Source of the DNA: Pararhodobacter sp.
GTDB taxonomy: Bacteria > Pseudomonadota > Alphaproteobacteria > Rhodobacterales > Rhodobacteraceae
DNA: 59,549 nucleotides
Assembly: GCA_020832665.1 (NCBI GenBank)
Contig: JAFIEG010000020.1
Location: forward strand, 1 to 59,549
Reading direction: 5' to 3'
Each line of letters begins with the position of its first letter. Positions within the stretch are counted from its first letter, which is position 1. The notes under the pieces were generated by a model. That model was given only the letters and a program-made list of their open reading frames with translations. It did no database searches and had not been told where the DNA came from. Of the stretch, positions 1 through 59,549 are shown one piece after another. Both the position numbers and the translations under genes were made by a program.

Positions 1-2179
1 GCGCGGCGGCATCGCGCGCCGCATTCGCCAGCCGCTGGGCCTCGGCCTCGCAGGCGCCGCGCCGGGTCATCGCCTGGCTTGCCTCGGCCTCGGCGCGCGA
101 GAGCGCGCGCCTGGCCTCGCTCAGGCGGTTGTCGGCGCCGCGGCGGGCATCGCGGGCGGCACGGTCGGCGGCCACCGCCGTGGCCAGCGCCGCGGCGCCG
201 GCATCATGCAGGGCGGCGGCCTCGTCGGCCAGCGCCTGGGCCTCGTCGAGATCGGCGCGCAGCGCCTCCAGCCGGTTGATCTGCGCCAGCCGCAGCGCGG
301 CGGCGCTGGGCGCATCCTCGGCGCGCTGCATCAGCCCGTCCCAGCGCCACAGATCGCCCTCGCGCGTGACCAGCCGCTGACCCGGGCGCAGCGCGGCATG
401 CAGCGCCGGCGCATCGCTGGCGGCGACCAGCCCCAGCTGCGACAGCCGCCGCGCCAGCTCGGGCGGGGCCTGCACATGCGTTGACAGCGGCTCGGCGCCC
501 GCGGGCAGCGGCGGCGGATTGTCGAGCGCGGGCAGGGCGTGCCAGCCGCTACCCTCACCCGTCGAAGGCAGATCGAGATCGGCGCCCAGCGCCGCGCCCA
601 GCGCCGCCTCAAGCCCCGGCGCCACGCGCACGGCATCAAGCAGCGCCGTGCCCGGCCGTGCCTCTTGCGCGATCACCCTTTCCAGCGCGCGCGCCTCTGC
701 CGCCAGCGCGCCCGCCGCGCCTTCGGCCTCGGCGCGCCGGGAGCGGGCCTCGGCCTCGGCGGTTTCGGCCCCGGCGCGCGCGACCTCGGTTTCCGCCAGC
801 GCCTCTTCGGCGGCATCAAGCCGGGCCTGCGCCACTTCGGCCTCGGTCTCGGCCGCTTGCTGGGCTTCCTGCGCCGCCTGCAGCCGCACTTCGGCCCCGG
901 CGGCCTGCTCGCGCGCTTCGGCCTCGGCCTTTTCGATGCGCCGGGCGGCGGCGCGGGCCTCGCCTGCCTGTCGCTCCAGCGCCTGATGGCGTGCTGCAAG
1001 TTCGGCGAGCGATTCGGTTGCCTCGGCCAGCTGCGCCTCGGCCTCGGCGGCGGCTTCGCGCGCCTCCTGCGCGGCGCTCTCGGCCTCGGCCAGCCGCGCC
1101 TCGTGGCCCTCGACGGCCTCGTCCAACGCCGCCGCTTCCCATTCCAGCCGGCTGACGGTTTCATCGGCGTCCGCCACCAGCGCCGCCTCGCGCTCGGCAT
1201 CGCGGCGCAACTGTTCGATGCGCGCGCCCAGCTCCTGAACCGCCTGCCTTGCGCGCGTCTCTTCGGCATCGAGCGCCTCGCGCCGCACCGTCAGGCGTTG
1301 CAGCACAGCGCCGGCGATGGCTTCTTCCTCGCGCAGCGCCGGCAGCGCGCCCTCGGCTTCCTCGCGCGCGCTGGTCGCCGTGCGCGCCTCGCGCTCGGCG
1401 CAGGCGGCGGTGGCAGATGCCTCGGCCAGTTCCGACCGGCGCGCCTGCGCCGTCGCCTCGGCCTCGCGCAGGCGGCGACACAGCAGCATCCCCTCGGCCC
1501 GGCGCAGCGCGGTGCCGATCTCGCGATAGCGCGCCGCCTGCCGGGCCTGGCGGCTGAGCGTGGCCAACTGCTGGGCGAGCGTGTCGATGGTGTCGCCGAC
1601 GCGGGCGAGGTTGGTCTCGGTGGCCGACAGGCGCAGCTCGGCCTCGTGCCGGCGCTGGTAAAGCCCCGATATGCCGGCGGCCTCTTCCAGCACGCGGCGG
1701 CGCGCGCGCGGGCGGGCGTTGATCAACTCGCTGATCTGCCCCTGACGCACCAGCGCCGGGCTGTGCGCCCCGGTCGAGGCATCGGCAAAGAGCATCTGCA
1801 CATCGCGCGCGCGCACCTCCTTGCCGTTGATGCGATAGGCCGAGCCGGCATCGCGCGTCAGCCGGCGCGAGACTTCCAGCTGATCGGAATCGTTGAAGCC
1901 CGCCGGCGCCAGCCGTTCGCTGTTGTCGAGGCTCAGCGCCACTTCGGCAAAGGCGCGCGCGCGGCGCATGCCCGAGCCGGCAAAGACCACATCCTCCATG
2001 CCCGAGCCGCGCATGGCGGTGGGCCGGTTCTCGCCCATTACCCAGCGCAGGGCCTCCAGCAGGTTCGACTTGCCGCAGCCATTGGGCCCGACAATGCCGG
2101 TCAGCCCGTCATGGATCACCAGTTCGGTGGGGTCCACGAAGCTTTTGAAACCGTTGAGGCGCAGCCGGGTGAATCGCAC
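1..2179 (-). CDS. smc: Chromosome segregation ATPase SMC (5' part; runs off the window)
   Basis: N-terminal ~726 residues of the SMC condensin subunit, which compacts and segregates the chromosome with ScpA/ScpB. The start is GTG at 2179 and gives MRFTRLRLNGFKSF. Walker A (GPNGCGKSN) is at residues 31-39. It is followed by a long Ala/Arg/Glu-rich coiled coil, a hinge at roughly residues 515-615 (APGLEAALGAALGADLDLP type), and the beginning of the returning coil. The ATPase C-lobe lies outside the window. No stop interrupts this frame. A weak sigma70-like promoter (TTGACT, 17 bp, AAGACT on the minus strand at 2235-2207) lies just upstream. The large open frames on the opposite strand are compositional shadows. 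Identity is near certain. Confidence 0.97.
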   Translation of the reverse strand, partial: MRFTRLRLNGFKSFVDPTELVIHDGLTGIVGPNGCGKSNLLEALRWVMGENRPTAMRGSGMEDVVFAGSGMRRARAFAEVALSLDNSERLAPAGFNDSDQLEVSRRLTRDAGSAYRINGKEVRARDVQMLFADASTGAHSPALVRQGQISELINARPRARRRVLEEAAGISGLYQRRHEAELRLSATETNLARVGDTIDTLAQQLATLSRQARQAARYREIGTALRRAEGMLLCRRLREAEATAQARRSELAEASATAACAEREARTATSAREEAEGALPALREEEAIAGAVLQRLTVRREALDAEETRARQAVQELGARIEQLRRDAEREAALVADADETVSRLEWEAAALDEAVEGHEARLAEAESAAQEAREAAAEAEAQLAEATESLAELAARHQALERQAGEARAAARRIEKAEAEAREQAAGAEVRLQAAQEAQQAAETEAEVAQARLDAAEEALAETEVARAGAETAEAEARSRRAEAEGAAGALAAEARALERVIAQEARPGTALLDAVRVAPGLEAALGAALGADLDLPSTGEGSGWHALPALDNPPPLPAGAEPLSTHVQAPPELARRLSQLGLVAASDAPALHAALRPGQRLVTREGDLWRWDGLMQRAEDAPSAAALRLAQINRLEALRADLDEAQALADEAAALHDAGAAALATAVAADRAARDARRGADNRLSEARRALSRAEAEASQAMTRRGACEAEAQRLANAARDAAA

Positions 2180-2321
2180 TTGGTCTTCCTGCCTGTCTGG
2201 CCGGCAAGTCTTGCGTCACCGAAGGTTTGAGTCAAGCGCGCCGCACAGCATATGCGGCACCGGGCCGAGATATCCACAAGATATGCGCATGGCGGGTGCG
2301 ACAAACTGGCTCTTGTATTCT

Positions 2322-2334
2322 AATATTCAATATT
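2322..2334. promoter_or_regulatory. AT-rich 13-bp palindrome, candidate operator
   Basis: AATATTCAATATT is a perfect inverted repeat (6-1-6) inside a ~35-bp AT-rich island (2312-2346) in otherwise very GC-rich DNA, 39 bp before the start of the membrane-protein gene at 2373. Such sites are typical of dimeric winged-helix repressors such as the ArsR family. Which regulator binds is unknown, and no ArsR gene lies in the window. Confidence 0.45.
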
Positions 2335-2372
2335 TCATATATGTAGCCGAAACGAATTTGGAGGAACGTCCC

Positions 2373-3581
2373 ATGCAAGCAATGACCCGCCCATCCGATA
2401 CCTATTCGCCGCTGTATTTCCTTGCCGCGCTTGGCGCCGGCGGTCTGGTGGTGACCTTCTTCATGTGGCTGATGTTCTGGATTCCCCATCCCGGCCAGCC
2501 GGTGCCGGTGTTCGAGGATATCGCCGCCGCCTTTGCCGCCGGCTCGCCGCTCGTCAAGGCGATGATCGCCGCGGCCATGGCCGGCATCGCCGGATTTGCC
2601 ATCCTGCATGTGAAATCGCTGGTCTGGAACCTGCGGCGCTTTGCCGAATGGCGGCGCAGCGAGGCTTTCGCCAAATTCGCGAAGACAAACGCGCAAAGCC
2701 AGGTGATGGCGGCGCCGCTGGCGCTGGCGATGGTGGTCAATGTCGGCTTCATCCTTGGCATGGTCTTCGTGCCGGGGCTGTGGAGCGTGGTTGAATACCT
2801 CTTTCCGCTGGCCATGATCGCCTTCATGGCGATCGGCGTCTGGGCTTTTCGCCTTTACGGCGGCTTCATCGGCCGTGTACTGACCGAGGGCGGCTTCAAC
2901 TGTGCGGCCAACAACAATTTCGGCCAGATCCTGCCCGCCTTTGCCTTCTCGATGGTCGGTGTGGGCCTTGCCGCCCCGGCGGCGCTCAGCCTGACGCCGG
3001 CGATTGCCGCCACCGGGCTGGTGCTTTCCACCTTCTTCCTGGTCACCGCCGGGCTGATTGCCGCCGTGGCGCTGGTGCTGGGCATCCGCTCGATGATGGA
3101 GAACGGCGCCAACCCCGAGACCGCGCCGACGCTGATGATCATCGTTCCGCTGGTCACCGTGCTGGGTATTCTGGCGCTGCGTCAGGATCACGGGCTGGGC
3201 GAGCATCTGGCGGCGGGTTCGGTGCCGGGCGAGACGCTGGCCTTCCTCGCCAAGCTGGTTTCGGTGCAGGTGCTGTTCGGCCTGTTCGGCCTGTCGATCC
3301 TGGCGCGCCAGGGCTATGCCGGGCGCTTCCTTTTCGGCCGCGAAAACTCGCCCGGCGCCTATGCGCTGGTCTGCCCCGGGGTCGGCTTTGCGGTGATGAT
3401 GCATTTCTTCATCAACAAGGGCCTTGTCGAGGCCGGGCTGATGGCCAAGTTCGGCCTGGGCTTCTGGGCGCTGACGGCGATGGCGCTCGCCTCGCAGGCG
3501 GCGATGATCTGGCTGGTGCTGCATCTCAACCGCCGCCATTTCGGCGCGACCCGGCAGGCCGAGGCCGTGCCCGCCGAATGA
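2373..3581 (+). CDS. Polytopic membrane protein, TsoY-like
   Basis: A 402-residue inner-membrane protein with about ten hydrophobic segments. It opens with TYSPLYFLAALGAGGL and has PHPGQPVPVFEDI near residue 35 and CAANNNFGQILPAFAFS near residue 175. This looks to me like the 'TsoY family (seleno)protein' annotated in Proteobacteria, of unknown biochemical function; the assignment is from memory. ATG 2373 is chosen because GGAGGA precedes it by 8 bases; upstream in-frame ATGs would read into smc promoter DNA. The gene is monocistronic: an AT-rich palindrome lies upstream and a strong hairpin follows. A SLAC1/TehA-like ten-helix transporter fold is an alternative description. Confidence 0.7.
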   Translation: MQAMTRPSDTYSPLYFLAALGAGGLVVTFFMWLMFWIPHPGQPVPVFEDIAAAFAAGSPLVKAMIAAAMAGIAGFAILHVKSLVWNLRRFAEWRRSEAFAKFAKTNAQSQVMAAPLALAMVVNVGFILGMVFVPGLWSVVEYLFPLAMIAFMAIGVWAFRLYGGFIGRVLTEGGFNCAANNNFGQILPAFAFSMVGVGLAAPAALSLTPAIAATGLVLSTFFLVTAGLIAAVALVLGIRSMMENGANPETAPTLMIIVPLVTVLGILALRQDHGLGEHLAAGSVPGETLAFLAKLVSVQVLFGLFGLSILARQGYAGRFLFGRENSPGAYALVCPGVGFAVMMHFFINKGLVEAGLMAKFGLGFWALTAMALASQAAMIWLVLHLNRRHFGATRQAEAVPAE

Positions 3582-3605
3582 CGCACTGATCTCGCGGCAA
3601 GGAAT

Positions 3606-3632
3606 GGAGCGGCCCGCCGGGCCGCTCCTTCT
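3606..3632 (+). terminator. Hairpin terminator after the TsoY-like gene
   Basis: Perfect 10-bp stem GGAGCGGCCC / GGGCCGCTCC with a 3-base loop, followed by TTCT, 25 bp after the stop codon. The T run is short, so intrinsic activity is probable but not certain. Confidence 0.65.
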
Positions 3633-3715
3633 CGCAAATGGGGGTCTGCTTGCCCCTGCCGCGCCGTTCTGACACTCTGCCCGGCGCAAGCAACAAGGGG
3701 GCTCAAGAGGGCGGG

Positions 3716-4789
3716 ATGAGTGATTTCCTGATCATCGGCGGCGGCGTCGCCGGGCTTTCGGCCGGGGCGCAGCTGGCCGCGCTGGGCGATGTCGTGGTGG
3801 TCGAGGCCGAGGCCCAGACCGGTTACCACGCTTCGGGCCGCTCGGCCGCGCTTTACGAGGCCGAGTACGGCGCCCCGGCCACGGTTGCGCTGGCCCGCGC
3901 CAGCGGCGAGGCGCTGGCCGAGATGGGCGCGCTCAGCCCGCGCGGGCTCATGGTGGTGGGGCAGGCGCATGAACGCGACGCCTTCGAGCAGGATTGCGCC
4001 GCTCTGCAACTGACCCGCATCAGCCCCGGTGAGGCATTGCAACTCGTGCCGATTCTAAACCGCGAGCGGGTGGCGATGGCCGCCCATAGCGACGCCGCAC
4101 AGAATATCGACACTGATCTGGTGCTGCAAACATGCGCCCGGCACATCCGCGAAAAGGGCGGGCAGATCCGCACCAACGCCCCGGTCACGGCGATTCGCGC
4201 CACCGCGCAGGGCTGGGAGGTTACACTGGGCAATGGCGAGACCATAGTCGCGCGCCAGATCGTCAACGCCGCCGGGGCCTGGGCCGACCGCGTGGCGCAG
4301 CTGGCAGGGTTGCCCGGTATCGGACTGCAACCGCTGCGCCGCTCGATCGCGCAACTGCCGGCGCCCGCGGGGCATGACATTCGCGCCTGGCCGATGACGG
4401 TGAGCGCCGGCGAGACCTGGTATGCCAAACCCGAAGCCGGCAAGTTGCTGGTCTCGCCCGCCGATGAAGACCCGGTCGAGCCGCATGACGCATGGGCCGA
4501 CGACATGGTCATCGCCGAGGGGCTGGCGCGCTACGAGGAAATGGTCACCGTGCCGGTAACACGGGTCGAGGTAACCTGGGCCGGGCTGCGCAGCTTTTCG
4601 CCCGACCGGGCGCCGGTGCTGGGGAGCGACCCGCTCAACCCCGCCTTCCTGTGGTGCGCGGGCCAGGGCGGGCAGGGCTTTCTCTCGGCGCCTGGCGCGG
4701 CGCGGGTTATGGCCGAGGCCGCCGGCGGTACCGCCTCGGGCTTTTCGCCCGAGATCATCGCAGCGCTCAGCCCGGCTCGCTATCGCTGA
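3716..4789 (+). CDS. FAD-dependent D-amino acid dehydrogenase, D-arginine dehydrogenase (DauA)-like
   Basis: A 357-residue DAO-family flavoprotein that would oxidise an amino acid to an imino acid. The Rossmann FAD motif IIGGGVAGLSAG is at residues 5-16, followed by VVVEAEAQTGYHASGRSAA. The second half carries VNAAGAWAD, LRRSIAQ, TWYAKPEAGKLLVSPAD and TWAGLRSFSPD. This pattern, including Arg of LRRS, Tyr of WYAKP and Arg of GLRSF, matches what I know of Pseudomonas DauA, so a preference for basic or hydrophobic D-amino acids is inferred. No dauB (anabolic L-arginine-forming partner) is adjacent. The stop overlaps the next start (TGATG), so the two are co-translated. Confidence 0.8.
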   Translation: MSDFLIIGGGVAGLSAGAQLAALGDVVVVEAEAQTGYHASGRSAALYEAEYGAPATVALARASGEALAEMGALSPRGLMVVGQAHERDAFEQDCAALQLTRISPGEALQLVPILNRERVAMAAHSDAAQNIDTDLVLQTCARHIREKGGQIRTNAPVTAIRATAQGWEVTLGNGETIVARQIVNAAGAWADRVAQLAGLPGIGLQPLRRSIAQLPAPAGHDIRAWPMTVSAGETWYAKPEAGKLLVSPADEDPVEPHDAWADDMVIAEGLARYEEMVTVPVTRVEVTWAGLRSFSPDRAPVLGSDPLNPAFLWCAGQGGQGFLSAPGAARVMAEAAGGTASGFSPEIIAALSPARYR

Positions 4790-5442
4790 TGCGCCGCCTC
4801 ACCCTGCCTGACAGCGCGGCGGCAGGCGAAGGCGCCATTCGCCACGCCCCCTCGGCGGCGCGCAATCTTGAGCCCATCGCCGCCATACTGGCGCAATACC
4901 TGCCCGCAAGCGGCCGGGTGCTGGAACTGGCCAGCGGCACCGGCCAACATATCTGCGCCTTCGCCGAACGCTTCCCGGCGCTTGAGTGGCAGCCCTCCGA
5001 TATCGACAAGGCGGCGCTGGCCTCGATCGCGGCTCGCATTGCGCACGCGCCGCGCGCCAATCTCGCCGCACCGGTCGCGCTCGATGCCTGCCGCCCCGGC
5101 TGGGCAGCGGCGAATGGGCCCTTCAACGCCGTCTGCCTGAGCAACCTATTGCACCTCATCTCGGCCCCCGAGGCCGAGACCCTGCTGGCCGAGGCCGCCA
5201 GCGCCCTCGCGCCGGGCGGGCGGTTTTGCCTTTACGGCCCCTTCCGCCGGGGCGGCGAACTGGTCACCGAGGGCGACCGCGCCTTTGATGCCAGCCTGCG
5301 CGCGCAGGACAAGGCCATCGGCTACAAGGATATCGACGACATCGCCGCCACGCTGTTGCGCTTCGGGGCAGTCGAAATCGCCCGCCCGGAAATGCCCGCA
5401 GGCAACCTGATGCTGATTGCCGAGCGCCCGATTCAGGCCTGA
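4789..5442 (+). CDS. DUF938 family SAM-dependent methyltransferase-like protein
   Basis: A 217-residue class I methyltransferase fold. APSAARNLEPI leads into the SAM-binding motif VLELASGTGQHICAFA (residues ~45-60). Asp of WQPSDID follows, then NLLHLIS and ALAPGGRFCLYGPFRRGG. This is the DUF938 signature; the substrate is unknown for the family. The start ATG overlaps the stop of the flavoprotein gene by one base, indicating a two-gene operon. Confidence 0.88.
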   Translation: MRRLTLPDSAAAGEGAIRHAPSAARNLEPIAAILAQYLPASGRVLELASGTGQHICAFAERFPALEWQPSDIDKAALASIAARIAHAPRANLAAPVALDACRPGWAAANGPFNAVCLSNLLHLISAPEAETLLAEAASALAPGGRFCLYGPFRRGGELVTEGDRAFDASLRAQDKAIGYKDIDDIAATLLRFGAVEIARPEMPAGNLMLIAERPIQA

Positions 5443-5452
5443 CCCGGGCGGC

Positions 5453-5466
5453 TTGATCCATGTCAA
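5453..5466. promoter_or_regulatory. FNR/FnrL-type binding site
   Basis: TTGATCCATGTCAA matches the FNR-family consensus TTGAT-N4-ATCAA with a single change (G for A). It is centred about 65 bp before the start of the AhpD-like gene and just after the DUF938 stop. The position suits activation under low oxygen by FnrL, or recognition by a Dnr/NnrR-type relative. Confidence 0.65.
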
Positions 5467-5524
5467 GGCAGCCCCGGCCGCGCCATGCAAGGCAGGCGGG
5501 GCAATATTCAACAAGAGGAATGTC

Positions 5525-5869
5525 ATGGATTACCCAGCCTATATCGCCGCGACCCGCGAACAGAGCCGCGCGCTTGCGAAAACCATCCCTGACGCCATGA
5601 AGGGCTTTGGCGGGCTGTCGAAGGCGGTCAAGGAAGGCGGCACGCTAGGCGTGAAGGAAAAGGAGTTCGTGGCGCTGGGCATTGCCGTGGCGGTGCGCTG
5701 CGAGGCCTGCATCGCCTTTCATGTCGACGCGCTGATGAAGGCCGGCGCCACGCGCGAGGAGCTGGGCGACGTGCTGGCCATGTGCATCCAGATGGGCGGC
5801 GGCCCGGCGGTGATGTATGCCGGCAAGGCACTCGATTGCTGGGACCAGCTCGCCGCCGCCAGGGGCTGA
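5525..5869 (+). CDS. Carboxymuconolactone decarboxylase / AhpD-like family protein
   Basis: A 114-residue all-helical protein of the CMD/AhpD fold. The redox motif is CEACIAFH (CxxC plus His four residues later), preceded by the conserved Glu in KEKEFVALGIAVAVRC. These residues are those AhpD-like proteins use for thiol-dependent peroxide reduction; the actual substrate is unknown. The start has an AAGAGGAA ribosome site. The upstream FNR-type box suggests induction on oxygen limitation. It ends in a convergent region before argF. Confidence 0.9.
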   Translation: MDYPAYIAATREQSRALAKTIPDAMKGFGGLSKAVKEGGTLGVKEKEFVALGIAVAVRCEACIAFHVDALMKAGATREELGDVLAMCIQMGGGPAVMYAGKALDCWDQLAAARG

Positions 5870-5920
5870 ACGCCGAGCTTGATTCAACAAGACGGCCGCG
5901 GCGCAACCAGCGAGGGTGAT

Positions 5921-5938
5921 GGCGGGGTAAACCCCGCC
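5921..5938. repeat. Short intergenic palindrome GGCGGGGT-AA-ACCCCGCC
   Basis: Perfect 8-bp inverted repeat with a 2-base centre, flanked by ATGGC and CTACGG. It lies in the 267-bp convergent gap between the AhpD-like gene and argF, of which the rest shows nothing codable. It resembles in layout the longer palindrome at 48679-48706 (a GTAGG-type end on a GC-rich stem) and may act as a bidirectional terminator. Confidence 0.6.
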
Positions 5939-6136
5939 CTACGGCATTGCGCCACGGCCGAAAACCGCCAGCGCCTCATACCAAATCCACTTGATCGGCT
6001 CGGCCGATACTTTGGCCTGAATGCGCCCGCAAGGCGTGCGGATGGGTGGGTGAGAGCGCGGCTTGCGGGCGCTACTCGCCCCCCTCGGGGCAGTTGCTGC
6101 GCGTGCCGCAACCGAAGTAATTACGCGAATCCGGTA

Positions 6137-7063
6137 TCACACACCCAGGCACCAGCGCATGATTGCCTTTTGCGCGTGCAGTCGGTTTTCGGCCTCGTCC
6201 CAGATCACCGAATGCGGCCCGTCCATCACCGCGCTGGTCACCTCGTCCTCGCGATGGGCAGGCAGACAGTGCATGAACAACACATCGGGCTTGGCGGCCG
6301 CCATCAACCGCTCATTGACCTGATAGGGGCGCAGCATGTTGTGGCGGCGCTCGCGGATGGACTGGCTGTCATGCATGCTCACCCAGGTATCGGTGACCAC
6401 CAGATCGGCGCCCTCGACGGCGGCGAACGGGTCGCGCACAATTTCGACAGCGATGCCCTTGCCGCGGGCGAATTCCAGCCATTCCACCTCGGGGTCCAGC
6501 GGCGGCGGGCCGGTGAAGGTGAAATCGAAGCCGAACTGCCCGGCGGCATGCAGGAACGAGGCGCAGACATTGTTGCCATCGCCCACCCAGACAACCTTGC
6601 GCCCGGCGATGGGCCCACGATGTTCCTCATAGGTCATCACATCGGCCATGATCTGGCAGGGATGGGTGCGATTGGTCAGCCCGTTGATCACCGGAACCGA
6701 GGCGTATTCGGCCAGCTCCTGCAGCACCGATTCCTCATAGGTGCGGATCATGATCAGATCGACATAGCGCGACAGCACCCGCGCCGTGTCGGCGATGGTC
6801 TCGCCATGACCGAGTTGCATTTCCGAGCCCGAAAGCACCATCGTCTGGCCGCCCATCTGGCGCACGCCGACATCAAAGCTCACCCGCGTGCGCGTCGAGG
6901 GCTTCTCGAAGATCAGCGCCACCATGCGCCCGGCAAGCGGCGTTTCGTCATCGGGCGCGGCCAGGCCGCGGCCATTGCGCGCCGCCTTCATCGCGCTGGC
7001 GCTTTCGATCATCGACCGCAGCGCGGCCGGGTCGGTCAGGTGTATGTCGAGAAAATGGTTCAT
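6137..7063 (-). CDS. argF: Ornithine carbamoyltransferase
   Basis: 308 residues. It joins ornithine and carbamoyl phosphate to give citrulline in arginine synthesis. It carries the carbamoyl-phosphate motif [12 protein letters not shown] (binding of the carbonyl), the ornithine loop DTWVSM, and HCLPAHR with the catalytic Cys. The start [11 protein letters not shown] at 7063 is the family-typical N terminus. It lies 80 bp downstream of argD on the same strand, so an argD-argF operon is expected, as in other Rhodobacterales. Confidence 0.97.
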
Positions 7064-7093
7064 GTCGGGTCTCTGGGCTGGCCGGGTGTTCGG

Positions 7094-7108
7094 GGGGGCG
7101 CTGCCCCC
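7094..7108. repeat. GGGGGCGCTGCCCCC palindrome between argD and argF
   Basis: Core of the dispersed repeat also found at 11420, 43511, 51283 and 58543. Here only the C/G-rich stem (GGGGG-CGCTG-CCCCC) and a degenerate tail (GGTGCCCCGGGACATTCTTGG) remain. It lies inside the argD-argF gap, so it would form a hairpin in the operon mRNA. Confidence 0.6.
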
Positions 7109-7143
7109 GGTGCCCCGGGACATTCTTGGAGCAGGGAAAGCGA

Positions 7144-8316
7144 TCAGCCGACTGACAGCGCCTGCGCAGCGCGGTCGAAGCGCGCGCTGGCCTCGGCCAG
7201 GTCGGCATCGGGGACGTTGAGCGCCGGAAGCAGGCGGATGACATTGTCGGCGGCCGGCACCACCAGCAGCCCCGCATCGCGTGCTGCGGCGGTTACATCG
7301 GTATTGGGCTTGCGGCATTTCAGGCCCAGCATCAGCCCCAGCCCGCGCACCTCTTCGAAAATGTCTGGATGCGCGGCGACCAGCCCTTCAAGCTTCTGGC
7401 GCATCAGCCCGGCCTTGCGGCTGACCTCGGCCAGGAATTCGGGCTCGGCGATGATCTCCATCACCTTCAACCCCACCGCGCAGGCCAGCGGGTTGCCGCC
7501 ATAGGTCGAGCCATGCGTGCCCGCGCCCATCGGCGCCGCCGCGCGCTCATTGGCGAGCACCGCGCCCAGCGGGAAGCCGCCGCCAATGCCCTTGGCGACC
7601 ATCATGATGTCGGGGTCAATACCGGCCCACTCATGGGCGAACAGCCGCCCCGTGCGCCCCATGCCGGACTGCACCTCGTCAAGCACCAGAAGCGCGCCGC
7701 TGCGCTCGCAAGCTTCACGCAAGCCGCGCAGGCATTGATCGGGCAGCGCGCGGATGCCGCCCTCGCCCTGCACCGGTTCGATAAGCACGGCCGCCACGCT
7801 GTCGTCGAGCGCGGCATCGAGCGCGTCATGGTCGCCCCAGGGCAGGGTCTTGAAACCGGGCATCAGCGGGCCGAAACCCTTGGTCATCTTTTCCGAGCCG
7901 GCGGCAGCGATGGCGCCGGTGGAGCGGCCGTGAAAGGCGCCCTCGAAGGTGAGGATGGTCAGCCGTTCCTCGCCGCGCTCGAACCAGTATCTGCGCACCA
8001 TCTTGATGGCCAGCTCCGCCGCCTCGGTGCCGGAATTGGTGAAGAAGACGCTTTCGGCAAAGGTCTGTTCCACCAGCGCATCGGCCAGGGCCTGCTGCTG
8101 GGGAATTCGGTAGAGGTTGGAGACATGCCAGAGCTTGCCCGCCTGTTCGGTGAGCGCCGCCACCAGCGCCGGATGGGCATGGCCAAGCGCGTTGACCGCG
8201 ATGCCGGCGCCGAAATCGAGAAAGCGACGCCCGCCCTCGTCGGTCAGCCAGGAGCCTTCGCCCGAGACGAAGCTGAGGGGGGCACGGTTATAGGTCGGCA
8301 GGATGGAGGAAATCAT
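7144..8316 (-). CDS. argD: Acetylornithine / succinyldiaminopimelate aminotransferase
   Basis: 390-residue class III PLP aminotransferase that makes N-acetylornithine from the semialdehyde with glutamate, and commonly also serves lysine synthesis. It has [15 protein letters not shown] (phosphate-binding region), [21 protein letters not shown] (PLP Asp) and the Schiff-base Lys in [14 protein letters not shown]. The start [11 protein letters not shown] (8316) is family-typical; an in-frame ATG 18 codons upstream is disfavoured. It is the first gene of the argD-argF pair. Confidence 0.96.
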
Positions 8317-8530
8317 GGCAAGGCCCTTGCGGAAAGCCCGATTGGTGCCAAAGGCGCCGGGGCAAGTCAATCATTGCGATGTGGGTAGGGGGTTGCCTGC
8401 CTTGCAGGCGGGATCGACCGTCAGGCGCGGATGCGTCGGCGTCGCAGCAATGCGAAGGGGGTGGCGCGGTCGATCATGGCGATGTGCATAGCGCCACGCT
8501 CGGGGCTTGTCGAGCGCGATTTTCGCCAGC

Positions 8531-8779
8531 TCAGCCGGCCCCTCCCGCCCGTGCCAGCCAGGCCATGCGCGCCAGCTTCGCCAGCATGATCGCCATGGGG
8601 ATGGCGTGGTAGAAGAGATCGAGAATATCGATTGGCCGGGTGAGTGTGCCCTCGGCCAGCATCTTCAGCTTTTCCCAAAGATGTGGCTCGGGCACGAACG
8701 GCGCCAACCCCAGCCCCAGCCCGAGGATGAGCGCGATGGGAAGCGGCAGGCGGTCGAGCAGGGAAATCGCGCGGGTCAT
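8531..8779 (-). CDS. Small membrane protein (often labelled 'RND transporter' in Rhodobacterales)
   Basis: 82 residues with a hydrophobic N-terminal helix ([18 protein letters not shown]) and a second C-terminal helix ([20 protein letters not shown]), separated by an [14 protein letters not shown] loop. I recognise the pattern LGLAPFxPEPHLxEKLxML from small proteins of this order that databases call RND transporter, although it is far too short to be one. Function is unknown. Its 3' gap to argD (8317-8530) shows only a 6-bp hairpin (8397-8411) and no convincing gene. Confidence 0.65.
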
Positions 8780-8965
8780 GGCCGGCTGACTGCCACGGCG
8801 CCGCGTGCGGCACAAGCCAGGCGGGCTGCGACAGGGCGCCGCGCGGCTAGGGCGCCGCCGCAGCGACCGGCGGGGCGCGACCAATCGCGGCTTGCCCCGG
8901 CCTCCGGCAGGCTTTATCCCCTTGAGTCAAGCCGATTTCGGGAAACCTTTTGGGGAGGAGTAACC

Positions 8966-10699
8966 ATGAACAGCCCGCGTTTCGACAAGTCGAAACTGCC
9001 AAGCCGCCATGTGACCGAGGGCCCGGCGCGGGCGCCGCATCGCAGTTATTTCTACGCGATGGGGATTTCCGAGGAAGAGATCCACCAGCCCTGGGTGGGC
9101 GTGGCCACCTGCTGGAACGAGGCCGCGCCGTGCAACATTGCGCTCAGCCGGCAGGCGCAGGCGGTCAAGCATGGCGTCAAGAAGGGCGGCGGCACCCCGC
9201 GCGAATTCACCACCATCACCGTCACCGACGGCATCGCCATGGGCCATGAGGGGATGCGCTCGTCGCTCGCCAGCCGCGAGGCCATCGCCGACACGGTGGA
9301 GCTGACCATGCGCGGGCATTGCTATGACGCGCTGGTGGGGCTGGCGGGCTGCGACAAGTCGCTGCCGGGGATGATGATGGCCATGGTGCGGCTCAACACA
9401 CCTTCGGTGTTCATCTATGGCGGCTCGATCCTGCCGGGGCGGCTGGATGGCCGCGACGTGACCGTGCAGGACGTGTTCGAGGCGGTGGGCAAGCACCAGG
9501 CGGGCAATTACAGCGATGCCGAGCTCGATATCCTTGAACGCATCGCCTGCCCCTCGGCCGGGGCCTGCGGCGGGCAGTTCACCGCCAACACCATGGCCTG
9601 CGTGAGCGAGGCGATCGGGCTGGCCCTGCCCAATTCATCCGGCGCGCCGGCGCCCTATGAAAGCCGCGACCAGTATGGCGAGGCCTCGGGCGAGGCGGTG
9701 ATGCTGTTGATCGAGAAGAACATACGCGCCCGCGACATCGTCACCCGCAAGAGCCTGGAGAACGCCGCGCGGATCGTCGCCTGCACCGGCGGCTCGACCA
9801 ATGCCGGGCTGCACCTGCCGGCCATCGCGCATGAGGCGGGCATCGATTTCGACCTCTTCGATGTCTGCGACATCTTCCACGACACGCCCTATTTCGTCGA
9901 TCTGAAACCGGGCGGCAAATTCGTGGCCAAGGATCTGTATGAAGCCGGCGGCGTGCCGGTGGTGATGAAGGAGCTGCGCAAGCTCGGCCTGATTCACGAG
10001 GATTGCATGACCGCCACCGGCCGCAGCATGGGCGAGGAAATCGACATGGTGGAGCGCGAGGCCGATGGCCGCGTCATCTACCCCGCTGCCAGCCCCATCA
10101 CGAAAACCGGCGGCGTGGTCGGGCTGAAGGGCAACCTGGCACCCGACGGCGCTATCGTAAAGGTCGCCGGGATGAGCGAGGAAGAACAGGTGTTCACCGG
10201 CCCCGCGCGCGTCTTCGAAAGCGAGGAAGACGCCTTTGCCGCCGTCAAGGGGCGCGAATACCGTGATGGCGAGGTGATCGTCATCCGCAATGAGGGGCCC
10301 GCCGGCGGGCCCGGCATGCGCGAGATGCTGGCCACCACCGCTGCCATCAGCGGACAGGGGCGCGGCAAGAATGTGGCGCTGATCACCGACGGGCGCTTTT
10401 CGGGCGCCACGCGCGGCTTCTGCGTGGGCCATGTCGGGCCCGAGGCGGCGCATGGCGGGCCGATCGCGCTGCTTCGCGATGGCGACATGATCACCATCAA
10501 CGCCATCACCGGCGAGCTGTCAGTGGCGCTGAGCGACGCGGAACTGGCCGCGCGCCGCGATGCCTGGGAAGGGCCGCGCAAGACGATCTATTCGAGCGGG
10601 GCATTGTGGAAGTACGCGCAGCTTGTGGGCGGCGCTCGCAAGGGCGCGGTCACCCATCCGGGCGGCGACGACGAAGCCCATGTCTACATGGATCTCTGA
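8966..10699 (+). CDS. ilvD: Dihydroxy-acid dehydratase
   Basis: 577 residues. It dehydrates 2,3-dihydroxy acids in valine, isoleucine and leucine synthesis using an Fe-S cluster. Cluster and active-site motifs are present: [42 protein letters not shown], and the C-terminal [12 protein letters not shown]. The start [16 protein letters not shown] has GGGGAGGAG 6 bases upstream. A perfect CTTGAGTCAAG palindrome (8921-8931) lies in the 186-bp upstream gap and could be part of the promoter or an operator. The gene end overlaps the next gene by 20 bp. Confidence 0.97.
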
Positions 10700-11318
10700 T
10701 CGCCGCGCGCTGACGCTTGGCCTGCTGGCCGCCCTGCTGATGCTGGCGGCCTGTTTCGAGAATGTATCGCTCGAACGCGCCGCCAGCAGGGTGGGGCTGA
10801 CAAGCGGCGGGGCGGGATCGGTGACGGTGCTTGACGGCGCCCTGACCATTGCCGGCCCGGATGCCTATTGCATCGATGACGAGGCCACCCGCGAAAGCGA
10901 CAGGCAAGCCTTCGTGCTGCTGGCGCGCTGCCGGTCGGACCGCCAGCCCAGCCCGGTGCTGAGCGCCACGGTCAGCGGCCATGCCGCACCGGGCAGCGGC
11001 ACACCGGAAGAGTTGCAGCGGCTGGCGGCTTTCCTGGCCACACCGGCGGGACGCGCGCAACTCAGCCGCCGCGGCGAGGCCGGTGATGTGCGCATCGAGG
11101 AGACGCTCTTGCAGGATGGCGCGCTGTGGCTGCGCATCCATGACGAGGGCAACCCCGAGACGCTGCATCCAGCCTATTGGCGCGCTATCATGCCGCTGGC
11201 CGAACGGGTGGTGACGCTCTCGGTGATGTCGGCGCGCGAGCATCCGGTGGGCAGCGCCGCCGAGTTGCAGGCGCTGCGCGATTTCGTGGCCAGCATGCGC
11301 GCGGCGAATGCAAGCTGA
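10680..11318 (+). CDS. Putative lipoprotein of unknown function
   Basis: 212 residues with a lipoprotein signal ([15 protein letters not shown]; lipobox LAAC at residues ~23-26). The mature part has no motif I recognise; segments such as [21 protein letters not shown] and [21 protein letters not shown] suggest a small soluble domain. The start overlaps the last 20 bases of ilvD in another frame, which suggests translational coupling. Location is probably the periplasmic face of a membrane. Confidence 0.75.
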
Positions 11319-11319
11319 G

Positions 11320-11353
11320 GGCGCGGGAGTGTCGCCGGGGGTGCTCCCGCGCC
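11320..11353 (+). terminator. Hairpin after the ilvD-lipoprotein pair
   Basis: 10-bp perfect stem GGCGCGGGAG / CTCCCGCGCC with a 14-base loop, directly behind the lipoprotein stop and followed by TTG. It is a possible terminator without a proper T tract. Confidence 0.4.
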
Positions 11354-11419
11354 TTGCCGGTCGCCCTTGCGGGCAACCGCCGCGGCTTGGGCCGGGCCCG
11401 CGCGCTGGCGCGCGCGGGT

Positions 11420-11480
11420 GGGGGCGCTGCCCCCGTCGGCTGCGCCGACTCCCTCGGCGTATTTGGGCAAGATGAAGGAG
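11420..11480. repeat. Composite Rhodobacteraceae intergenic repeat (copy A, + orientation)
   Basis: Order of elements: GGGGGCGCTGCCCCC hairpin, second hairpin GTCGGC-TGC-GCCGAC, then TCCCTCGGCGTATTTGGGCAAGATGAA. The same order recurs at 51283 and, inverted, at 43511 and 58543. It fills much of the 285-bp gap between the lipoprotein gene and the FadH-like gene; the rest of that gap shows nothing codable. Confidence 0.8.
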
Positions 11481-11531
11481 CCCGTCCGGAGCAGGGGGCG
11501 GGCGGGTCTTGCTTTCGTGCCGCCGTATTGA

Positions 11532-13673
<2,142 letters not shown>

Positions 13674-13821
13674 GCAAGGTCATTTGGTGGCGGGCGTGAT
13701 ACGGTTTTGAGAGCAGTTTCACCGCATCATCGCAACTCGCCCGCGTTTCCGAAGGAGAAACTGGCCGCATCCCGGCGCGGTTATGTGCCGGCATCGGCAA
13801 CCCGGCGTTTCGCCACTGGCT

Positions 13822-13849
13822 ACATTCTCGCCGTTAGAGGCGGGAATGT
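13822..13849. promoter_or_regulatory. Inverted repeat upstream of the LysR gene
   Basis: Arms ACATTCTCGCC and GGCGGGAATGT pair at 10 of 11 positions around a 6-base centre. The dyad sits ~115 bp before the LysR-type gene in a 290-bp gap that contains no credible gene. It could be a binding site for that regulator (LysR proteins often repress themselves) or an RNA hairpin. Confidence 0.45.
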
Positions 13850-13963
13850 GCACAATTTCATGCAACACGTCCGAGGAAAGCCCGGCGGGTTCCACATTCG
13901 CGCCCGAATTGGAGGCTCTAAAAGGAGCAGCCGAAATTAACGATGCTTCTTCATGGGTGCGAC

Positions 13964-14869
13964 ATGGATCGACTGACGGAAATGGAAGCTTTCGCCACGG
14001 TAGTTGACCAGGGCGGCTTTACCGATGCCGCGCGAAAGATGGGGATGTCGAAATCCGCCATTTCAAAGCATGTTTCATCGCTGGAAGCACGGCTCGGCGC
14101 GCGTCTGCTCAACCGGACCACCCGCCGCGTCAGCCCCACCGAGATCGGGCTGGTGTATTACGACCGTGCCCGTCGTGTTCTCAACGATGCCGGCGAGGCC
14201 GACAGCATCGTCACCGCGATGCAGGCCGCGCCCTCGGGGCTTTTGCGCATGTCGGTGGTTACCGATTTCGGCGTCGCCTTGCTTTCGCCGGTGCTGGATG
14301 AATTTCTCGCCCAATACCCCGAAATCAGCGTCAACATGGTGCTCAAGAACCGCTATGTCGAGCTGATCTCGGAAGGGTTCGACCTTGCCATCCGTGTCGG
14401 CGAGTTGGAGGATTCGAGCCTGCGCGCGCGGCGTATCTGCGAATCCACCCAGCGGCTGATCGCCGCGCCTTCCTATTTCGAACAGCATGGCCGGCCCACG
14501 CGCATCGACGAGTTGACCGAGCACCGGCTGTTGCATTACTCGAACCAGTCCAGCGCCAATGTCTGGAAAATCATCGCCCCCTCGGGCGAGGAGCGTCAGG
14601 TTCGCGGCACCGGATGGCTGACGGTCAATGACGGGCAGTCGCTGCTCAACGCCGCCATCAAGGGGCTGGGAATAGCCTATCTGCCCAGTTATCTCTATCA
14701 CAAGGCCATGGCCCAGGGGCTGGTGGAGGATGTCATCCCCGACCTGCCCCGCTCGACGCTGGGCATTCACGCCGTCTATCCGCCCGGCCGCTACACCCAG
14801 CCCAAGGTGCGCTCCTTCATCGATTTCCTGGTGGCGAAATTCGCCGACAAGGGCCCCGACTGCTGGTGA
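13964..14869 (+). CDS. LysR-type transcriptional regulator (CrgA-like subgroup)
   Basis: 301 residues. The N-terminal winged helix-turn-helix (MEAFATVVDQGGFTDAARKM, SKSAISKHVSSLEARLGARL) leads to NRTTRRVSPTEIG, characteristic of the CrgA/AaeR/DmlR subgroup. The C-terminal periplasmic-binding-like effector domain runs from ~residue 90 (GLLRMSVVTDFG). MDRLTEMEAF at 13964 is chosen as start; an ATG seven codons upstream is possible. It follows fadH in the same direction and converges on addA, so its target is not evident from position. Confidence 0.93.
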   Translation: MDRLTEMEAFATVVDQGGFTDAARKMGMSKSAISKHVSSLEARLGARLLNRTTRRVSPTEIGLVYYDRARRVLNDAGEADSIVTAMQAAPSGLLRMSVVTDFGVALLSPVLDEFLAQYPEISVNMVLKNRYVELISEGFDLAIRVGELEDSSLRARRICESTQRLIAAPSYFEQHGRPTRIDELTEHRLLHYSNQSSANVWKIIAPSGEERQVRGTGWLTVNDGQSLLNAAIKGLGIAYLPSYLYHKAMAQGLVEDVIPDLPRSTLGIHAVYPPGRYTQPKVRSFIDFLVAKFADKGPDCW

Positions 14870-14875
14870 CTTCAT

Positions 14876-14897
14876 CGCCCGCTGAAACACGCGGGCG
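14876..14897. terminator. Hairpin between convergent lysR and addA
   Basis: CGCCCGC / GCGGGCG, 7 bp with an 8-base loop, in the 56-bp gap between the two stop codons. No T tract on either side; weak evidence. Confidence 0.35.
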
Positions 14898-14925
14898 CCG
14901 GCATGACGGGCAGTCTCGCCCCTCA

Positions 14926-17900
14926 TCAGTTCAGCCCCAGCTCATGCGCCGCGCGCGCCAGCGCCGGTTCCATGAGCGCCGTATCGAGTGGCATCAGCCG
15001 GGCGGATGAAGTCCACAAGATCGCTGTCTCGATGCGCCGCGCGGGATAGATCGCGCGCAGCAGATGCGCATAGGCCGCCATCTGGCGCAGCAGTCCCTCG
15101 GGGGTATCGGCGGCGGTTTCGGGCACCAGCCGGTTGCTCTTGAAATCGACCGCCAGCACGCGCTCGGGCTCGACCAGAAGCCGGTCGATGGCGCCCCAGA
15201 GCGGCCGGCCCAGCCAGTCGCCGCCCAGCGCGGCCTCGGCCAGCACCTCGGGCGCGAACAGCCACTCCAGCGACGAATCGTTCAGAATCGCCATTGCCTC
15301 AATGATGCAGGCGAGAGCCTCGACCTCGGGCGCGTCGAAAGCGGCCAGCAGGGCGTTTGCCTGCTCAGGCCAATCTCCGCGCGGCAGCGCCGGCAGATGC
15401 TCGAGCAGAAGGTGAATCATGGAACCGCGCGCCAGCGCCAGCGCAGTTTGAGCCCCGCCCTCGCCGGGCAGCGCCTTGGCCCCGCCCAGCGCCGAGGGGC
15501 TGAGCGCAGCCGCCGTGGGTGGTGTGGCCACCGCCGGCAGGTCAGCGGGCGCCGCCGGGCCACTGCTGGCCCCGCCATCCGGCGCGGCGGCGGCGGGCCA
15601 GTCGCCATGCGCGTAATGCAGCCCCTGCCCTGCCGGCGTCTCGCATGCCACCGCGCCCAGCGCCTGCATCGCTTTCGCTACTCGCTCGTGCCAGCTTGCA
15701 CCACTATCGGCCTTGCCGGCACCGGCGACGATCAGCCATTGCCGGGCACGGGTGAGCGCCACATAGAGCAGTCGGTCGCTTTCTTCCGCGCGCGCGCCCT
15801 TGGCGGCATCATCGGCCTCGCGCTGCGGCGACGGGGCATCATCCTTGCGCCCGGCGCGCAGGATCGGCACGCCCCCGGGCGCGGTCAACGCCGCGCGCTC
15901 CTGATCGACCCGGTCGGCGGTTTCGGGCAGCACCACCACCGGCGCCTCCAGCCCCTTGGCGCCGTGCACCGTCATCACCCGCAGCCGCCGCCCCGCCCCC
16001 TCGACCTGGCGCTTGACCTCGACATCGCTGGCCGCGAGCCAGGACAGAAAACCATCAAGCGAGGGCACATGCCCCTCCTCGAAACGCAACGCCAGATCGA
16101 CGAAAGCCTCGATCGCCTCTTCGGCCTCGGCGCCGAAACGCGCGCGCAGCCGGCGGCGGCCGTCATGGCGGGTGAGCAGACGCTCGACCAGTTCATAGGG
16201 GCGCAGGAAATCGACCTGGCCCAGCATGTCGGACAGCATCGCCGCCACCTGCCCGCCCGAAGCGCGCACGCGCTGCCACAGGCTGGCCGCCCCGCGCCCA
16301 TGCGCCAGCCGAAACAGCGCATCCTCGCTCAGCCCGATCAGCGGCGAGCGCAGCGCCTGGGCCAGCGCGAGGTCATCCTCTGGCAGGGCCAGAAAGCGCA
16401 AGAGCGCCACAATATCCTGCACCGCCAGTTCCTCGCCCAGCTTCAGTCGGTCGGCGCCGGCAATTTCCAGCCCCTCGGCCTTGCAGGCGCGGATCAGCGC
16501 GTGAAACAAGAGCTTGCGCCGGCGCACCAGGATCATCACGTCGCCGGCATGCATCGGGCGCCATTGCCCGCCATCAAGAATCGGTTCGCCGCTTTCGATC
16601 ATGGCGCGCAACTCGGCGGCGATGGCGCGGGCGAGCTGGATCTCGTGATTCTCGCTGCTCGGCCGGTCGAGCGGATCATCCCATTCGCCCTGCTCGGCCC
16701 TTTCGGGGGGCGCGATGACGGGCCACAGCGTTACTCGCCCGGGCAAATCGGGGTGAAAGGCCATGTGCTGCGGCGCCATGCCCAGCCCCCCGGCGGCGCC
16801 GGCATCGGCAAAGCAATGATCGACCAGCCGCAGCACGGCATCGGATGAGCGGAAGGAATGCTGGAGCTCCATGGGGTTGAGCCGCTGTCCCACGCCCGCA
16901 AGCCCCTCGGCGAAAGCCTCCTGCATGTGGTCAAACCCGCGCAGATCGGCGCCCTGAAAGGAATAGATCGACTGCTTGCGATCACCCACCACGAAAATGG
17001 TGCGCTTGCCCTGCCGTGCCCCCTGCCCGGCGGTAAATTCCTGTGTCAGGCGCTCGATCACCAGCCACTGGCCGGGGCTGGTGTCCTGCGCCTCGTCCAC
17101 CAGGATATGGTCGATACCGCCATCGAGCTTGTAGAGCACCCACATCGCCACATCCGGGCGCGACATGAGACGCTGCGCGCGGGCGATCAGATCGTCGAAA
17201 TCCAGCCAGCCGCGCGCGGCCTTGGCGGCATCGAGTCGCGGCAGCCAGGCGCGGGCGAAGGCGTGCAGCGCGGCGCTGCGCTCGGCCACTTCCAGCGCCA
17301 GGCGGCGGGGGCGGGCATCGGCCAGCCGGTCGGCCAGCGCATCGAGCGCGGCGATGGCATCGGCTGGTAGCGACTGGCGCAGAACCTTTGTCGGGATCTT
17401 CGCGGCCTTCGAGCCGAAGGGCGCCTTTGTCTTCGCGCCAAACAGCAGCCTCGCCTCGAGATCGGGCAGGACGCGCCGGCTCGGTGGCTCGCGCAGCAAC
17501 GCCAACGCCGCGCCCAATTCCGGATCGCCGCGCTTGTCGCTGCCGCTGATCGGCGTCACCAGCGCCGTCGCCATATCGGCCTCGCCGCCGGTGAAAACCT
17601 CGGCGAGAAGCGCCGCCTCGTCGTAGCCCGGCGGCAGGCCCAGAAGCGCGTGCAGATCGGGCATGGGCGTGCCGGGGGCAAAGGCATCGCGATGGCGCCC
17701 GATATCGGCCAGCAAGCTGCTCAGCCGGTCCTCGCCAATTGCCGCCGCCAGCCCTTCCAGCAGCGCCGCCTCCTCGTCCTCGGCCATCTCGTTCAGCAGC
17801 TCGGCCTGCAACTGCGCCAGGCTGCGTTCCTCGATCTCGGTGAAATCGGGCGAGACCCCGGCCTCGAGCGGGAAGCGGCGCAGAAGCGCGCTGCAAAATG

Positions 17901-18285
17901 CGTGGATGGTCTGGATCTTCAGCCCGCCCGGTGTCTCGATGGCGCGGGCGAAAAGCCGGCGCGCGCGCGCCAGCACCTCGGCGCCGTCGGCACCATCTTC
18001 GCCCAACGCCGCCAGCGCACGGGCCAGGCCTGCGTCATCAAGCATCGCCCATTCGCCCAGCGTGGCGAAAAGGCGGTTTTGCATCTCGCCGGCGGCGGCC
18101 TTGGTATAGGTCAGGCACAATACGCGCTGCGGGTTAGCCCCGCGCAGCAACAGCCGTGCCACGCGGTCGGTGAGCACGCGCGTCTTGCCCGAGCCGGCAT
18201 TGGCCGACAGCCAGGTGGAAAGCTCAGGCGCGGCGGCGTCTATCTGGCGCTGTGTGGCCTCGTCGAAAACGATGTGCTCAATCAT
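14926..18285 (-). CDS. addA: Double-strand break repair helicase-nuclease AddA
   Basis: 1119 residues. UvrD-type helicase subunit of the AddAB complex, which resects DNA ends for RecA. Walker A is STWLSANAGSGKTRVL near residue 30; helicase motifs include LDFDDLI, HILVDEAQDTSPGQWL, VGDRKQSIYSFQGAD, VMTVHGAKGLEAPVV and LLYVALTRARQWL. The C-terminal RecB-like nuclease shows VLAVDFKSNRLVP (Asp-x-Lys). Its start overlaps the end of addB by 8 bp. The thioredoxin gene I would expect downstream in relatives is absent; lysR lies there instead. Confidence 0.97.
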   Translation of the reverse strand: MIEHIVFDEATQRQIDAAAPELSTWLSANAGSGKTRVLTDRVARLLLRGANPQRVLCLTYTKAAAGEMQNRLFATLGEWAMLDDAGLARALAALGEDGADGAEVLARARRLFARAIETPGGLKIQTIHAFCSALLRRFPLEAGVSPDFTEIEERSLAQLQAELLNEMAEDEEAALLEGLAAAIGEDRLSSLLADIGRHRDAFAPGTPMPDLHALLGLPPGYDEAALLAEVFTGGEADMATALVTPISGSDKRGDPELGAALALLREPPSRRVLPDLEARLLFGAKTKAPFGSKAAKIPTKVLRQSLPADAIAALDALADRLADARPRRLALEVAERSAALHAFARAWLPRLDAAKAARGWLDFDDLIARAQRLMSRPDVAMWVLYKLDGGIDHILVDEAQDTSPGQWLVIERLTQEFTAGQGARQGKRTIFVVGDRKQSIYSFQGADLRGFDHMQEAFAEGLAGVGQRLNPMELQHSFRSSDAVLRLVDHCFADAGAAGGLGMAPQHMAFHPDLPGRVTLWPVIAPPERAEQGEWDDPLDRPSSENHEIQLARAIAAELRAMIESGEPILDGGQWRPMHAGDVMILVRRRKLLFHALIRACKAEGLEIAGADRLKLGEELAVQDIVALLRFLALPEDDLALAQALRSPLIGLSEDALFRLAHGRGAASLWQRVRASGGQVAAMLSDMLGQVDFLRPYELVERLLTRHDGRRRLRARFGAEAEEAIEAFVDLALRFEEGHVPSLDGFLSWLAASDVEVKRQVEGAGRRLRVMTVHGAKGLEAPVVVLPETADRVDQERAALTAPGGVPILRAGRKDDAPSPQREADDAAKGARAEESDRLLYVALTRARQWLIVAGAGKADSGASWHERVAKAMQALGAVACETPAGQGLHYAHGDWPAAAAPDGGASSGPAAPADLPAVATPPTAAALSPSALGGAKALPGEGGAQTALALARGSMIHLLLEHLPALPRGDWPEQANALLAAFDAPEVEALACIIEAMAILNDSSLEWLFAPEVLAEAALGGDWLGRPLWGAIDRLLVEPERVLAVDFKSNRLVPETAADTPEGLLRQMAAYAHLLRAIYPARRIETAILWTSSARLMPLDTALMEPALARAAHELGLN

Positions 18286-21280
18286 CGCTGCCCTGCCCTA
18301 CCGGGATGGTTTCGGCCTCGTCGGTGACCTCCCACTCGCCCAGCCGGGCCAGCCCGTCATAGGGGCTTTCATCGCTGTCGGCCTTCATCGCGCGGCGCGC
18401 GGTGTAGCCCTGGCAGGGGTCGAGATAATTCTCGATCAGCTTGACCAGCCGCTTGCCATGCTCATCAAGCGATGCCGGGCTGACATCGGCGGGCGAGATA
18501 TCGAAACCGGCGCCAAGCCCGACAAAGGCCGCCTCGGCCACCGGCGCCGCGCCCAGCCTGGAAAAAGCGCCGGCCTCGGCCATCATCGCCAAGAGTATCA
18601 ACTGCTTGTCGAAATACTGCTGCTGCTTGGCACTGGGAAGCTGGCCGGTCTTGTAATCATAGATCGCCAGCGCGCCATCAGGCAGGCGGTCGATGCGGTC
18701 GGGCTTGCCGACAAGGGTGAAGCCCGGCGGCGTCAGCGTCAGCGCACCCTTGACCTCGGCCAGCCCCGGCTGACCCTCCAGCGCGGCGTTCCAGCGCGCG
18801 AAATCGGCGGCGCTGCTCGCCAGCCGCGCCAGCCAGAAATGCCGCACCGCCGGGGCGGGCACCTCGGCGGCCAGCCTTTCGGCGGCCATGTGCAGAAGCG
18901 TCGAGGGTGCTGCCGGCGTGCCCGGCGGATGCGCCAGCACATAATGCTCAAGCAGCCGGTGCAGCACGGTGCCGCGCAGCCTGGCATCGGGCGCGGGCGC
19001 AAGCGGGTCGAGCGCTTCGAGCCCCAGCACATGGCGGGCATAGATGTGAAAGGGATCGCGGATCAGCTGCTTGATGGCGGTCACCGGCAATTCGCGCGGT
19101 CGCGCCTTGGCGGGCGGGGCCGGCGCCGGGCGCGGGTTGCGGGTGCCGATGCCGGGCGGCAGGGCGCGCGTATCGGCCTCGATACCAGCGGCGGTATCGA
19201 GCCAGTGGCGCCCGCGCGCGCGCATTGCATCCAGCGCTGCCCTGCCGCCCTGCTCGGGCAGCCCGCCCACAAGGTTGAGCAGGCGGTTGAGCCAGCGCGC
19301 CGGCACCGTCTCGGCCTCAGCATCGCGGCGCGCGCGGCTGAGCACCACGCGCGGGGCGCAGGCGGCGTGCTGGAAATCATGCGCGGCTAGGCCGATCTGG
19401 CGCTCGGGCAGCAACAGCCCGGCCTGAAGCCGCATCTGCCGGTTGAGCCAGGGATCAGGCGTTGGCAGAGCGGGCCATGTGCCTTCGTTCAAGCCACCCA
19501 GCACCACCAGATCGGCGGCCAGCTCGCGCGCCTCGCGGATGCCGTGGATGGCAATCAGCGGATGTGCGGCGACGCTCTCGCGCAGCGCCTCGGCTCCCAG
19601 CAGCCGGTCGATGAGCGCGGCATAATCGAGCTGCGCCATGCTGCCGCCATGGGTGGCCTCGGCGGCGAGATCGTCAAGAACGGCGCGCGCGGCCTCACCC
19701 GGCGCTTCGCGCCACAACGCGCCGCTGGCCTCTTCGGCCTCGCCCTCATGGGCATCAGCGCCGCGCGCCAGATATTCGGCCAGCGCGCGATGCCGTTTGA
19801 GCCATTCATCCAGCGGCGCCTCGCCTGATGCCGGCGCCTGCGTCAGCACCGGCTCCAGCCAGCCGGCCCAGCGCTGGCGCGCGGCGTCTTTTCCCGCCCA
19901 ACGCGCCATATCCGCGGGCGCCGGCTGCGACAGGCCACGCCGGCGCAACCAGTGTTCGAGATCGCGCGCCAGCAGCAAGTGTTCCCCCCGCCCCGCCCCG
20001 CTATGGGTGATCGGATGCTTGAGCAGGATCAAGAGCGCCTCGCCCGAGGGCGGCCCGGCCATGAGCGCCGCCACATGGCGCAGGAACCGGCCCGAGGCAC
20101 TGAGCGAAAGCGGCCGCCCGGCGCTGTCATCGGGGCGCAGATGCCAGCGGTCAAGCGCCGCCGTCACCTGCCGCGCCAGCCGGCGGTCAGGGGTGACGAG
20201 CACCGCGCGCTGGCCGCGCGCCGCCGCATCGCGCAGCGCCAGCGCGATCGCCAGCGCCTCGGCGCGCGGCGTCGGTGACTCGATCAGCGAAAGGCCCTCG
20301 GTGGCCGCCAGCAGGTCGCCCAGGCCCGGCCCCTCGGCGCGCCAGCGATCGGTCACCGGCGGCGGGTGCAGCGCCATCGACACCAGCCGCGCGCGCGCCG
20401 GTGCGGGGCCATCGGCGCCGCTCCAGCGCGCCACATCGCCCGGCGCCAGAGCCAGCGCGCGCAACAGCGCGGCGTGGCGGAATTGCGGATGATCCTCGCC
20501 ATGCAGCGCATCGTCGAGGCTTTCCCAGATATCGGCCGGCATGTCGAAATCGAAGCCCGGCAGCACCGTCGCGCCCTGCGGCAGGCGCGCCACGGCGCGC
20601 ATCAAGGCCGCCGTCGCCCCGCGCGAGCCGGTCGAGCCCACCACCAGCACCGGATGCGCCGGCGGCGCTGCCTGCCAGCGTGCGATCACTGCCTCGACCG
20701 CCAGGCGCTGGCGGCGCTGCTCGTCGGGTGCGGCATCGGGGCCAAGATAGCGCGCCACCAGCCGCAGGAAGCCCAGCGCGCGCGCCCAATGCGCGGAATG
20801 CTCGGATACGTCCAGCCCGTCGAGCGCGGCGAAGGGCACACCTTCGGCCTGCATCTCGTCCATCAGCGCGGCCAGGCTTTCGGCCAGCGAAAAGGCGGCG
20901 GCGCGTGGCGCAAGGTCGGGCTCGGCCTCGATGAGCCGGCGCACGAGCTGCGCCAGTTCCAGCCGCCGGCGCAGCGAAGGGGCCGGGGGCGGCATGATCT
21001 GCGCAGGCGGCGGCTGGCCGGGCTGCCAGGCGATGGCAGGGTCGGTGACCGGCTTGAGTTGCGGCAAAAACCCCGGGCCGGTGGCCAGCAGTGCTTGCCG
21101 CAACCAGCCCAGCATGCCGGCAGAGTTGGTGATGATCTCGATATTCGCCATCGCCTCGGGCGGCTGGCCGGCAAGGCGCGCGCGCAGCCCCTCGGCCAAC
21201 CGCGCAGGGAAATCGGCGCCCGGTGGCTCGGCAAAAAGGCGCGGGCCGGCGGCGGGGCTAAAAAAATGCGTCTCAGCCAT
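18278..21280 (-). CDS. addB: Double-strand break repair protein AddB
   Basis: 1000 residues, second subunit of AddAB. The start [18 protein letters not shown] (21280) is preferred over an ATG five codons upstream because it matches the alphaproteobacterial N terminus and gives an 8-bp overlap with tsaE. The helicase-like body is inactivated as usual for AddB. The C-terminal nuclease domain has [20 protein letters not shown] followed by [11 protein letters not shown], supplying the metal-binding Asp and catalytic Lys. It is translationally coupled both to tsaE and to addA. Confidence 0.96.
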
Positions 21281-21800
21281 GGCGCGCCTTCTCACCTGCC
21301 GGCACTACCCCCGCCACAGCGCCTTGCAGGTCCAGCGCCGCCAATCGCTTCCGCCATGCCCCGCTGCCAGAGAGAAAGGCCACCTCGCGCCCGTCCTTGC
21401 CCCCCGGCGCATGCGCAAGGCGCAGCGTCAGCGCGCCTTGCGGGCGGGCGCTGCCCAGCCGCTCGGGCCATTCGACAAGACAGAGCGCGGTTTCGAATGC
21501 CTCTTCCAGCCCCAGCTCGATGGCCTCGTCAGGGTGGCCCAGGCGATAAAGATCGGCGTGCCAGATATCGAAACCGGGCCCGTCATAGAGCTGCACCAGC
21601 GTGAAGGTCGGCGAGGGCACATCCTCGGGCTCCGGCATCAGCGCCTGAATGAGGGCGCGGGCGAAATGGGTCTTGCCCGCGCCGATCGGCCCCTCCAGCA
21701 GGAGCACATCGCCCGCACCCAGCGCCGGCGCCAGCGCGAGGGCAAGCGCCTCGGTGGTATCGGCACCGGGCAGCGCAAGGGGCGGGTGAACCTGTTCCAT
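21273..21800 (-). CDS. tsaE: tRNA threonylcarbamoyladenosine (t6A) ATPase TsaE
   Basis: 175 residues. P-loop ATPase that resets the TsaBD complex during t6A37 synthesis. Walker A is [19 protein letters not shown], followed by [12 protein letters not shown], then [21 protein letters not shown] and LVEWPERLG, all TsaE signatures. The start [12 protein letters not shown] (21800) is favoured; MLAAMEQ four codons upstream is possible. First gene of the tsaE-addB-addA operon. In relatives, sugar kinase and nucleotidyltransferase genes usually sit between tsaE and addB; here they are missing. Confidence 0.95.
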
Positions 21801-21905
21801 GGCAGCCAGCATAATCGGCGCATGCGGCCTTGGCGATGGGCTGGCAGGCGAATTTCGCTGCCGGCAGGCACTTGGCGGGACAGGCGAAGCGGGACATCCT
21901 GCGGG

Positions 21906-21935
21906 CTTGCCGCGCAAGGCGGGCACCGCCATATA
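21906..21935 (+). promoter_or_regulatory. Heat-shock (RpoH, sigma32)-type promoter for hslV
   Basis: CTTGCC (21906-21911) and CCGCCATATA (21926-21935) with a 14-base spacer match the sigma32 pattern CTTG...CCCCATNT closely. It is 42 bp before the hslV start. hslV is RpoH-controlled in many bacteria, which supports the call. Confidence 0.55.
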
Positions 21936-21977
21936 GGGGCCGGACAAGGCAGCGAAGGCAGGAAACAGGGGCAGGCC

Positions 21978-22535
21978 ATGAGCGAGACGAAATTTCCCGG
22001 CTGGCACGGCACCACCATCCTGGCGGTCAGGCGCGGGGGCGAGGTGGTCATCGCCGGCGACGGGCAGGTCAGCCTGGGGCAGACGGTGATCAAGGGCACG
22101 GCGCGCAAGGTGCGCCGGCTTGGCCCCGCCGGGCGCGAAGTACTGGCCGGTTTCGCCGGCTCGACCGCCGATGCCTTCACGCTGCTGGAGCGGCTGGAAA
22201 CCAAGCTCGAGGCCAGCCCCGGCCAGTTGGCGCGCGCCTGCGTGGAACTGGCAAAGGACTGGCGCACCGACAAGTTCCTGCGCAATCTCGAAGCGATGCT
22301 CATCGTCACCGACGGCGCAGACATGTATGTGATCACCGGCGCCGGCGATGTGCTGGAGCCCGAGCATGACTTGGCTGCCATCGGCTCGGGCGGGCATTTC
22401 GCCCTGGCCGCCGCGCGCGGGCTGATGGAAAGCGATCTCGACGCCGAAACGGTGGCGCGCAAGGCGATGGCGATCGCGGCGGATATCTGCGTCTATACCA
22501 ATGGCGCCCTCACCGTGGAACGGATGAGGCGCTGA
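21978..22535 (+). CDS. hslV: ATP-dependent protease peptidase subunit HslV
   Basis: 185 residues, proteolytic subunit of the HslUV (ClpYQ) complex. After a short propeptide the mature N-terminal threonine begins [21 protein letters not shown], with [15 protein letters not shown] and [17 protein letters not shown] following, all typical. The start [11 protein letters not shown] has GGGGCAGG before it. The ATPase partner hslU is not downstream, where a methyltransferase gene lies instead, so HslU must be encoded elsewhere. Confidence 0.96.
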
Positions 22536-22625
22536 ACCGCCCGGCAGACTTGCACCGGGCCGGCGCCTGTATCGCACTTGTGCCGGCTGCCGGTGAGGGC
22601 TAGTCTGCCCACGGATCAAGAGAGA

Positions 22626-23654
22626 ATGCAGGCGAAGATGGCAGAAAAGACCGCAAGAAAGCTGGCCCCTGCCGATCTGCCGCCACTGGGGCCGCCGCCA
22701 GTCAGCCTTTCCGACGCGCTGCAACAGATCGACAACGTGTTTGGCATCGAAGCACTGCTGCGCGATGCCGGCGCCGAGGTGACCGAGCCCTATTACCGCC
22801 AGTCGGTGCTGGTTTACGAGCAGTTCTACGAGAAATACCTCTCGGTTCCCGGCTGCATGCATTTCGGGCTCAATTACAAAGGCGTCTTCAACCGGCAGGG
22901 TTTTTTCTCGCAGGCGCGCGGCGTGGCCGCGCAGATCAGGCGAATGGGCGAGGTCAGCGATGTGCTCGAACTGGGCTGCGGCAAGGGGCTCAACACCATC
23001 TTTCTGGCCAAGAAGCACCCCGAGATCCGCTTCACCGGGCTCGATCTGCTGGCAGAGCATGTCGAGAAGGCACGCGCGCGCAGCGCGGAGCTGGAGAATG
23101 TACGCTTCGTACAGGGCAGCTTCGAGCCCGTCCCCGAGGAGCTTGCCCCAGCCGATCTGGTCTTCGGAGTGGAGACACTGTGCTATGCCAAGGATCTCGA
23201 TACCGTTTGCCAGGCCATCGCCCGCAGCCTGAAGCCGGGCGGGCGGCTGGTGATCTATGACTGTTTTCACGAAATCGGCAAGGGCGAGGTCTCGCCCGAG
23301 ATGACGCAGGCGCGGCGCCTGCTGGAAGTGGGATGGGGCATATCTGCGGGCTATCGCACCCCGCAGCGGTGGCGACGGGCGCTGTCGCGCGCCGGGCTGC
23401 AGTTGCGCCGGGTGCAGGACGAGACCCCCTATGTGCTGCCCAATGTGCGCAAGCTGCAGGAATTCGGCATCCGCTTTTTCGACGACTGGAAGCTCAGGAT
23501 GCAATCCCGGCTGCTGCCCCGGCTTGGCCAGCGCAACGCGGTAACCGCGCTGCTGATGCCGCTTCTGTTCGAAGGCCAGCCTGACGGAAAGCAACCCTCT
23601 GCGCCGGCGGTGTCCTATTACCGGCTGGTGGCACGCAAGCCCGAAAGCGACTGA
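22626..23654 (+). CDS. Class I SAM-dependent methyltransferase of unknown substrate
   Basis: About 342 residues. The SAM motif VLELGCGKGLNTIFLAKKHP (residues ~118-137) is followed by FTGLDLLAEHVEKA, then ADLVFGVETLCYAKDLDTVC and SLKPGGRLVIYDCF. The order and spacing resemble sterol/tocopherol-type C- or O-methyltransferases (Erg6-like). The N-terminal ~100 residues, with PYYRQSVLVYEQFYEKYLS and MHFGLNYKG, are an extra domain also typical of that group. The start could instead be ATG 22638. It is 90 bp behind hslV and converges on the polysaccharide export gene; whether it acts in surface-lipid or polymer modification cannot be told. Confidence 0.82.
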   Translation: MQAKMAEKTARKLAPADLPPLGPPPVSLSDALQQIDNVFGIEALLRDAGAEVTEPYYRQSVLVYEQFYEKYLSVPGCMHFGLNYKGVFNRQGFFSQARGVAAQIRRMGEVSDVLELGCGKGLNTIFLAKKHPEIRFTGLDLLAEHVEKARARSAELENVRFVQGSFEPVPEELAPADLVFGVETLCYAKDLDTVCQAIARSLKPGGRLVIYDCFHEIGKGEVSPEMTQARRLLEVGWGISAGYRTPQRWRRALSRAGLQLRRVQDETPYVLPNVRKLQEFGIRFFDDWKLRMQSRLLPRLGQRNAVTALLMPLLFEGQPDGKQPSAPAVSYYRLVARKPESD

Positions 23655-23748
23655 CACGCTTTTCCGGTGACAAGACGGCACGGGCGACTACCACCCCGGG
23701 GGCGGGCGCCGACCGCCAGCGCCGGAGGATGGGCCGGCGCGGCCGGCA

Positions 23749-24948
23749 TCAGCTCGGCAGATTGCGAAACAGCCGCACCATGCCGAAGATCTGGTTCATC
23801 ATCGGCGCCGGCGATTCGGTCGCCAGAACCACGTCGTTGGGCTGGATGTAGAAACGCTGCGCCGCGAACAGCCCGTCGGCATTGCTCATATCGAAGGTAA
23901 AGATCACCAGCGGCTTGTTAGGTGCACCCTCGCCGGGCCTGAGCAACGATTCGGGATATTCGCGCAGCACCATCACCCCGCGAAGATCGGCGCGGCTTTC
24001 CGACAGCCCGCCAACGGTGGACAGCGCATCGAGCGCGCTGATCCGCTCGCGTTCGAAATACACCACCTGCTGCGTGCCCGCCGCGCCAAGGGCGATGTAG
24101 CTGCGCCGGTCGGGTTCGACAACGATCCGGTCGCCGCCGCGAAGCTGAATGTCATGCGCCGGGTTGGCAAGCAGCTCGACCGCGGGAATGGTGTAGGATT
24201 GGCCGGAACGCTGCAACCGTACCAGCGGGTTGCGCTGATCCGGGATGATGCCTCCGGCCTCGGCAAGCACACTCATGATCGTCGGGCTGATTTCGCCCAG
24301 CCCATAGCGCCCCGGGCGCGCGACGCCGCTGACCAGGTCGATGGTATTGCGGCTGCCCGGCTCGACGGCGAGCTGCACCTGCGCATCGGGCACGATCCGC
24401 TCCATCAGTTGCTGGATATCGCGGCGGGCGCGGTCGGTGGTCATGCCCGAGATACGGAAATCACCAATATAGGGGATGAAAATCTCGCCTGCCGGCGAAA
24501 CCTCGATCTGCTCCATATTCACCACCCGCTGTTCATCGGGGGTGATGAGCGAATCGCGCTGGCTGTCCCAGATCGAAAGCGTGATCCGGTCACCGGCGCG
24601 GACGAGCCGCGCCACCGCGCTGGCGCCGGTGCCCACCCAGTGGTGGCGCCCTTCCGGGGCCGCCGGCGGCCAACTGGTGATTTCGGGCAGGCTGGCACGG
24701 GTGACGGCGACAACCTGAAACTCGGAATCTTCTCCGCCGGTGCCGCGCAGCACCTCGCCCGGCATGGCGGCGGTGCGCGGCAGGGAACAGGCCGTCAGCA
24801 ACGCCAGCGCGGCAACGATCAGCGCCAGCCCGGCCCATCGGCGCAACGCGGCCTCGGTTGAAGGTGTCGCAGCAGCGCCATCCTGCACCGGGCCGGCGAG
24901 CCGGGGGCGCAATGCCCAGGCCCCGCCAGAAGCCTTAGCGATCTCCAT
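23749..24948 (-). CDS. Polysaccharide export outer-membrane lipoprotein (Wza/KpsD family)
   Basis: 399 residues. Poly_export and SLBB-type domains: ARLVRAGDRITLSIWDS, EIFIPYIGDFRISGMTTDRA, then TIDLVSGVARPGRYGLGEIS and a second SLBB with QQVVYFERERISALDAL; the end RFYIQPNDVVLATESP is typical. A lipobox (LALLTAC, Cys ~54) follows a hydrophobic stretch. The ~35-residue segment before that stretch is longer than a normal lipoprotein signal, so the true start may be an internal GTG or TTG; ATG 24948 is kept for its AGGCGAACGA site. It is an orphan: no glycosyltransferase or Wzc gene adjoins it. The 282-bp region upstream to the tRNA shows nothing else. Confidence 0.85.
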   Translation of the reverse strand: MEIAKASGGAWALRPRLAGPVQDGAAATPSTEAALRRWAGLALIVAALALLTACSLPRTAAMPGEVLRGTGGEDSEFQVVAVTRASLPEITSWPPAAPEGRHHWVGTGASAVARLVRAGDRITLSIWDSQRDSLITPDEQRVVNMEQIEVSPAGEIFIPYIGDFRISGMTTDRARRDIQQLMERIVPDAQVQLAVEPGSRNTIDLVSGVARPGRYGLGEISPTIMSVLAEAGGIIPDQRNPLVRLQRSGQSYTIPAVELLANPAHDIQLRGGDRIVVEPDRRSYIALGAAGTQQVVYFERERISALDALSTVGGLSESRADLRGVMVLREYPESLLRPGEGAPNKPLVIFTFDMSNADGLFAAQRFYIQPNDVVLATESPAPMMNQIFGMVRLFRNLPS

Positions 24949-25230
24949 TCGTTCGCCTCGCATCGATATCCCGGCACCAGCAGCACGCCATGCCGCAAGA
25001 CATTTGCAAGGGACATTAGCCCCCGCGCCACCGCCATACAAGCCAGCCGGCCCGGCCTGGGCAATGCAACCCCTGCGAGGTGATGCATTCGCGCCACGCC
25101 ATCCATGAGCGGCAGCAAACCCCTGCAAGGGCCCCACCGACACCGCGCCCGAAACCAACCGGACGCCTGCCGGCTCAGGCTTGCACCGCGCCCCCAAATC
25201 GCCTAGACGCAAGCTGTCCACGGCCCCCGA

Positions 25231-25304
25231 GGCGGGTTGGCGGAGTGGTTACGCAGCGGATTGCAAATCCGTGTACACCGGTTCGATTCCGGTACCCGCC
25301 TCCA
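25231..25304 (+). tRNA. tRNA-Cys (GCA)
   Basis: 74 nt including encoded CCA. Acceptor stem GGCGGGT / ACCCGCC closes perfectly. The anticodon arm GCGGA-TTGCAAA-TCCGT presents GCA at 25263-25265. The T arm ACCGG-TTCGATT-CCGGT is canonical. No second copy of its 3' end is visible downstream, so there is no sign of an integrated element. Confidence 0.97.
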
Positions 25305-25439
25305 CTTGCACTCAACGATTTTCGGGTATTGATGGTGAGGGCAAGCCGCAGCGGTTACACCCGCGCTTACAAGCTTGTCCACGTTCAGCCCTTCGAGTGC
25401 GCTGCAAAATCCCTCATTACAGCGTCCGACTCCTTGTGC

Positions 25440-25506
25440 GGGGGCGGCATGTGACTTCCGCCCCCGTGGGCTGCCGTTGCAACAACCCAACACGGCTGAG
25501 GCCGTG
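25440..25506. terminator. Two hairpins between tRNA-Cys and the convergent amidase gene
   Basis: First hairpin GGGGGCGG / CCGCCCCC (25440-25465, 10-base loop). Second hairpin CACGGC-TGAG-GCCGTG (25491-25506). They lie between the tRNA and the amidase stop at 25524 and may end transcription from either side. The remaining ~135 bp after the tRNA hold nothing recognisable. Confidence 0.45.
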
Positions 25507-25523
25507 TGAAGCCATTACACCGC

Positions 25524-26957
25524 TCAGCCGGCGGCAAAGACCGGCGGGCGATGGCCGGCCCAAGGGCGCGCCTGTTCCAGATCGCGGGCGATCTGCAAGA
25601 GAGTGCCTTCGTCGCCCATCGGGCCCACCAATTGCACCGAAAGCGGCAACCCTTCATGCAACCCGGCGGGGACCGAGATTGCCGGCTGCCCGGTCATGTT
25701 GAACAGCCCGCCATAGGGGAAATTGTCAAAGACATGACGAAACCAGCCCTCGGCATCGAAATCGGCGTTATCCTGATCCATATGGCCCAGCGGCACCGGA
25801 AGCTGGCGCATCATCGGCATGAGCAGCGCATCATAGCCGGACATGAACCCGCCCAGCGAGCGGCAGATGCCGTTCATCTGCATGAAGGCCAACTCGTAAT
25901 CCAGCGCCGTCAGCTTCATGCCGGCCTCGGCGCAGGCCAGCGTCGCTGCTTCCAGATTATCGCGCGAGGGGGCGGTGCCCAGCACCTGCGACAGCCCCGC
26001 CACGCCGCTGGCGAGAAAGCCCATCCAGGCGACATAGGTGGCGCGGCTCCAGGCCTCGACATCAAATTGCGGGGTGACCTCGACGATCTCGTGACCATGC
26101 GCGGCCAGCAGATGGGCGGTCTCGCGCAGGGCAGCCATCAGCGGCGCATCGGGCTCGGGCGTGCCCGGCAGGGCGGTGGCAAGCGCGATCTTCAGCTTGC
26201 GCGTGGGCTGGCCGAAGAGCGTGGCATAGGGCACCGCCGGGCGGGCGATGTCAAACAGGGCGCCCGTTTCCGGCCCTTCCACCGCATCCAGAAGCCGCGC
26301 TGCATCGCGCACGCTTCGGGTGACGGCAAATTCGATGCCCATGCCCATCAGCGGCAGGTTGTAATCGGGCCCCAGCGGCGTGCGCCCGCGCGTGGGCTTC
26401 AGCCCCACCAGCCCGCAGCAGGCCGCCGGGATGCGGATCGAGCCGCCGCCGTCATTGGCATGCGCCATCGGCACCACCCCGGCAGCAACCGCCGCCGCCG
26501 ACCCGCCCGAAGAGCCGCCGGGCGAGCGCGTCACATCCCAGGGGTTGCGCGTGGGGCGGCCATAGGCCAGCGCCTCGGTAGTGGCGTTGAAACCCAGTTC
26601 GGGCGTGGTTGTCACCGCCATTGTGTTCAGCCCCGCGCGCTGAAAGCGCTTGAACAGCTCCGAGCTGTGCGGCGGCACATATTGCCCCCCCGCCAGCATG
26701 CGCGTGCCCATCCGGTGCGGCACGCCCTCGACATGCAGCACCAGATCCTTGACCAGAAAGGGCACCCCGGCAAAGGGGCCCTCGCCGCTGCCCGCGATCG
26801 GCGCTTCCGGCCGATGGGCGATTATGTTCAGCTTGTCATTCACCGCATCAATAGCGGCATCGGCGCAGCTGCTCAGCTCTGGCGCCGACACCTCGCCACG
26901 GGCGACCAGTTCGGCAAGGCCGGCGGCATCATGTTCAACATATTCCGACAGGTTCAT
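25524..26957 (-). CDS. Amidase (amidase-signature family)
   Basis: 477 residues. Amidase-signature hydrolase with the Ser-cisSer-Lys triad: Lys in FLVKDLVL, cis-Ser in [16 protein letters not shown] and nucleophile Ser in [15 protein letters not shown]. The region [11 protein letters not shown] and the LKPTRGR loop resemble 6-aminohexanoate-cyclic-dimer hydrolase and aryl-amidase relatives; the substrate is unknown. ATG 26957 has a perfect GGAGGAG site. It is 68 bp downstream of the LuxR-type gene, probably in one operon with it. Confidence 0.92.
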
Positions 26958-27025
26958 CTGGCACTCCTCCATGCAAGACCCCAAACCTAGACAGGGGCCC
27001 GATGGCGGGGCATGACGCATCTGCG

Positions 27026-28015
27026 CTATTGATCGGCGGATTTTTTCAGCCGCGCGGCCAGTTCCAGCTTCGAGCCGATACCCAGCTTGCGAAAGATCGT
27101 GCGGATATGGTTGCGCGCCGTATGGGGCGATATGCCAAGCGCGGCGGCAATATCGCGGTAACCCTGCCCGGTGGCATAGGCCGCGGCCACCTCGGCCTCG
27201 CGCGGGGAAAGCACAGCGGGCGGCACCGGGTCGGCAAGCGTGAGGATCTGCAGGCCAAAGGCATAGTCCAGCATCAGCCGCGCGCCCTCCAACTCGACAA
27301 ACCCGCGGCGCGTGAGCGTGCGCATCACCGTTTCCGGCAGGCAGCCGTCCACCAGAGCAATACCCTGCGCCTCGATCCGCGCCAGCAACGCGGCCGATGC
27401 GTGTTCCAGCCTGCCCTGAAGTGTCAGCGCCGCCGAGAGCGGGCGCCGGGCTATAGGGCCAGACAGCGCCCGGTTGCGCAGCGCCACCGACAGGTGGCGG
27501 ATGTAGCGCCTCGCGAGTTCTGTCTCGCCGGCATCAAAGGGCGGCGAGCCGGGCGGGCGATAAAGCGACAGGAACAAAAACCCCTCGGAAAACAGCCCCG
27601 GCGCCGTAACACACAAGGCCCGACCGATCGCGTAGCGCGCCAGAAAGCGGCGCAGCGGCGGCGCCAGATCGTCGCCGTCAGCCATTTCGGCGTGATCGCC
27701 GGGCGTGCATATCTGCGCGGCAAGCGGATCAAAGCGCCGGATGCGCTGCCAGGCATCAAGGAAATCGGCCGGAAGGACGCGGCGATGCTGACTGAGCAGC
27801 CTGGGAACCGTGTTGCCATCATCCTCGTCATGATTGGCTCCGTGTCCCAACCAGGCGGCGTCATGCGCCACAAAGGTTCCAAGCGCAGAAAGCGCGGCCT
27901 CGGGGTCGGCACCCATCCCGCTACCGGGGTCGTGCAGCGCCAGAAGCAAGTCGTCGAAATCGCCCGCGCCCTGACCCGCCCCGGCACCTCCGCCCCCTAC
28001 CCTGCTCACTGCCAT
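27026..28015 (-). CDS. LuxR-family transcriptional regulator
   Basis: 329 residues. The C-terminal GerE/LuxR helix-turn-helix is clear (LSPREAEVAAAYATGQGYRD ... ALGISPHTARNHIRTIFRKL). The N-terminal ~250 residues have no receiver or autoinducer domain that I can recognise; they may sense a ligand. The start MAVSRVGGGG (28015) has GAGGGC upstream. It is divergent from the feruloyl-CoA synthase pseudogene and upstream of the amidase, so it may control either; the shared 266-bp gap holds a direct repeat. Confidence 0.9.
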   Translation of the reverse strand: MAVSRVGGGGAGAGQGAGDFDDLLLALHDPGSGMGADPEAALSALGTFVAHDAAWLGHGANHDEDDGNTVPRLLSQHRRVLPADFLDAWQRIRRFDPLAAQICTPGDHAEMADGDDLAPPLRRFLARYAIGRALCVTAPGLFSEGFLFLSLYRPPGSPPFDAGETELARRYIRHLSVALRNRALSGPIARRPLSAALTLQGRLEHASAALLARIEAQGIALVDGCLPETVMRTLTRRGFVELEGARLMLDYAFGLQILTLADPVPPAVLSPREAEVAAAYATGQGYRDIAAALGISPHTARNHIRTIFRKLGIGSKLELAARLKKSADQ

Positions 28016-28146
28016 CAAGTGCCCTCCCGCAGAGCACCATCTTGCGAGACGCCACGGCAACGGGCAAGCATTTGGTCAGTGCCAGGTGGGGCCGCTGCGG
28101 TTGTAATCGTCGACCAAGGAAAGTTCAGATCGCGGATGTGGGCACG

Positions 28147-28174
28147 GTTGAGAAACAATGTCTCGTTGAGAAAC
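28147..28174. promoter_or_regulatory. Direct repeat GTTGAGAAAC x2 in a divergent promoter
   Basis: Two identical 10-mers start 18 bp apart (28147-28156 and 28165-28174) between the LuxR-type gene and the feruloyl-CoA synthase locus. An AT-rich stretch (GGTAGATTTACTTTACC at 28210-28226) follows toward the synthase. The repeat may be a regulator site; the binder is unknown. Confidence 0.4.
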
Positions 28175-28281
28175 TCCGGGCAAACCGCTTGCGAGCTGAT
28201 CTCGATCAAGGTAGATTTACTTTACCAGGAAAGTTTTTAAGTCGTGCCTGCGGGGGAGCGGGCGGGCAGAAATGGGGGGGC

Positions 28282-30155
28282 ATGAGCGGCACATCCGGGA
28301 CGATGGGCGCGACGGACGCCACCGCCTGGAAGGGGCGGCTTTTCGCATCGCCGCAGACCATTCGCCGTGAAGGCGCTGACGGGGTGATCTATCTCTCCAG
28401 CGGCATCCGGCCCGGCCCTGCCGCCCGATGCGTTGGTGACTGGCTCGAAACTGCAGCGCAACTATCGCCCCAACGGATTTTCATGGCCGAACGCGACGGG
28501 CCCGATGGTTGGCGCAGGATGGGCTATGCCGCTTTTCGCACCCGCGCACGCGAGATCGGCGACTGGCTGCTTTCGGCGGGCGCGACAGCCGACCGGCCAG
28601 TGGCTATCCTTTCCGAGAACTCCATTGACCACGCGCTGCTTGCCTTCGCGGCGATGCATGTCGGCATCCCGTCGCCACGGTCTCGCCGGCCTATTCGCTG
28701 ATGTCCAGCGACCACGGCAAGCTCAGGGCGATGATCGATCTGCTCGATCCCGGCGTCATCTTCGTTTCCGACCCTGCCGCCTATGCTGCCGCGCTTGGCG
28801 CGCTTGGTGGCAGGCACGGCGCGCGCCTTGTCGCCTCGAATCCCGGCGAGGGCGTCACCCCGACAAGCGTGATCGAGGGCGACGCCAACAGCGCGCGGGT
28901 CCGCGCCGCTTTCGAGGCGATCACGCCGGATACGGTAGCGCGGCTTCTCTTCACCTCGGGCTCGACCGGCAGCCCCAAGGTGGTCATCAACACCCACCGC
29001 ATGCTCACCTCCAGCCAGGAGGCGCATCTGGCGGTCTGCCCGCTTCTGGCCGAGGAGCCGCCGGCGCTGGTGGACTGGCTGCCCTGGAGCCACACATTCG
29101 GCGCCAATTTCACCACCAACACGGTGCTGCGCAACGGCGGCACAATGTATATCGATGACGGCAAGCCCATGCCCGGCATGATCGAGCGCACGGTGCGCAA
29201 CATGATGGAGATCCGCCCCACCGCCTGTTTCAACGTGCCGCGCGGTTATGACCTTCTGCTGCAGGCGCTGGAAGGCGATGCGGCATTTCGCGAGATCTTC
29301 TTCAACATGCGCTACCTGTTCTACGCTGCGGCTGCCCTGCCCGAAAGCATATGGGCCCGGCTGCGTGCGCTGTCAGAGGAAACCACGGGCCGCGCCATGC
29401 CGATGGTCTCGGCCTGGGGATCGACCGAAACCGCGCCGCTGGCCACCTATTGCCACTTCCAGGCCGACCGCAGCGGCAATATCGGGGTGCCGGTGCCAGG
29501 GGTGAGCCTGAAACTCGTGCCGGCGGGAGAAAAGCTGGAAGTGCGGGTGAAGGGGCCAAATGTCACCCCGGGTTATTACCGCCGGCCCGAGCTTTCCGCG
29601 CAGGCCTTCGACGAGGAAGGATATTACGGCATCGGCGATGCCGTGCGCCTTGCCAACCCCGACGACCCGAATGCGGGCCTTTTCTTCGACGGGCGGGTGA
29701 GCGAGGACTTCAAGCTCACCTCGGGCACCTGGGTCAGCGTCGGCGCGCTGCGTCTTGCCGGCATCGATGCGCTGGCACCCGTCGCGCAGGATATCGTCAT
29801 CGCCGGGCACGACCGCCACGCGGTCGGCTTTCTGATCTTCCCCAACGAGGCCGCCTGCCGCCGCCTTGCCGGGGCTGATGCCGAAACGCCGCTTTCCCTT
29901 GTGCTGGCCCATGCGGCGGTTCGCGAGCATGTCGCGCAGGGGCTGGCGCAACTGAAGGAAGCGGGCAAGGGGGCGTCGCGCCAGGCGGCGCGCGCCCGGC
30001 TGCTCGCCGCCCCGCCAAACCCGGACAAGGGCGAGATCACCGACAAGGCCTATCTCAACCAGCGGCATGTGCTGAGCAACCGCGCCGATGATGTCGCCCT
30101 GCTCTATGGCGACGACCCGGGCGAATTCATTTCACCCTTTCAGTCGAAAGGTTGA
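28282..30155 (+). pseudogene. Feruloyl-CoA synthase, frameshifted
   Basis: An AMP-forming acyl-CoA ligase of the feruloyl-CoA synthase type, which activates hydroxycinnamates with CoA. The N-terminal part (GPAARCVGDWLETAAQL, ERDGPDGWRRMGYAAFR) reads in one frame to HVGIP near 28670. The rest (VATVSPAYSLMSSDHGKL, LFTSGSTGSPKVVINTHRML, SAWGSTETAPLAT, DGRVSEDFKLTSGTWVSVG) continues in another frame through 30155. Restoring one base at ~28671 (CCGTCGCC to CCGGTCGCC) joins them into a normal-length ~620-residue enzyme. Either the gene is disabled or the base was lost in sequencing. A truncated thiolase follows directly, which favours real decay. Confidence 0.85.
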
Positions 30156-30162
30156 CCGGCCC

Positions 30163-30300
30163 ATGCCTGCCTGGATTCCCTATCCCGGCTACTGGTCCAC
30201 GCCCTTTGCGCGCTGGCAAGGCGCGTTTGCGCATCTGCACGCGCTGAAATTCGCCGCCCATGTCGCGCGAACCGAGCTGGACCGGTGCAAGCTGGCCAGC
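30163..30300 (+). pseudogene. N-terminal remnant of a thiolase-family gene
   Basis: Eight bases after the synthase stop, an ATG opens MPAWIPYPGYWSTPFARWQG, then AFAHLHALKFAAHVARTEL. This is the distinctive N terminus of the acetyl-CoA acetyltransferase/thiolase found beside feruloyl-CoA synthase in Rhodobacterales operons (recognition from memory). Similarity stops around residue 45, and the frame runs on into AT-rich DNA and the MarR gene without any thiolase core, active-site Cys or His. A deletion seems to have removed some 350 codons. Confidence 0.65.
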
Positions 30301-30445
30301 CGGCTTTTCTTTCGATTCAAACTAGATTCACATAATGTGGCCGACGTTTCATCTTGGGCTGCCCGGTGGGTTTGGGTGGAACACATGGCAAACCACATGG
30401 CGGCGGCCACCCCTCCCGGGGCAGGCCAAGGCAGAAGGGGCGGCA

Positions 30446-31015
30446 ATGGCGAATGGTGGCGCAATGAACCGCGATCAGCCGATCACGGCGCGGGATGTCG
30501 ATTATGGCGGGCTCGAAAACGCCGCGGGTTTCCTTCTGCGCCTGGCCCAGCTGCAGGTCTTTGCGCATTTCTACAAGGCATTCGAACAGCATGAGTTGCG
30601 GCTGGGCGCGATTTCGGCACTGATCATCATTCGGCACAACCCCGGCATCCGGCATGGGGTGCTGGCCGAAGTGCTGTCGATAAAGCTGGCGCACACAACG
30701 AAAATGCTGAAATCGCTGGAAAGCCAGGGGCTCGTCGTGCGCCATCAGCCCGCCCATGACCGCCGCTCCGTCGAATTGCGACTGACCGAGGCCGGCGAGG
30801 CCCTGACCCGCGACATGCAGGAACAGGTGCGCCGGCATAAAGACCTGTCCGTGGCCGGCCTGAGCGAGCGCGAGCGCAACCAGCTCAAGCGCCTGCTGCG
30901 CAAGCTCACGGGCGTTCCGGCCTATCCACCGCGCCATCTCGCCACCACGCAGTTGCCCGCGACACAAGCGCAGGACAACCGGCCGCCGAGAAAAAACCGC
31001 GCGCGTCGCAGCTGA
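30446..31015 (+). CDS. MarR-family regulator, probably for hydroxycinnamate genes
   Basis: 189 residues. A winged-helix MarR core: LGAISALIIIRHNPGIRHGV, LAEVLSIKLAHTTKMLKSLE, LVVRHQPAHDRRSVELRLTEAG. MarR proteins of this type (CouR, FerR) control p-coumarate/ferulate genes in response to the acyl-CoA; the location beside a feruloyl-CoA synthase supports that role by inference. The start is 30446 or 30464. An AT-rich stretch with GATTC-N6-GATTC (30313-30328) lies upstream. The C terminus is basic and proline-rich. Confidence 0.85.
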   Translation: MANGGAMNRDQPITARDVDYGGLENAAGFLLRLAQLQVFAHFYKAFEQHELRLGAISALIIIRHNPGIRHGVLAEVLSIKLAHTTKMLKSLESQGLVVRHQPAHDRRSVELRLTEAGEALTRDMQEQVRRHKDLSVAGLSERERNQLKRLLRKLTGVPAYPPRHLATTQLPATQAQDNRPPRKNRARRS

Positions 31016-31143
31016 TGCGAATGATTTAACAAACCTACTCGGAAACGACTGAACCGGGCGGGACAGCAAAGCTCGCAGAATCTGGCCCCGTCGGTGCGCC
31101 GGCGCGATCCTCTGCACCGCTCTTGCAGGCTAGCTGAGTGCGG

Positions 31144-31311
31144 ATGTCATGCGGCGCGCGCTTCAGCAAACCGCTGATGACCTTGGCAACGCTCTTCATA
31201 ATCGGCATTGCCGGGCTTTCCGGCTTCGTCGCCGGGCAGATCAGACGAATCTGGCATCAGAAACTGACCTGCTGCCCCTTGCCCCGCACCGCGGCGGCTT
31301 CGTTGACATGA
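31144..31311 (+). CDS. Possible 55-residue single-pass membrane peptide
   Basis: Short open frame with a hydrophobic core LMTLATLFIIGIAGLSGFVA followed by the basic QIRRIWHQK, a plausible membrane segment. Its last third lies antisense to the 3' end of the ornithine-cyclodeaminase-like gene, and no convincing ribosome site precedes it. It could be a real small protein, a gene remnant, or chance. Confidence 0.25.
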   Translation: MSCGARFSKPLMTLATLFIIGIAGLSGFVAGQIRRIWHQKLTCCPLPRTAAASLT

Positions 31312-32234
31312 TGCGCCACGGCCAGATCCTGCGCGGTAATGCCGAGCGAACGATAAAGCGTGATCTCTCCGTCGCTGCCGCGCCCGGGCGCCTGGGCGTT
31401 CAACACCTCGCCGATTTCGGCGCGCAGATGGTCCTGGCCGATGCTGCCATCGCCGATCATGGCGACGATCTCGCCTGCCTGCGCGAAGAAGGAGGGGCGG
31501 TAATCGCAATACAGCGCGGCGCGCTGCACCACCGCGTCATCAACCTCGCGCTTGGCGGGGATCGAGGCGCCGACGATATTGAGATGCTGACCCGCTTCCA
31601 GCCATTCACCCAACAACACCGGCGTGGCACTGCTGGTCACGGTGCAGACGATATCGGCACGGGCCACCGCCGCGCGCGCATCACTGCCGTGGGAGATACT
31701 CAGCCCGGGGTGGCGCGCCGCGGCGTGTGTGGCGAAATCGGCGGCCTTTTCGGCCCGGCGCCCGACGATGCGCAGCTCGGCCACCGGGCGCACCGCCAGC
31801 ATGGCCGCAAGGTGGTGTTCGGCCTGCTCGCCGGTGCCGATGATTGTGAGCACGCGCGCATCCTCGCGTGCCAGCGCGCGCGTGGCCACGGCGCTGGCGG
31901 CGGCGGTGCGGATGGCGGTCAGAAGCCCGGCATCCATCATCGCCACGGCGCCGCCGGTCTCGGCCTCGAACAGCACCACCGCGCCGCGATGGCCCGACAG
32001 CCCGCGCGCGGGGTTTTCGGGGAACAGACTGACCAGCTTCACCCCATAGCAATGCGGCTCGGACAGCGCGCCCGACATCACCCCCATCATGTTCTTGCCG
32101 CCCACCGGCACAACATGGCGCAGCGGCAGTTCCGCCCCGCCGGCCGATACGCTGCGCATCACCGAATCCACCACCTCGATCGCCTGATCCATGGGCAGCA
32201 GCCCGGCAATGTCGTCATTGCTCAGAACAATCAT
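31257..32234 (-). CDS. Ornithine cyclodeaminase / mu-crystallin family enzyme
   Basis: 325 residues. NAD(P)-dependent family acting on amino acids or cyclic imines (ornithine cyclodeaminase, ketimine reductase, alanine dehydrogenase). The Rossmann motif is VLTIIGTGEQAEHHLAAML (~residue 125); the substrate-side region GVKLVSLFPENPARGLSGHRG and IVGASIPAKREVDD are family-typical. Reaction not assignable from sequence. It is the last gene of a six-gene operon, overlapping the hydrolase gene by 4 bp, so it probably handles an amino acid released by the upstream hydrolases. Confidence 0.9.
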   Translation of the reverse strand: MIVLSNDDIAGLLPMDQAIEVVDSVMRSVSAGGAELPLRHVVPVGGKNMMGVMSGALSEPHCYGVKLVSLFPENPARGLSGHRGAVVLFEAETGGAVAMMDAGLLTAIRTAAASAVATRALAREDARVLTIIGTGEQAEHHLAAMLAVRPVAELRIVGRRAEKAADFATHAAARHPGLSISHGSDARAAVARADIVCTVTSSATPVLLGEWLEAGQHLNIVGASIPAKREVDDAVVQRAALYCDYRPSFFAQAGEIVAMIGDGSIGQDHLRAEIGEVLNAQAPGRGSDGEITLYRSLGITAQDLAVAHHVNEAAAVRGKGQQVSF

Positions 32235-33088
32235 GCCTCAAGCTCCTTCCCGCTGCCCTGCCAGTCGCTGGCGAGCGGCTCCAGCCCCAGCCGCGCGGCG
32301 ATCAGGCCGGAATACAGATCAGGCCGCAGCAGATAGGGGAAATGCCCACCATGGCGGAACCCAAAGCAGGTCGCGCCGGGCAACCGGGCGCGCACCGCTT
32401 TACTCATCTCGGGCGGGATCAGCGGGTCGTCGGCGGCGTCGATCACTGTCAGCAAGCCGGGTTCGTGCGCCACCGGCGGCAGTTCGGGCCCGCGCTTGAG
32501 CGCATTGAGGCGCGTGCGCATCTCGCCTTCGGGAATACGCCCGGCCACCTCGCCCATGAGGAATTCCACCAGATCGGCCTGATCGGGCCGCGCCTGGCCC
32601 CAGGCCTGCATCGCATCCATGAAACCCGCGCGCAGGGCCTCGATGGGTGCGGCGTCGAGATCGGCGGAATAGGGCGGGCGGTTGTGGATGCCCTGTACCG
32701 AATGCAGCGTGTTGGCAGCAAACAGGTGGCAGACGCGGGAAGGGTGCGCGCCGGCCATGTACTGCGCCAGATAGCCGCCCAGCGACGAGCCCAGCACCGC
32801 CGCGCTGTCGATGCCGCGCGTATCGAGAAGCGCGCACAGGTCATCCGCCCAATCGGCAATACCGCCCGAGGCGGGGTAGGTGAGCGCGATCACGCGCAGC
32901 CGGGGCGAGAGCGCCGTTATCTGCTGCCAGAAGATATCGGCCCTTCCCAGCGTGCCGGGGATCAGCACCAGCGCCGGGCCGTCTCCCGCGGTGTCGATCA
33001 CCCCCCATTCGCGGGCGTTGAGCGTTTCGCGGGCTTCGCGGTGGTGGGCGGTAAAGGCGTTTCGGGCCTCGATCAGGGGATTGCTCAT
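32231..33088 (-). CDS. Alpha/beta-fold hydrolase
   Basis: 285 residues. Oxyanion region LVLIPGTLGRADIFWQQ, nucleophile elbow VLGSSLGGYLAQ (Ser in GSSLGG), acid in VIDAADDPLIPP and His in FRHGGHFPYLLRP complete a triad. Could be an esterase, amidase or C-C hydrolase; the substrate is unknown. The 4-bp overlaps with both neighbours show tight translational coupling within the TRAP/M81 operon. Confidence 0.9.
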   Translation of the reverse strand: MSNPLIEARNAFTAHHREARETLNAREWGVIDTAGDGPALVLIPGTLGRADIFWQQITALSPRLRVIALTYPASGGIADWADDLCALLDTRGIDSAAVLGSSLGGYLAQYMAGAHPSRVCHLFAANTLHSVQGIHNRPPYSADLDAAPIEALRAGFMDAMQAWGQARPDQADLVEFLMGEVAGRIPEGEMRTRLNALKRGPELPPVAHEPGLLTVIDAADDPLIPPEMSKAVRARLPGATCFGFRHGGHFPYLLRPDLYSGLIAARLGLEPLASDWQGSGKELEA

Positions 33089-34545
33089 GCGAAGGGGTTC
33101 TCCTGCCTGGGCCAGTAATCCGGGGCGCGGTTGCGATAGGGGATATTGGCGAAATCGGGGGTAATGGCGCCGGGGCTGGCCACCGGGACAATCTGCGCGG
33201 CGATGGGGGCAAATCCGGCGCGGTAATGGTTGGAGGATTTCACGCAGATGAAGCGCTTGTCGTCCAGCGTAATGCCCAGCCCGGTAAAGGCCTCGGGGTG
33301 AAAGGTCTGGCCACGGCTGTCATTGACGACAATGTCGATATCGCCGTGGGGGCCGGTTGACAGCCAGATGGCATTGCCCAGCGGCACCGGCAGCGAGCCG
33401 AAACGCTGAGTCAGACCGCTGGCAATGCTGCGCACCGTGACCTCGAGATCGAGCGGATCGCCCGACATGGGGCCGCATTTGCCGCCAAGCCGCAGGGCCA
33501 GGCGCGCGCCCTCGCCGGCCTCGGTGCAAATACGCACGGCGACCGGGTCCCAGAAGATGCCGGTGGCGAAATTGGCCATGCCGCGCTCGAGCATCGCGCG
33601 CAGAAGGAAGGTGGCATCCGAAGGCGCGCCGCCGCCGGCATTGTCGGACATGTCGGCCAGCACCACCGGGCCGGCAGGCGCGGCTTCGCCTAGATTGAGC
33701 GCTTCGGGGATGGCATGCACCGGCTGGAAGATGGCGTCGCGCTCGGCAAAGAGCTTTTCGCCCAGCTCGCGCGCCAGACGTTCAGCCAGCGCTGCATCGC
33801 CATCGGTGACGGCCAGCGCGCGCGCGCCGGTGCGGGGGTGATCGCCCCAGGGAAAACCATGCGCCAGCGACAGCGACAGCACGCCCTTCTCGGCCTCCCG
33901 CGCGATCATCGCATCGACATAGGCGCGCATCGGGCCCTCTGGTGTGGGCATGGCCGTGATCATGCGGCAATCGAAATCGCGCATTACCGGGTTGCAGCGC
34001 CCTTCGGCGGTATCCGCGACGAGGGTGAACAGCTCTTCGGCGCGCGCCTCGATATCGATATGCGGATACTCCTTGAAGCAGATCAGCGCCGTGGCCTTTT
34101 CGAGCATCAGCTCGGTCAAATGGCAATGCGGGTCAAGCAACCCGCCAATCTTCGCCTCGGGTGCGATCTCGCGGATGCGGGCGATCAGATCCCCCTCGCA
34201 ATCGTCATAGCCATCGGCGATCATGGCGCCGTGCAGGCCCAGAAGCACCATATCGACCGGCATGGCGGCGCGCAGATCAATCAGGATTTCATCACGCAGC
34301 GCCTCAAAGACCAGGCGCACGGTGGGCCCGGCAGGCTGCGCGAAGGTGGCCAGGCTCTCGGCCACCTGCCAGCCGCGCGCCTCGGCGCGCCGGCGCCACA
34401 GATGCAGCGCGCCGGTCCAGTAGGTGACGGGGTGGCGCGTGGCATCGCCATGGTATAGCCCGCCTTCCTCGAAGCCGGCCATGCCAGTGGGCAGGGGCGA
34501 GAAGCTGTTGGTTTCGGTCGCCAGGCCGGCGATGAAGAGTTTCAT
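33085..34545 (-). CDS. M81-family metallopeptidase (MlrC-like)
   Basis: 486 residues. Starts MKLFIAGLATETNSFSP, the M81 N terminus. LHGAMIADGYDDCEGDL (104-120) and GLLDPHCHLT (135-144) carry probable metal ligands. The C-terminal domain has LADMSDNAGGGAPSDATFLL. MlrC of this family cleaves linearised microcystin; most members have unknown amide or peptide substrates. Location between TRAP transporter genes and two further catabolic enzymes implies it attacks the imported compound. It lacks a signal peptide, so it is cytoplasmic. Confidence 0.93.
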   Translation of the reverse strand: MKLFIAGLATETNSFSPLPTGMAGFEEGGLYHGDATRHPVTYWTGALHLWRRRAEARGWQVAESLATFAQPAGPTVRLVFEALRDEILIDLRAAMPVDMVLLGLHGAMIADGYDDCEGDLIARIREIAPEAKIGGLLDPHCHLTELMLEKATALICFKEYPHIDIEARAEELFTLVADTAEGRCNPVMRDFDCRMITAMPTPEGPMRAYVDAMIAREAEKGVLSLSLAHGFPWGDHPRTGARALAVTDGDAALAERLARELGEKLFAERDAIFQPVHAIPEALNLGEAAPAGPVVLADMSDNAGGGAPSDATFLLRAMLERGMANFATGIFWDPVAVRICTEAGEGARLALRLGGKCGPMSGDPLDLEVTVRSIASGLTQRFGSLPVPLGNAIWLSTGPHGDIDIVVNDSRGQTFHPEAFTGLGITLDDKRFICVKSSNHYRAGFAPIAAQIVPVASPGAITPDFANIPYRNRAPDYWPRQENPFA

Positions 34546-34642
34546 TCGGTTATTATCCTTGTCGTCTCGGTCATGCCCGGGAAAAAACGCGTCGTCGCGC
34601 CTTTGAAAAGCCTTTGCACGCCCACTCTCCCCGGCCCGCCCT

Positions 34643-35179
34643 TCATGCGGCGCTGCTCGGCCCGTTTGCCGGTTCGGTCAGACGCATGGCCAGCGCAGCG
34701 ATCACATGCAGGGCGATCAGCGCAAACGCCAACGGCACGGCGGCGGTGAACCAGATCATCGAGAGCGGGATCATCTCGGCGGTGCGGTCGAGCGAGCGGC
34801 CCAGAAAGCCGCGCGCCATGTTCATGTTGGGCCCAAAGAGCGAGAACCAGATCACCGGCGCCACGAAGATCAGCGCCCCGGCGGCGCGGATCAGCGCCAG
34901 CCCCTTGCCGGGCAGCCCGCGCAGCAATACCGCCTGCGGAAAAAGCGTGGGATCAACCCCGGCGCGGAACGCCGCCGAGGCACCCAGCATGCCGGCCCAG
35001 ACCATGGAGCGGCGCGCCAGCTCCTCGGTCCAGACCGGCGGCGCGGCCAGCGCGTAGCGCGCCACCACCTGCCAGCCCGCGGCAAAGACCATCACCAGCA
35101 CCGCCAGCACCGCGCCCCACAGGGCCACGGTGTTCAGCGCCGCCGACAGACGGTCAAGGCCGCGGGCCAGCCGGCGCAT
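34643..35179 (-). CDS. TRAP transporter small permease (DctQ)
   Basis: 178 residues with four membrane helices (TVALWGAVLAVLVMVFAAGW; a second helix after WTEELARRSMVWAGML; LIFVAPVIWFSLFG; MIWFTAAVPLAFALIALHVI). The motif VWTEELARRSMVWAGMLGAS is the DctQ signature. The start MRRLARGLDRLSAAL (35179) lies 4 bp after the dctP stop. It works with the dctM and dctP products as a sodium-driven importer. Confidence 0.92.
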   Translation of the reverse strand: MRRLARGLDRLSAALNTVALWGAVLAVLVMVFAAGWQVVARYALAAPPVWTEELARRSMVWAGMLGASAAFRAGVDPTLFPQAVLLRGLPGKGLALIRAAGALIFVAPVIWFSLFGPNMNMARGFLGRSLDRTAEMIPLSMIWFTAAVPLAFALIALHVIAALAMRLTEPANGPSSAA

Positions 35180-35183
35180 GGGG

Positions 35184-36155
35184 TCAGCGCCCCGCCGCTT
35201 CGCGCCATTGTGCAAGTTGCTCGGGCGTGACGATCTGCTCATAGGTGACCATCGAGGCCTGGCGGAATTCCTCGCGCGCCTCGTCGCTCAGCTCCACCAC
35301 CGCGACATCGGCCTCGCGCAACTGATCAATCACACCTACCTGCGTGGGCAGCCATTCACGGTTGGCGGCGCGCGCCGCCTCGACGGCGGCATCGACCACT
35401 TCGCGGTCGGCCTCGCCTAGTCCCTGATACCAGTCTTCCGAGGCGATCGCGATGCGCAGTGAGGGAGCGATGGCGGCATCGGTGAAGTGGCGGATGAACT
35501 CGGTATGGCCAAACAGAAGCGGCACGAAGGCCGGGTTCAGATAGCCATCGGCAACGCCGGTTTGCAGCGCGTTGGGCACCTCGGCCCAGTTGACGATGGT
35601 GCCGGCCGCGCCCCAGGCCTGGAACAGCGCGATCTGGCTTTCATCGAGCGCGCGCATGCGCAGCCCTTCCATGTCGGCCATACTGTTGATCGCGCGGCGG
35701 GTGTTGAAAATGCCGGTGGCCGCGCCGACCACGGTGACATCGAGCACCCGCACGCCGGCCGGTGTCAGCGCCTCGTTTATCCGCTCGAGCATGCCGCCTT
35801 CGAGAAGCGCGCGATCCACTTCTTCCATGTCGGCAAAGAAATAGGGCAGGCGCAGGCCGAAGATCAGCGTATCGACCGAAGCCACGATATTGAGCGGCGA
35901 CATGCCCACTTCCAGGAGGCCCTGGGTTACCTGGTCGAACACCTCGTCATCGCCGCCCAGCGCGCCGCGCTGGAATTCCTGCGCCTCGATGCCGTTCTCG
36001 TTCAGATGCCCCGCAAAGGCATGTGCCCAGACATAACTGCCCGAGCCCTCCAGATCGGGCGGGCTGTCGAGCGAGATGGAAACCTGCGCCATCGCCGCGC
36101 CGGGCAATGCCAGCGCCCCGGTCAGCGCCGCGGCTTTCAGAATTTGGTGTGTCAT
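35184..36155 (-). CDS. TRAP transporter substrate-binding protein (DctP)
   Basis: 323 residues with a Sec signal peptide (LKAAALTGALALPGAAMAQ) and the TRAP DctP fold: YVWAHAFAGHLNENGI, VFDQVTQGLLEVG, LRMRALDESQIALFQAWGA and WAEVPNALQTGVADGYLNP. The LRMR arginine usually pairs with a carboxylate in the ligand, so the substrate probably bears a carboxyl group. It lies between dctM and dctQ in the operon. Confidence 0.94.
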   Translation of the reverse strand: MTHQILKAAALTGALALPGAAMAQVSISLDSPPDLEGSGSYVWAHAFAGHLNENGIEAQEFQRGALGGDDEVFDQVTQGLLEVGMSPLNIVASVDTLIFGLRLPYFFADMEEVDRALLEGGMLERINEALTPAGVRVLDVTVVGAATGIFNTRRAINSMADMEGLRMRALDESQIALFQAWGAAGTIVNWAEVPNALQTGVADGYLNPAFVPLLFGHTEFIRHFTDAAIAPSLRIAIASEDWYQGLGEADREVVDAAVEAARAANREWLPTQVGVIDQLREADVAVVELSDEAREEFRQASMVTYEQIVTPEQLAQWREAAGR

Positions 36156-36195
36156 TCTTCTTCTCCCTTGTTGATCAGTTCGATTATGCGCGGCG

Positions 36196-37482
36196 CTAGC
36201 CGCCTATGAAACCCAGCTGCCGCGGCAGCCAGAGCGAGATTTCAGGCATCATCACCAGAAGCGCCAGCACTCCGATCTGCAGAATGAAGAAGGGCATGAT
36301 GGCGCGCGCCAGGGTCCAGTAATTCACCCCCGTCACCGCCGAGACCATCAGCAGGCAGCCCCCCAGCGGCGGCGAGATCAGCCCGATACACAGGTTGAAG
36401 CAGATCACGATGCCCAGATGCACCGGATCGGCGCCCTGCAATATGGCCACCGGCGCCAGAAGCGGCACCAGTAAAAACAGCGCCACCGCCGTATCCAGCA
36501 CCATGCCGGCGATGATGAAGATCGCCATCATCAGGAACATGTATTGCGCCGGGCCCAGCCCCATCGCGTTCACCTGCGCGGCGATGGCCTCGGGGATGCG
36601 CTCGAGCGCCGCCAGATGGCCCAGCGCCGCCACCGCCGCGATGAGCATGAAGATCGCCCCCGACAGCATGGCGGTGCGCTTGAGCGCCTCGGACAGTTCG
36701 GCTAGGCCGATGCGCGTGTAGAAGGCGCTGGCGCCGACGGCGGCGATGACGGCCACCGCGGCCGCCTCGGTCGGGGTCATCAGGCCAAAGACGATGCCGC
36801 CCAGGATGATCGCCGGGATCGACAGCGCCGGCAGGGCATTGGCCAGCGTGCGCGGCAGCGGCGGGATATCGGCGCGTTCCAGGCGCGGATGGCTGTCACG
36901 CCAGGCAAAGAAGGCATTGGCTGCAAACAGCGCCGCAGCCAGCACCAGGCCCGGCATGATGCCGGCGATGAACAGCGCGGTGACCGAGGTGCTCATGATC
37001 GCGCCATAGAAGATTAGGATGATCGAGGGCGGCACGATCGGCCCGATGATCGACGAGGCAGCGGTGATGGCGCTGGCATAGGGCAGGGAATAGCCGCGCT
37101 CGCGCATCGCCGGCACCAGCGTGTTGGAAAGCGCCGCCGAATCGGCCACCGCCGAGCCCGAGATGCCGGCAAAAAAGACCGAGGTCATGATGTTGACATG
37201 CCCCAGCCCGCCGCGGATGCGCCCCACCATTGCCATCGCCAGGTTGATCAGCACCCGCGTCACGCCACCGCGATTCATGATCTCGCCGGCGAGGATGAAA
37301 AGCGGCATCGCCATCAGCGCGAAGACATCGATGCGCGAGAAAATCTGCTGCGGCAGCACGGCCAGAAAGCGCGTGCGGTCGGTGGCGATGAAGGTCAGCA
37401 CCGCCGCGCCGCCGATCACATAGGCAATCGCCAGCCCCGAGGCGAGAAGGATCAGCGCAATGACCGGGACAAGCTGGATCAT
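36196..37482 (-). CDS. TRAP transporter large permease (DctM)
   Basis: 428 residues with about 12 hydrophobic segments. DctM motifs: RIDVFALMAMPLFILAGEIM, FFAGISGSAVADSAALS, SSIIGPIVPPSIILIFYGA, GLMTPTEAAAVAVIAA and LISPPLGGCLLMVSAVTG. The start MIQLVPVIALILLASG (37482) is the natural N terminus. It is the first gene of the operon; the M-P-Q order differs from the usual P-Q-M. The dyad operator lies ~120 bp upstream. Confidence 0.95.
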   Translation of the reverse strand: MIQLVPVIALILLASGLAIAYVIGGAAVLTFIATDRTRFLAVLPQQIFSRIDVFALMAMPLFILAGEIMNRGGVTRVLINLAMAMVGRIRGGLGHVNIMTSVFFAGISGSAVADSAALSNTLVPAMRERGYSLPYASAITAASSIIGPIVPPSIILIFYGAIMSTSVTALFIAGIMPGLVLAAALFAANAFFAWRDSHPRLERADIPPLPRTLANALPALSIPAIILGGIVFGLMTPTEAAAVAVIAAVGASAFYTRIGLAELSEALKRTAMLSGAIFMLIAAVAALGHLAALERIPEAIAAQVNAMGLGPAQYMFLMMAIFIIAGMVLDTAVALFLLVPLLAPVAILQGADPVHLGIVICFNLCIGLISPPLGGCLLMVSAVTGVNYWTLARAIMPFFILQIGVLALLVMMPEISLWLPRQLGFIGG

Positions 37483-37600
37483 GCCGCGCGGGCCTGTGTT
37501 TTCGGGGCCGGGGCGGCGATGCCGGCGCCAGCCACGACACCCTGCCAGATTTCGATCTGCCGCGCCAAGCGTCCCTCCAGGTTGGGGGAAAGGTAGCACT

Positions 37601-37642
37601 GGTTTTCCGATGCGAAAAGCGGTTTTTCGTTTCGGAAAACCA
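37601..37642. promoter_or_regulatory. Large dyad of two TTTTC-N6-GAAAA boxes before the TRAP operon
   Basis: Box 1 TTTTCCGATGCGAAAA (37603-37618) and box 2 TTTTCGTTTCGGAAAA (37624-37639) are each palindromic at their ends. Together they form a 42-bp dyad whose arms (GGTTTTCCGA..CGAAAA) match at 16 of 18 positions around a short centre. The shape fits a tetrameric repressor such as the IclR family. It is 119 bp upstream of dctM; no IclR gene lies in the window. Confidence 0.65.
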
Positions 37643-37832
37643 CTGGCGCGCCGCAAGCCCGGGCCTGGTCAGCGTTTAAGGTGGCCAGCTACGCAAACGA
37701 CCTTTTTCCACCCGGGCCGACAGGCACGGGCAGCGCCCGCCCGCCCACCGTCACGCCGAAGGCGTGCTTTCGGCACGACGCGCGAACACCACCTTCAGCG
37801 CTGCCGGCGCGGGCCGCTTCCGGTGCGCGCCT
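37643..37832. other. Gap behind glcB: no gene, 12-bp direct repeat
   Basis: Between the TRAP operator and the glcB stop codon there is no credible ORF. CTTCAGCGCTGC occurs twice (37793-37804 and 37831-37842, the second spanning the glcB stop). Small stems such as ACGCC-GAA-GGCGT (37753-37765) may help to end glcB transcription. No T tract is present. Confidence 0.5.
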
Positions 37833-39971
37833 TCAGCGCTGCGCCTTGGCCCGCTGACGCCAGGCATGCAGCACTGGCTCGGTATAACCCGAGGGCTGCT
37901 CGCGGCCGCGAAACACCAGATCGCAGGCGGCGGCAAAGGCCGGCCCATCAAAGCCCGGCGCCATCGGCCGATAGGCCGGGTCGCCTTCGTTCTGACGATC
38001 CACCACCGCCGCCATCTTCTTCATCGCCGCCATCACCCGCTCTTCACTGATTACGCCGTGATGCAGCCAGTTGGCCAGCGCCTGCGAAGAGATGCGGCAG
38101 GTGGCGCGGTCTTCCATCAGCCCCACATCATTGATGTCGGGCACCTTGGAACACCCCACCCCCTGATCGATCCAGCGCACGACGTAGCCCAATATGCCCT
38201 GCGCGTTGTTCTCGATCTCGCGCGTCAACTCCTCCTCGGTCCAGTTGCGCCCCTCGGCCAGCGGGATGCTCAACAACTGCCCCAGCGTGGCGCGCGGCCC
38301 GCCTGCGGCGATCTCGGCCTGACGCGCCGGCACATCGACGGCATGATAATGCATCGCATGCAGCGTCGCCGCCGTGGGGCTGGGCACCCAGGCGCAGTTG
38401 GCGCCGGCTTTCGGATGCGCGATCTTGTCGCGCAGCATGTCGGCCATCAGATCGGGCATTGCCCACATCCCCTTGCCGATCTGCGCGCGCCCGGCCAGCC
38501 CGCAGGCCAGCCCGATATCGACATTGCGATCTTCATAGGCCTTGATCCAGGCAGCGCCCTTCATCTCGCCCTTGGGCACCATCGGCCCGGCCTCCGTCGA
38601 GGTGTGGATCTCGTCGCCGGTGCGGTCCAGAAAGCCGGTATTGATGAAGGCCACGCGGTGGTGCGCGGCACGGATGCATTCCTTCAGATTGACGCTGGTG
38701 CGGCGTTCCTCGTCCATGATGCCCAGCTTGACGGTGTAGCGCGCGAGACCCAGCGCCGCCTCGACCCGGGTGAAAATCTCGTCGGCAAAGGCCACCTCGT
38801 CGGGCCCGTGCATCTTGGGCTTGACCACATAGACCGAACCCGTGTGCGAATTGCGCATCCCGTCGCGTTTCTTCAGGTCGTGCATGGCGCAAAGCGTGGT
38901 GACCATGGCATCGAGCAGGCCTTCGGGCGCCTCGTTTCCCTCGCCATCGAGCACGGCGGGGTTGGTCATCAGATGCCCGACATTGCGCACCAGCATCAGC
39001 GCCCGTCCCTTGAGCGTGATCGTGCCGCCATCGGGCGCGGTGAAAGCCAGATCGGGGTTGAGCCGGCGGGTAAGGGGCTTGCCGCCCTTGACAAGGCGCT
39101 CTTCAAGATCGCCCTTCATCAGCCCCAGCCAGTTGCCCCAGGCCAGCACCTTGTCCTCGGCATCGACGGCGGCAACCGAATCCTCGCAATCCATGATCGA
39201 GGACATCGCCGCTTCCAGCCGGATATCGGCCACATGCGCGAGGTCTCCGCGGCCTATCGGGTGGGCGGCGTCGATCTCGATGATCACATGCAGCCCGTTA
39301 TTACGCAGCACGATGGCAGAGGGCGCCGCCGCATCGCCGGCGAAACCCGCGAACTGCGCGGGCTCACGCAGCGCGGGCACCAGCGCGGCGCCCTCGACCC
39401 GGTAGCCGCTGACGCCCGTATGGCTGCCTTCAGCCAGCGGCGCGGCCTCGTCGAGAAACGCCTTCGCCCGGGCCACCACACGCGCGGCGCGGGCCTTGTC
39501 GAAACCGCTTTCGAGGGGCAGATCGCCCAGCGCATCGGTGCCGTAAAGCGCATCATAGAGCGAGCCCCAGCGCGCATTGGCCGCGTTGAGCGCATAGCGC
39601 GCATTCATCACCGGCACCACCAGTTGCGGACCCGCGACACTGGCGATCTCGGGATCAACATTGGCGGTCTCGATCGTGAAATCGGGGCCTTCATCGACCA
39701 GATAGCCGATCTCGCGGAGGAACGCCTCATAGGCGGCGGCGTCATGGGGCTGGCCGCGCCGGGCGATGTGCCAGTCGTCGATTGTCTGTTGCAGCGCCGC
39801 GCGGCGCTCGAGCAGCGCCCGGTTGCGCGGGCCCAGATCACCGATCAGCCCCGCCAGCCCCGACCAGAACGCCGCCGGCGCCACGCCGCTGCCCGGCAGG
39901 GCGCGGTTCTCGATGAACTCGACCATCCTTGCATCGACCTGCAGCCCCGCGCGCTCGATTCTTTCGCTCAT
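37833..39971 (-). CDS. glcB: Malate synthase G
   Basis: 712 residues, close to the usual ~720. Condenses glyoxylate with acetyl-CoA to malate. Signatures include [75 protein letters not shown] and [11 protein letters not shown]. The start [13 protein letters not shown] (39971) has GGAGGAG 9 bases ahead. A single gene with its own upstream operator-like repeats; no isocitrate lyase or glycolate oxidase gene is adjacent, so the source of glyoxylate is not shown by context. Confidence 0.97.
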
Positions 39972-39986
39972 ATGCGTGCTCCTCCT

Positions 39987-40015
39987 AAACCGGTTCGGTT
40001 TCCGCATTAGGGAAA
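39987..40015. promoter_or_regulatory. Inverted repeats upstream of glcB
   Basis: AAACCG-GTT-CGGTTT (39987-40001) overlaps TTTCC-GCATTAG-GGAAA (39999-40015), and a further GTTTCCG follows at 40018-40024. They sit 16-50 bp before the start codon, where a repressor would act. The TTTCC...GGAAA form resembles the boxes before the TRAP operon but has a 7-base spacer. Confidence 0.4.
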
Positions 40016-40197
40016 AAGTTTCCGATAGGCAACACGACCCCGACGCAATTCCCGGCGCCGGCGGAACGCTTCGTGGCGCTCATGCGGCAAAGGGCGTCTG
40101 CGCTTCCACGAAACGATCCAGAGCCCGACACAAATCCGCCATGCGCCGCGACAAGATTAGGAAAGTGTTAATTGTCATCGGCACGATGGAGAGCGCC

Positions 40198-40368
40198 ATG
40201 CACCATACCCCACCGACCTCGGCCCGGATTCGTCAGGGCGGCCGGTTCCCCTTCAACCTGTTCGCCAATTACCGCGAGCCGGAGCATGATTCGTTTCTGG
40301 ACCGGCTGGAAGAGCTACAAAACAAACTGCCCGAGCAGTTGCCTGAAAAGCGCTTCTTTAGACACTGA
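40198..40368 (+). CDS. Small hypothetical protein (56 aa)
   Basis: ATG 40198 follows GGAG by 7 bases. The peptide ends FPFNLFANYREPEHDSFLDR then LEELQNKLPEQLPEKRFFRH: charged, soluble, probably one amphipathic helix. It overlaps the 3' end of the convergent mipZ-like gene by 11 bp. The good ribosome site and coding-like composition support a real gene; function unknown. Confidence 0.5.
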   Translation: MHHTPPTSARIRQGGRFPFNLFANYREPEHDSFLDRLEELQNKLPEQLPEKRFFRH

Positions 40369-41167
40369 CCGCCACACCCGGCAGGCGCAGCGAAGCGAGA
40401 AGCGCGCGCAGCTCCTGCCGGGCGGCGATGTTCGACAGGTTCAGCGCCTCGCCGGCGGCATCGCGCAGATCAAGCAGCGTCAGCCCGCGCGGGAACAGCT
40501 CACGAAACACCACGCGCTCACCAAAACCGGGCACCACGCGAAAACCGATGCGCTTTGACAGCGCGCCCAGCGCCTTGCCGACGCGGCGCTTGTTGTGCAT
40601 CTGCTGCGCGCCCAGCCGGTTGCGCAGCACCACCCAGTCGATGGGTTTCATTCCCGCCTGCGCCCGGCTCTGCCGTGCTTGCCAGACCATCTCGGCATAG
40701 ATCGACGGACCCGTAACCTCGCCCGTGGTCGGGTCGAAGCGCGCGAGCAGGTCGAAATCGACAAAACTGTCATTGAGCGGTGTCACCAGCGTATCGGCCA
40801 GCGCATGTGCCATCTGCGACAGCCTGGTATGCGAGCCGGGGCAATCGATGACGATGAAATCGCTCTCGGCGTGCAGCGAATCGAGCGCCGCGGCAAGCTG
40901 ACGGTCGGCCAGCTGCTCGCCCGGGGCCAGCGATGCGGGGTCGATCTGTGGCAAAGGGCGGTAGTCTGGGCCCGGCAGATCGAGCCCCTTGGCGGCGGCA
41001 TGGGCGAGGCGGTTCTCGATATAGCGGCCGAAGCTGCGCTGGCGCAGGTCAAGATCGAGCGCCCCCACCCTGTGCCCCATGCGCGCCAGCGCCGTGGCCA
41101 GATGCATGGCGGTGGTGGATTTGCCCGACCCGCCCTTCTCGTTGCCGGTCACGATGATATGCGCCAT
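40358..41167 (-). CDS. ParA/MipZ-type division-plane positioning ATPase
   Basis: 269 residues. Deviant Walker A NEKGGSGKSTTAMHLATALA at residues 8-27, Walker B region SDFIVIDCPGSHTRLS, and the MipZ-type GALDLDLRQRSFGRYIENR segment. MipZ forms a gradient from the poles and blocks FtsZ rings away from midcell in alphaproteobacteria. No parB is adjacent, consistent with a stand-alone MipZ rather than a plasmid ParA. It follows rpmE behind a terminator and so probably has its own promoter. Confidence 0.9.
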   Translation of the reverse strand: MAHIIVTGNEKGGSGKSTTAMHLATALARMGHRVGALDLDLRQRSFGRYIENRLAHAAAKGLDLPGPDYRPLPQIDPASLAPGEQLADRQLAAALDSLHAESDFIVIDCPGSHTRLSQMAHALADTLVTPLNDSFVDFDLLARFDPTTGEVTGPSIYAEMVWQARQSRAQAGMKPIDWVVLRNRLGAQQMHNKRRVGKALGALSKRIGFRVVPGFGERVVFRELFPRGLTLLDLRDAAGEALNLSNIAARQELRALLASLRLPGVAVSV

Positions 41168-41224
41168 TTCCTGCCCGTCTTTTCATTCTTCTTGCCGCCC
41201 GTGCCAATTCGTGGCGCACAGCGG

Positions 41225-41250
41225 AAAAGGGCGCGGCCTGAACCGCGCCC
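41225..41250 (-). terminator. Intrinsic terminator after rpmE
   Basis: On the minus strand GGGCGCGG-TTCAGG-CCGCGCCC (8-bp stem) is followed directly by TTTTCC. It is 26 bp past the rpmE stop and closes the ribosomal-protein operon. Confidence 0.85.
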
Positions 41251-41275
41251 CCTAATCCATGTTGACCGGGCTGGC

Positions 41276-41497
41276 TCAGAAACCCAGGCCGGCGTATTTG
41301 TTCTTGAACCGCGAGACCTTGCCGCCGGTGTCCATCAGCCGGGTGGAACCGCCTGTCCAGGCCGGATGCACCGAAGGGTCGATATCGAGCGACAGCGTGT
41401 CGCCCTCGGCACCCCAGGTCGAGCGCATCTGCACCACGGTGCCGTCGACCAGCTTGACGTTGATCATGTGGTATTCGGGATGGGTCGCGTCTTTCAT
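41276..41497 (-). CDS. rpmE: 50S ribosomal protein L31
   Basis: 73 residues: [59 protein letters not shown]. No CxxC pair is present, so this is the zinc-free (C-minus) form usual in Rhodobacterales. It lies 11 bp after rplS; last gene of the operon. Confidence 0.97.
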
Positions 41498-41508
41498 GGC
41501 CGCTCTCC

Positions 41509-41895
41509 TCAGGCGTCTTCGCCGCTCTTCAGCGGGCGATAATTGGTCTTTTCGGCGATGCGTGCCGATTTGCCCCGGCGCGAACGCAGGTAATACAGCT
41601 TGGCGCGGCGCACCTTGCCGCGGCGCACCACGGTGATCGAGTCGATATTGGTCGAATACAGCGGGAACATCCGCTCGACCCCTTCGCCGAAGGAGATCTT
41701 GCGCACGGTGAACGAGGCGCCGATGCCGGCACCGCCCGAGCGGCCGATGCACACGCCCTCGAAATTCTGCACCCGCGAGCGCGTGCCCTCGGTCACCTTG
41801 TAGCCCACGCGCACAGTGTCGCCGGGCTTGAAATCCGGTATGTCCTTGCCAAGCTCGGCAATCTGCTCGGCTTCGATCTGCGCGATAAGGTTCAT
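41509..41895 (-). CDS. rplS: 50S ribosomal protein L19
   Basis: 128 residues with [50 protein letters not shown] and [20 protein letters not shown], the L19 pattern. It is 51 bp downstream of trmD and 11 bp ahead of rpmE. Confidence 0.98.
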
Positions 41896-41946
41896 CGCAC
41901 TCTTCCTTTCAACAGGCGCGGTTCTTCCCCGCGACGTGATGCCCCC

Positions 41947-42795
41947 TCAGAGCTCTTGGTCCCTATCCGGGTTCCCACCGTGGCGTTCACGGTAAGCCCG
42001 CCAGAGATCAGGGCGGCGTTCCTTGGTCAGCCTTTCGGCCATCTGCCTCCGCCAGGTGGCGATCCTCGCGTGATTGCCGGACAAGAGAACATCCGGTATC
42101 GCGCGGCCTTCCCAGACGGCGGGTCTTGTGTACTGCGGGTGTTCCAGCAGCCCCTCGGAAAACGACTCATCCTCGACCGAGGCCTGATTCCCGAGCACGC
42201 GCGGTATAAGCCTGACCGTGGCGTCGATCAAGGCCTGCGCGGCAATCTCGCCCCCGGTGAGGACGAAATCACCCAAAGAGACCTCTTCCATGCCGAAATG
42301 CTCGATGGCGCGCTCATCGAGCCCCTCGAAGCGGCCGCAGATCAGCGTGATTCCCGCGCCGGCGGCAAAGCGCCGCGCCATCGCCTGATCGAAGGGCCGG
42401 CCGCGCGGCGACAGATACACCAGCGGCCATTGCGCGCGCCCCGGCAGGCCCACCTGCGCCACGGCAAGGGCGAGGGCGATGACATCGGCGCGCAGCACCA
42501 TGCCGGGCCCGCCGCCAGCGGGGGTGTCATCCACATTGCGATGGCGCCCCTCGCCAAAGGGGCGCAGATCGATGGGCTCGAGCGCCCACAACCCCTGATC
42601 CAGCGCGCGGCCGGTCAGCGACAAACCCAGCGTGCCGGGAAAGGCCTCGGGGAAAAGCGTGATCACCTTCGCGCACCAGGCCCCGGCCAGGCGCGGTGGG
42701 CCCTCCATCAGCGCCCGCGGCTTGCGCGAGACACTTGGACGTAGCCGCCCATGCGAGCGCGCCGGGGCAGAGCCCTTATCCTCAGCGCCGCTCAT
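41947..42795 (-). CDS. trmD: tRNA (guanine37-N1)-methyltransferase
   Basis: 282 residues. SPOUT-class enzyme that methylates G37. The knot and SAM region show VDDTPAGGGPGMVLRADV, LICGRFEGLDERA, VSLGDFVLTGGEIAAQALID and RLIPRVLGNQASV. The ~45 residues before VITLFPEAFPG are a basic N-terminal extension common in Rhodobacterales TrmD. The start (42795) lies 14 bp inside the 3' end of the small ORF upstream, a coupling overlap. Confidence 0.96.
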   Translation of the reverse strand: MSGAEDKGSAPARSHGRLRPSVSRKPRALMEGPPRLAGAWCAKVITLFPEAFPGTLGLSLTGRALDQGLWALEPIDLRPFGEGRHRNVDDTPAGGGPGMVLRADVIALALAVAQVGLPGRAQWPLVYLSPRGRPFDQAMARRFAAGAGITLICGRFEGLDERAIEHFGMEEVSLGDFVLTGGEIAAQALIDATVRLIPRVLGNQASVEDESFSEGLLEHPQYTRPAVWEGRAIPDVLLSGNHARIATWRRQMAERLTKERRPDLWRAYRERHGGNPDRDQEL

Positions 42796-42988
42796 CGCCC
42801 GCTTCCCCTTCGCCCGCGCCTGCGCCCGGGCCCGCCACCGGCGCGTCCCAGGGCACGCATTCGCCTGCCGCCATCCCGCACTGGCCACGCAACCGCGCCA
42901 TCGCCGCCGCAGCGCGCGCCTCTTCCGGGGCCCCGGCTTCGCCCTCCGACTGCGCCCGCCGGCGCCACAAAAGCCACCACCAGCGCAT
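42782..42988 (-). CDS. Small protein encoded between rimM and trmD
   Basis: 68 residues. The N terminus [19 protein letters not shown] is a Trp/Arg-rich, probably membrane-associated helix. The rest includes ARAAAAMARLRGQCGM and AAGECVPWDAPV. Its ATG overlaps the rimM stop by one base (TGATG; a GTG one codon upstream is possible) and its end overlaps trmD by 14 bp. This tight coupling in a conserved operon argues for a real gene; function unknown. Confidence 0.65.
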   Translation of the reverse strand: MRWWWLLWRRRAQSEGEAGAPEEARAAAAMARLRGQCGMAAGECVPWDAPVAGPGAGAGEGEAGDERR

Positions 42989-43491
42989 CACAACAACCCT
43001 TCTGGCGGATCGGCCACCACCCGCCCCGCAGCCAGATCAACGGTCGGCACATGCGCGCGGGTGAAGGGCAACAGCACGCTGTCGGCGCCTTGGCGGCGCA
43101 CCTCGAGCAGATCGCCGGCGCCGTGGTTGAGCACCGCCGCAACCCGGCCCAGAACCGCGCCGCCGGTATCGACAACTTCCAGCCCGATCAGATCGGCATG
43201 ATAGAATTCGTCATCGGGCAGCGCCGGCAGCGCCGAGCGCGGCGCATGCAGGCGCAGCCCGCGCAGCGCCTCGGCCTGCTCGCGCGTCTCCACCCCGCTC
43301 AGCCTTGCCGCAAAACCGCCGGCCACGGGCTGGCCCAGCACCAGCTCGAACCGGCGCGCGCCATCCTCACTGAACAGCGGGCCGTAACGGGCAATGTCGC
43401 GCGGCTCGGCACAAAAGCTCTTCAGCCGCACCTCGCCGCGCACGCCATAGGCACCGGCAATCGCGCCCACACAGATCAGATCATCGCCCAT
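42988..43491 (-). CDS. rimM: Ribosome maturation factor RimM
   Basis: 167 residues. N-terminal RimM domain ([20 protein letters not shown]) and C-terminal PRC-barrel ([19 protein letters not shown]-type segment [19 protein letters not shown]). Binds S19 and helps 30S maturation. It follows rpsP after a 157-bp gap that contains a dispersed repeat. Confidence 0.96.
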
Positions 43492-43510
43492 CCGAGCCCC
43501 CGGTTTGCGC

Positions 43511-43640
43511 CTTCATCTTGCCCGAAATACTCTCGGGGGTTCCGAGCGCCCGGAAATCGTTCCGGTGGAACGATTTCAGCGAAGGAACGGGCGGAGCCCA
43601 AAGAATTGGCGCAGCCGAAGAGGGGGGCGGAAAGCCCCCC
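43511..43640. repeat. Composite Rhodobacteraceae intergenic repeat (copy D, inverted, expanded)
   Basis: Inverted copy: CTTCATCTTGCCCGAAATACT, then CTCGGGGGTTCCGAG at the start and GGGGGGCGGAAAGCCCCCC at the end. A perfect 11-bp hairpin GAAATCGTTCC-GGT-GGAACGATTTC (43553-43577) is embedded. It occupies nearly all of the rpsP-rimM gap, so it is transcribed within the ribosomal operon. Confidence 0.7.
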
Positions 43641-43648
43641 TGCCCCAC

Positions 43649-44002
43649 TCACTCGGCCGCCGCCGCCTCGGCCTTTGCGGCGCGCTCCTTGGCGCGTTCC
43701 TGGGCCTTCTTGCCCGGCTGCGCCTTCTTCGGATTGTTGCGCGCCGCCTTCTCGCGCAGCCCGGCCGCCTCGAGGAAACGCTGGATACGCTCGGTCGGCT
43801 GCGCGCCGCGCTGCAGCCAGTGCTGCGCGCGCTCCAGATCGAGCTTCACGCGGTTCTCGTCATCCTTGGCCAGAAGCGGGTTGTAGGTGCCCAGCTTCTC
43901 CAGAAAGCGACCGTCGCGCGGCATGCGGCTGTCGGCCACGACGATGGCGTAATACGGGCGCTTCTTCGAGCCGCCGCGGGCGAGTCTGATCTTGGTAGCC
44001 AT
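43649..44002 (-). CDS. rpsP: 30S ribosomal protein S16
   Basis: 117 residues. [80 protein letters not shown]. The Ala/Lys-rich tail is the alphaproteobacterial form. It is 62 bp downstream of the chorismate mutase gene, same strand. Confidence 0.98.
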
Positions 44003-44064
44003 TGCATTTTCTCCTGTTCATATGGCTCATGCGGCCCCGCCCGGCGGGCAGGGACGGTTCGGGG

Positions 44065-44361
44065 TCAGCCCTGCAACCTCTCATGGTGACGGATCACCTC
44101 GGAGATGATGAAGGACAGAAACTTCTTGGCGAATTCGGGGTCCAGATCGGCCTCCTTGGCCAGCCATTCCAGCCGCTCGATCTGGCGCGCCTCGCGCGCC
44201 GGGTCCGAGGGCGGCAGCGCATGCTGCGCCTTCAGCCTGCCCACCGCCTGGGTCTGCTTGAAGCGCTCGGCCAGGGTATAGACCAGTATCGCATCCAGCC
44301 GGTCGATCGATTCGCGGTGCTCGCGCAAGAGATCGGCGGCGCGTGTGGTATCGTCGCTCAT
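44065..44361 (-). CDS. Chorismate mutase (AroQ class)
   Basis: 98 residues, all helical. Conserved positions: Arg in LREHRESIDRLDAILVYTLA, ERFKQTQAVGRLKAQHALPP and the C-terminal EVIRHHERLQ. Converts chorismate to prephenate for Phe/Tyr synthesis. It overlaps the upstream GNAT gene by 4 bp and continues toward rpsP. Confidence 0.93.
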   Translation of the reverse strand: MSDDTTRAADLLREHRESIDRLDAILVYTLAERFKQTQAVGRLKAQHALPPSDPAREARQIERLEWLAKEADLDPEFAKKFLSFIISEVIRHHERLQG

Positions 44362-44966
44362 GCCAGCTCCACCGGTTTCGGGGCGTAACGCCAGATTTCC
44401 GCCCGGCTGCCGGCGGCGGCCTCGGGCTCGGCCGGGGCCGGGCCCGTTATCGTGCCGTCACGCCAGCCCCCCAGCCGCTGTGCCACCCGGCGCGAGGGCG
44501 CGTTGGACGGGTCGATATAGCTGACCAGTTCGGGCAGGGCCATCTCGCCCAGCGCATGGGCGCGCGCGGCGGCGGCGGCCTCGGAGGCAAGGCCCTGACC
44601 GCGCGCCTGGGGCAGGAACAGCCAGCCCAGCTCCGGCGCCTGATCGCCCGGCTCGAACCCCACCAGCACGAAGCCCAGAACCCGGTGGTGATGGTCGGTC
44701 ACCGTCCACAAGCCATGCCCGCGCAAGAGCCAGGTGCCGATGGTGGCGGCGAATTCGACAAAGGCGCGCTCTTCGGTGTGGGGCCCGCCCAGATGCCCCT
44801 CATCATCGGGCACCATGATGGCGTTCCAGTGCACCGCGTCTTCCAGCACCGGCGCGCGCAGGATGCAGCGCGCCGTTTTGATCTCGGGCAACGCGGCGCG
44901 CAGATGGGCGGCGAAATCGGCCGCCTTGCCCGCGATGAGGGTCATATGTGCCGGCAGGCCGCTCAT
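44358..44966 (-). CDS. GNAT-family N-acetyltransferase (RimJ/RimL-like)
   Basis: 202 residues. ETARCILRAP-type start (IKTARCILRAPVLEDAVHW), acetyl-CoA-binding LGWLFLPQARGQGLASEAAA (Q/RxxGxG/A) and YIDPSNAPSRRVAQRLG. This resembles RimJ/RimL-type amino-group acetylases; substrate unknown. It overlaps ffh by 4 bp and the chorismate mutase gene by 4 bp, so all are co-translated. Confidence 0.92.
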   Translation of the reverse strand: MSGLPAHMTLIAGKAADFAAHLRAALPEIKTARCILRAPVLEDAVHWNAIMVPDDEGHLGGPHTEERAFVEFAATIGTWLLRGHGLWTVTDHHHRVLGFVLVGFEPGDQAPELGWLFLPQARGQGLASEAAAAARAHALGEMALPELVSYIDPSNAPSRRVAQRLGGWRDGTITGPAPAEPEAAAGSRAEIWRYAPKPVELA

Positions 44967-46471
44967 TTGCGCTTCTTGCCCAGGCCAAGCCCCGACAGCC
45001 CGCCGGGCAGGGCCATGCCGCCGCCACCCATGCCGGGCATGGCGCCGGGCAGCCCGCCCGGCCCCTGCAGTTGCTGTGCGGCGGCCTGCATCGCCTCGGG
45101 CGTCATCTGCGCCGGGTCGGGGGAGCCGCCCTTGCCGAACATCTGGCGCATGGCCTGTTTCAGCATGCCGCCCTTGCCCATCTTCTTCATCATGTCGGCC
45201 ATCTGGCGCTGCATCTTCAGAAGCTTGTTCAACTCGGCCACTTCCAACCCGGCGCCGGCGGCGATGCGCTTCTTGCGGCTGGCCTGTAATATCTCGGGGC
45301 GCGTGCGCTCCTTCTTCGTCATCGACTGGATCAGCGCAATCTGGCGCTTGAGCATGCGGTCATCGAAGCCAGCCGCCTCGGCCTGCTTGGACATCTTGCC
45401 CATGCCCGGCATCATCCCCATGACGCCTTGCATGCCGCCCATCTTGAGCATCTGTTCGAGCTGCGACTTCAGGTCGTTCATGTTGAACTGACCCTTCTGG
45501 AAGCGCTTCATCATGCGCTCGGCCTGCTCGGCCTCGAGCGTCTCCTGCGCCTTTTCCACCAGCGCGACGATATCGCCCATGCCCAGAATTCGGCCCGCCA
45601 CGCGCTCGGGGTCGAAGGTTTCCAGCGCGTCGGTCTTTTCGCCAAGGCCCACAAAGCGGATCGGTTTGCCGGTCACGGCGCGCATGGAAAGCGCGGCACC
45701 GCCGCGCCCGTCGCCATCCATCCGGGTCAGGATCACGCCGGAAATGCCGACCTTGTCCTCGAATTCGGTGGCCACATTCACCGCGTCCTGCCCGGTCAGG
45801 CCATCAACCACCAGGAGCGTCTCGCGCGGGCTGGCCACGTCGCGCACCTTCTGGACCTCGTCCATCAGCGCTTCGTCGACATGCAGCCGCCCGGCAGTGT
45901 CGAGGATGAAGACATCATAGCCACCCAGCGTCGCCTGCTGCCTGGCGCGTTTGGCGATCTGCACGGCGCTCTCGCCTTTGACGATGGGCAGGGTATCGAC
46001 GCCGATCTGCTGGCCCAGAATCGCCAGCTGCTCCATCGCCGCGGGGCGGTTGGTATCGAGCGAGGCCATGAGCACGCGCTTGCCCTCACGCTCTTTCAGA
46101 CGCCGCGCCAGCTTGGCCGAGGTGGTGGTCTTGCCCGAGCCCTGCAGCCCGACCATCAGGATCGGCGCGGGCGGGTTGTCGATCTTCAGCTTGCCCGGAT
46201 CGCCCTCGCCCTTCAGCGTGGCGATCAGCTCGTCATGGACGATCTTCACCACCTGCTGGCCCGGCGTGACCGATTTGGTGACCGCCGCGCCGGTGGCCTT
46301 GGATTTCACGCGCCCGATGAAATCGCGCGCCACGGGCAACGAGACATCGGCCTCCAGCAGCGCCACGCGCACCTCGCGCAGGGCGGCGGTTACATCATCG
46401 GCTGACAGCGCACCCTGCCGGGTCAGCCGGTCGAAGACACCGCCCAGACGTTCTGACAGGTTCTCGAACAT
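44963..46471 (-). CDS. ffh: Signal recognition particle protein Ffh
   Basis: 502 residues. N domain from MFENLSERLGGVFDRLTRQG; G domain with GLQGSGKTTTSAKLA, DTAGRLHVDE, TRMDGDGRGGAAL; Met-rich M domain (KMGGMQGVMGMMPGMGKMSK) and a Gly/Met-rich tail. It binds 4.5S RNA and delivers nascent membrane proteins to FtsY. Preceded by a near-consensus sigma70 promoter. It leads the operon ffh-GNAT-chorismate mutase-rpsP-rimM-small ORF-trmD-rplS-rpmE. Confidence 0.98.
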   Translation of the reverse strand: MFENLSERLGGVFDRLTRQGALSADDVTAALREVRVALLEADVSLPVARDFIGRVKSKATGAAVTKSVTPGQQVVKIVHDELIATLKGEGDPGKLKIDNPPAPILMVGLQGSGKTTTSAKLARRLKEREGKRVLMASLDTNRPAAMEQLAILGQQIGVDTLPIVKGESAVQIAKRARQQATLGGYDVFILDTAGRLHVDEALMDEVQKVRDVASPRETLLVVDGLTGQDAVNVATEFEDKVGISGVILTRMDGDGRGGAALSMRAVTGKPIRFVGLGEKTDALETFDPERVAGRILGMGDIVALVEKAQETLEAEQAERMMKRFQKGQFNMNDLKSQLEQMLKMGGMQGVMGMMPGMGKMSKQAEAAGFDDRMLKRQIALIQSMTKKERTRPEILQASRKKRIAAGAGLEVAELNKLLKMQRQMADMMKKMGKGGMLKQAMRQMFGKGGSPDPAQMTPEAMQAAAQQLQGPGGLPGAMPGMGGGGMALPGGLSGLGLGKKRK

Positions 46472-46600
46472 GCGCGCCTCCTGGCTGGCAAGCAACGGGC
46501 CAATGCGAAAAGGCACCCGTGGGCGCAACGCGCTGACGGATGGCGATCCCCGCAAAGGCGACGGGACCGGAAGCGATTGGCCTCCGGGAAAGTTGCGGTG

Positions 46601-46629
46601 CAGTTAGGTGAAAGCCGGCAGCCTGTCAA
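46601..46629 (-). promoter_or_regulatory. Sigma70-type promoter for the ffh operon
   Basis: On the minus strand TTGACA (46629-46624), a 17-bp spacer and TAACTG (46606-46601). The -35 hexamer is perfect and the -10 matches at four positions. It lies ~130 bp before the ffh start codon. Confidence 0.55.
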
Positions 46630-46700
46630 GCGCGCAGTCGGAAATGCCGGTGACCGGGAATGGGCCGGCAGATTCGCGCCTAATGCCGCCGGCGCGGGGG

Positions 46701-46743
46701 AAAGGCCCTTTGAAGGGCCTTTCAAGGCGCGTTGACGCGCCTT
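46701..46743. terminator. Tandem hairpins behind trpS
   Basis: AAAGGCCCTT-TG-AAGGGCCTTT (46701-46722, 10-bp stem) and AAGGCGCG-TTGA-CGCGCCTT (46724-46743, 8-bp stem) stand side by side just past the trpS stop. Both stems end in T runs of 2-4. They probably insulate trpS from the ffh promoter. Confidence 0.65.
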
Positions 46744-46751
46744 TTCCCGCC

Positions 46752-47795
46752 TCACCCGGTCCGGCGCGAGCGCACCATGCCGACGATATCGTAACAGCGC
46801 TCCATGATCGGCCGAGCGATGGCCTCGGCGCGCTCGGCGCCACGGCCCAGAATGGCGTCGATCTCGCCCGGGTCCTGCATCAGCCGCCCCATCTCGGCGC
46901 TGATGGGCGAAAGAGCCGAAACCGCCAGATCGGCCAGCTTCGGCTTGAACACGCCAAAGCCCTGCCCGCCATATTCGGCCAGCACCTGCACGGCATCCAC
47001 CCCGGCCAGCGCGGCGTAGATGTTCACCAGGTTGCGCGCCTCGGCGCGGTCTTCCAGACCCTCGGTGGTTTCGGGCAGCGGCTCGGGGTCTGTGCGCGCC
47101 TTGCGGAACTTCTGCGCGATGGTATCGGCATCGTCGGTCAGGTTGATGCGGCTCATGTCGGAGGGGTCGGATTTCGACATCTTCTTCGTGCCGTCGCGCA
47201 GGCTCATCACCCGCGTCGCCACGCCCTCGATCAGCGGCTCGGTGACGGGGAAGAAATCCACCCCGTAATCATGGTTGAACTTGATGGCGATATCGCGGGT
47301 CAGTTCCAGATGCTGGCGCTGGTCCTCGCCCACCGGCACATGGGTAGCGTGATAGGCCAGGATGTCGGCCGCCATCAGCGCCGGATAGGCGTAAAGGCCC
47401 AGCGACGCGGCCTCCTTGTCCTTGCCGGCCTTGTCCTTGAACTGAGTCATGCGGTTCATCCAGCCCATGCGCGCCACGCAGTTGAAGATCCAGGCAAGCT
47501 CGGCATGGGCGGTGACCTGGCACTGGTTGAACAGGATCGAGCGCTCGGGATCGATGCCCGCAGCGATGAAGCCCGCCGCCGCTTCGCGCGTGGCGTGGCG
47601 CAGCTTTTCGGGCTCCTGCCAGACGGTGATCGCGTGCATGTCCACGAGGCAATAGATCGCCTCGATCCCCTCTTCCTGCTTCTCGACGAAGCGCTTGAGC
47701 GCGCCGAGATAGTTGCCCAGCGTCAACCCGCCCGAGGGCTGGATGCCGGAAAAGATGCGCATCGCGAAACGCGCGGCTTGGGTGGCCTCGGCCAT
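46752..47795 (-). CDS. trpS: Tryptophanyl-tRNA synthetase
   Basis: 347 residues. Class I synthetase with the HIGH-equivalent [20 protein letters not shown] at the N terminus and the KMSKS loop in [26 protein letters not shown] and [13 protein letters not shown] match the Trp/ATP pocket. The start [17 protein letters not shown] (47795) is chosen; upstream codons are less likely. It is divergent from the rhomboid-like gene. Confidence 0.97.
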
Positions 47796-47887
47796 TGGCG
47801 GCACTCCGTGGTGGAAATCCTGCGCGCTGTCGCTTATCGCTCGGGGCACGGGGCGTCAACCGAGGGCTTGGCAAGGATGGCAAGGAC

Positions 47888-48640
47888 ATGACCGGCGGGC
47901 CACAACGAAACGAAGGCGCCGAGACCGACGATGAAGGCGCGGGCGGGCGCCGGATCGACCATGCCGCCCCCCCGATCAACAAGCTGCCGGCGCTGGTCTG
48001 GCTGCTGCTCTTCGCCATTGCCGGTATCGAGGCGGTGCTGTGGCTGGGCGCGCAGGGGCTCATCGGTGGGCCGCAGGCGCTTGGCTGGCGGCTCGAGGCG
48101 ATCACGCGCTGGGGCTACTCCGGCGCGGTGCAGGTGGTGATGCTGGAAAACCGCCATTTCCCGGTGGCGTATCTTGTTCGCTACGGGGCGTTTTCCTTCA
48201 TCCATGGTGGCCCGCTGCACGCCTTCTTCGTCATCGTGCTGCTGGCCGCGCTGGGAAAATACGTCACCGAAGCCTTCGGCACGTTGCGCACGCTGGCCGT
48301 GCTGGTGCCGGCCACGCTGGGCGGCGCGGTGATCTTCGGGCTGGTGCTGGGCGAGCATGAACTCGCCTGGCTCTTCGGCGGCATGCCGATGGTCTTTGCG
48401 CTGGTCGGCGCCGCCACCTGGTGGCGCTGGCACGACGCCGAAGACAGCGCCGGGCGCTGGCGCGCCTTCGGGCTGGTAGGGGCGCTGCTCGGCGCGCGGC
48501 TGGCCATCGGGCTGATGGTCGAGGCCGGCCATGGCTGGATCGCCGAGCTTGCCGCCTTTGCCCTGGGCTTCGCGCTCGCCGCGCTCTTCGCGCCGGGCGG
48601 CTGGGCCTTTCTGCGCGCCCGGCTGCGCCAGCGGGGTTGA
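47888..48640 (+). CDS. Rhomboid-fold membrane protein lacking catalytic residues
   Basis: 250 residues with a soluble N-terminal ~35 residues and six hydrophobic segments in rhomboid layout. The TM2 segment FSFIHGGPLHAFFVIVLLA (102-120) keeps the two His but lacks the oxyanion Asn. In TM4 the GxSG motif is replaced by GGMP (164-167). In TM6 the catalytic His is replaced by Glu (WIAELAAFALGF, Glu220). A protease is therefore not expected; it may act as a pseudoprotease or chaperone. The ribosome site AAGGAC is close to ATG 47888. It converges on the MarR gene. Confidence 0.75.
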   Translation: MTGGPQRNEGAETDDEGAGGRRIDHAAPPINKLPALVWLLLFAIAGIEAVLWLGAQGLIGGPQALGWRLEAITRWGYSGAVQVVMLENRHFPVAYLVRYGAFSFIHGGPLHAFFVIVLLAALGKYVTEAFGTLRTLAVLVPATLGGAVIFGLVLGEHELAWLFGGMPMVFALVGAATWWRWHDAEDSAGRWRAFGLVGALLGARLAIGLMVEAGHGWIAELAAFALGFALAALFAPGGWAFLRARLRQRG

Positions 48641-48678
48641 TACCGAGCCCGGTTGATCGCTTCGCGACCGCCGAACGG

Positions 48679-48706
48679 GTAGGATGGGCAATATTGCCCA
48701 TCCTAC
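48679..48706. repeat. Perfect 28-bp intergenic palindrome
   Basis: Each half is GTAGGATGGGCAAT (or its complement), giving a 14-bp stem with no loop. It lies in the convergent 251-bp gap between the rhomboid-like gene and marR, of which the rest shows nothing codable. It resembles REP-like palindromes common in Proteobacteria and shares a GTAGG-type end with the palindrome at 5921. Confidence 0.75.
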
Positions 48707-48891
48707 GGTTGGCGAGGCGCTGGCGAGTCCTTGATACCAGCGCCGCGAGTGATCGAACCATCTGGCGACAGTATGATACCGGTTTCGGCTGATTGCTTCG
48801 GCTGCAGCACCGGCAGCCTTTGCCCGAGCGGGGCGCGCGACGGTGAGCGCGCTTCTTCGCCGTTGGCGGCTCCTCCGGCGGGTGGTGGCCG

Positions 48892-49410
48892 TTACGACAA
48901 GCCGCGCGTGCCGGTGACGGCGGCGCTTTGGCGAGGCGACGGCGAGGGCGCCGGCGCGGCGGCGACTTCCTGCCTTGCATCGGCGGCGGCCAGTTCGCCC
49001 AGAAGCGCAAGACCTTGCAGGATGGCGCGCCGCTGCGGCTCGGGCAGGGCGCGAAACCCGCCGCCCAGCTGCGCGCCCAATGGATCAGGCGCGCGCGCCA
49101 GCGCCAGGCGCCCGGCCTCGGTCAGCCGCGCATGCACGATCCGGCGGTCGCGTTCGGAACGGTAGCGCCTGATCAGCCCCTTAGCTTCGAGCTTGTCGAG
49201 AATGCCCGCCACGGTGGGCGGGCTCAGATCGACCTCGGCGGCGAGCGCGCGCGAGGTCACTTCGCCCAGCCGGCCCAGCGCGCCCAGCACGATCAGTTGC
49301 GGCATGGTCAGCCCCACCTGCCGGTCGATCCGGCGCGACTGCATGTCGAGCGCCCGCACAAGGCGCCTTATCTGTTTGACAAGGCTTGCATGGTCGTTTT
49401 CGGGCTGCAT
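48892..49410 (-). CDS. MarR-family regulator next to the NAGGN cluster
   Basis: 172 residues. Winged-helix core: LTMPQLIVLGALGRLGEVTS, RALAAEVDLSPPTVAGILDK, LEAKGLIRRYRSERDRRIVH. The start (49410) has CGGAGG five bases upstream. It is divergent from the osmoprotectant genes, with only 86 bp between start codons, so it very likely regulates them or itself. The C-terminal tail is Ala/Pro-rich and unremarkable. Confidence 0.9.
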   Translation of the reverse strand: MQPENDHASLVKQIRRLVRALDMQSRRIDRQVGLTMPQLIVLGALGRLGEVTSRALAAEVDLSPPTVAGILDKLEAKGLIRRYRSERDRRIVHARLTEAGRLALARAPDPLGAQLGGGFRALPEPQRRAILQGLALLGELAAADARQEVAAAPAPSPSPRQSAAVTGTRGLS

Positions 49411-49432
49411 CGGGCCTCCGGACGGTTGCACT

Positions 49433-49453
49433 CTAATGATTACGATACTAATG
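49433..49453. promoter_or_regulatory. CTAATG repeat in the marR/NAGGN divergent promoter
   Basis: CTAATG occurs at 49433-49438 and 49448-49453, 15 bp apart, in the only AT-rich part of the 86-bp divergent gap. A plausible MarR or stress-sigma recognition area; unproven. Confidence 0.4.
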
Positions 49454-49496
49454 TTTATGGGTCAAACGAAACCACAACGGAGGGTCGGCAACCGGC

Positions 49497-51275
49497 ATGT
49501 GCGGCATCTGTGGCGAAATCCGCTTTGGCAAGGGTGATATCGCCTCGGCGGGCGTGATCGAGAAGATGGCCGATGCCATGGCCCCGCGCGGGCCCGACGG
49601 GGCCGGCGTGGTGCTGCGCGGCCCGGTGGGGTTTGGCCACCGGCGGCTGAAGATCATCGATCTGAGCGAGAATGCCGCGCAGCCCTTCGTCGATACGCAT
49701 CTGGGCCTGACCATCGCCTTCAACGGCTGCATCTACAATTACCCCGAGCTGCGCCGCGAGCTTGAGGGCAAGGGCCACCGCTTCGCCTCGACCGGTGACA
49801 CCGAAGTGATCATCAAGGCCTGGGCCGAATGGGGCGAGGCCGCGCTGGATCGTTTCTACGGCATGTTCGCATTCGCCATCCATGAGCGCGCCACGGGCCG
49901 GGTGACGCTGGTGCGCGACCGCTTCGGCATCAAGCCGCTCTACTATGCCGAAGGGGCGGGCTGGCTGCGCTTTGCCTCGACCCTGCCGGCGCTTCTGGCC
50001 GCGGGCGGGGTGGATACAGGCATCGACCGCATCGCGCTGCACCATTACATGAGCTGGCACGCCGTGGTGCCCGCCCCGCGCACCATCCTTGCCGGCGTGC
50101 GGAAGCTGCCGCCGGCCACGCTGCGCGTGATCGAATCCGACGGCGCCTTTACCGAACGCACCTGGTGGCGGCCCGATTTCACCCGCTCGCCCGAAGATGC
50201 CACCCGCCCTGCCGAGGAATGGCGCGACATGGTGCTCGACAGCATGCGCCGCGCCGTGCGCCGGCGCATGGTGGCCGATGTGCCGGTGGGCGTGCTGCTT
50301 TCGGGCGGGGTGGACAGCTCGCTTATCGTCGGCCTGCTGGCCGAGGAGGGCCAGAAGGGGCTGGCCACCTATTCCATCGGTTTCGAGGAAGCCCATGGCG
50401 AGAAGGGCGACGAGTTTCAGTATTCCGACCTGATCGCAAAGCACTACGGCACGAAACACCACAAGATCTTCATCCCCTCGGACGAGATGCGCGCCAATCT
50501 CCCCCATGCCATCGCCGCGCAATCGGAACCGATGGTGAGCTATGACAATATCGGCTTCTACCTGCTCTCGCGCGAGGTGGCGAAGACGATCAAGGTGGTG
50601 CAGTCGGGCCAGGGCGCCGACGAGGTGTTCGGCGGCTATCACTGGTATCCGCCGATGCGCGATGCCAACGACCCGGTGGAAACCTATATGGACGCCTTCT
50701 TCGACCGCCCCCATGACAAGCTGGCGCAGCATCTGGCGCCGGAATGGCTGGCCGGGCGCGACGAATCGCGCGCCTTTGTCGAGGCGCATTTCGCCGCCGC
50801 CGGCGCCGACGATCCGGTGGACAAGGCGCTGCGGCTGGATACCAATGTCATGCTTGTCGATGACCCGGTGAAGCGGGTGGACAACATGACCATGGCCTGG
50901 GGGCTGGAAGCACGGGTGCCGTTTCTGGATCACGAGCTGGTCGAGCTGGCCGCGCGCATCCCCGCCGAGCACAAGCTTGCACAGGACGGCAAGGGCGTGC
51001 TGAAAGAGGCCGCGCGCAAGGTGATCCCGGCCGAAGTGATCGACCGGCCCAAGGGCTATTTCCCGGTGCCGGCGCTGAAATATGTCGCCGGCTCCTATCT
51101 GGAGATGTGCCGCGATGCGCTGACCAGCCGCGCGGCGCGCGGGCGGGGCCTGTTTCGTGAAGATTACCTCGAGGCGCTTTTCGCCGACCCGCCGGCGCAT
51201 GTGACGAAGCTGCGCGGCTCGGAGCTGTGGCAGGTGGCGGTGCTGGAAATGTGGCTGCAGGAGCAGGGTATCTGA
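49497..51275 (+). CDS. N-acetylglutaminylglutamine amidotransferase (AsnO-type)
   Basis: 592 residues. Class II glutamine amidotransferase with the N-terminal Cys2 nucleophile (MCGICGEIRFG), RGPDGAGVV and FNGCIYNYPELRREL. The asparagine-synthetase domain has the PPi loop GVLLSGGVDSSLIVG (residues ~261-275) and SGQGADEVFGGYHWYP. It amidates the dipeptide to give N-acetylglutaminylglutamine amide (NAGGN), an osmolyte known from Sinorhizobium and Pseudomonas. Gene order with the next two genes is the diagnostic NAGGN cluster. Confidence 0.93.
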   Translation: MCGICGEIRFGKGDIASAGVIEKMADAMAPRGPDGAGVVLRGPVGFGHRRLKIIDLSENAAQPFVDTHLGLTIAFNGCIYNYPELRRELEGKGHRFASTGDTEVIIKAWAEWGEAALDRFYGMFAFAIHERATGRVTLVRDRFGIKPLYYAEGAGWLRFASTLPALLAAGGVDTGIDRIALHHYMSWHAVVPAPRTILAGVRKLPPATLRVIESDGAFTERTWWRPDFTRSPEDATRPAEEWRDMVLDSMRRAVRRRMVADVPVGVLLSGGVDSSLIVGLLAEEGQKGLATYSIGFEEAHGEKGDEFQYSDLIAKHYGTKHHKIFIPSDEMRANLPHAIAAQSEPMVSYDNIGFYLLSREVAKTIKVVQSGQGADEVFGGYHWYPPMRDANDPVETYMDAFFDRPHDKLAQHLAPEWLAGRDESRAFVEAHFAAAGADDPVDKALRLDTNVMLVDDPVKRVDNMTMAWGLEARVPFLDHELVELAARIPAEHKLAQDGKGVLKEAARKVIPAEVIDRPKGYFPVPALKYVAGSYLEMCRDALTSRAARGRGLFREDYLEALFADPPAHVTKLRGSELWQVAVLEMWLQEQGI

Positions 51276-51282
51276 GCGGATC

Positions 51283-51348
51283 GGGGGCGCTGCCCCCGTC
51301 GCCTGACGGCGACTCCCCCGGCGTATTTTTTTTCGCAAGATGAAGGGG
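51283..51348. repeat. Composite Rhodobacteraceae intergenic repeat (copy B, + orientation)
   Basis: GGGGGCGCTGCCCCC, then GTCGCC-TGAC-GGCGAC, then TCCCCCGGCGTATTTTTTTT and CGCAAGATGAAGGGG. It sits between the first and second NAGGN genes. The GC-rich second stem (GTCGCC..GGCGAC), eight bases before a T8 run, could act as an attenuating terminator within the operon. Confidence 0.8.
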
Positions 51349-51372
51349 AGGATTCGAGAAAGGGGTGCGGGC

Positions 51373-53145
51373 ATGGCGGATCCGGAATTTCCGAAGCGGC
51401 GCGCGGCGCAGGCGCATCGGCTGAAGCGGTTGCGCAGCGCCGCCGCGCAGAACCCGCGCGGGGCCGAGGCCAATGCCATGGTCGATTGCGGCTGGGGGCG
51501 GCTGATCTTTGCGCATACCTTTGACAGCAGCGAGAAGCTGGCCGAGGCGCTGCGCGCCGAGGGGCCCGAGCGGCGCGACATCGCGTTCTATGTGCGCGAT
51601 CCGCATGTGCTGCTTGCGCATGCCCCGCAGGAGTTGTTTCTGGACCCGTCGCATACCTTCCGGCTGGATCTGGCCACTTATCGGGTGGCCTCGCGCCGGC
51701 GCAAGGGGTTCCAGATCAGGCGGCTGGCCACGCGTGCCGATGCCGAGGCGGTCAATGCCATCTATGCGCAGCGGCGCATGGTGCCGGTGCCGCCCGATTT
51801 CTTCTGGACGGCGCGCGACGCGCGCACGCTGGCGGTACTGGTGGCCGAGGACAGCGAGAGCGGCGAGATACTGGGTTCGGTCATGGGGGTGGATCATGCC
51901 CGCGCCTTTGGCGACCCCGAGCGCGGCTCGTCGCTTTGGTGTCTGGCCGTGGCGCCGCAGGCGCCGCATGCGGGGCTTGGCGAGTCGCTGGTGCGGCGGC
52001 TGGCCGAACATTTCAAGGCCCGCGGCGCCGCCTTCATGGATCTGTCGGTGCTGCACGACAACGAGCAGGCGATTGCGCTTTACGAGAAGCTGGGTTTTCG
52101 TCGCGTGCAGGTGTTTGCCGTCAAGCGTCGCAACGTGATCAACGAGAAGCTCTATACCAGCGCCCCGCCGGCCGATGAGCGGCTCAACCCCTATGCCAGG
52201 ATCATCGTCGACGAGGCCCGCCGGCGCGGCATCCGGGTGGAGATGATCGACGCCGGGGCGGGGTTCTTCCGCCTCACGCATGGCGGGCGCAGCCTGCGCT
52301 GCCGCGAGGCGCTGTCGGATCTGACCACGGCGGTGAGCCTGTCGATCTGCGACGACAAGCGCGTCACCCGCCGCGTGGTCGAGGCCGCCGGCGTGCTTGT
52401 GCCGGCGCAGCTTGAAAAGGACAGCACCGAGGCGCGGGCGGCGTTTCTGGCTCAGCATCGCTCACTAGTGGTGAAACCCGCGCGCGGTGAGCAGGGGCAT
52501 GGGGTTGCCGTGGGGCTGACGACGGCGGCTCAGGTGGAAGCCGCGGTTGAGCTGGCGCGCGGATTTTGCGACGATGTCATCGTCGAGGAATGCTTTACCG
52601 GCGAGGATCTGCGGCTGGTGGTGATCGACCAGCGCGTGGTTGCCGCCGCCCTGCGCCGCCCGGCACGGGTGGTCGGCGATGGCCGCGCCAGCGTGGGCGA
52701 ACTCATCGAGACGCAAAGCCGGCGCCGCGCCGCCGCCACAGATGGCGAGAGCCGCATCCCGCTTGACGCCGAGACCGAGCGCTGCCTGGCAGCGGCGGGT
52801 TACACGCTGGAGGATGTGCCCGAACAGGGCGTCGAGATCGTGGTGCGCAAGACTGCCAATCTGCACACCGGCGGCACCATTCACGATGTGACCGCCGAGA
52901 CCCATCCGGTGCTGATAGCGGCCGCCATCAACGCCGCCGCGGCGATCGAGATACCCGTCACCGGCATTGATCTGATGGTGAAATCGCCCCGCCTGCCCGA
53001 TTATGTGTTCATCGAGGCCAATGAGCGCCCCGGCCTGGCCAATCACGAGCCGCAACCCACCGCCGAGCGATTCATCGATCTGCTGTTTCCGCTGTCGGTG
53101 CCGGAATCTGTACGCAGGGTGCAGCAGAAGGGAACGAAAGCATGA
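51373..53145 (+). CDS. ngg: N-acetylglutaminylglutamine synthetase
   Basis: 590 residues in two domains. A GNAT acetyltransferase (residues ~110-265: SSLWCLAVAPQAPHAGLGES, LHDNEQAIALYEKLGF) is fused to an ATP-grasp ligase (~310-580: SLVVKPARGEQGHGVAV, VIVEECFTGEDLRLVVIDQR, FIEANERPGLANHEPQPT). The fusion acetylates glutamine and joins it to a second glutamine. ATG 51373 is preferred over 51340, which lies at the edge of the repeat. Overlaps the following gene by 4 bp. Confidence 0.94.
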   Translation: MADPEFPKRRAAQAHRLKRLRSAAAQNPRGAEANAMVDCGWGRLIFAHTFDSSEKLAEALRAEGPERRDIAFYVRDPHVLLAHAPQELFLDPSHTFRLDLATYRVASRRRKGFQIRRLATRADAEAVNAIYAQRRMVPVPPDFFWTARDARTLAVLVAEDSESGEILGSVMGVDHARAFGDPERGSSLWCLAVAPQAPHAGLGESLVRRLAEHFKARGAAFMDLSVLHDNEQAIALYEKLGFRRVQVFAVKRRNVINEKLYTSAPPADERLNPYARIIVDEARRRGIRVEMIDAGAGFFRLTHGGRSLRCREALSDLTTAVSLSICDDKRVTRRVVEAAGVLVPAQLEKDSTEARAAFLAQHRSLVVKPARGEQGHGVAVGLTTAAQVEAAVELARGFCDDVIVEECFTGEDLRLVVIDQRVVAAALRRPARVVGDGRASVGELIETQSRRRAAATDGESRIPLDAETERCLAAAGYTLEDVPEQGVEIVVRKTANLHTGGTIHDVTAETHPVLIAAAINAAAAIEIPVTGIDLMVKSPRLPDYVFIEANERPGLANHEPQPTAERFIDLLFPLSVPESVRRVQQKGTKA

Positions 53146-54311
53146 GCGGCGAACGGCTCGAAATCGATCTGGGTTATCTGCGCGGCGCGCTCGAGGCGCT
53201 GCTGGCGATACCCAGCCCCACCGGCTACACCGACACCGTGGTGCGCCATGTCTGCGGCGAGCTGGATGCGATGGGCGTGGAATACGACCTGACGCGGCGC
53301 GGCGCCATCCGTGCCCGGCTGACGGGCGAAGTGCATGGCGGGGCGCGCGCCATCATCAGCCATCTGGACACGCTGGGCGCGCAGGTGCGCGCACTCAAAC
53401 CCAATGGCCGGCTGGAGCTGGCGCCGGTAGGCACCTGGTCGGCGCGCTTTGCCGAAGGCGCGCGGGTGACGCTGTTCACCGACAAGGGCAGCTATCGCGG
53501 CACAATCCTGCCGCTCAAGGCATCGGGGCACACCTATAATGACGAGATTGACACCCAGCCGGTGGGTTGGGACCATGTCGAGCTGCGCATCGACGCCAAG
53601 GCCTTCAGCCTGCCCGATCTGCACCGGCTGGGCATCGAGATCGGCGACATGGTGGCGATCGACCCGCAGCCCGAATTTCCGGATTCGGGGTTTATCGTCT
53701 CGCGCCATCTCGACAACAAGGCCGGCGCCGCGGTTATGCTGGCCGCGCTCAAGGCGCTGGCCGCGAAGGGGGCACAACTGCCGGTGGATGCCTTCTACCT
53801 GTTCACCATCGCCGAAGAGGTGGGCCATGGCGCGGCTTCGATCCTGTTGCCCGACATCGCCTCGCTGGTGGCGGTGGATAACGGCACCACGGCGCCGGGG
53901 CAGAACAGTTCGGAATTCGGCGTGACCGTCGCCATGGCCGATCAGACCGGCCCGTTCGATTTTCATCTCACGCGCAAGCTGGCATCGCTGTGCCGCGAGC
54001 ACGACATCCGCATGCAGAAGGATGTCTTTCGACACTACCGCTCCGACAGCGCATCGGCGATTGAGGCCGGCGCGGATGTGCGCACTGCGCTGGTCACCTT
54101 TGGTGTGGATTCCAGCCATGGCTATGAGCGCATTCACATGCATGCGCTGCGCTCGCTCGCCGAGCTGCTGACAGCCTATTCGCTGAGCGCGGTCGATATC
54201 CCCCGCGACCGGCAACCGGTCAGCGGGCTGAAAGGCTTTACCCGCCAGCCCAGCAAGCCTGCCCCGGTGCGCTCGCCCGAGCCAAACGGAGACGAAGGCG
54301 GCAATCAGTAG
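53142..54311 (+). CDS. Osmoprotectant NAGGN-system M42-family peptidase
   Basis: 389 residues. Zn aminopeptidase fold with metal-binding SHLDTLGAQV, FIVSRHLDNKAGAAVML, the catalytic Glu pair in TIAEEVGHGAAS, AVDNGT and DSSHGYERIHMHAL. The M42-like gene is the constant third member of NAGGN clusters; it may trim or recycle the dipeptide, which is unproven. The last ~30 residues are Pro-rich. It follows ngg with an ATGA overlap. Confidence 0.93.
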   Translation: MSGERLEIDLGYLRGALEALLAIPSPTGYTDTVVRHVCGELDAMGVEYDLTRRGAIRARLTGEVHGGARAIISHLDTLGAQVRALKPNGRLELAPVGTWSARFAEGARVTLFTDKGSYRGTILPLKASGHTYNDEIDTQPVGWDHVELRIDAKAFSLPDLHRLGIEIGDMVAIDPQPEFPDSGFIVSRHLDNKAGAAVMLAALKALAAKGAQLPVDAFYLFTIAEEVGHGAASILLPDIASLVAVDNGTTAPGQNSSEFGVTVAMADQTGPFDFHLTRKLASLCREHDIRMQKDVFRHYRSDSASAIEAGADVRTALVTFGVDSSHGYERIHMHALRSLAELLTAYSLSAVDIPRDRQPVSGLKGFTRQPSKPAPVRSPEPNGDEGGNQ

Positions 54312-54495
54312 CGACGGGCAGCCGCAGGAAAGTCCGACAGCACCCTGGCGCTCGAACTTCCTCCCTCTTGGTCTTCGGCCTGTTCACCCCCCGAGCGAAT
54401 TTGACGGCAGGGTGAAGGGCGCCGGAAAGCTTGGCTGCGAAAGCTTGCCGGGGCGTGATTTGGCTTGCCTCACGAACGCGTATGACATAGGAAAG

Positions 54496-54692
54496 CCTCG
54501 CTTCGGTGCAGGCGGCACGCCGTCTGCTGAAAAGGGAACGCGGTGCGGTTCGACCCGATAGGGAAGCGCCAATTCCGCGACTGCCCCCGCAACTGTGAGC
54601 GGTGAGCGAAGCCGGCATATGCCACTGTGGTGCTCCGCGCCATGGGAAGGCCCGGCGAAGCTGTGACCCGCGAGTCAGGAGACCTGCCGAGG
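54496..54692 (+). ncRNA. Cobalamin (AdoCbl) riboswitch
   Basis: P1 pairs CCTCG (54496-54500) with CGAGG (54688-54692). Conserved boxes in order: TTCGGTGC, TGCTGAAAAGGGAACGCGGTG, CCCCCGCAACTGTGAGCGG, GCCACTGTG, ATGGGAAGGC and the B12-box end CGCGAGTCAGGAGACCTGCC. The btuB start lies 139 bases downstream. No T-rich terminator is visible, so control of translation is likely. A weak promoter (TTGCCT-N17-TAGGAA, 54465-54493) lies immediately upstream. Confidence 0.95.
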
Positions 54693-54830
54693 TGATCACC
54701 CCATCCGGGCGCGGGGCGCGCCATGGATGACGGTCCGTCCGTAGAGGTGATGCAACAAGCACCGTCTGCGGAGTTCCGACTCCCGGACAATTCTGTCACC
54801 GGCGCCAGGCGCCAATGCGGGAGTTGCCGA

Positions 54831-56723
54831 ATGATGCATCCGATTGCCCACCCCCTTTTTCGTTCCACCGCGCTAAATGGTGCTACCGCGCTGGGCCTGA
54901 GCCTTGCCGCGGCACCCACGGCGCAGGCCCAGATCATTGCCACCATCGATCTTGACGAGATCACGGTCTCGGCCAACCTTGTGCCCACCGAGATCCAGCG
55001 CTCGGGCGCCTCGGTCAGCGTGATCGAACGCGCCGAGATCGAAGACAGCGGCGCCACCCAGCTTTCCGATCTGCTGGCTCGGCTGGCCGGTGTCAGCATG
55101 GTGCGCGACGGCGGTCCAGGCGGGCGCACCGGGCTGCGCATTCGCGGCGCCGCGCAGGGCTATGTGGCGGTCTATGTCGATGGCATTCGCATCGACGACC
55201 CGTCCTCGACCTCGACGGCCACCGATTTCGGCCACCTGTCGCTGGATGACATCGAGCGCATCGAGGTGCTGCGCGGCTCGCAATCGGCGCTTTATGGCGG
55301 CTCGGCGGTGGGCGGGGTGGTCAACATCACCTCAAGACGGCCCGAAACCGACGGCTCCAGCCATGCCACCTTTGCCGAGGGCGGCAGCTATGGCAGCGCC
55401 GCCGTCGGCTACAGCTTCAGTTTTCGCGACGAGCGGGTGGAAACCTCGCTCAGCCTGACCCATCGGCGCATGCGCGGCTTCACGTCTTACGAGGGCATCC
55501 CCGGCACGCCCGGCTACAACCCCGATGGCGACCCCGACGGCTTTGAGTCCACGCGCCTGTCCTTTTCGGCCCGCTACCGCGCCAGCGACTCGCTCACGCT
55601 TGGTATCGCCGGCTTCGGGCAGCGCTCACTCAACGAATACGACGATTTCGGCGCCGATGCAGATAACGAGGCGCGCATACGCCAGACCGGGCTGCGCGCC
55701 TTTGCCGAATTCGATACCGGCGCGATGCAGCACGAATTCTCCGCCACCGGCTACCGCATCAGCCGCGACCAGTTCGAGGACGGAGCCTTTGTCAACGGCT
55801 TCGAGGGCCGGCGCACGGGGCTGGCCTATCAGGGCGTGACCGAGGCCACGCCGGGGCTGACCCTTGTCTGGGGCGCCGATACCATGCGCGAGTCCGCCAC
55901 CGCCGATACCCTCGTCGGGGGCAGCGAGAGCACCCGCACCAGCGGCGCCTTCATGCAGGCGCTTTGGGCGGTCGATCAGGGCCTCGATATCGGCGCCACC
56001 GCGCGCATCGACCGCAACTCGGCCTTCGGCAGTTTCGTCACCGGGCGCCTCACCGCCGCCTGGCAGGCAACGCCCGACACCACCCTGCGCGGGGCGTTGG
56101 CGCGGGGTTTCCGCCCGCCCTCGCTTTCCGAACGTTTCGACGATTACGGCTGGTTCGTCGGCAACCCCGATCTGGAGCCCGAGACCAGCCTCAGCGCCGA
56201 AATCGGGCTGGATCACCATTTCGCCGGCGGCGCGCGCGTCAGTGCCACGCTGTTCTGGCTCAACACCGACAATCTCATCACCTATGACGCCAGCGACTTT
56301 CCCAATACGCTCAACAACCTGCCCGGCACCTCGCGCCGCCACGGGCTGGAGCTTTCAGGCAGTGTGCCCATGACCGACAGGCTGACGCTGACCGGCAACT
56401 ACACCTATACCGATGCGCGCACCCCGAACGGCGACCGCCTGACCCGGGTGCCCCGCCATGATCTGTCGCTGGGGCTCGATGCCAATCTGGCGGCGCGCTG
56501 GCGGGGCGGGCTTGATCTGCAGCATGTCGCCGGGCGCGCGGATGAATTCGGTGACAGCTTCGAGGACTATACCGTGGTCAATGCACGCCTGCGCTACGCC
56601 GCCACCGATAACGCCGACATCTATCTGCGCATCGAGAATCTGCTCGATGCAGATTACCAGGTGCTGCCGGGGTTTGGCACACCCAACCGGTCGTTCCACC
56701 TTGGCGTTGCCGCGCGCTTCTAG
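54831..56723 (+). CDS. btuB: TonB-dependent vitamin B12 receptor BtuB
   Basis: 630 residues. A signal peptide (ATALGLSLAAAPTAQA) precedes the TonB box ATIDLDEITVSANL. The plug follows (RLAGVSMVRDGGPGGRTGLR, IEVLRGSQSALYGGSAVGGV), then a beta-barrel ending in the typical NRSFHLGVAARF. Imports cobalamin across the outer membrane. ATG 54831 is chosen for its signal peptide and GGGAG site; an in-frame ATG at 54723 would add 36 residues before the signal. Controlled by the riboswitch upstream. Confidence 0.95.
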   Translation: MMHPIAHPLFRSTALNGATALGLSLAAAPTAQAQIIATIDLDEITVSANLVPTEIQRSGASVSVIERAEIEDSGATQLSDLLARLAGVSMVRDGGPGGRTGLRIRGAAQGYVAVYVDGIRIDDPSSTSTATDFGHLSLDDIERIEVLRGSQSALYGGSAVGGVVNITSRRPETDGSSHATFAEGGSYGSAAVGYSFSFRDERVETSLSLTHRRMRGFTSYEGIPGTPGYNPDGDPDGFESTRLSFSARYRASDSLTLGIAGFGQRSLNEYDDFGADADNEARIRQTGLRAFAEFDTGAMQHEFSATGYRISRDQFEDGAFVNGFEGRRTGLAYQGVTEATPGLTLVWGADTMRESATADTLVGGSESTRTSGAFMQALWAVDQGLDIGATARIDRNSAFGSFVTGRLTAAWQATPDTTLRGALARGFRPPSLSERFDDYGWFVGNPDLEPETSLSAEIGLDHHFAGGARVSATLFWLNTDNLITYDASDFPNTLNNLPGTSRRHGLELSGSVPMTDRLTLTGNYTYTDARTPNGDRLTRVPRHDLSLGLDANLAARWRGGLDLQHVAGRADEFGDSFEDYTVVNARLRYAATDNADIYLRIENLLDADYQVLPGFGTPNRSFHLGVAARF

Positions 56724-57540
56724 CCTTGCGGCGCTCGCCGTGGCGCTGATCTGCGCCACGGCGGCGGCCGCCGAACCACCCCGCCGGGTGGTGTCACTCA
56801 ATCTGTGCACCGATCAGCTGGCCATGATGCTGGCCGCGCCCGGCCAGCTGATCTCGGTCACGCATCTGGCGGCCGATCCGATGATATCGGTCATGGCCGA
56901 TCAGGCCGCCGGTTTTCACATCAACCACGCCCGCGCCGAGGAAATCCACGCGCTTTCCCCAGATCTGGTGTTGGCGGTCAGCTGGACCCCGCGCCACACC
57001 GTCAGCATGCTGCGCCGGCTGGGGATCGAGGTGCGCGAAATGCCTCTTGCCGAGCGGCTCGAAGAGATTCCCGCCAATATCGCCCAGATCGGCGAATGGC
57101 TGGGCCGCGAGGACGAGGCAGAGGCGCTGATCGCCGAATTCGAGGCCGGCCTCGCCGCGCTCGCCCCCGGCAACCCGGCCCGCCCCCGCGCCGTGCTCCA
57201 TTACTCCTCCAACTACACCTCGGGGCCCGGCACCATGGCGCATCAGATCCTCACCCGCGCGGGCTTCGCCAATATCGCCGAGGAGGCCGGCATCGCGGGC
57301 GGTGGCACGCTGCCGATGGAGCAGATCGTCATGCTGGCGCCCGAACTGCTCATCCAGGGCCAGCGCTACCCCGGCGCCTCGCGCGCCGAGGCGGTGATGG
57401 ACCACCCCGCCATGGCGGCGCTGCGCGAAGGCCGCTCGGGCACGATCTCCGATGCCGAATGGGTCTGCGGCACGCCGCATGTGCTGCGCACGCTGGCGCG
57501 GCTGGCAGGGCTGCATGAGCAGATAACGGGGAGCGAATGA
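56701..57540 (+). CDS. btuF: B12-binding periplasmic protein BtuF (ABC transporter)
   Basis: About 279 residues, with helical-backbone metal-receptor fold: RRVVSLNLCTDQLAMMLAAP, PDLVLAVSWTPRHTVSMLRR, IAQIGEWLGREDEAEALIAE and ELLIQGQRYPGA. The signal peptide ASSLAALAVALICATAAAAE must be reached from a TTG at 56701 or 56707, because no in-frame ATG or GTG fits; the start therefore overlaps btuB by ~20 bp. Delivers cobalamin to BtuCD. Its stop overlaps btuC (ATGA). Confidence 0.88.
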   Translation: MALPRASSLAALAVALICATAAAAEPPRRVVSLNLCTDQLAMMLAAPGQLISVTHLAADPMISVMADQAAGFHINHARAEEIHALSPDLVLAVSWTPRHTVSMLRRLGIEVREMPLAERLEEIPANIAQIGEWLGREDEAEALIAEFEAGLAALAPGNPARPRAVLHYSSNYTSGPGTMAHQILTRAGFANIAEEAGIAGGGTLPMEQIVMLAPELLIQGQRYPGASRAEAVMDHPAMAALREGRSGTISDAEWVCGTPHVLRTLARLAGLHEQITGSE

Positions 57541-58529
57541 TGCGACTCGCCATCCTGCTCGCCCTGCTGTCAACGCTGGTTGCCGTGCTCTTCGGCGCCT
57601 CGCTCCTGATCGGCCCGGCGGGCCTTGCGCCGGCGCAGGCGCTGGCCGCCCTGATCCGCGGCGAGGGCACCGCCGAAACCCTGGTCATGCGCGAAATCCG
57701 CCTGCCAAGGGCGCTGCTGGCGGCGATGATCGGCGCCTCGCTGGGCCTGGCCGGCGCCGCCATGCAGGGCTATCTGCGCAACCCTCTGGCCGAGCCGGGG
57801 CTGATCGGCGTCTCGGGCTCGGCCGCGCTGGGGGCGGTGATCGCGCTGCAAACCGGCGCCGCCGCCGCCTTTGCGCTGGCGCTGCCGCTGGCAGCGCTGA
57901 CCGGCGCGGTGGCGGCGGTGGCACTGATTCTCATGCTTGCCGGGCGCCAGGGCCGCTCGATCACGCTTATCCTGGCCGGCATCGCCGTCTCGGCCATGGC
58001 CGGCGCGCTCACCTCGCTGGTGCTCAACCTCTCGCCCAACCCCTTCGCCGCCGCCGAGATCATGTTCTGGATGATGGGCTCGCTTGCCGATCGCTCGATG
58101 AGCCATGTCTGGCTGGCGCTACCGCTGATGGCGCTGGGCTGGGCACTGCTGGCCACGCTCGGGCGCGGGCTCGACGCGCTGACACTGGGTGAGGATGCAG
58201 CCGAAAGTCTCGGCCACTCGCTCGCCCGGCTGCGGCTGACCCTTGTTGCCGGCACCGCCTGCGTGGTCGGCGCAGGCACGGCGGTGGCCGGCGCCATTGG
58301 CTTCGTCGGCCTCGTCGTGCCGCATATCCTGCGCCCGGCGGTGGGCGCGCGCCCCTCGCATCTGCTCGCCGCCTCGGCGCTGGGCGGCGCGGCGATGGTG
58401 CTCGCCGCCGATATCGCCGTGCGCCTGATCCTGCCCGAGCGCGACCTCAAGCTCGGCGTGCTCACCGCGCTGGTCGGCGCGCCGCTCTTCTTGCACCTGA
58501 TCTACCGCACCCGACGCGAGGGGCTGTGA
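57537..58529 (+). CDS. btuC: Cobalamin ABC transporter permease BtuC (FecCD family)
   Basis: 330 residues with ~9-10 hydrophobic segments. FecCD motifs: REIRLPRALLAAMIGASLGL, AGAAMQGYLRNPLAEPGLIG, WMMGSLADRS and FVGLVVPHILRPAVG, ending GAPLFLHLIYRTRR. Works with BtuD and BtuF in the inner membrane. The start MMRLAIL overlaps the btuF stop; a dispersed repeat separates it from btuD. Confidence 0.93.
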   Translation: MMRLAILLALLSTLVAVLFGASLLIGPAGLAPAQALAALIRGEGTAETLVMREIRLPRALLAAMIGASLGLAGAAMQGYLRNPLAEPGLIGVSGSAALGAVIALQTGAAAAFALALPLAALTGAVAAVALILMLAGRQGRSITLILAGIAVSAMAGALTSLVLNLSPNPFAAAEIMFWMMGSLADRSMSHVWLALPLMALGWALLATLGRGLDALTLGEDAAESLGHSLARLRLTLVAGTACVVGAGTAVAGAIGFVGLVVPHILRPAVGARPSHLLAASALGGAAMVLAADIAVRLILPERDLKLGVLTALVGAPLFLHLIYRTRREGL

Positions 58530-58542
58530 TGACCGCCCTGCC

Positions 58543-58614
58543 CTTCATCTTGCTTCAAGTACGCCGGGGGGAGTCCAGCCTCGCCCCGAGGCAGGAGGGG
58601 GGGCAGCGCCCCCC
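58543..58614. repeat. Composite Rhodobacteraceae intergenic repeat (copy C, inverted) inside the btu operon
   Basis: CTTCATCTTGCTTCAAGTACGC, GGGGGGAGTC, a CCTCGCC-CCGAGG region and GGGGGCAGCGCCCCC at the far end: the inverted form of copies A and B. It fills the 112-bp gap between btuC and btuD, where ABC genes normally overlap. TGATGACC at the btuC stop and CATGACC at the btuD start are similar on its two sides. Confidence 0.75.
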
Positions 58615-58641
58615 TGCCCCGCCCGCCACGGGGCGGCGGCC

Positions 58642-59400
58642 ATGACCGTTCTCGCACTCGACCACCTCACCGCCAGCCGCGGCAACCGCCAGGTGCTGCA
58701 CGATGTCTCGCTCGCCATCGGCGCAGGCGAATTCGTGGGCCTGCTCGGCCCCAACGGTGCCGGCAAGACAACGCTGCTGCGCGCCGCCCTGGGGCTGATG
58801 CCGGCGCAGGGCAACAGCAACCTCGCCGCGATGGAACGCCGCGCGCGCGCGCGCCACGTTGCCTGGCTGCCGCAAACGCGCGAGATCGCCTGGCCGGTCA
58901 GCGTCGAACAGATCGTCACCCTGGGCCGCGCCCCGCATCTTTCCCCTGGCCAGCGCCCGGGGCACGAGGACCGAAGCGCAATCGACACTGCGCTCGCCCG
59001 CATGGGGCTCGAGGATTTCCGCCACCGCATCGCCACGCAGCTTTCAGGCGGCGAGCAGGCGCGCGTGCTCATCGCCCGCGCGCTGGCGCAGCAAACGCCG
59101 CTGCTGATGGCCGACGAACCCGCCGCCGGGCTCGACCCGGCCAACCAGATCGCGCTGATGACGCTCTTTGCCGAAACCGCCGCATCCGGGCGCACGGTCA
59201 TCGCCGCCATGCACGATCTCGGCCTCGCCGTGCGCCACTGCACCCGCCTCGTGGTGCTCGATCAGGGGCGGCTGGTCGCCGATGGCCCGCCGGCGCAGGT
59301 GCTTACCCCGGCGCTGCTGGCGCAGGTCTTCCATATCAGCGCACATTTCGAACACGGCCCCGCCGGCCCGGTCTTCCAGCCGCTTCAGGTGATCGCATGA
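58642..59400 (+). CDS. btuD: Cobalamin ABC transporter ATPase BtuD
   Basis: 252 residues. Walker A GLLGPNGAGKTTLLRAALGL, Q-loop VAWLPQTREIAWPVSVEQ, signature QLSGGEQARVLIARALA, Walker B LLMADEPAAGLDPANQ and the H-loop AMHDLGLAV. The highly similar FecE/HmuV ATPases are excluded by context. Its stop overlaps a following start (ATGA). Confidence 0.94.
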   Translation: MTVLALDHLTASRGNRQVLHDVSLAIGAGEFVGLLGPNGAGKTTLLRAALGLMPAQGNSNLAAMERRARARHVAWLPQTREIAWPVSVEQIVTLGRAPHLSPGQRPGHEDRSAIDTALARMGLEDFRHRIATQLSGGEQARVLIARALAQQTPLLMADEPAAGLDPANQIALMTLFAETAASGRTVIAAMHDLGLAVRHCTRLVVLDQGRLVADGPPAQVLTPALLAQVFHISAHFEHGPAGPVFQPLQVIA

Positions 59401-59549
59401 CAGGGTTCCGCGCCGAGTTCCGCGCCGCCGCCCCGCCCCCGCCCCCCCCCCCCGCCCGGGGGGGGGGGCGCACCCCCCGCCCGCCCCACCGCCGCCCCCC
59501 CACGCCAGCCCGGCAAGAAGGCCGCCAGAGACCGGCCGAAAGCCGAGAA
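59397..59549 (+). CDS. Start of an unidentified next gene; sequence unreliable
   Basis: ATG 59397 overlaps the btuD stop and opens MTGFRAEFRAAA, after which the sequence turns into runs of C and G (59434-59510) that translate as Pro/Gly/Arg repeats. The coupling suggests a fifth operon member, perhaps a cobalamin-salvage gene, but nothing diagnostic can be read. The homopolymers look like base-calling error at a contig end. Confidence 0.4.
   Translation, partial: MTGFRAEFRAAAPPPPPPPARGGGRTPRPPHRRPPTPARQEGRQRPAESRE

Follow-up and report, generated by a model that had tools for sequence, protein, structure and literature searches.

A TRAP transporter and M81 amidohydrolase operon of Pararhodobacter sp., probably the body of a split catabolic operon for D-amino-acid amides

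Gene content of the locus

The window, a stretch of 59,549 nucleotides from Pararhodobacter sp., holds six genes between 31257 and 37482, all on the minus strand and all open and full length (Table 1). Their placement by the first-pass annotation agrees with both coordinates and Pfam, where all six products score above the curated cut-offs. DctP, DctQ and DctM make up a complete TRAP transporter by Pfam. From the coordinates, the spacers measure 40 bp between dctM and dctP, 4 bp between dctP and dctQ and 97 bp between dctQ and the M81 gene, and the overlaps described earlier among the enzyme genes are both of 4 bp (M81/hydrolase and hydrolase/OCD). The identical six genes were found again in identical order in relatives, so this set is not a chance neighbourhood.

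Table 1. Features of the operon and its upstream region, with the evidence for each assignment
Feature	Coordinates	Strand	Evidence
OCD/mu-crystallin family enzyme, 325 aa, probable imine reductase	31257..32234	-	Pfam OCD_Mu_crystall 241 bits; PDB 6t3e 177, 1omo 161 bits
Alpha/beta hydrolase, 285 aa	32231..33088	-	Pfam Abhydrolase_1 61 bits; S102, D220, D221, H249 invariant; generic esterase fold
M81 (MlrC-like) metallo-amidohydrolase, 486 aa	33085..34545	-	Pfam DUF1485/M81 263 + MlrC_C 173 bits; PDB 7ylq 331 bits
dctQ, TRAP small permease, 178 aa	34643..35179	-	Pfam DctQ 57 bits
dctP, TRAP solute-binding protein, 323 aa, motif RMRALDESQ	35184..36155	-	Pfam DctP 147 bits; best PDB matches 4n8g, 4ngu (sequence + fold)
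dctM, TRAP large permease, 428 aa	36196..37482	-	Pfam DctM 321 bits; NCBIfam TIGR00786 350 bits vs cut-off 268
Leader ORF, apparent FAD-gene 5' relic	37479..37568	-	Alignment with FAD gene starts of L082, C92
Tandem palindromic operator, two TTTTC-N6-GAAAA sites, adjoining a TGCTA element	37603..37639	.	Pattern scan

The operon survey comprised 108 distinct M81 genes, the window and sequence duplicates being left out; one entry stands for one M81 gene, and operons with two such genes were counted twice. None of the scored partners was present in the operon for 44 of the 108. A scan of genome contigs for loci of relatives contributed the best 80 of at least 581. Gene calls came from a purpose-written program that scores codons and was trained on GC-rich matches. 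This caller failed or undercalled in some loci (e.g. L063, L168, L222), where absences therefore carry no weight, and 8 of the 80 loci have no called M81 gene; three others (L089, L103, L134) start inside the operon, and absence of the FAD gene is not inferable there. The first-pass annotation held that its reading would fall if enzymes and transporter rarely co-occurred; the operon survey upheld their co-occurrence. On the other hand, the M-P-Q order, which had been called unusual, turned out to be the rule of the family (34 of 35 TRAP operons with M81 in the operon survey).

A split operon under a shared operator

The operons of relatives begin with a gene for a DauA-family FAD enzyme and are accompanied by a divergent XRE-cupin regulator, both of which the window lacks. 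An ortholog of this FAD gene (64% to that of locus L038) was found together with an XRE-cupin partner on another contig of the same genome, C92. In the tree, the C92 enzyme is sister (support 99/96) to the operonic FAD enzyme of L082, the nearest locus among the best 80 of at least 581, where all seven genes and the regulator lie in one piece. Culturable carriers of the whole operon include Pseudodonghicola flavimaris IC7 (L091) and Aquibium sp. ELW1220 (L088). A contig-end artefact was rejected as the cause of the split, since the operon lies in the middle of the window and the FAD and regulator genes are well away from the ends of the 45.9-kb C92.

The leader ORF has 29 codons, with an assumed TTG start, and overlaps the start codon of dctM (ATGA). 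Its alignments with FAD gene starts scored 37 (L082) and 43 (C92), values reached in none of 2000 shuffles, and on this similarity it is read as the decayed 5' end of a lost FAD dehydrogenase gene. The match of the FAD gene 3' end to the region before dctM was no better than chance (630 of 2000 shuffles). A symmetrical relic of both gene ends was accordingly discarded, the 5' end alone being significant and the 3' match resting largely on dctM itself.

Further upstream lie two 16-bp palindromes, at 37603-37618 and 37624-37639, which fit the operator with 0 mismatches. In the 4.19-Mb genome this tandem TTTTC-N6-GAAAA arrangement occurs at the dctM promoter and at the C92 pair only, and a control pattern gave 0 occurrences. 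Allowing up to 2 mismatches, the operator was found in 15 of 29 XRE/FAD intergenics (a set including two duplicate locus pairs from two collections, L040/L091 and L042/L092) versus 0 of 130 control divergent intergenics. No exact TTTTC-N6-GAAAA site occurred at the FAD-OCD pairs of two genomes, G062 and G070, in the 19.0 and 17.0 kb scanned. Because the same tandem operator is kept at both places, the operon in the window and the C92 genes probably answer to one regulator, from which we infer control in trans.

With the FAD and regulator genes on C92, the shared operator and the FAD relic before dctM, it is reasonably probable that dctM-dctP-dctQ-M81-hydrolase-OCD in the window are the body of a split seven-gene catabolic operon for a D-amino-acid-amide pathway, whose head, XRE-cupin regulator and FAD dehydrogenase, lies on C92. 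The earlier view of the six genes as one unit stands, with the correction that the unit is incomplete here. It seems very unlikely that the operon is instead a decaying leftover of a dead pathway, its FAD gene and regulator lost and the C92 pair serving another purpose. Both genes are indeed absent in place, and locus L054 retains just a 139-codon FAD remnant (103 bits to the FAD enzyme of L060 by BLAST, no Pfam match) in a genome whose best FAD match is just 43%; yet the window has kept six intact reading frames, an operator free of mismatches and the coupling overlap at dctM, the same operator is present at the C92 pair, and the genome has no third tandem site. Two loci with an operon body and no FAD gene (L084, L095) count against the split-operon explanation.

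The FAD and OCD-family enzymes

Among PDB entries, the FAD protein of L038 matched DauA with 337 bits, and its best non-DauA match, a sarcosine oxidase, with 57 bits. Computed residue conservation shows R222, R305 and Y249 in all 17 FAD enzymes and Y53 in 15 of them; the C92 enzyme has all four and with them the DauA-type carboxylate site. In the available part of a study of PaDADH, R222 and R305 are assigned to the carboxylate site, whereas E87 and E246 contact the guanidinium (PMC11193025). None of the 17 has the guanidinium-binding E87, its place being taken by A, V, T or I, which argues against a D-arginine dehydrogenase proper in any of them; 15 of the 17 retain E246, so the substrate may yet be a basic D-amino acid.

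It appears unlikely that an L- or achiral amino acid is imported in N-acyl or amide form and handled by a broad FAD enzyme of the sarcosine- or glycine-oxidase kind for which D-configuration is irrelevant. Such a cargo would fit with ThiO leading the NCBIfam matches of the FAD protein, albeit with 60 bits versus a cut-off of 251, and with M81 genes that also lie beside peptide ABC transporters and M20 hydrolases. However, the DauA score is far above that of sarcosine oxidase, and ten sister operons have a deacylase gene instead of those for the hydrolase and the OCD enzyme; the one tested of the ten, from L043, has N-acyl-D-glutamate deacylase and D-aminoacylase as best matches. The processing of a released amino acid proposed in the first-pass annotation is supported, the evidence now pointing to D-configured amino acids, a configuration that it had not considered.

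The last gene of the operon belongs to the OCD/mu-crystallin superfamily (PF02423, 241 versus 24 bits). In the PDB it matches a pyrroline-2-carboxylate reductase (6t3e) and an archaeal alanine dehydrogenase (1omo) best. It reaches no NCBIfam cut-off: EutC, BhcD and LhpI all stay below, as does ornithine cyclodeaminase proper (PRK07589, 150 bits against an equivalog cut-off of 350), and the ectoine, iminosuccinate and ornithine-cyclodeaminase readings were rejected on these missed cut-offs. S224 is invariant (8 of 8) at a position occupied in 1omo by Asp, which we take to be the catalytic residue of a cyclodeaminase. FAD and OCD genes are paired away from TRAP and M81 in G062 and, with Pfam assignments, in G070. 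These pairs in two genomes and the best PDB matches make an imine reductase the better reading, and the enzyme formerly called a cyclodeaminase is a probable imine reductase.

A cyclic or cationic cargo (D-ornithine, D-proline, a hydroxyproline-type or ectoine-like compound), with a true cyclodeaminase or a pyrroline carboxylate reductase at the end of the operon, is considered quite improbable. The top PDB match, the presence of EutC, BhcD and LhpI among the NCBIfam matches and the retained E246 lean that way; against it stand the missed cut-offs, the invariant S224 and the lack of any proline or ectoine gene among the gene kinds scored in the operon survey, whose operons also contain unnamed genes.

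An imine step is also supported by the distribution of OCD and RidA: of the operon entries for the 108 M81 genes, 17 include OCD and 8 (from five operons) RidA, and none includes both. Against the imine reading, the RidA subfamily was inactive on iminoarginine in vitro and just Rid2 and Rid3 were active, according to the part of PMC5619798 available. Moreover, 3 of 8 further OCD loci combine hydrolase and OCD without an adjacent FAD gene, a fourth ending before the FAD position, so the OCD enzyme may be as much a partner of the hydrolase as of the FAD enzyme.

The hydrolytic enzymes

Both Pfam domains assign the amidohydrolase to M81 (PF07364, 263 versus 22.8 bits; PF07171, 173 versus 27.2 bits). 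Its D-x-H...H motif, D138, H140 and H162, presumably the zinc ligands, is present in 18 of 18 sequences and aligns with 7ylq. The score for microcystinase MlrC proper (NCBIfam NF041767) was 348 bits versus a cut-off of 999. In the alpha/beta hydrolase, the residues listed in Table 1 are invariant among 15 aligned sequences. A PDB search by sequence gave no match at 1e-8, and the predicted fold (pLDDT 94) has generic hydrolases, esterases, enol-lactonase and RutD among its best 50 matches; a function read from matches so generic was rejected, and the second hydrolytic step of the first-pass annotation is putative.

The solute-binding protein and its candidate ligand

The motif RxRAxDxxQ is found in all 39 operon DctP entries (35 distinct) and, within this genome, in one of 26 PF03480 loci, the dctP of the window itself. 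It is present in 4n8g, 4ngu has K for the first R, and the form [RK]xRAxDxxQ occurs in 2 of the 5 PDB matches aligned. By this motif, the window DctP would fall in the D-Ala-D-Ala TRAP clade of 4n8g and 4ngu, in both of which we take D-Ala-D-Ala to be the ligand. Against this, its identity to 4n8g is just 27-28%, and a second DctP of the same genome (contig C29) is closer to 4n8g (37% identity) yet lacks the motif, its gene lying beside 2,4-diaminopentanoate genes. In all three loci of 4n8g orthologs, the gene after dctM is VanX-like. Altogether, D-Ala-D-Ala is the leading candidate ligand of the TRAP system. Among the matches listed, literature searches for the ligand found nothing on 4n8g or 4ngu; one of these listings covered 5 of 1,539 matches.

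Proposed pathway

A single unit for transport and degradation of an amide- or peptide-like carboxylate, as first proposed, is supported, and for it we infer the following steps. The TRAP system would take up a carboxylate with an amide-bound D-amino acid, either an N-acyl-D-amino acid or a D-dipeptide, for instance D-Ala-D-Ala, and once in the cytoplasm this amide would be hydrolysed by the M81 metalloenzyme. The D-amino acid so released would be oxidised by the FAD enzyme, and the OCD-family enzyme would reduce the resulting imino acid to the L-amino acid at the expense of NAD(P)H. The alpha/beta hydrolase may provide an extra or alternative cleavage. Among the matches listed, the literature search found no description of a TRAP-M81-DauA operon.

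More tentatively, the ordinary job of this M81 clade might be that of a D-specific dipeptidase or amidase feeding a D-to-L inversion that needs no PLP and is carried out by the FAD dehydrogenase together with the OCD-family imine reductase, in Alphaproteobacteria that live on D-Ala-D-Ala from cell walls and on related D-peptides. The cleavage of microcystin by MlrC would then be a late specialisation, and the unit could be split across the genome and joined by a shared operator. D-amino acids account for much of the refractory organic nitrogen of bacterial origin. Through its repeated association with a DauA-type dehydrogenase, with D-aminoacylase-like enzymes and with a probable imine reductase, the widespread M81 family gains a testable everyday role in D-amino-acid recycling, and the split operon with its shared operator shows a pathway torn apart, perhaps still under common control. 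Marine Alphaproteobacteria growing on D-amino acids are described in the part of PMC4836201 available.

Comparison with known systems

The Glu of the Adda-Glu bond of microcystin is D-configured. MlrC, microcystinase C (7ylq), belongs to the same two-domain family as the window M81 enzyme, with 331 bits over nearly the full length and the D-x-H...H motif kept; unlike MlrC, the latter lies far under the microcystinase cut-off and is encoded in a TRAP operon. As stated in the parts of the sources available, MlrC hydrolyses the Adda-Glu bond (PMC12474180), and the only M81 activities described there are those of MlrC on linear microcystin, on the tetrapeptide derived from it and on further peptides of middle size (PMC12474180, PMC5852478). 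In the MlrC-bearing strain B-9, N-acetyl-L-phenylalanine was gone within 24 h and the D-form still present at 96 h, as given in the part of PMC5852478 available, which speaks against MlrC proper as a general N-acyl-D-amino-acid hydrolase.

DauB presumably belongs to the OCD/mu-crystallin family. In dauBAR, the D-arginine racemisation operon of Pseudomonas aeruginosa, a DauA-family FAD dehydrogenase and DauB jointly convert a D-amino acid to its L-form, with the keto acid as the substrate of DauB (available part of PMC5619798), whereas an imine is proposed as substrate of the window OCD enzyme. Compared with dauBAR, the present system adds TRAP, M81, hydrolase and XRE-cupin control, and E87 is absent. 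The iminosuccinate reductase BhcD and the archaeal alanine dehydrogenase belong to the same OCD family, in keeping with the imine reduction proposed here; the window enzyme falls short of the equivalog cut-off of each, with 191 of 500 bits for the former and 215 of 409 for the latter. Finally, the TRAP system of 4n8g (Csal_0660) has the closest solved DctP by sequence and fold, with RxRAxDxxQ common to both; unlike the window, the loci of 4n8g orthologs show the order P-Q-M, a LysR-type gene in 2 of 3 and a VanX-like peptidase instead of M81.

The operon and its conservation

In the window, the six genes described in the first-pass annotation are all encoded on the minus strand, and their coordinates bear out the 4-bp overlaps proposed between the genes of the MlrC-like metallo-amidohydrolase (M81) and the hydrolase, and between those of the hydrolase and the OCD/mu-crystallin family enzyme (OCD). 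The family of each of the six proteins was confirmed with Pfam, and family-level NCBIfam matches were obtained for all but DctQ, which had none. The genes flanking the operon look unrelated to it. One of them, the acyl-CoA synthetase-like gene, shows an apparent frame change near 28700 and four stops in a straight reading of 28323-30155, which may indicate a pseudogene or an assembly error.

Features in the window and at related loci
Feature	Location	Strand	Remark
Malate synthase G gene	37833-39971		upstream of operon
MarR-type regulator gene	30464-31015		convergent, downstream of operon
Acyl-CoA synthetase-like gene	about 28320-30155	+	adjoins MarR-type gene, downstream; named by eye
ORFs at its frame change	28042-28701; 28701-30155		
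Second DauA-like FAD gene	3638-4789	+	26 kb off
Third operator-like single site	3331-3346		about 300 bp ahead of second DauA-like FAD gene
Operator site of L054	14137		
Hydrolase-OCD after M20-type peptidase gene	L220:9571-10809		genome G031, contig C22
Second M81-TRAP locus (L169)	C29:20000-33000		window genome (G000)

Matches to the M81 protein at E <= 1e-60 were found in 51 of 295 genomes of the family. The loci fetched comprised 38 stretches around the best M81 matches and two from contig C29 of the window genome, and a further 80 named loci were the best 80 of 581 from a contig scan. In a survey of 108 distinct M81 genes, 11 operons had the complete form FAD-DctM-DctP-DctQ-M81-hydrolase-OCD, FAD being a DauA-family dehydrogenase gene (L036, L038, L039, L040, L041, L082, L085, L087, L088, L090 and L157); the named carriers are labelled Pararhodobacter, Rhodobacter, Rhizobiaceae, Notoacmeibacter and Aquibium. 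The M-P-Q gene order, initially regarded as unusual, does stand out against P-Q-M systems (the 4n8g clade, for example), but within its own family it is the rule, occurring in 34 of the 35 TRAP operons of the survey; in the exception, L042, DctP alone was called. A locus from the genus of the window genome, L035, carries FAD-M81-hydrolase-OCD and an XRE-cupin regulator, with TRAP genes absent between FAD and M81.

A dehydrogenase gene lost from the operon

In relatives, an FAD gene of about 378 codons precedes dctM, overlapping it by 4 bp in L038, and an XRE-cupin regulator gene lies divergently ahead of it. The L038 FAD protein matched D-arginine dehydrogenase DauA at 337 bits (PDB 3nyc) and a second DauA construct at 335 bits, against 57 bits for the best non-DauA protein in the PDB. 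An ortholog with 64% identity to this protein is found on contig C92 of the window genome, where an XRE-cupin gene is transcribed divergently from it and neither a TRAP permease nor a DctP like the operon's adjoins the pair. In a tree of 42 rows it is sister to the FAD protein encoded in the operon of a Pararhodobacter MAG, L082; the M81 proteins of L082 and the window are 86% identical, and the C92 and L082 regulators share 85% identity.

A short leader ORF sits between the operator and dctM in the window, and its first half aligns to the FAD gene start of both L082 and C92 (neither score was reached in 2000 shuffles); similarity to the FAD 3' end did not reach significance (630/2000 shuffles). 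Ahead of this ORF are two 16-bp palindromes, TTTTC-N6-GAAAA, spaced 21 bp start to start, a tandem found at two places only in the 4.19-Mb genome, before the window operon and before the FAD gene on C92; the pattern in reversed form, used as a control, had no occurrences there. Single sites number three in the window, versus a mean of 0 in 100 shuffles. The best tandem pair in 29 XRE/FAD intergenic regions carried 0-2 mismatches in 15, three in five, four in eight and six in one, whereas of 130 control divergent intergenic regions none had two or fewer, one had three and three had four. The leader-ORF match, together with the operator common to both places, indicates that the operon lost its FAD gene at this site, a copy surviving with the regulator elsewhere in the genome, and that the window operon and the C92 pair are probably still one regulon; we infer that one regulator serves both operators.

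Another DauA-like FAD protein (Pfam DAO) encoded in the window is more distant, sharing 42% identity with that of L038.

Separation or loss of the FAD gene takes other forms elsewhere. Both FAD and OCD are missing from the L037 operon, whose dctM is not preceded by an operator of this kind (the closest pair had 11 mismatches); on another contig of that genome OCD directly follows FAD, and the 19 kb around them contain no exact half-site of the operator. L054 retains an FAD remnant of 139 codons (103 bits in its best BLAST match) and one operator site; the best FAD match in its genome reaches only 43%. No FAD match at 1e-60 was found in the L045 genome (completeness 87).

The dehydrogenase and the proposed imine step

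The guanidinium contacts of DauA are E87 and E246, and its carboxylate contacts R222/R305 (PMC11193025). Across 17 aligned FAD proteins, R222, R305 and Y249 are kept in all and Y53 and E246 in 15, while the E87 position is A, V, T or I and the H48 position L, I or V throughout. With the former residues kept and E87 and H48 replaced, D-amino acids are likely substrates, D-arginine not being the obvious one.

DauA releases an imine on which Rid2 and Rid3 proteins acted (as iminoarginine) and the RidA subfamily did not; DauB then forms the L-amino acid (PMC5619798). In the 108-gene survey 17 entries contain OCD, eight (five operons) contain RidA and none contains both, as expected if one imine is the substrate of both.

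Eight OCD loci outside the main set were inspected, one of them without gene calls. OCD directly follows FAD in genomes G062 and G070, with TRAP and M81 absent, and in G070 the pair is preceded by an adenine-deaminase-like gene. The hydrolase-OCD pair recurs in four of the eight, one of which starts within an M81 gene at a contig end; in L220 an M20-type peptidase gene takes the place of M81. One hydrolase-OCD locus has a truncated hydrolase and a stop in the OCD frame, and in one further locus the OCD copy is distant (47%), with a RidA match and a different FAD-type gene nearby.

Sister operons L055, L058 and L060 additionally contain RidA and a gene resembling indolepyruvate ferredoxin oxidoreductase, and in L055 and L058 there is a GlcD-type FAD enzyme as well. 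These extra genes would be consistent with the oxidation of 2-oxo and 2-hydroxy acids derived from peptides of D-amino or D-hydroxy acids.

The proposed hydrolytic step

The window M81 protein resembles MlrC (331 bits to PDB 7ylq), and D138, H140 and H162 are kept in 18 of 18. The glutamate of the Adda-Glu bond cut by MlrC is D-configured. It is by cutting this bond that MlrC releases Adda (PMC12474180). The D-form of N-acetylphenylalanine was still undegraded by strain B-9 at 96 h (PMC5852478), which is at odds with MlrC itself having a general N-acyl-D activity. In ten sister operons an amidohydrolase occupies the place of hydrolase and OCD, with a CobW-type GTPase in nine; the best PDB matches of the L043 amidohydrolase were N-acyl-D-glutamate deacylase (101 bits) and D-aminoacylase (82 bits). 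No operon of the 108-gene survey combined the hydrolase with an L043-type deacylase.

The ligand of DctP

The DctP model (pLDDT 88) placed 4n8g and 4ngu first among PDB proteins, as did sequence comparison; both are reportedly D-Ala-D-Ala complexes. All 39 operon DctP entries (35 distinct) carry the motif RxRAxDxxQ, as do 4n8g and, with K in first position, 4ngu; it is absent from the three other PDB proteins aligned; of 26 DctP loci in the window genome, one has it. Close relatives of 4n8g (68-73% identity) occur in 3 of 398 genomes, always with a VanX-like gene after dctM (3/3 loci); for the one VanX-like protein scored, the D-alanyl-D-alanine dipeptidase model gave 77.5 bits, its equivalog cut-off being 176. 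The fourth genome with a 4n8g match is the window's own, through a C29 DctP (37%). Against a 4n8g-like ligand count the identity of only 27-28% between the window DctP and 4n8g, and the Ord, OrtA and OrtB genes in the locus of the C29 DctP. Dipeptides of the D-Ala-D-Ala type are a tentative proposal, somewhat on the doubtful side, and for a D-amino-acid derivative in the broader sense the balance is modestly favourable.

In L169, two M81 genes and a LysR-type gene accompany dctP-Q-M, and behind dctP-Q-M come genes of the 2,4-diaminopentanoate pathway (Ord-like, OrtA and OrtB).

Comparison with known systems

The operon would couple TRAP-fed catabolism to a DauA/DauB-like inversion of D- to L-amino acids, with the M81 enzyme as the proposed D-amide hydrolase. 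In the window strain this system of TRAP transporter, M81 and D-to-L inversion is split.
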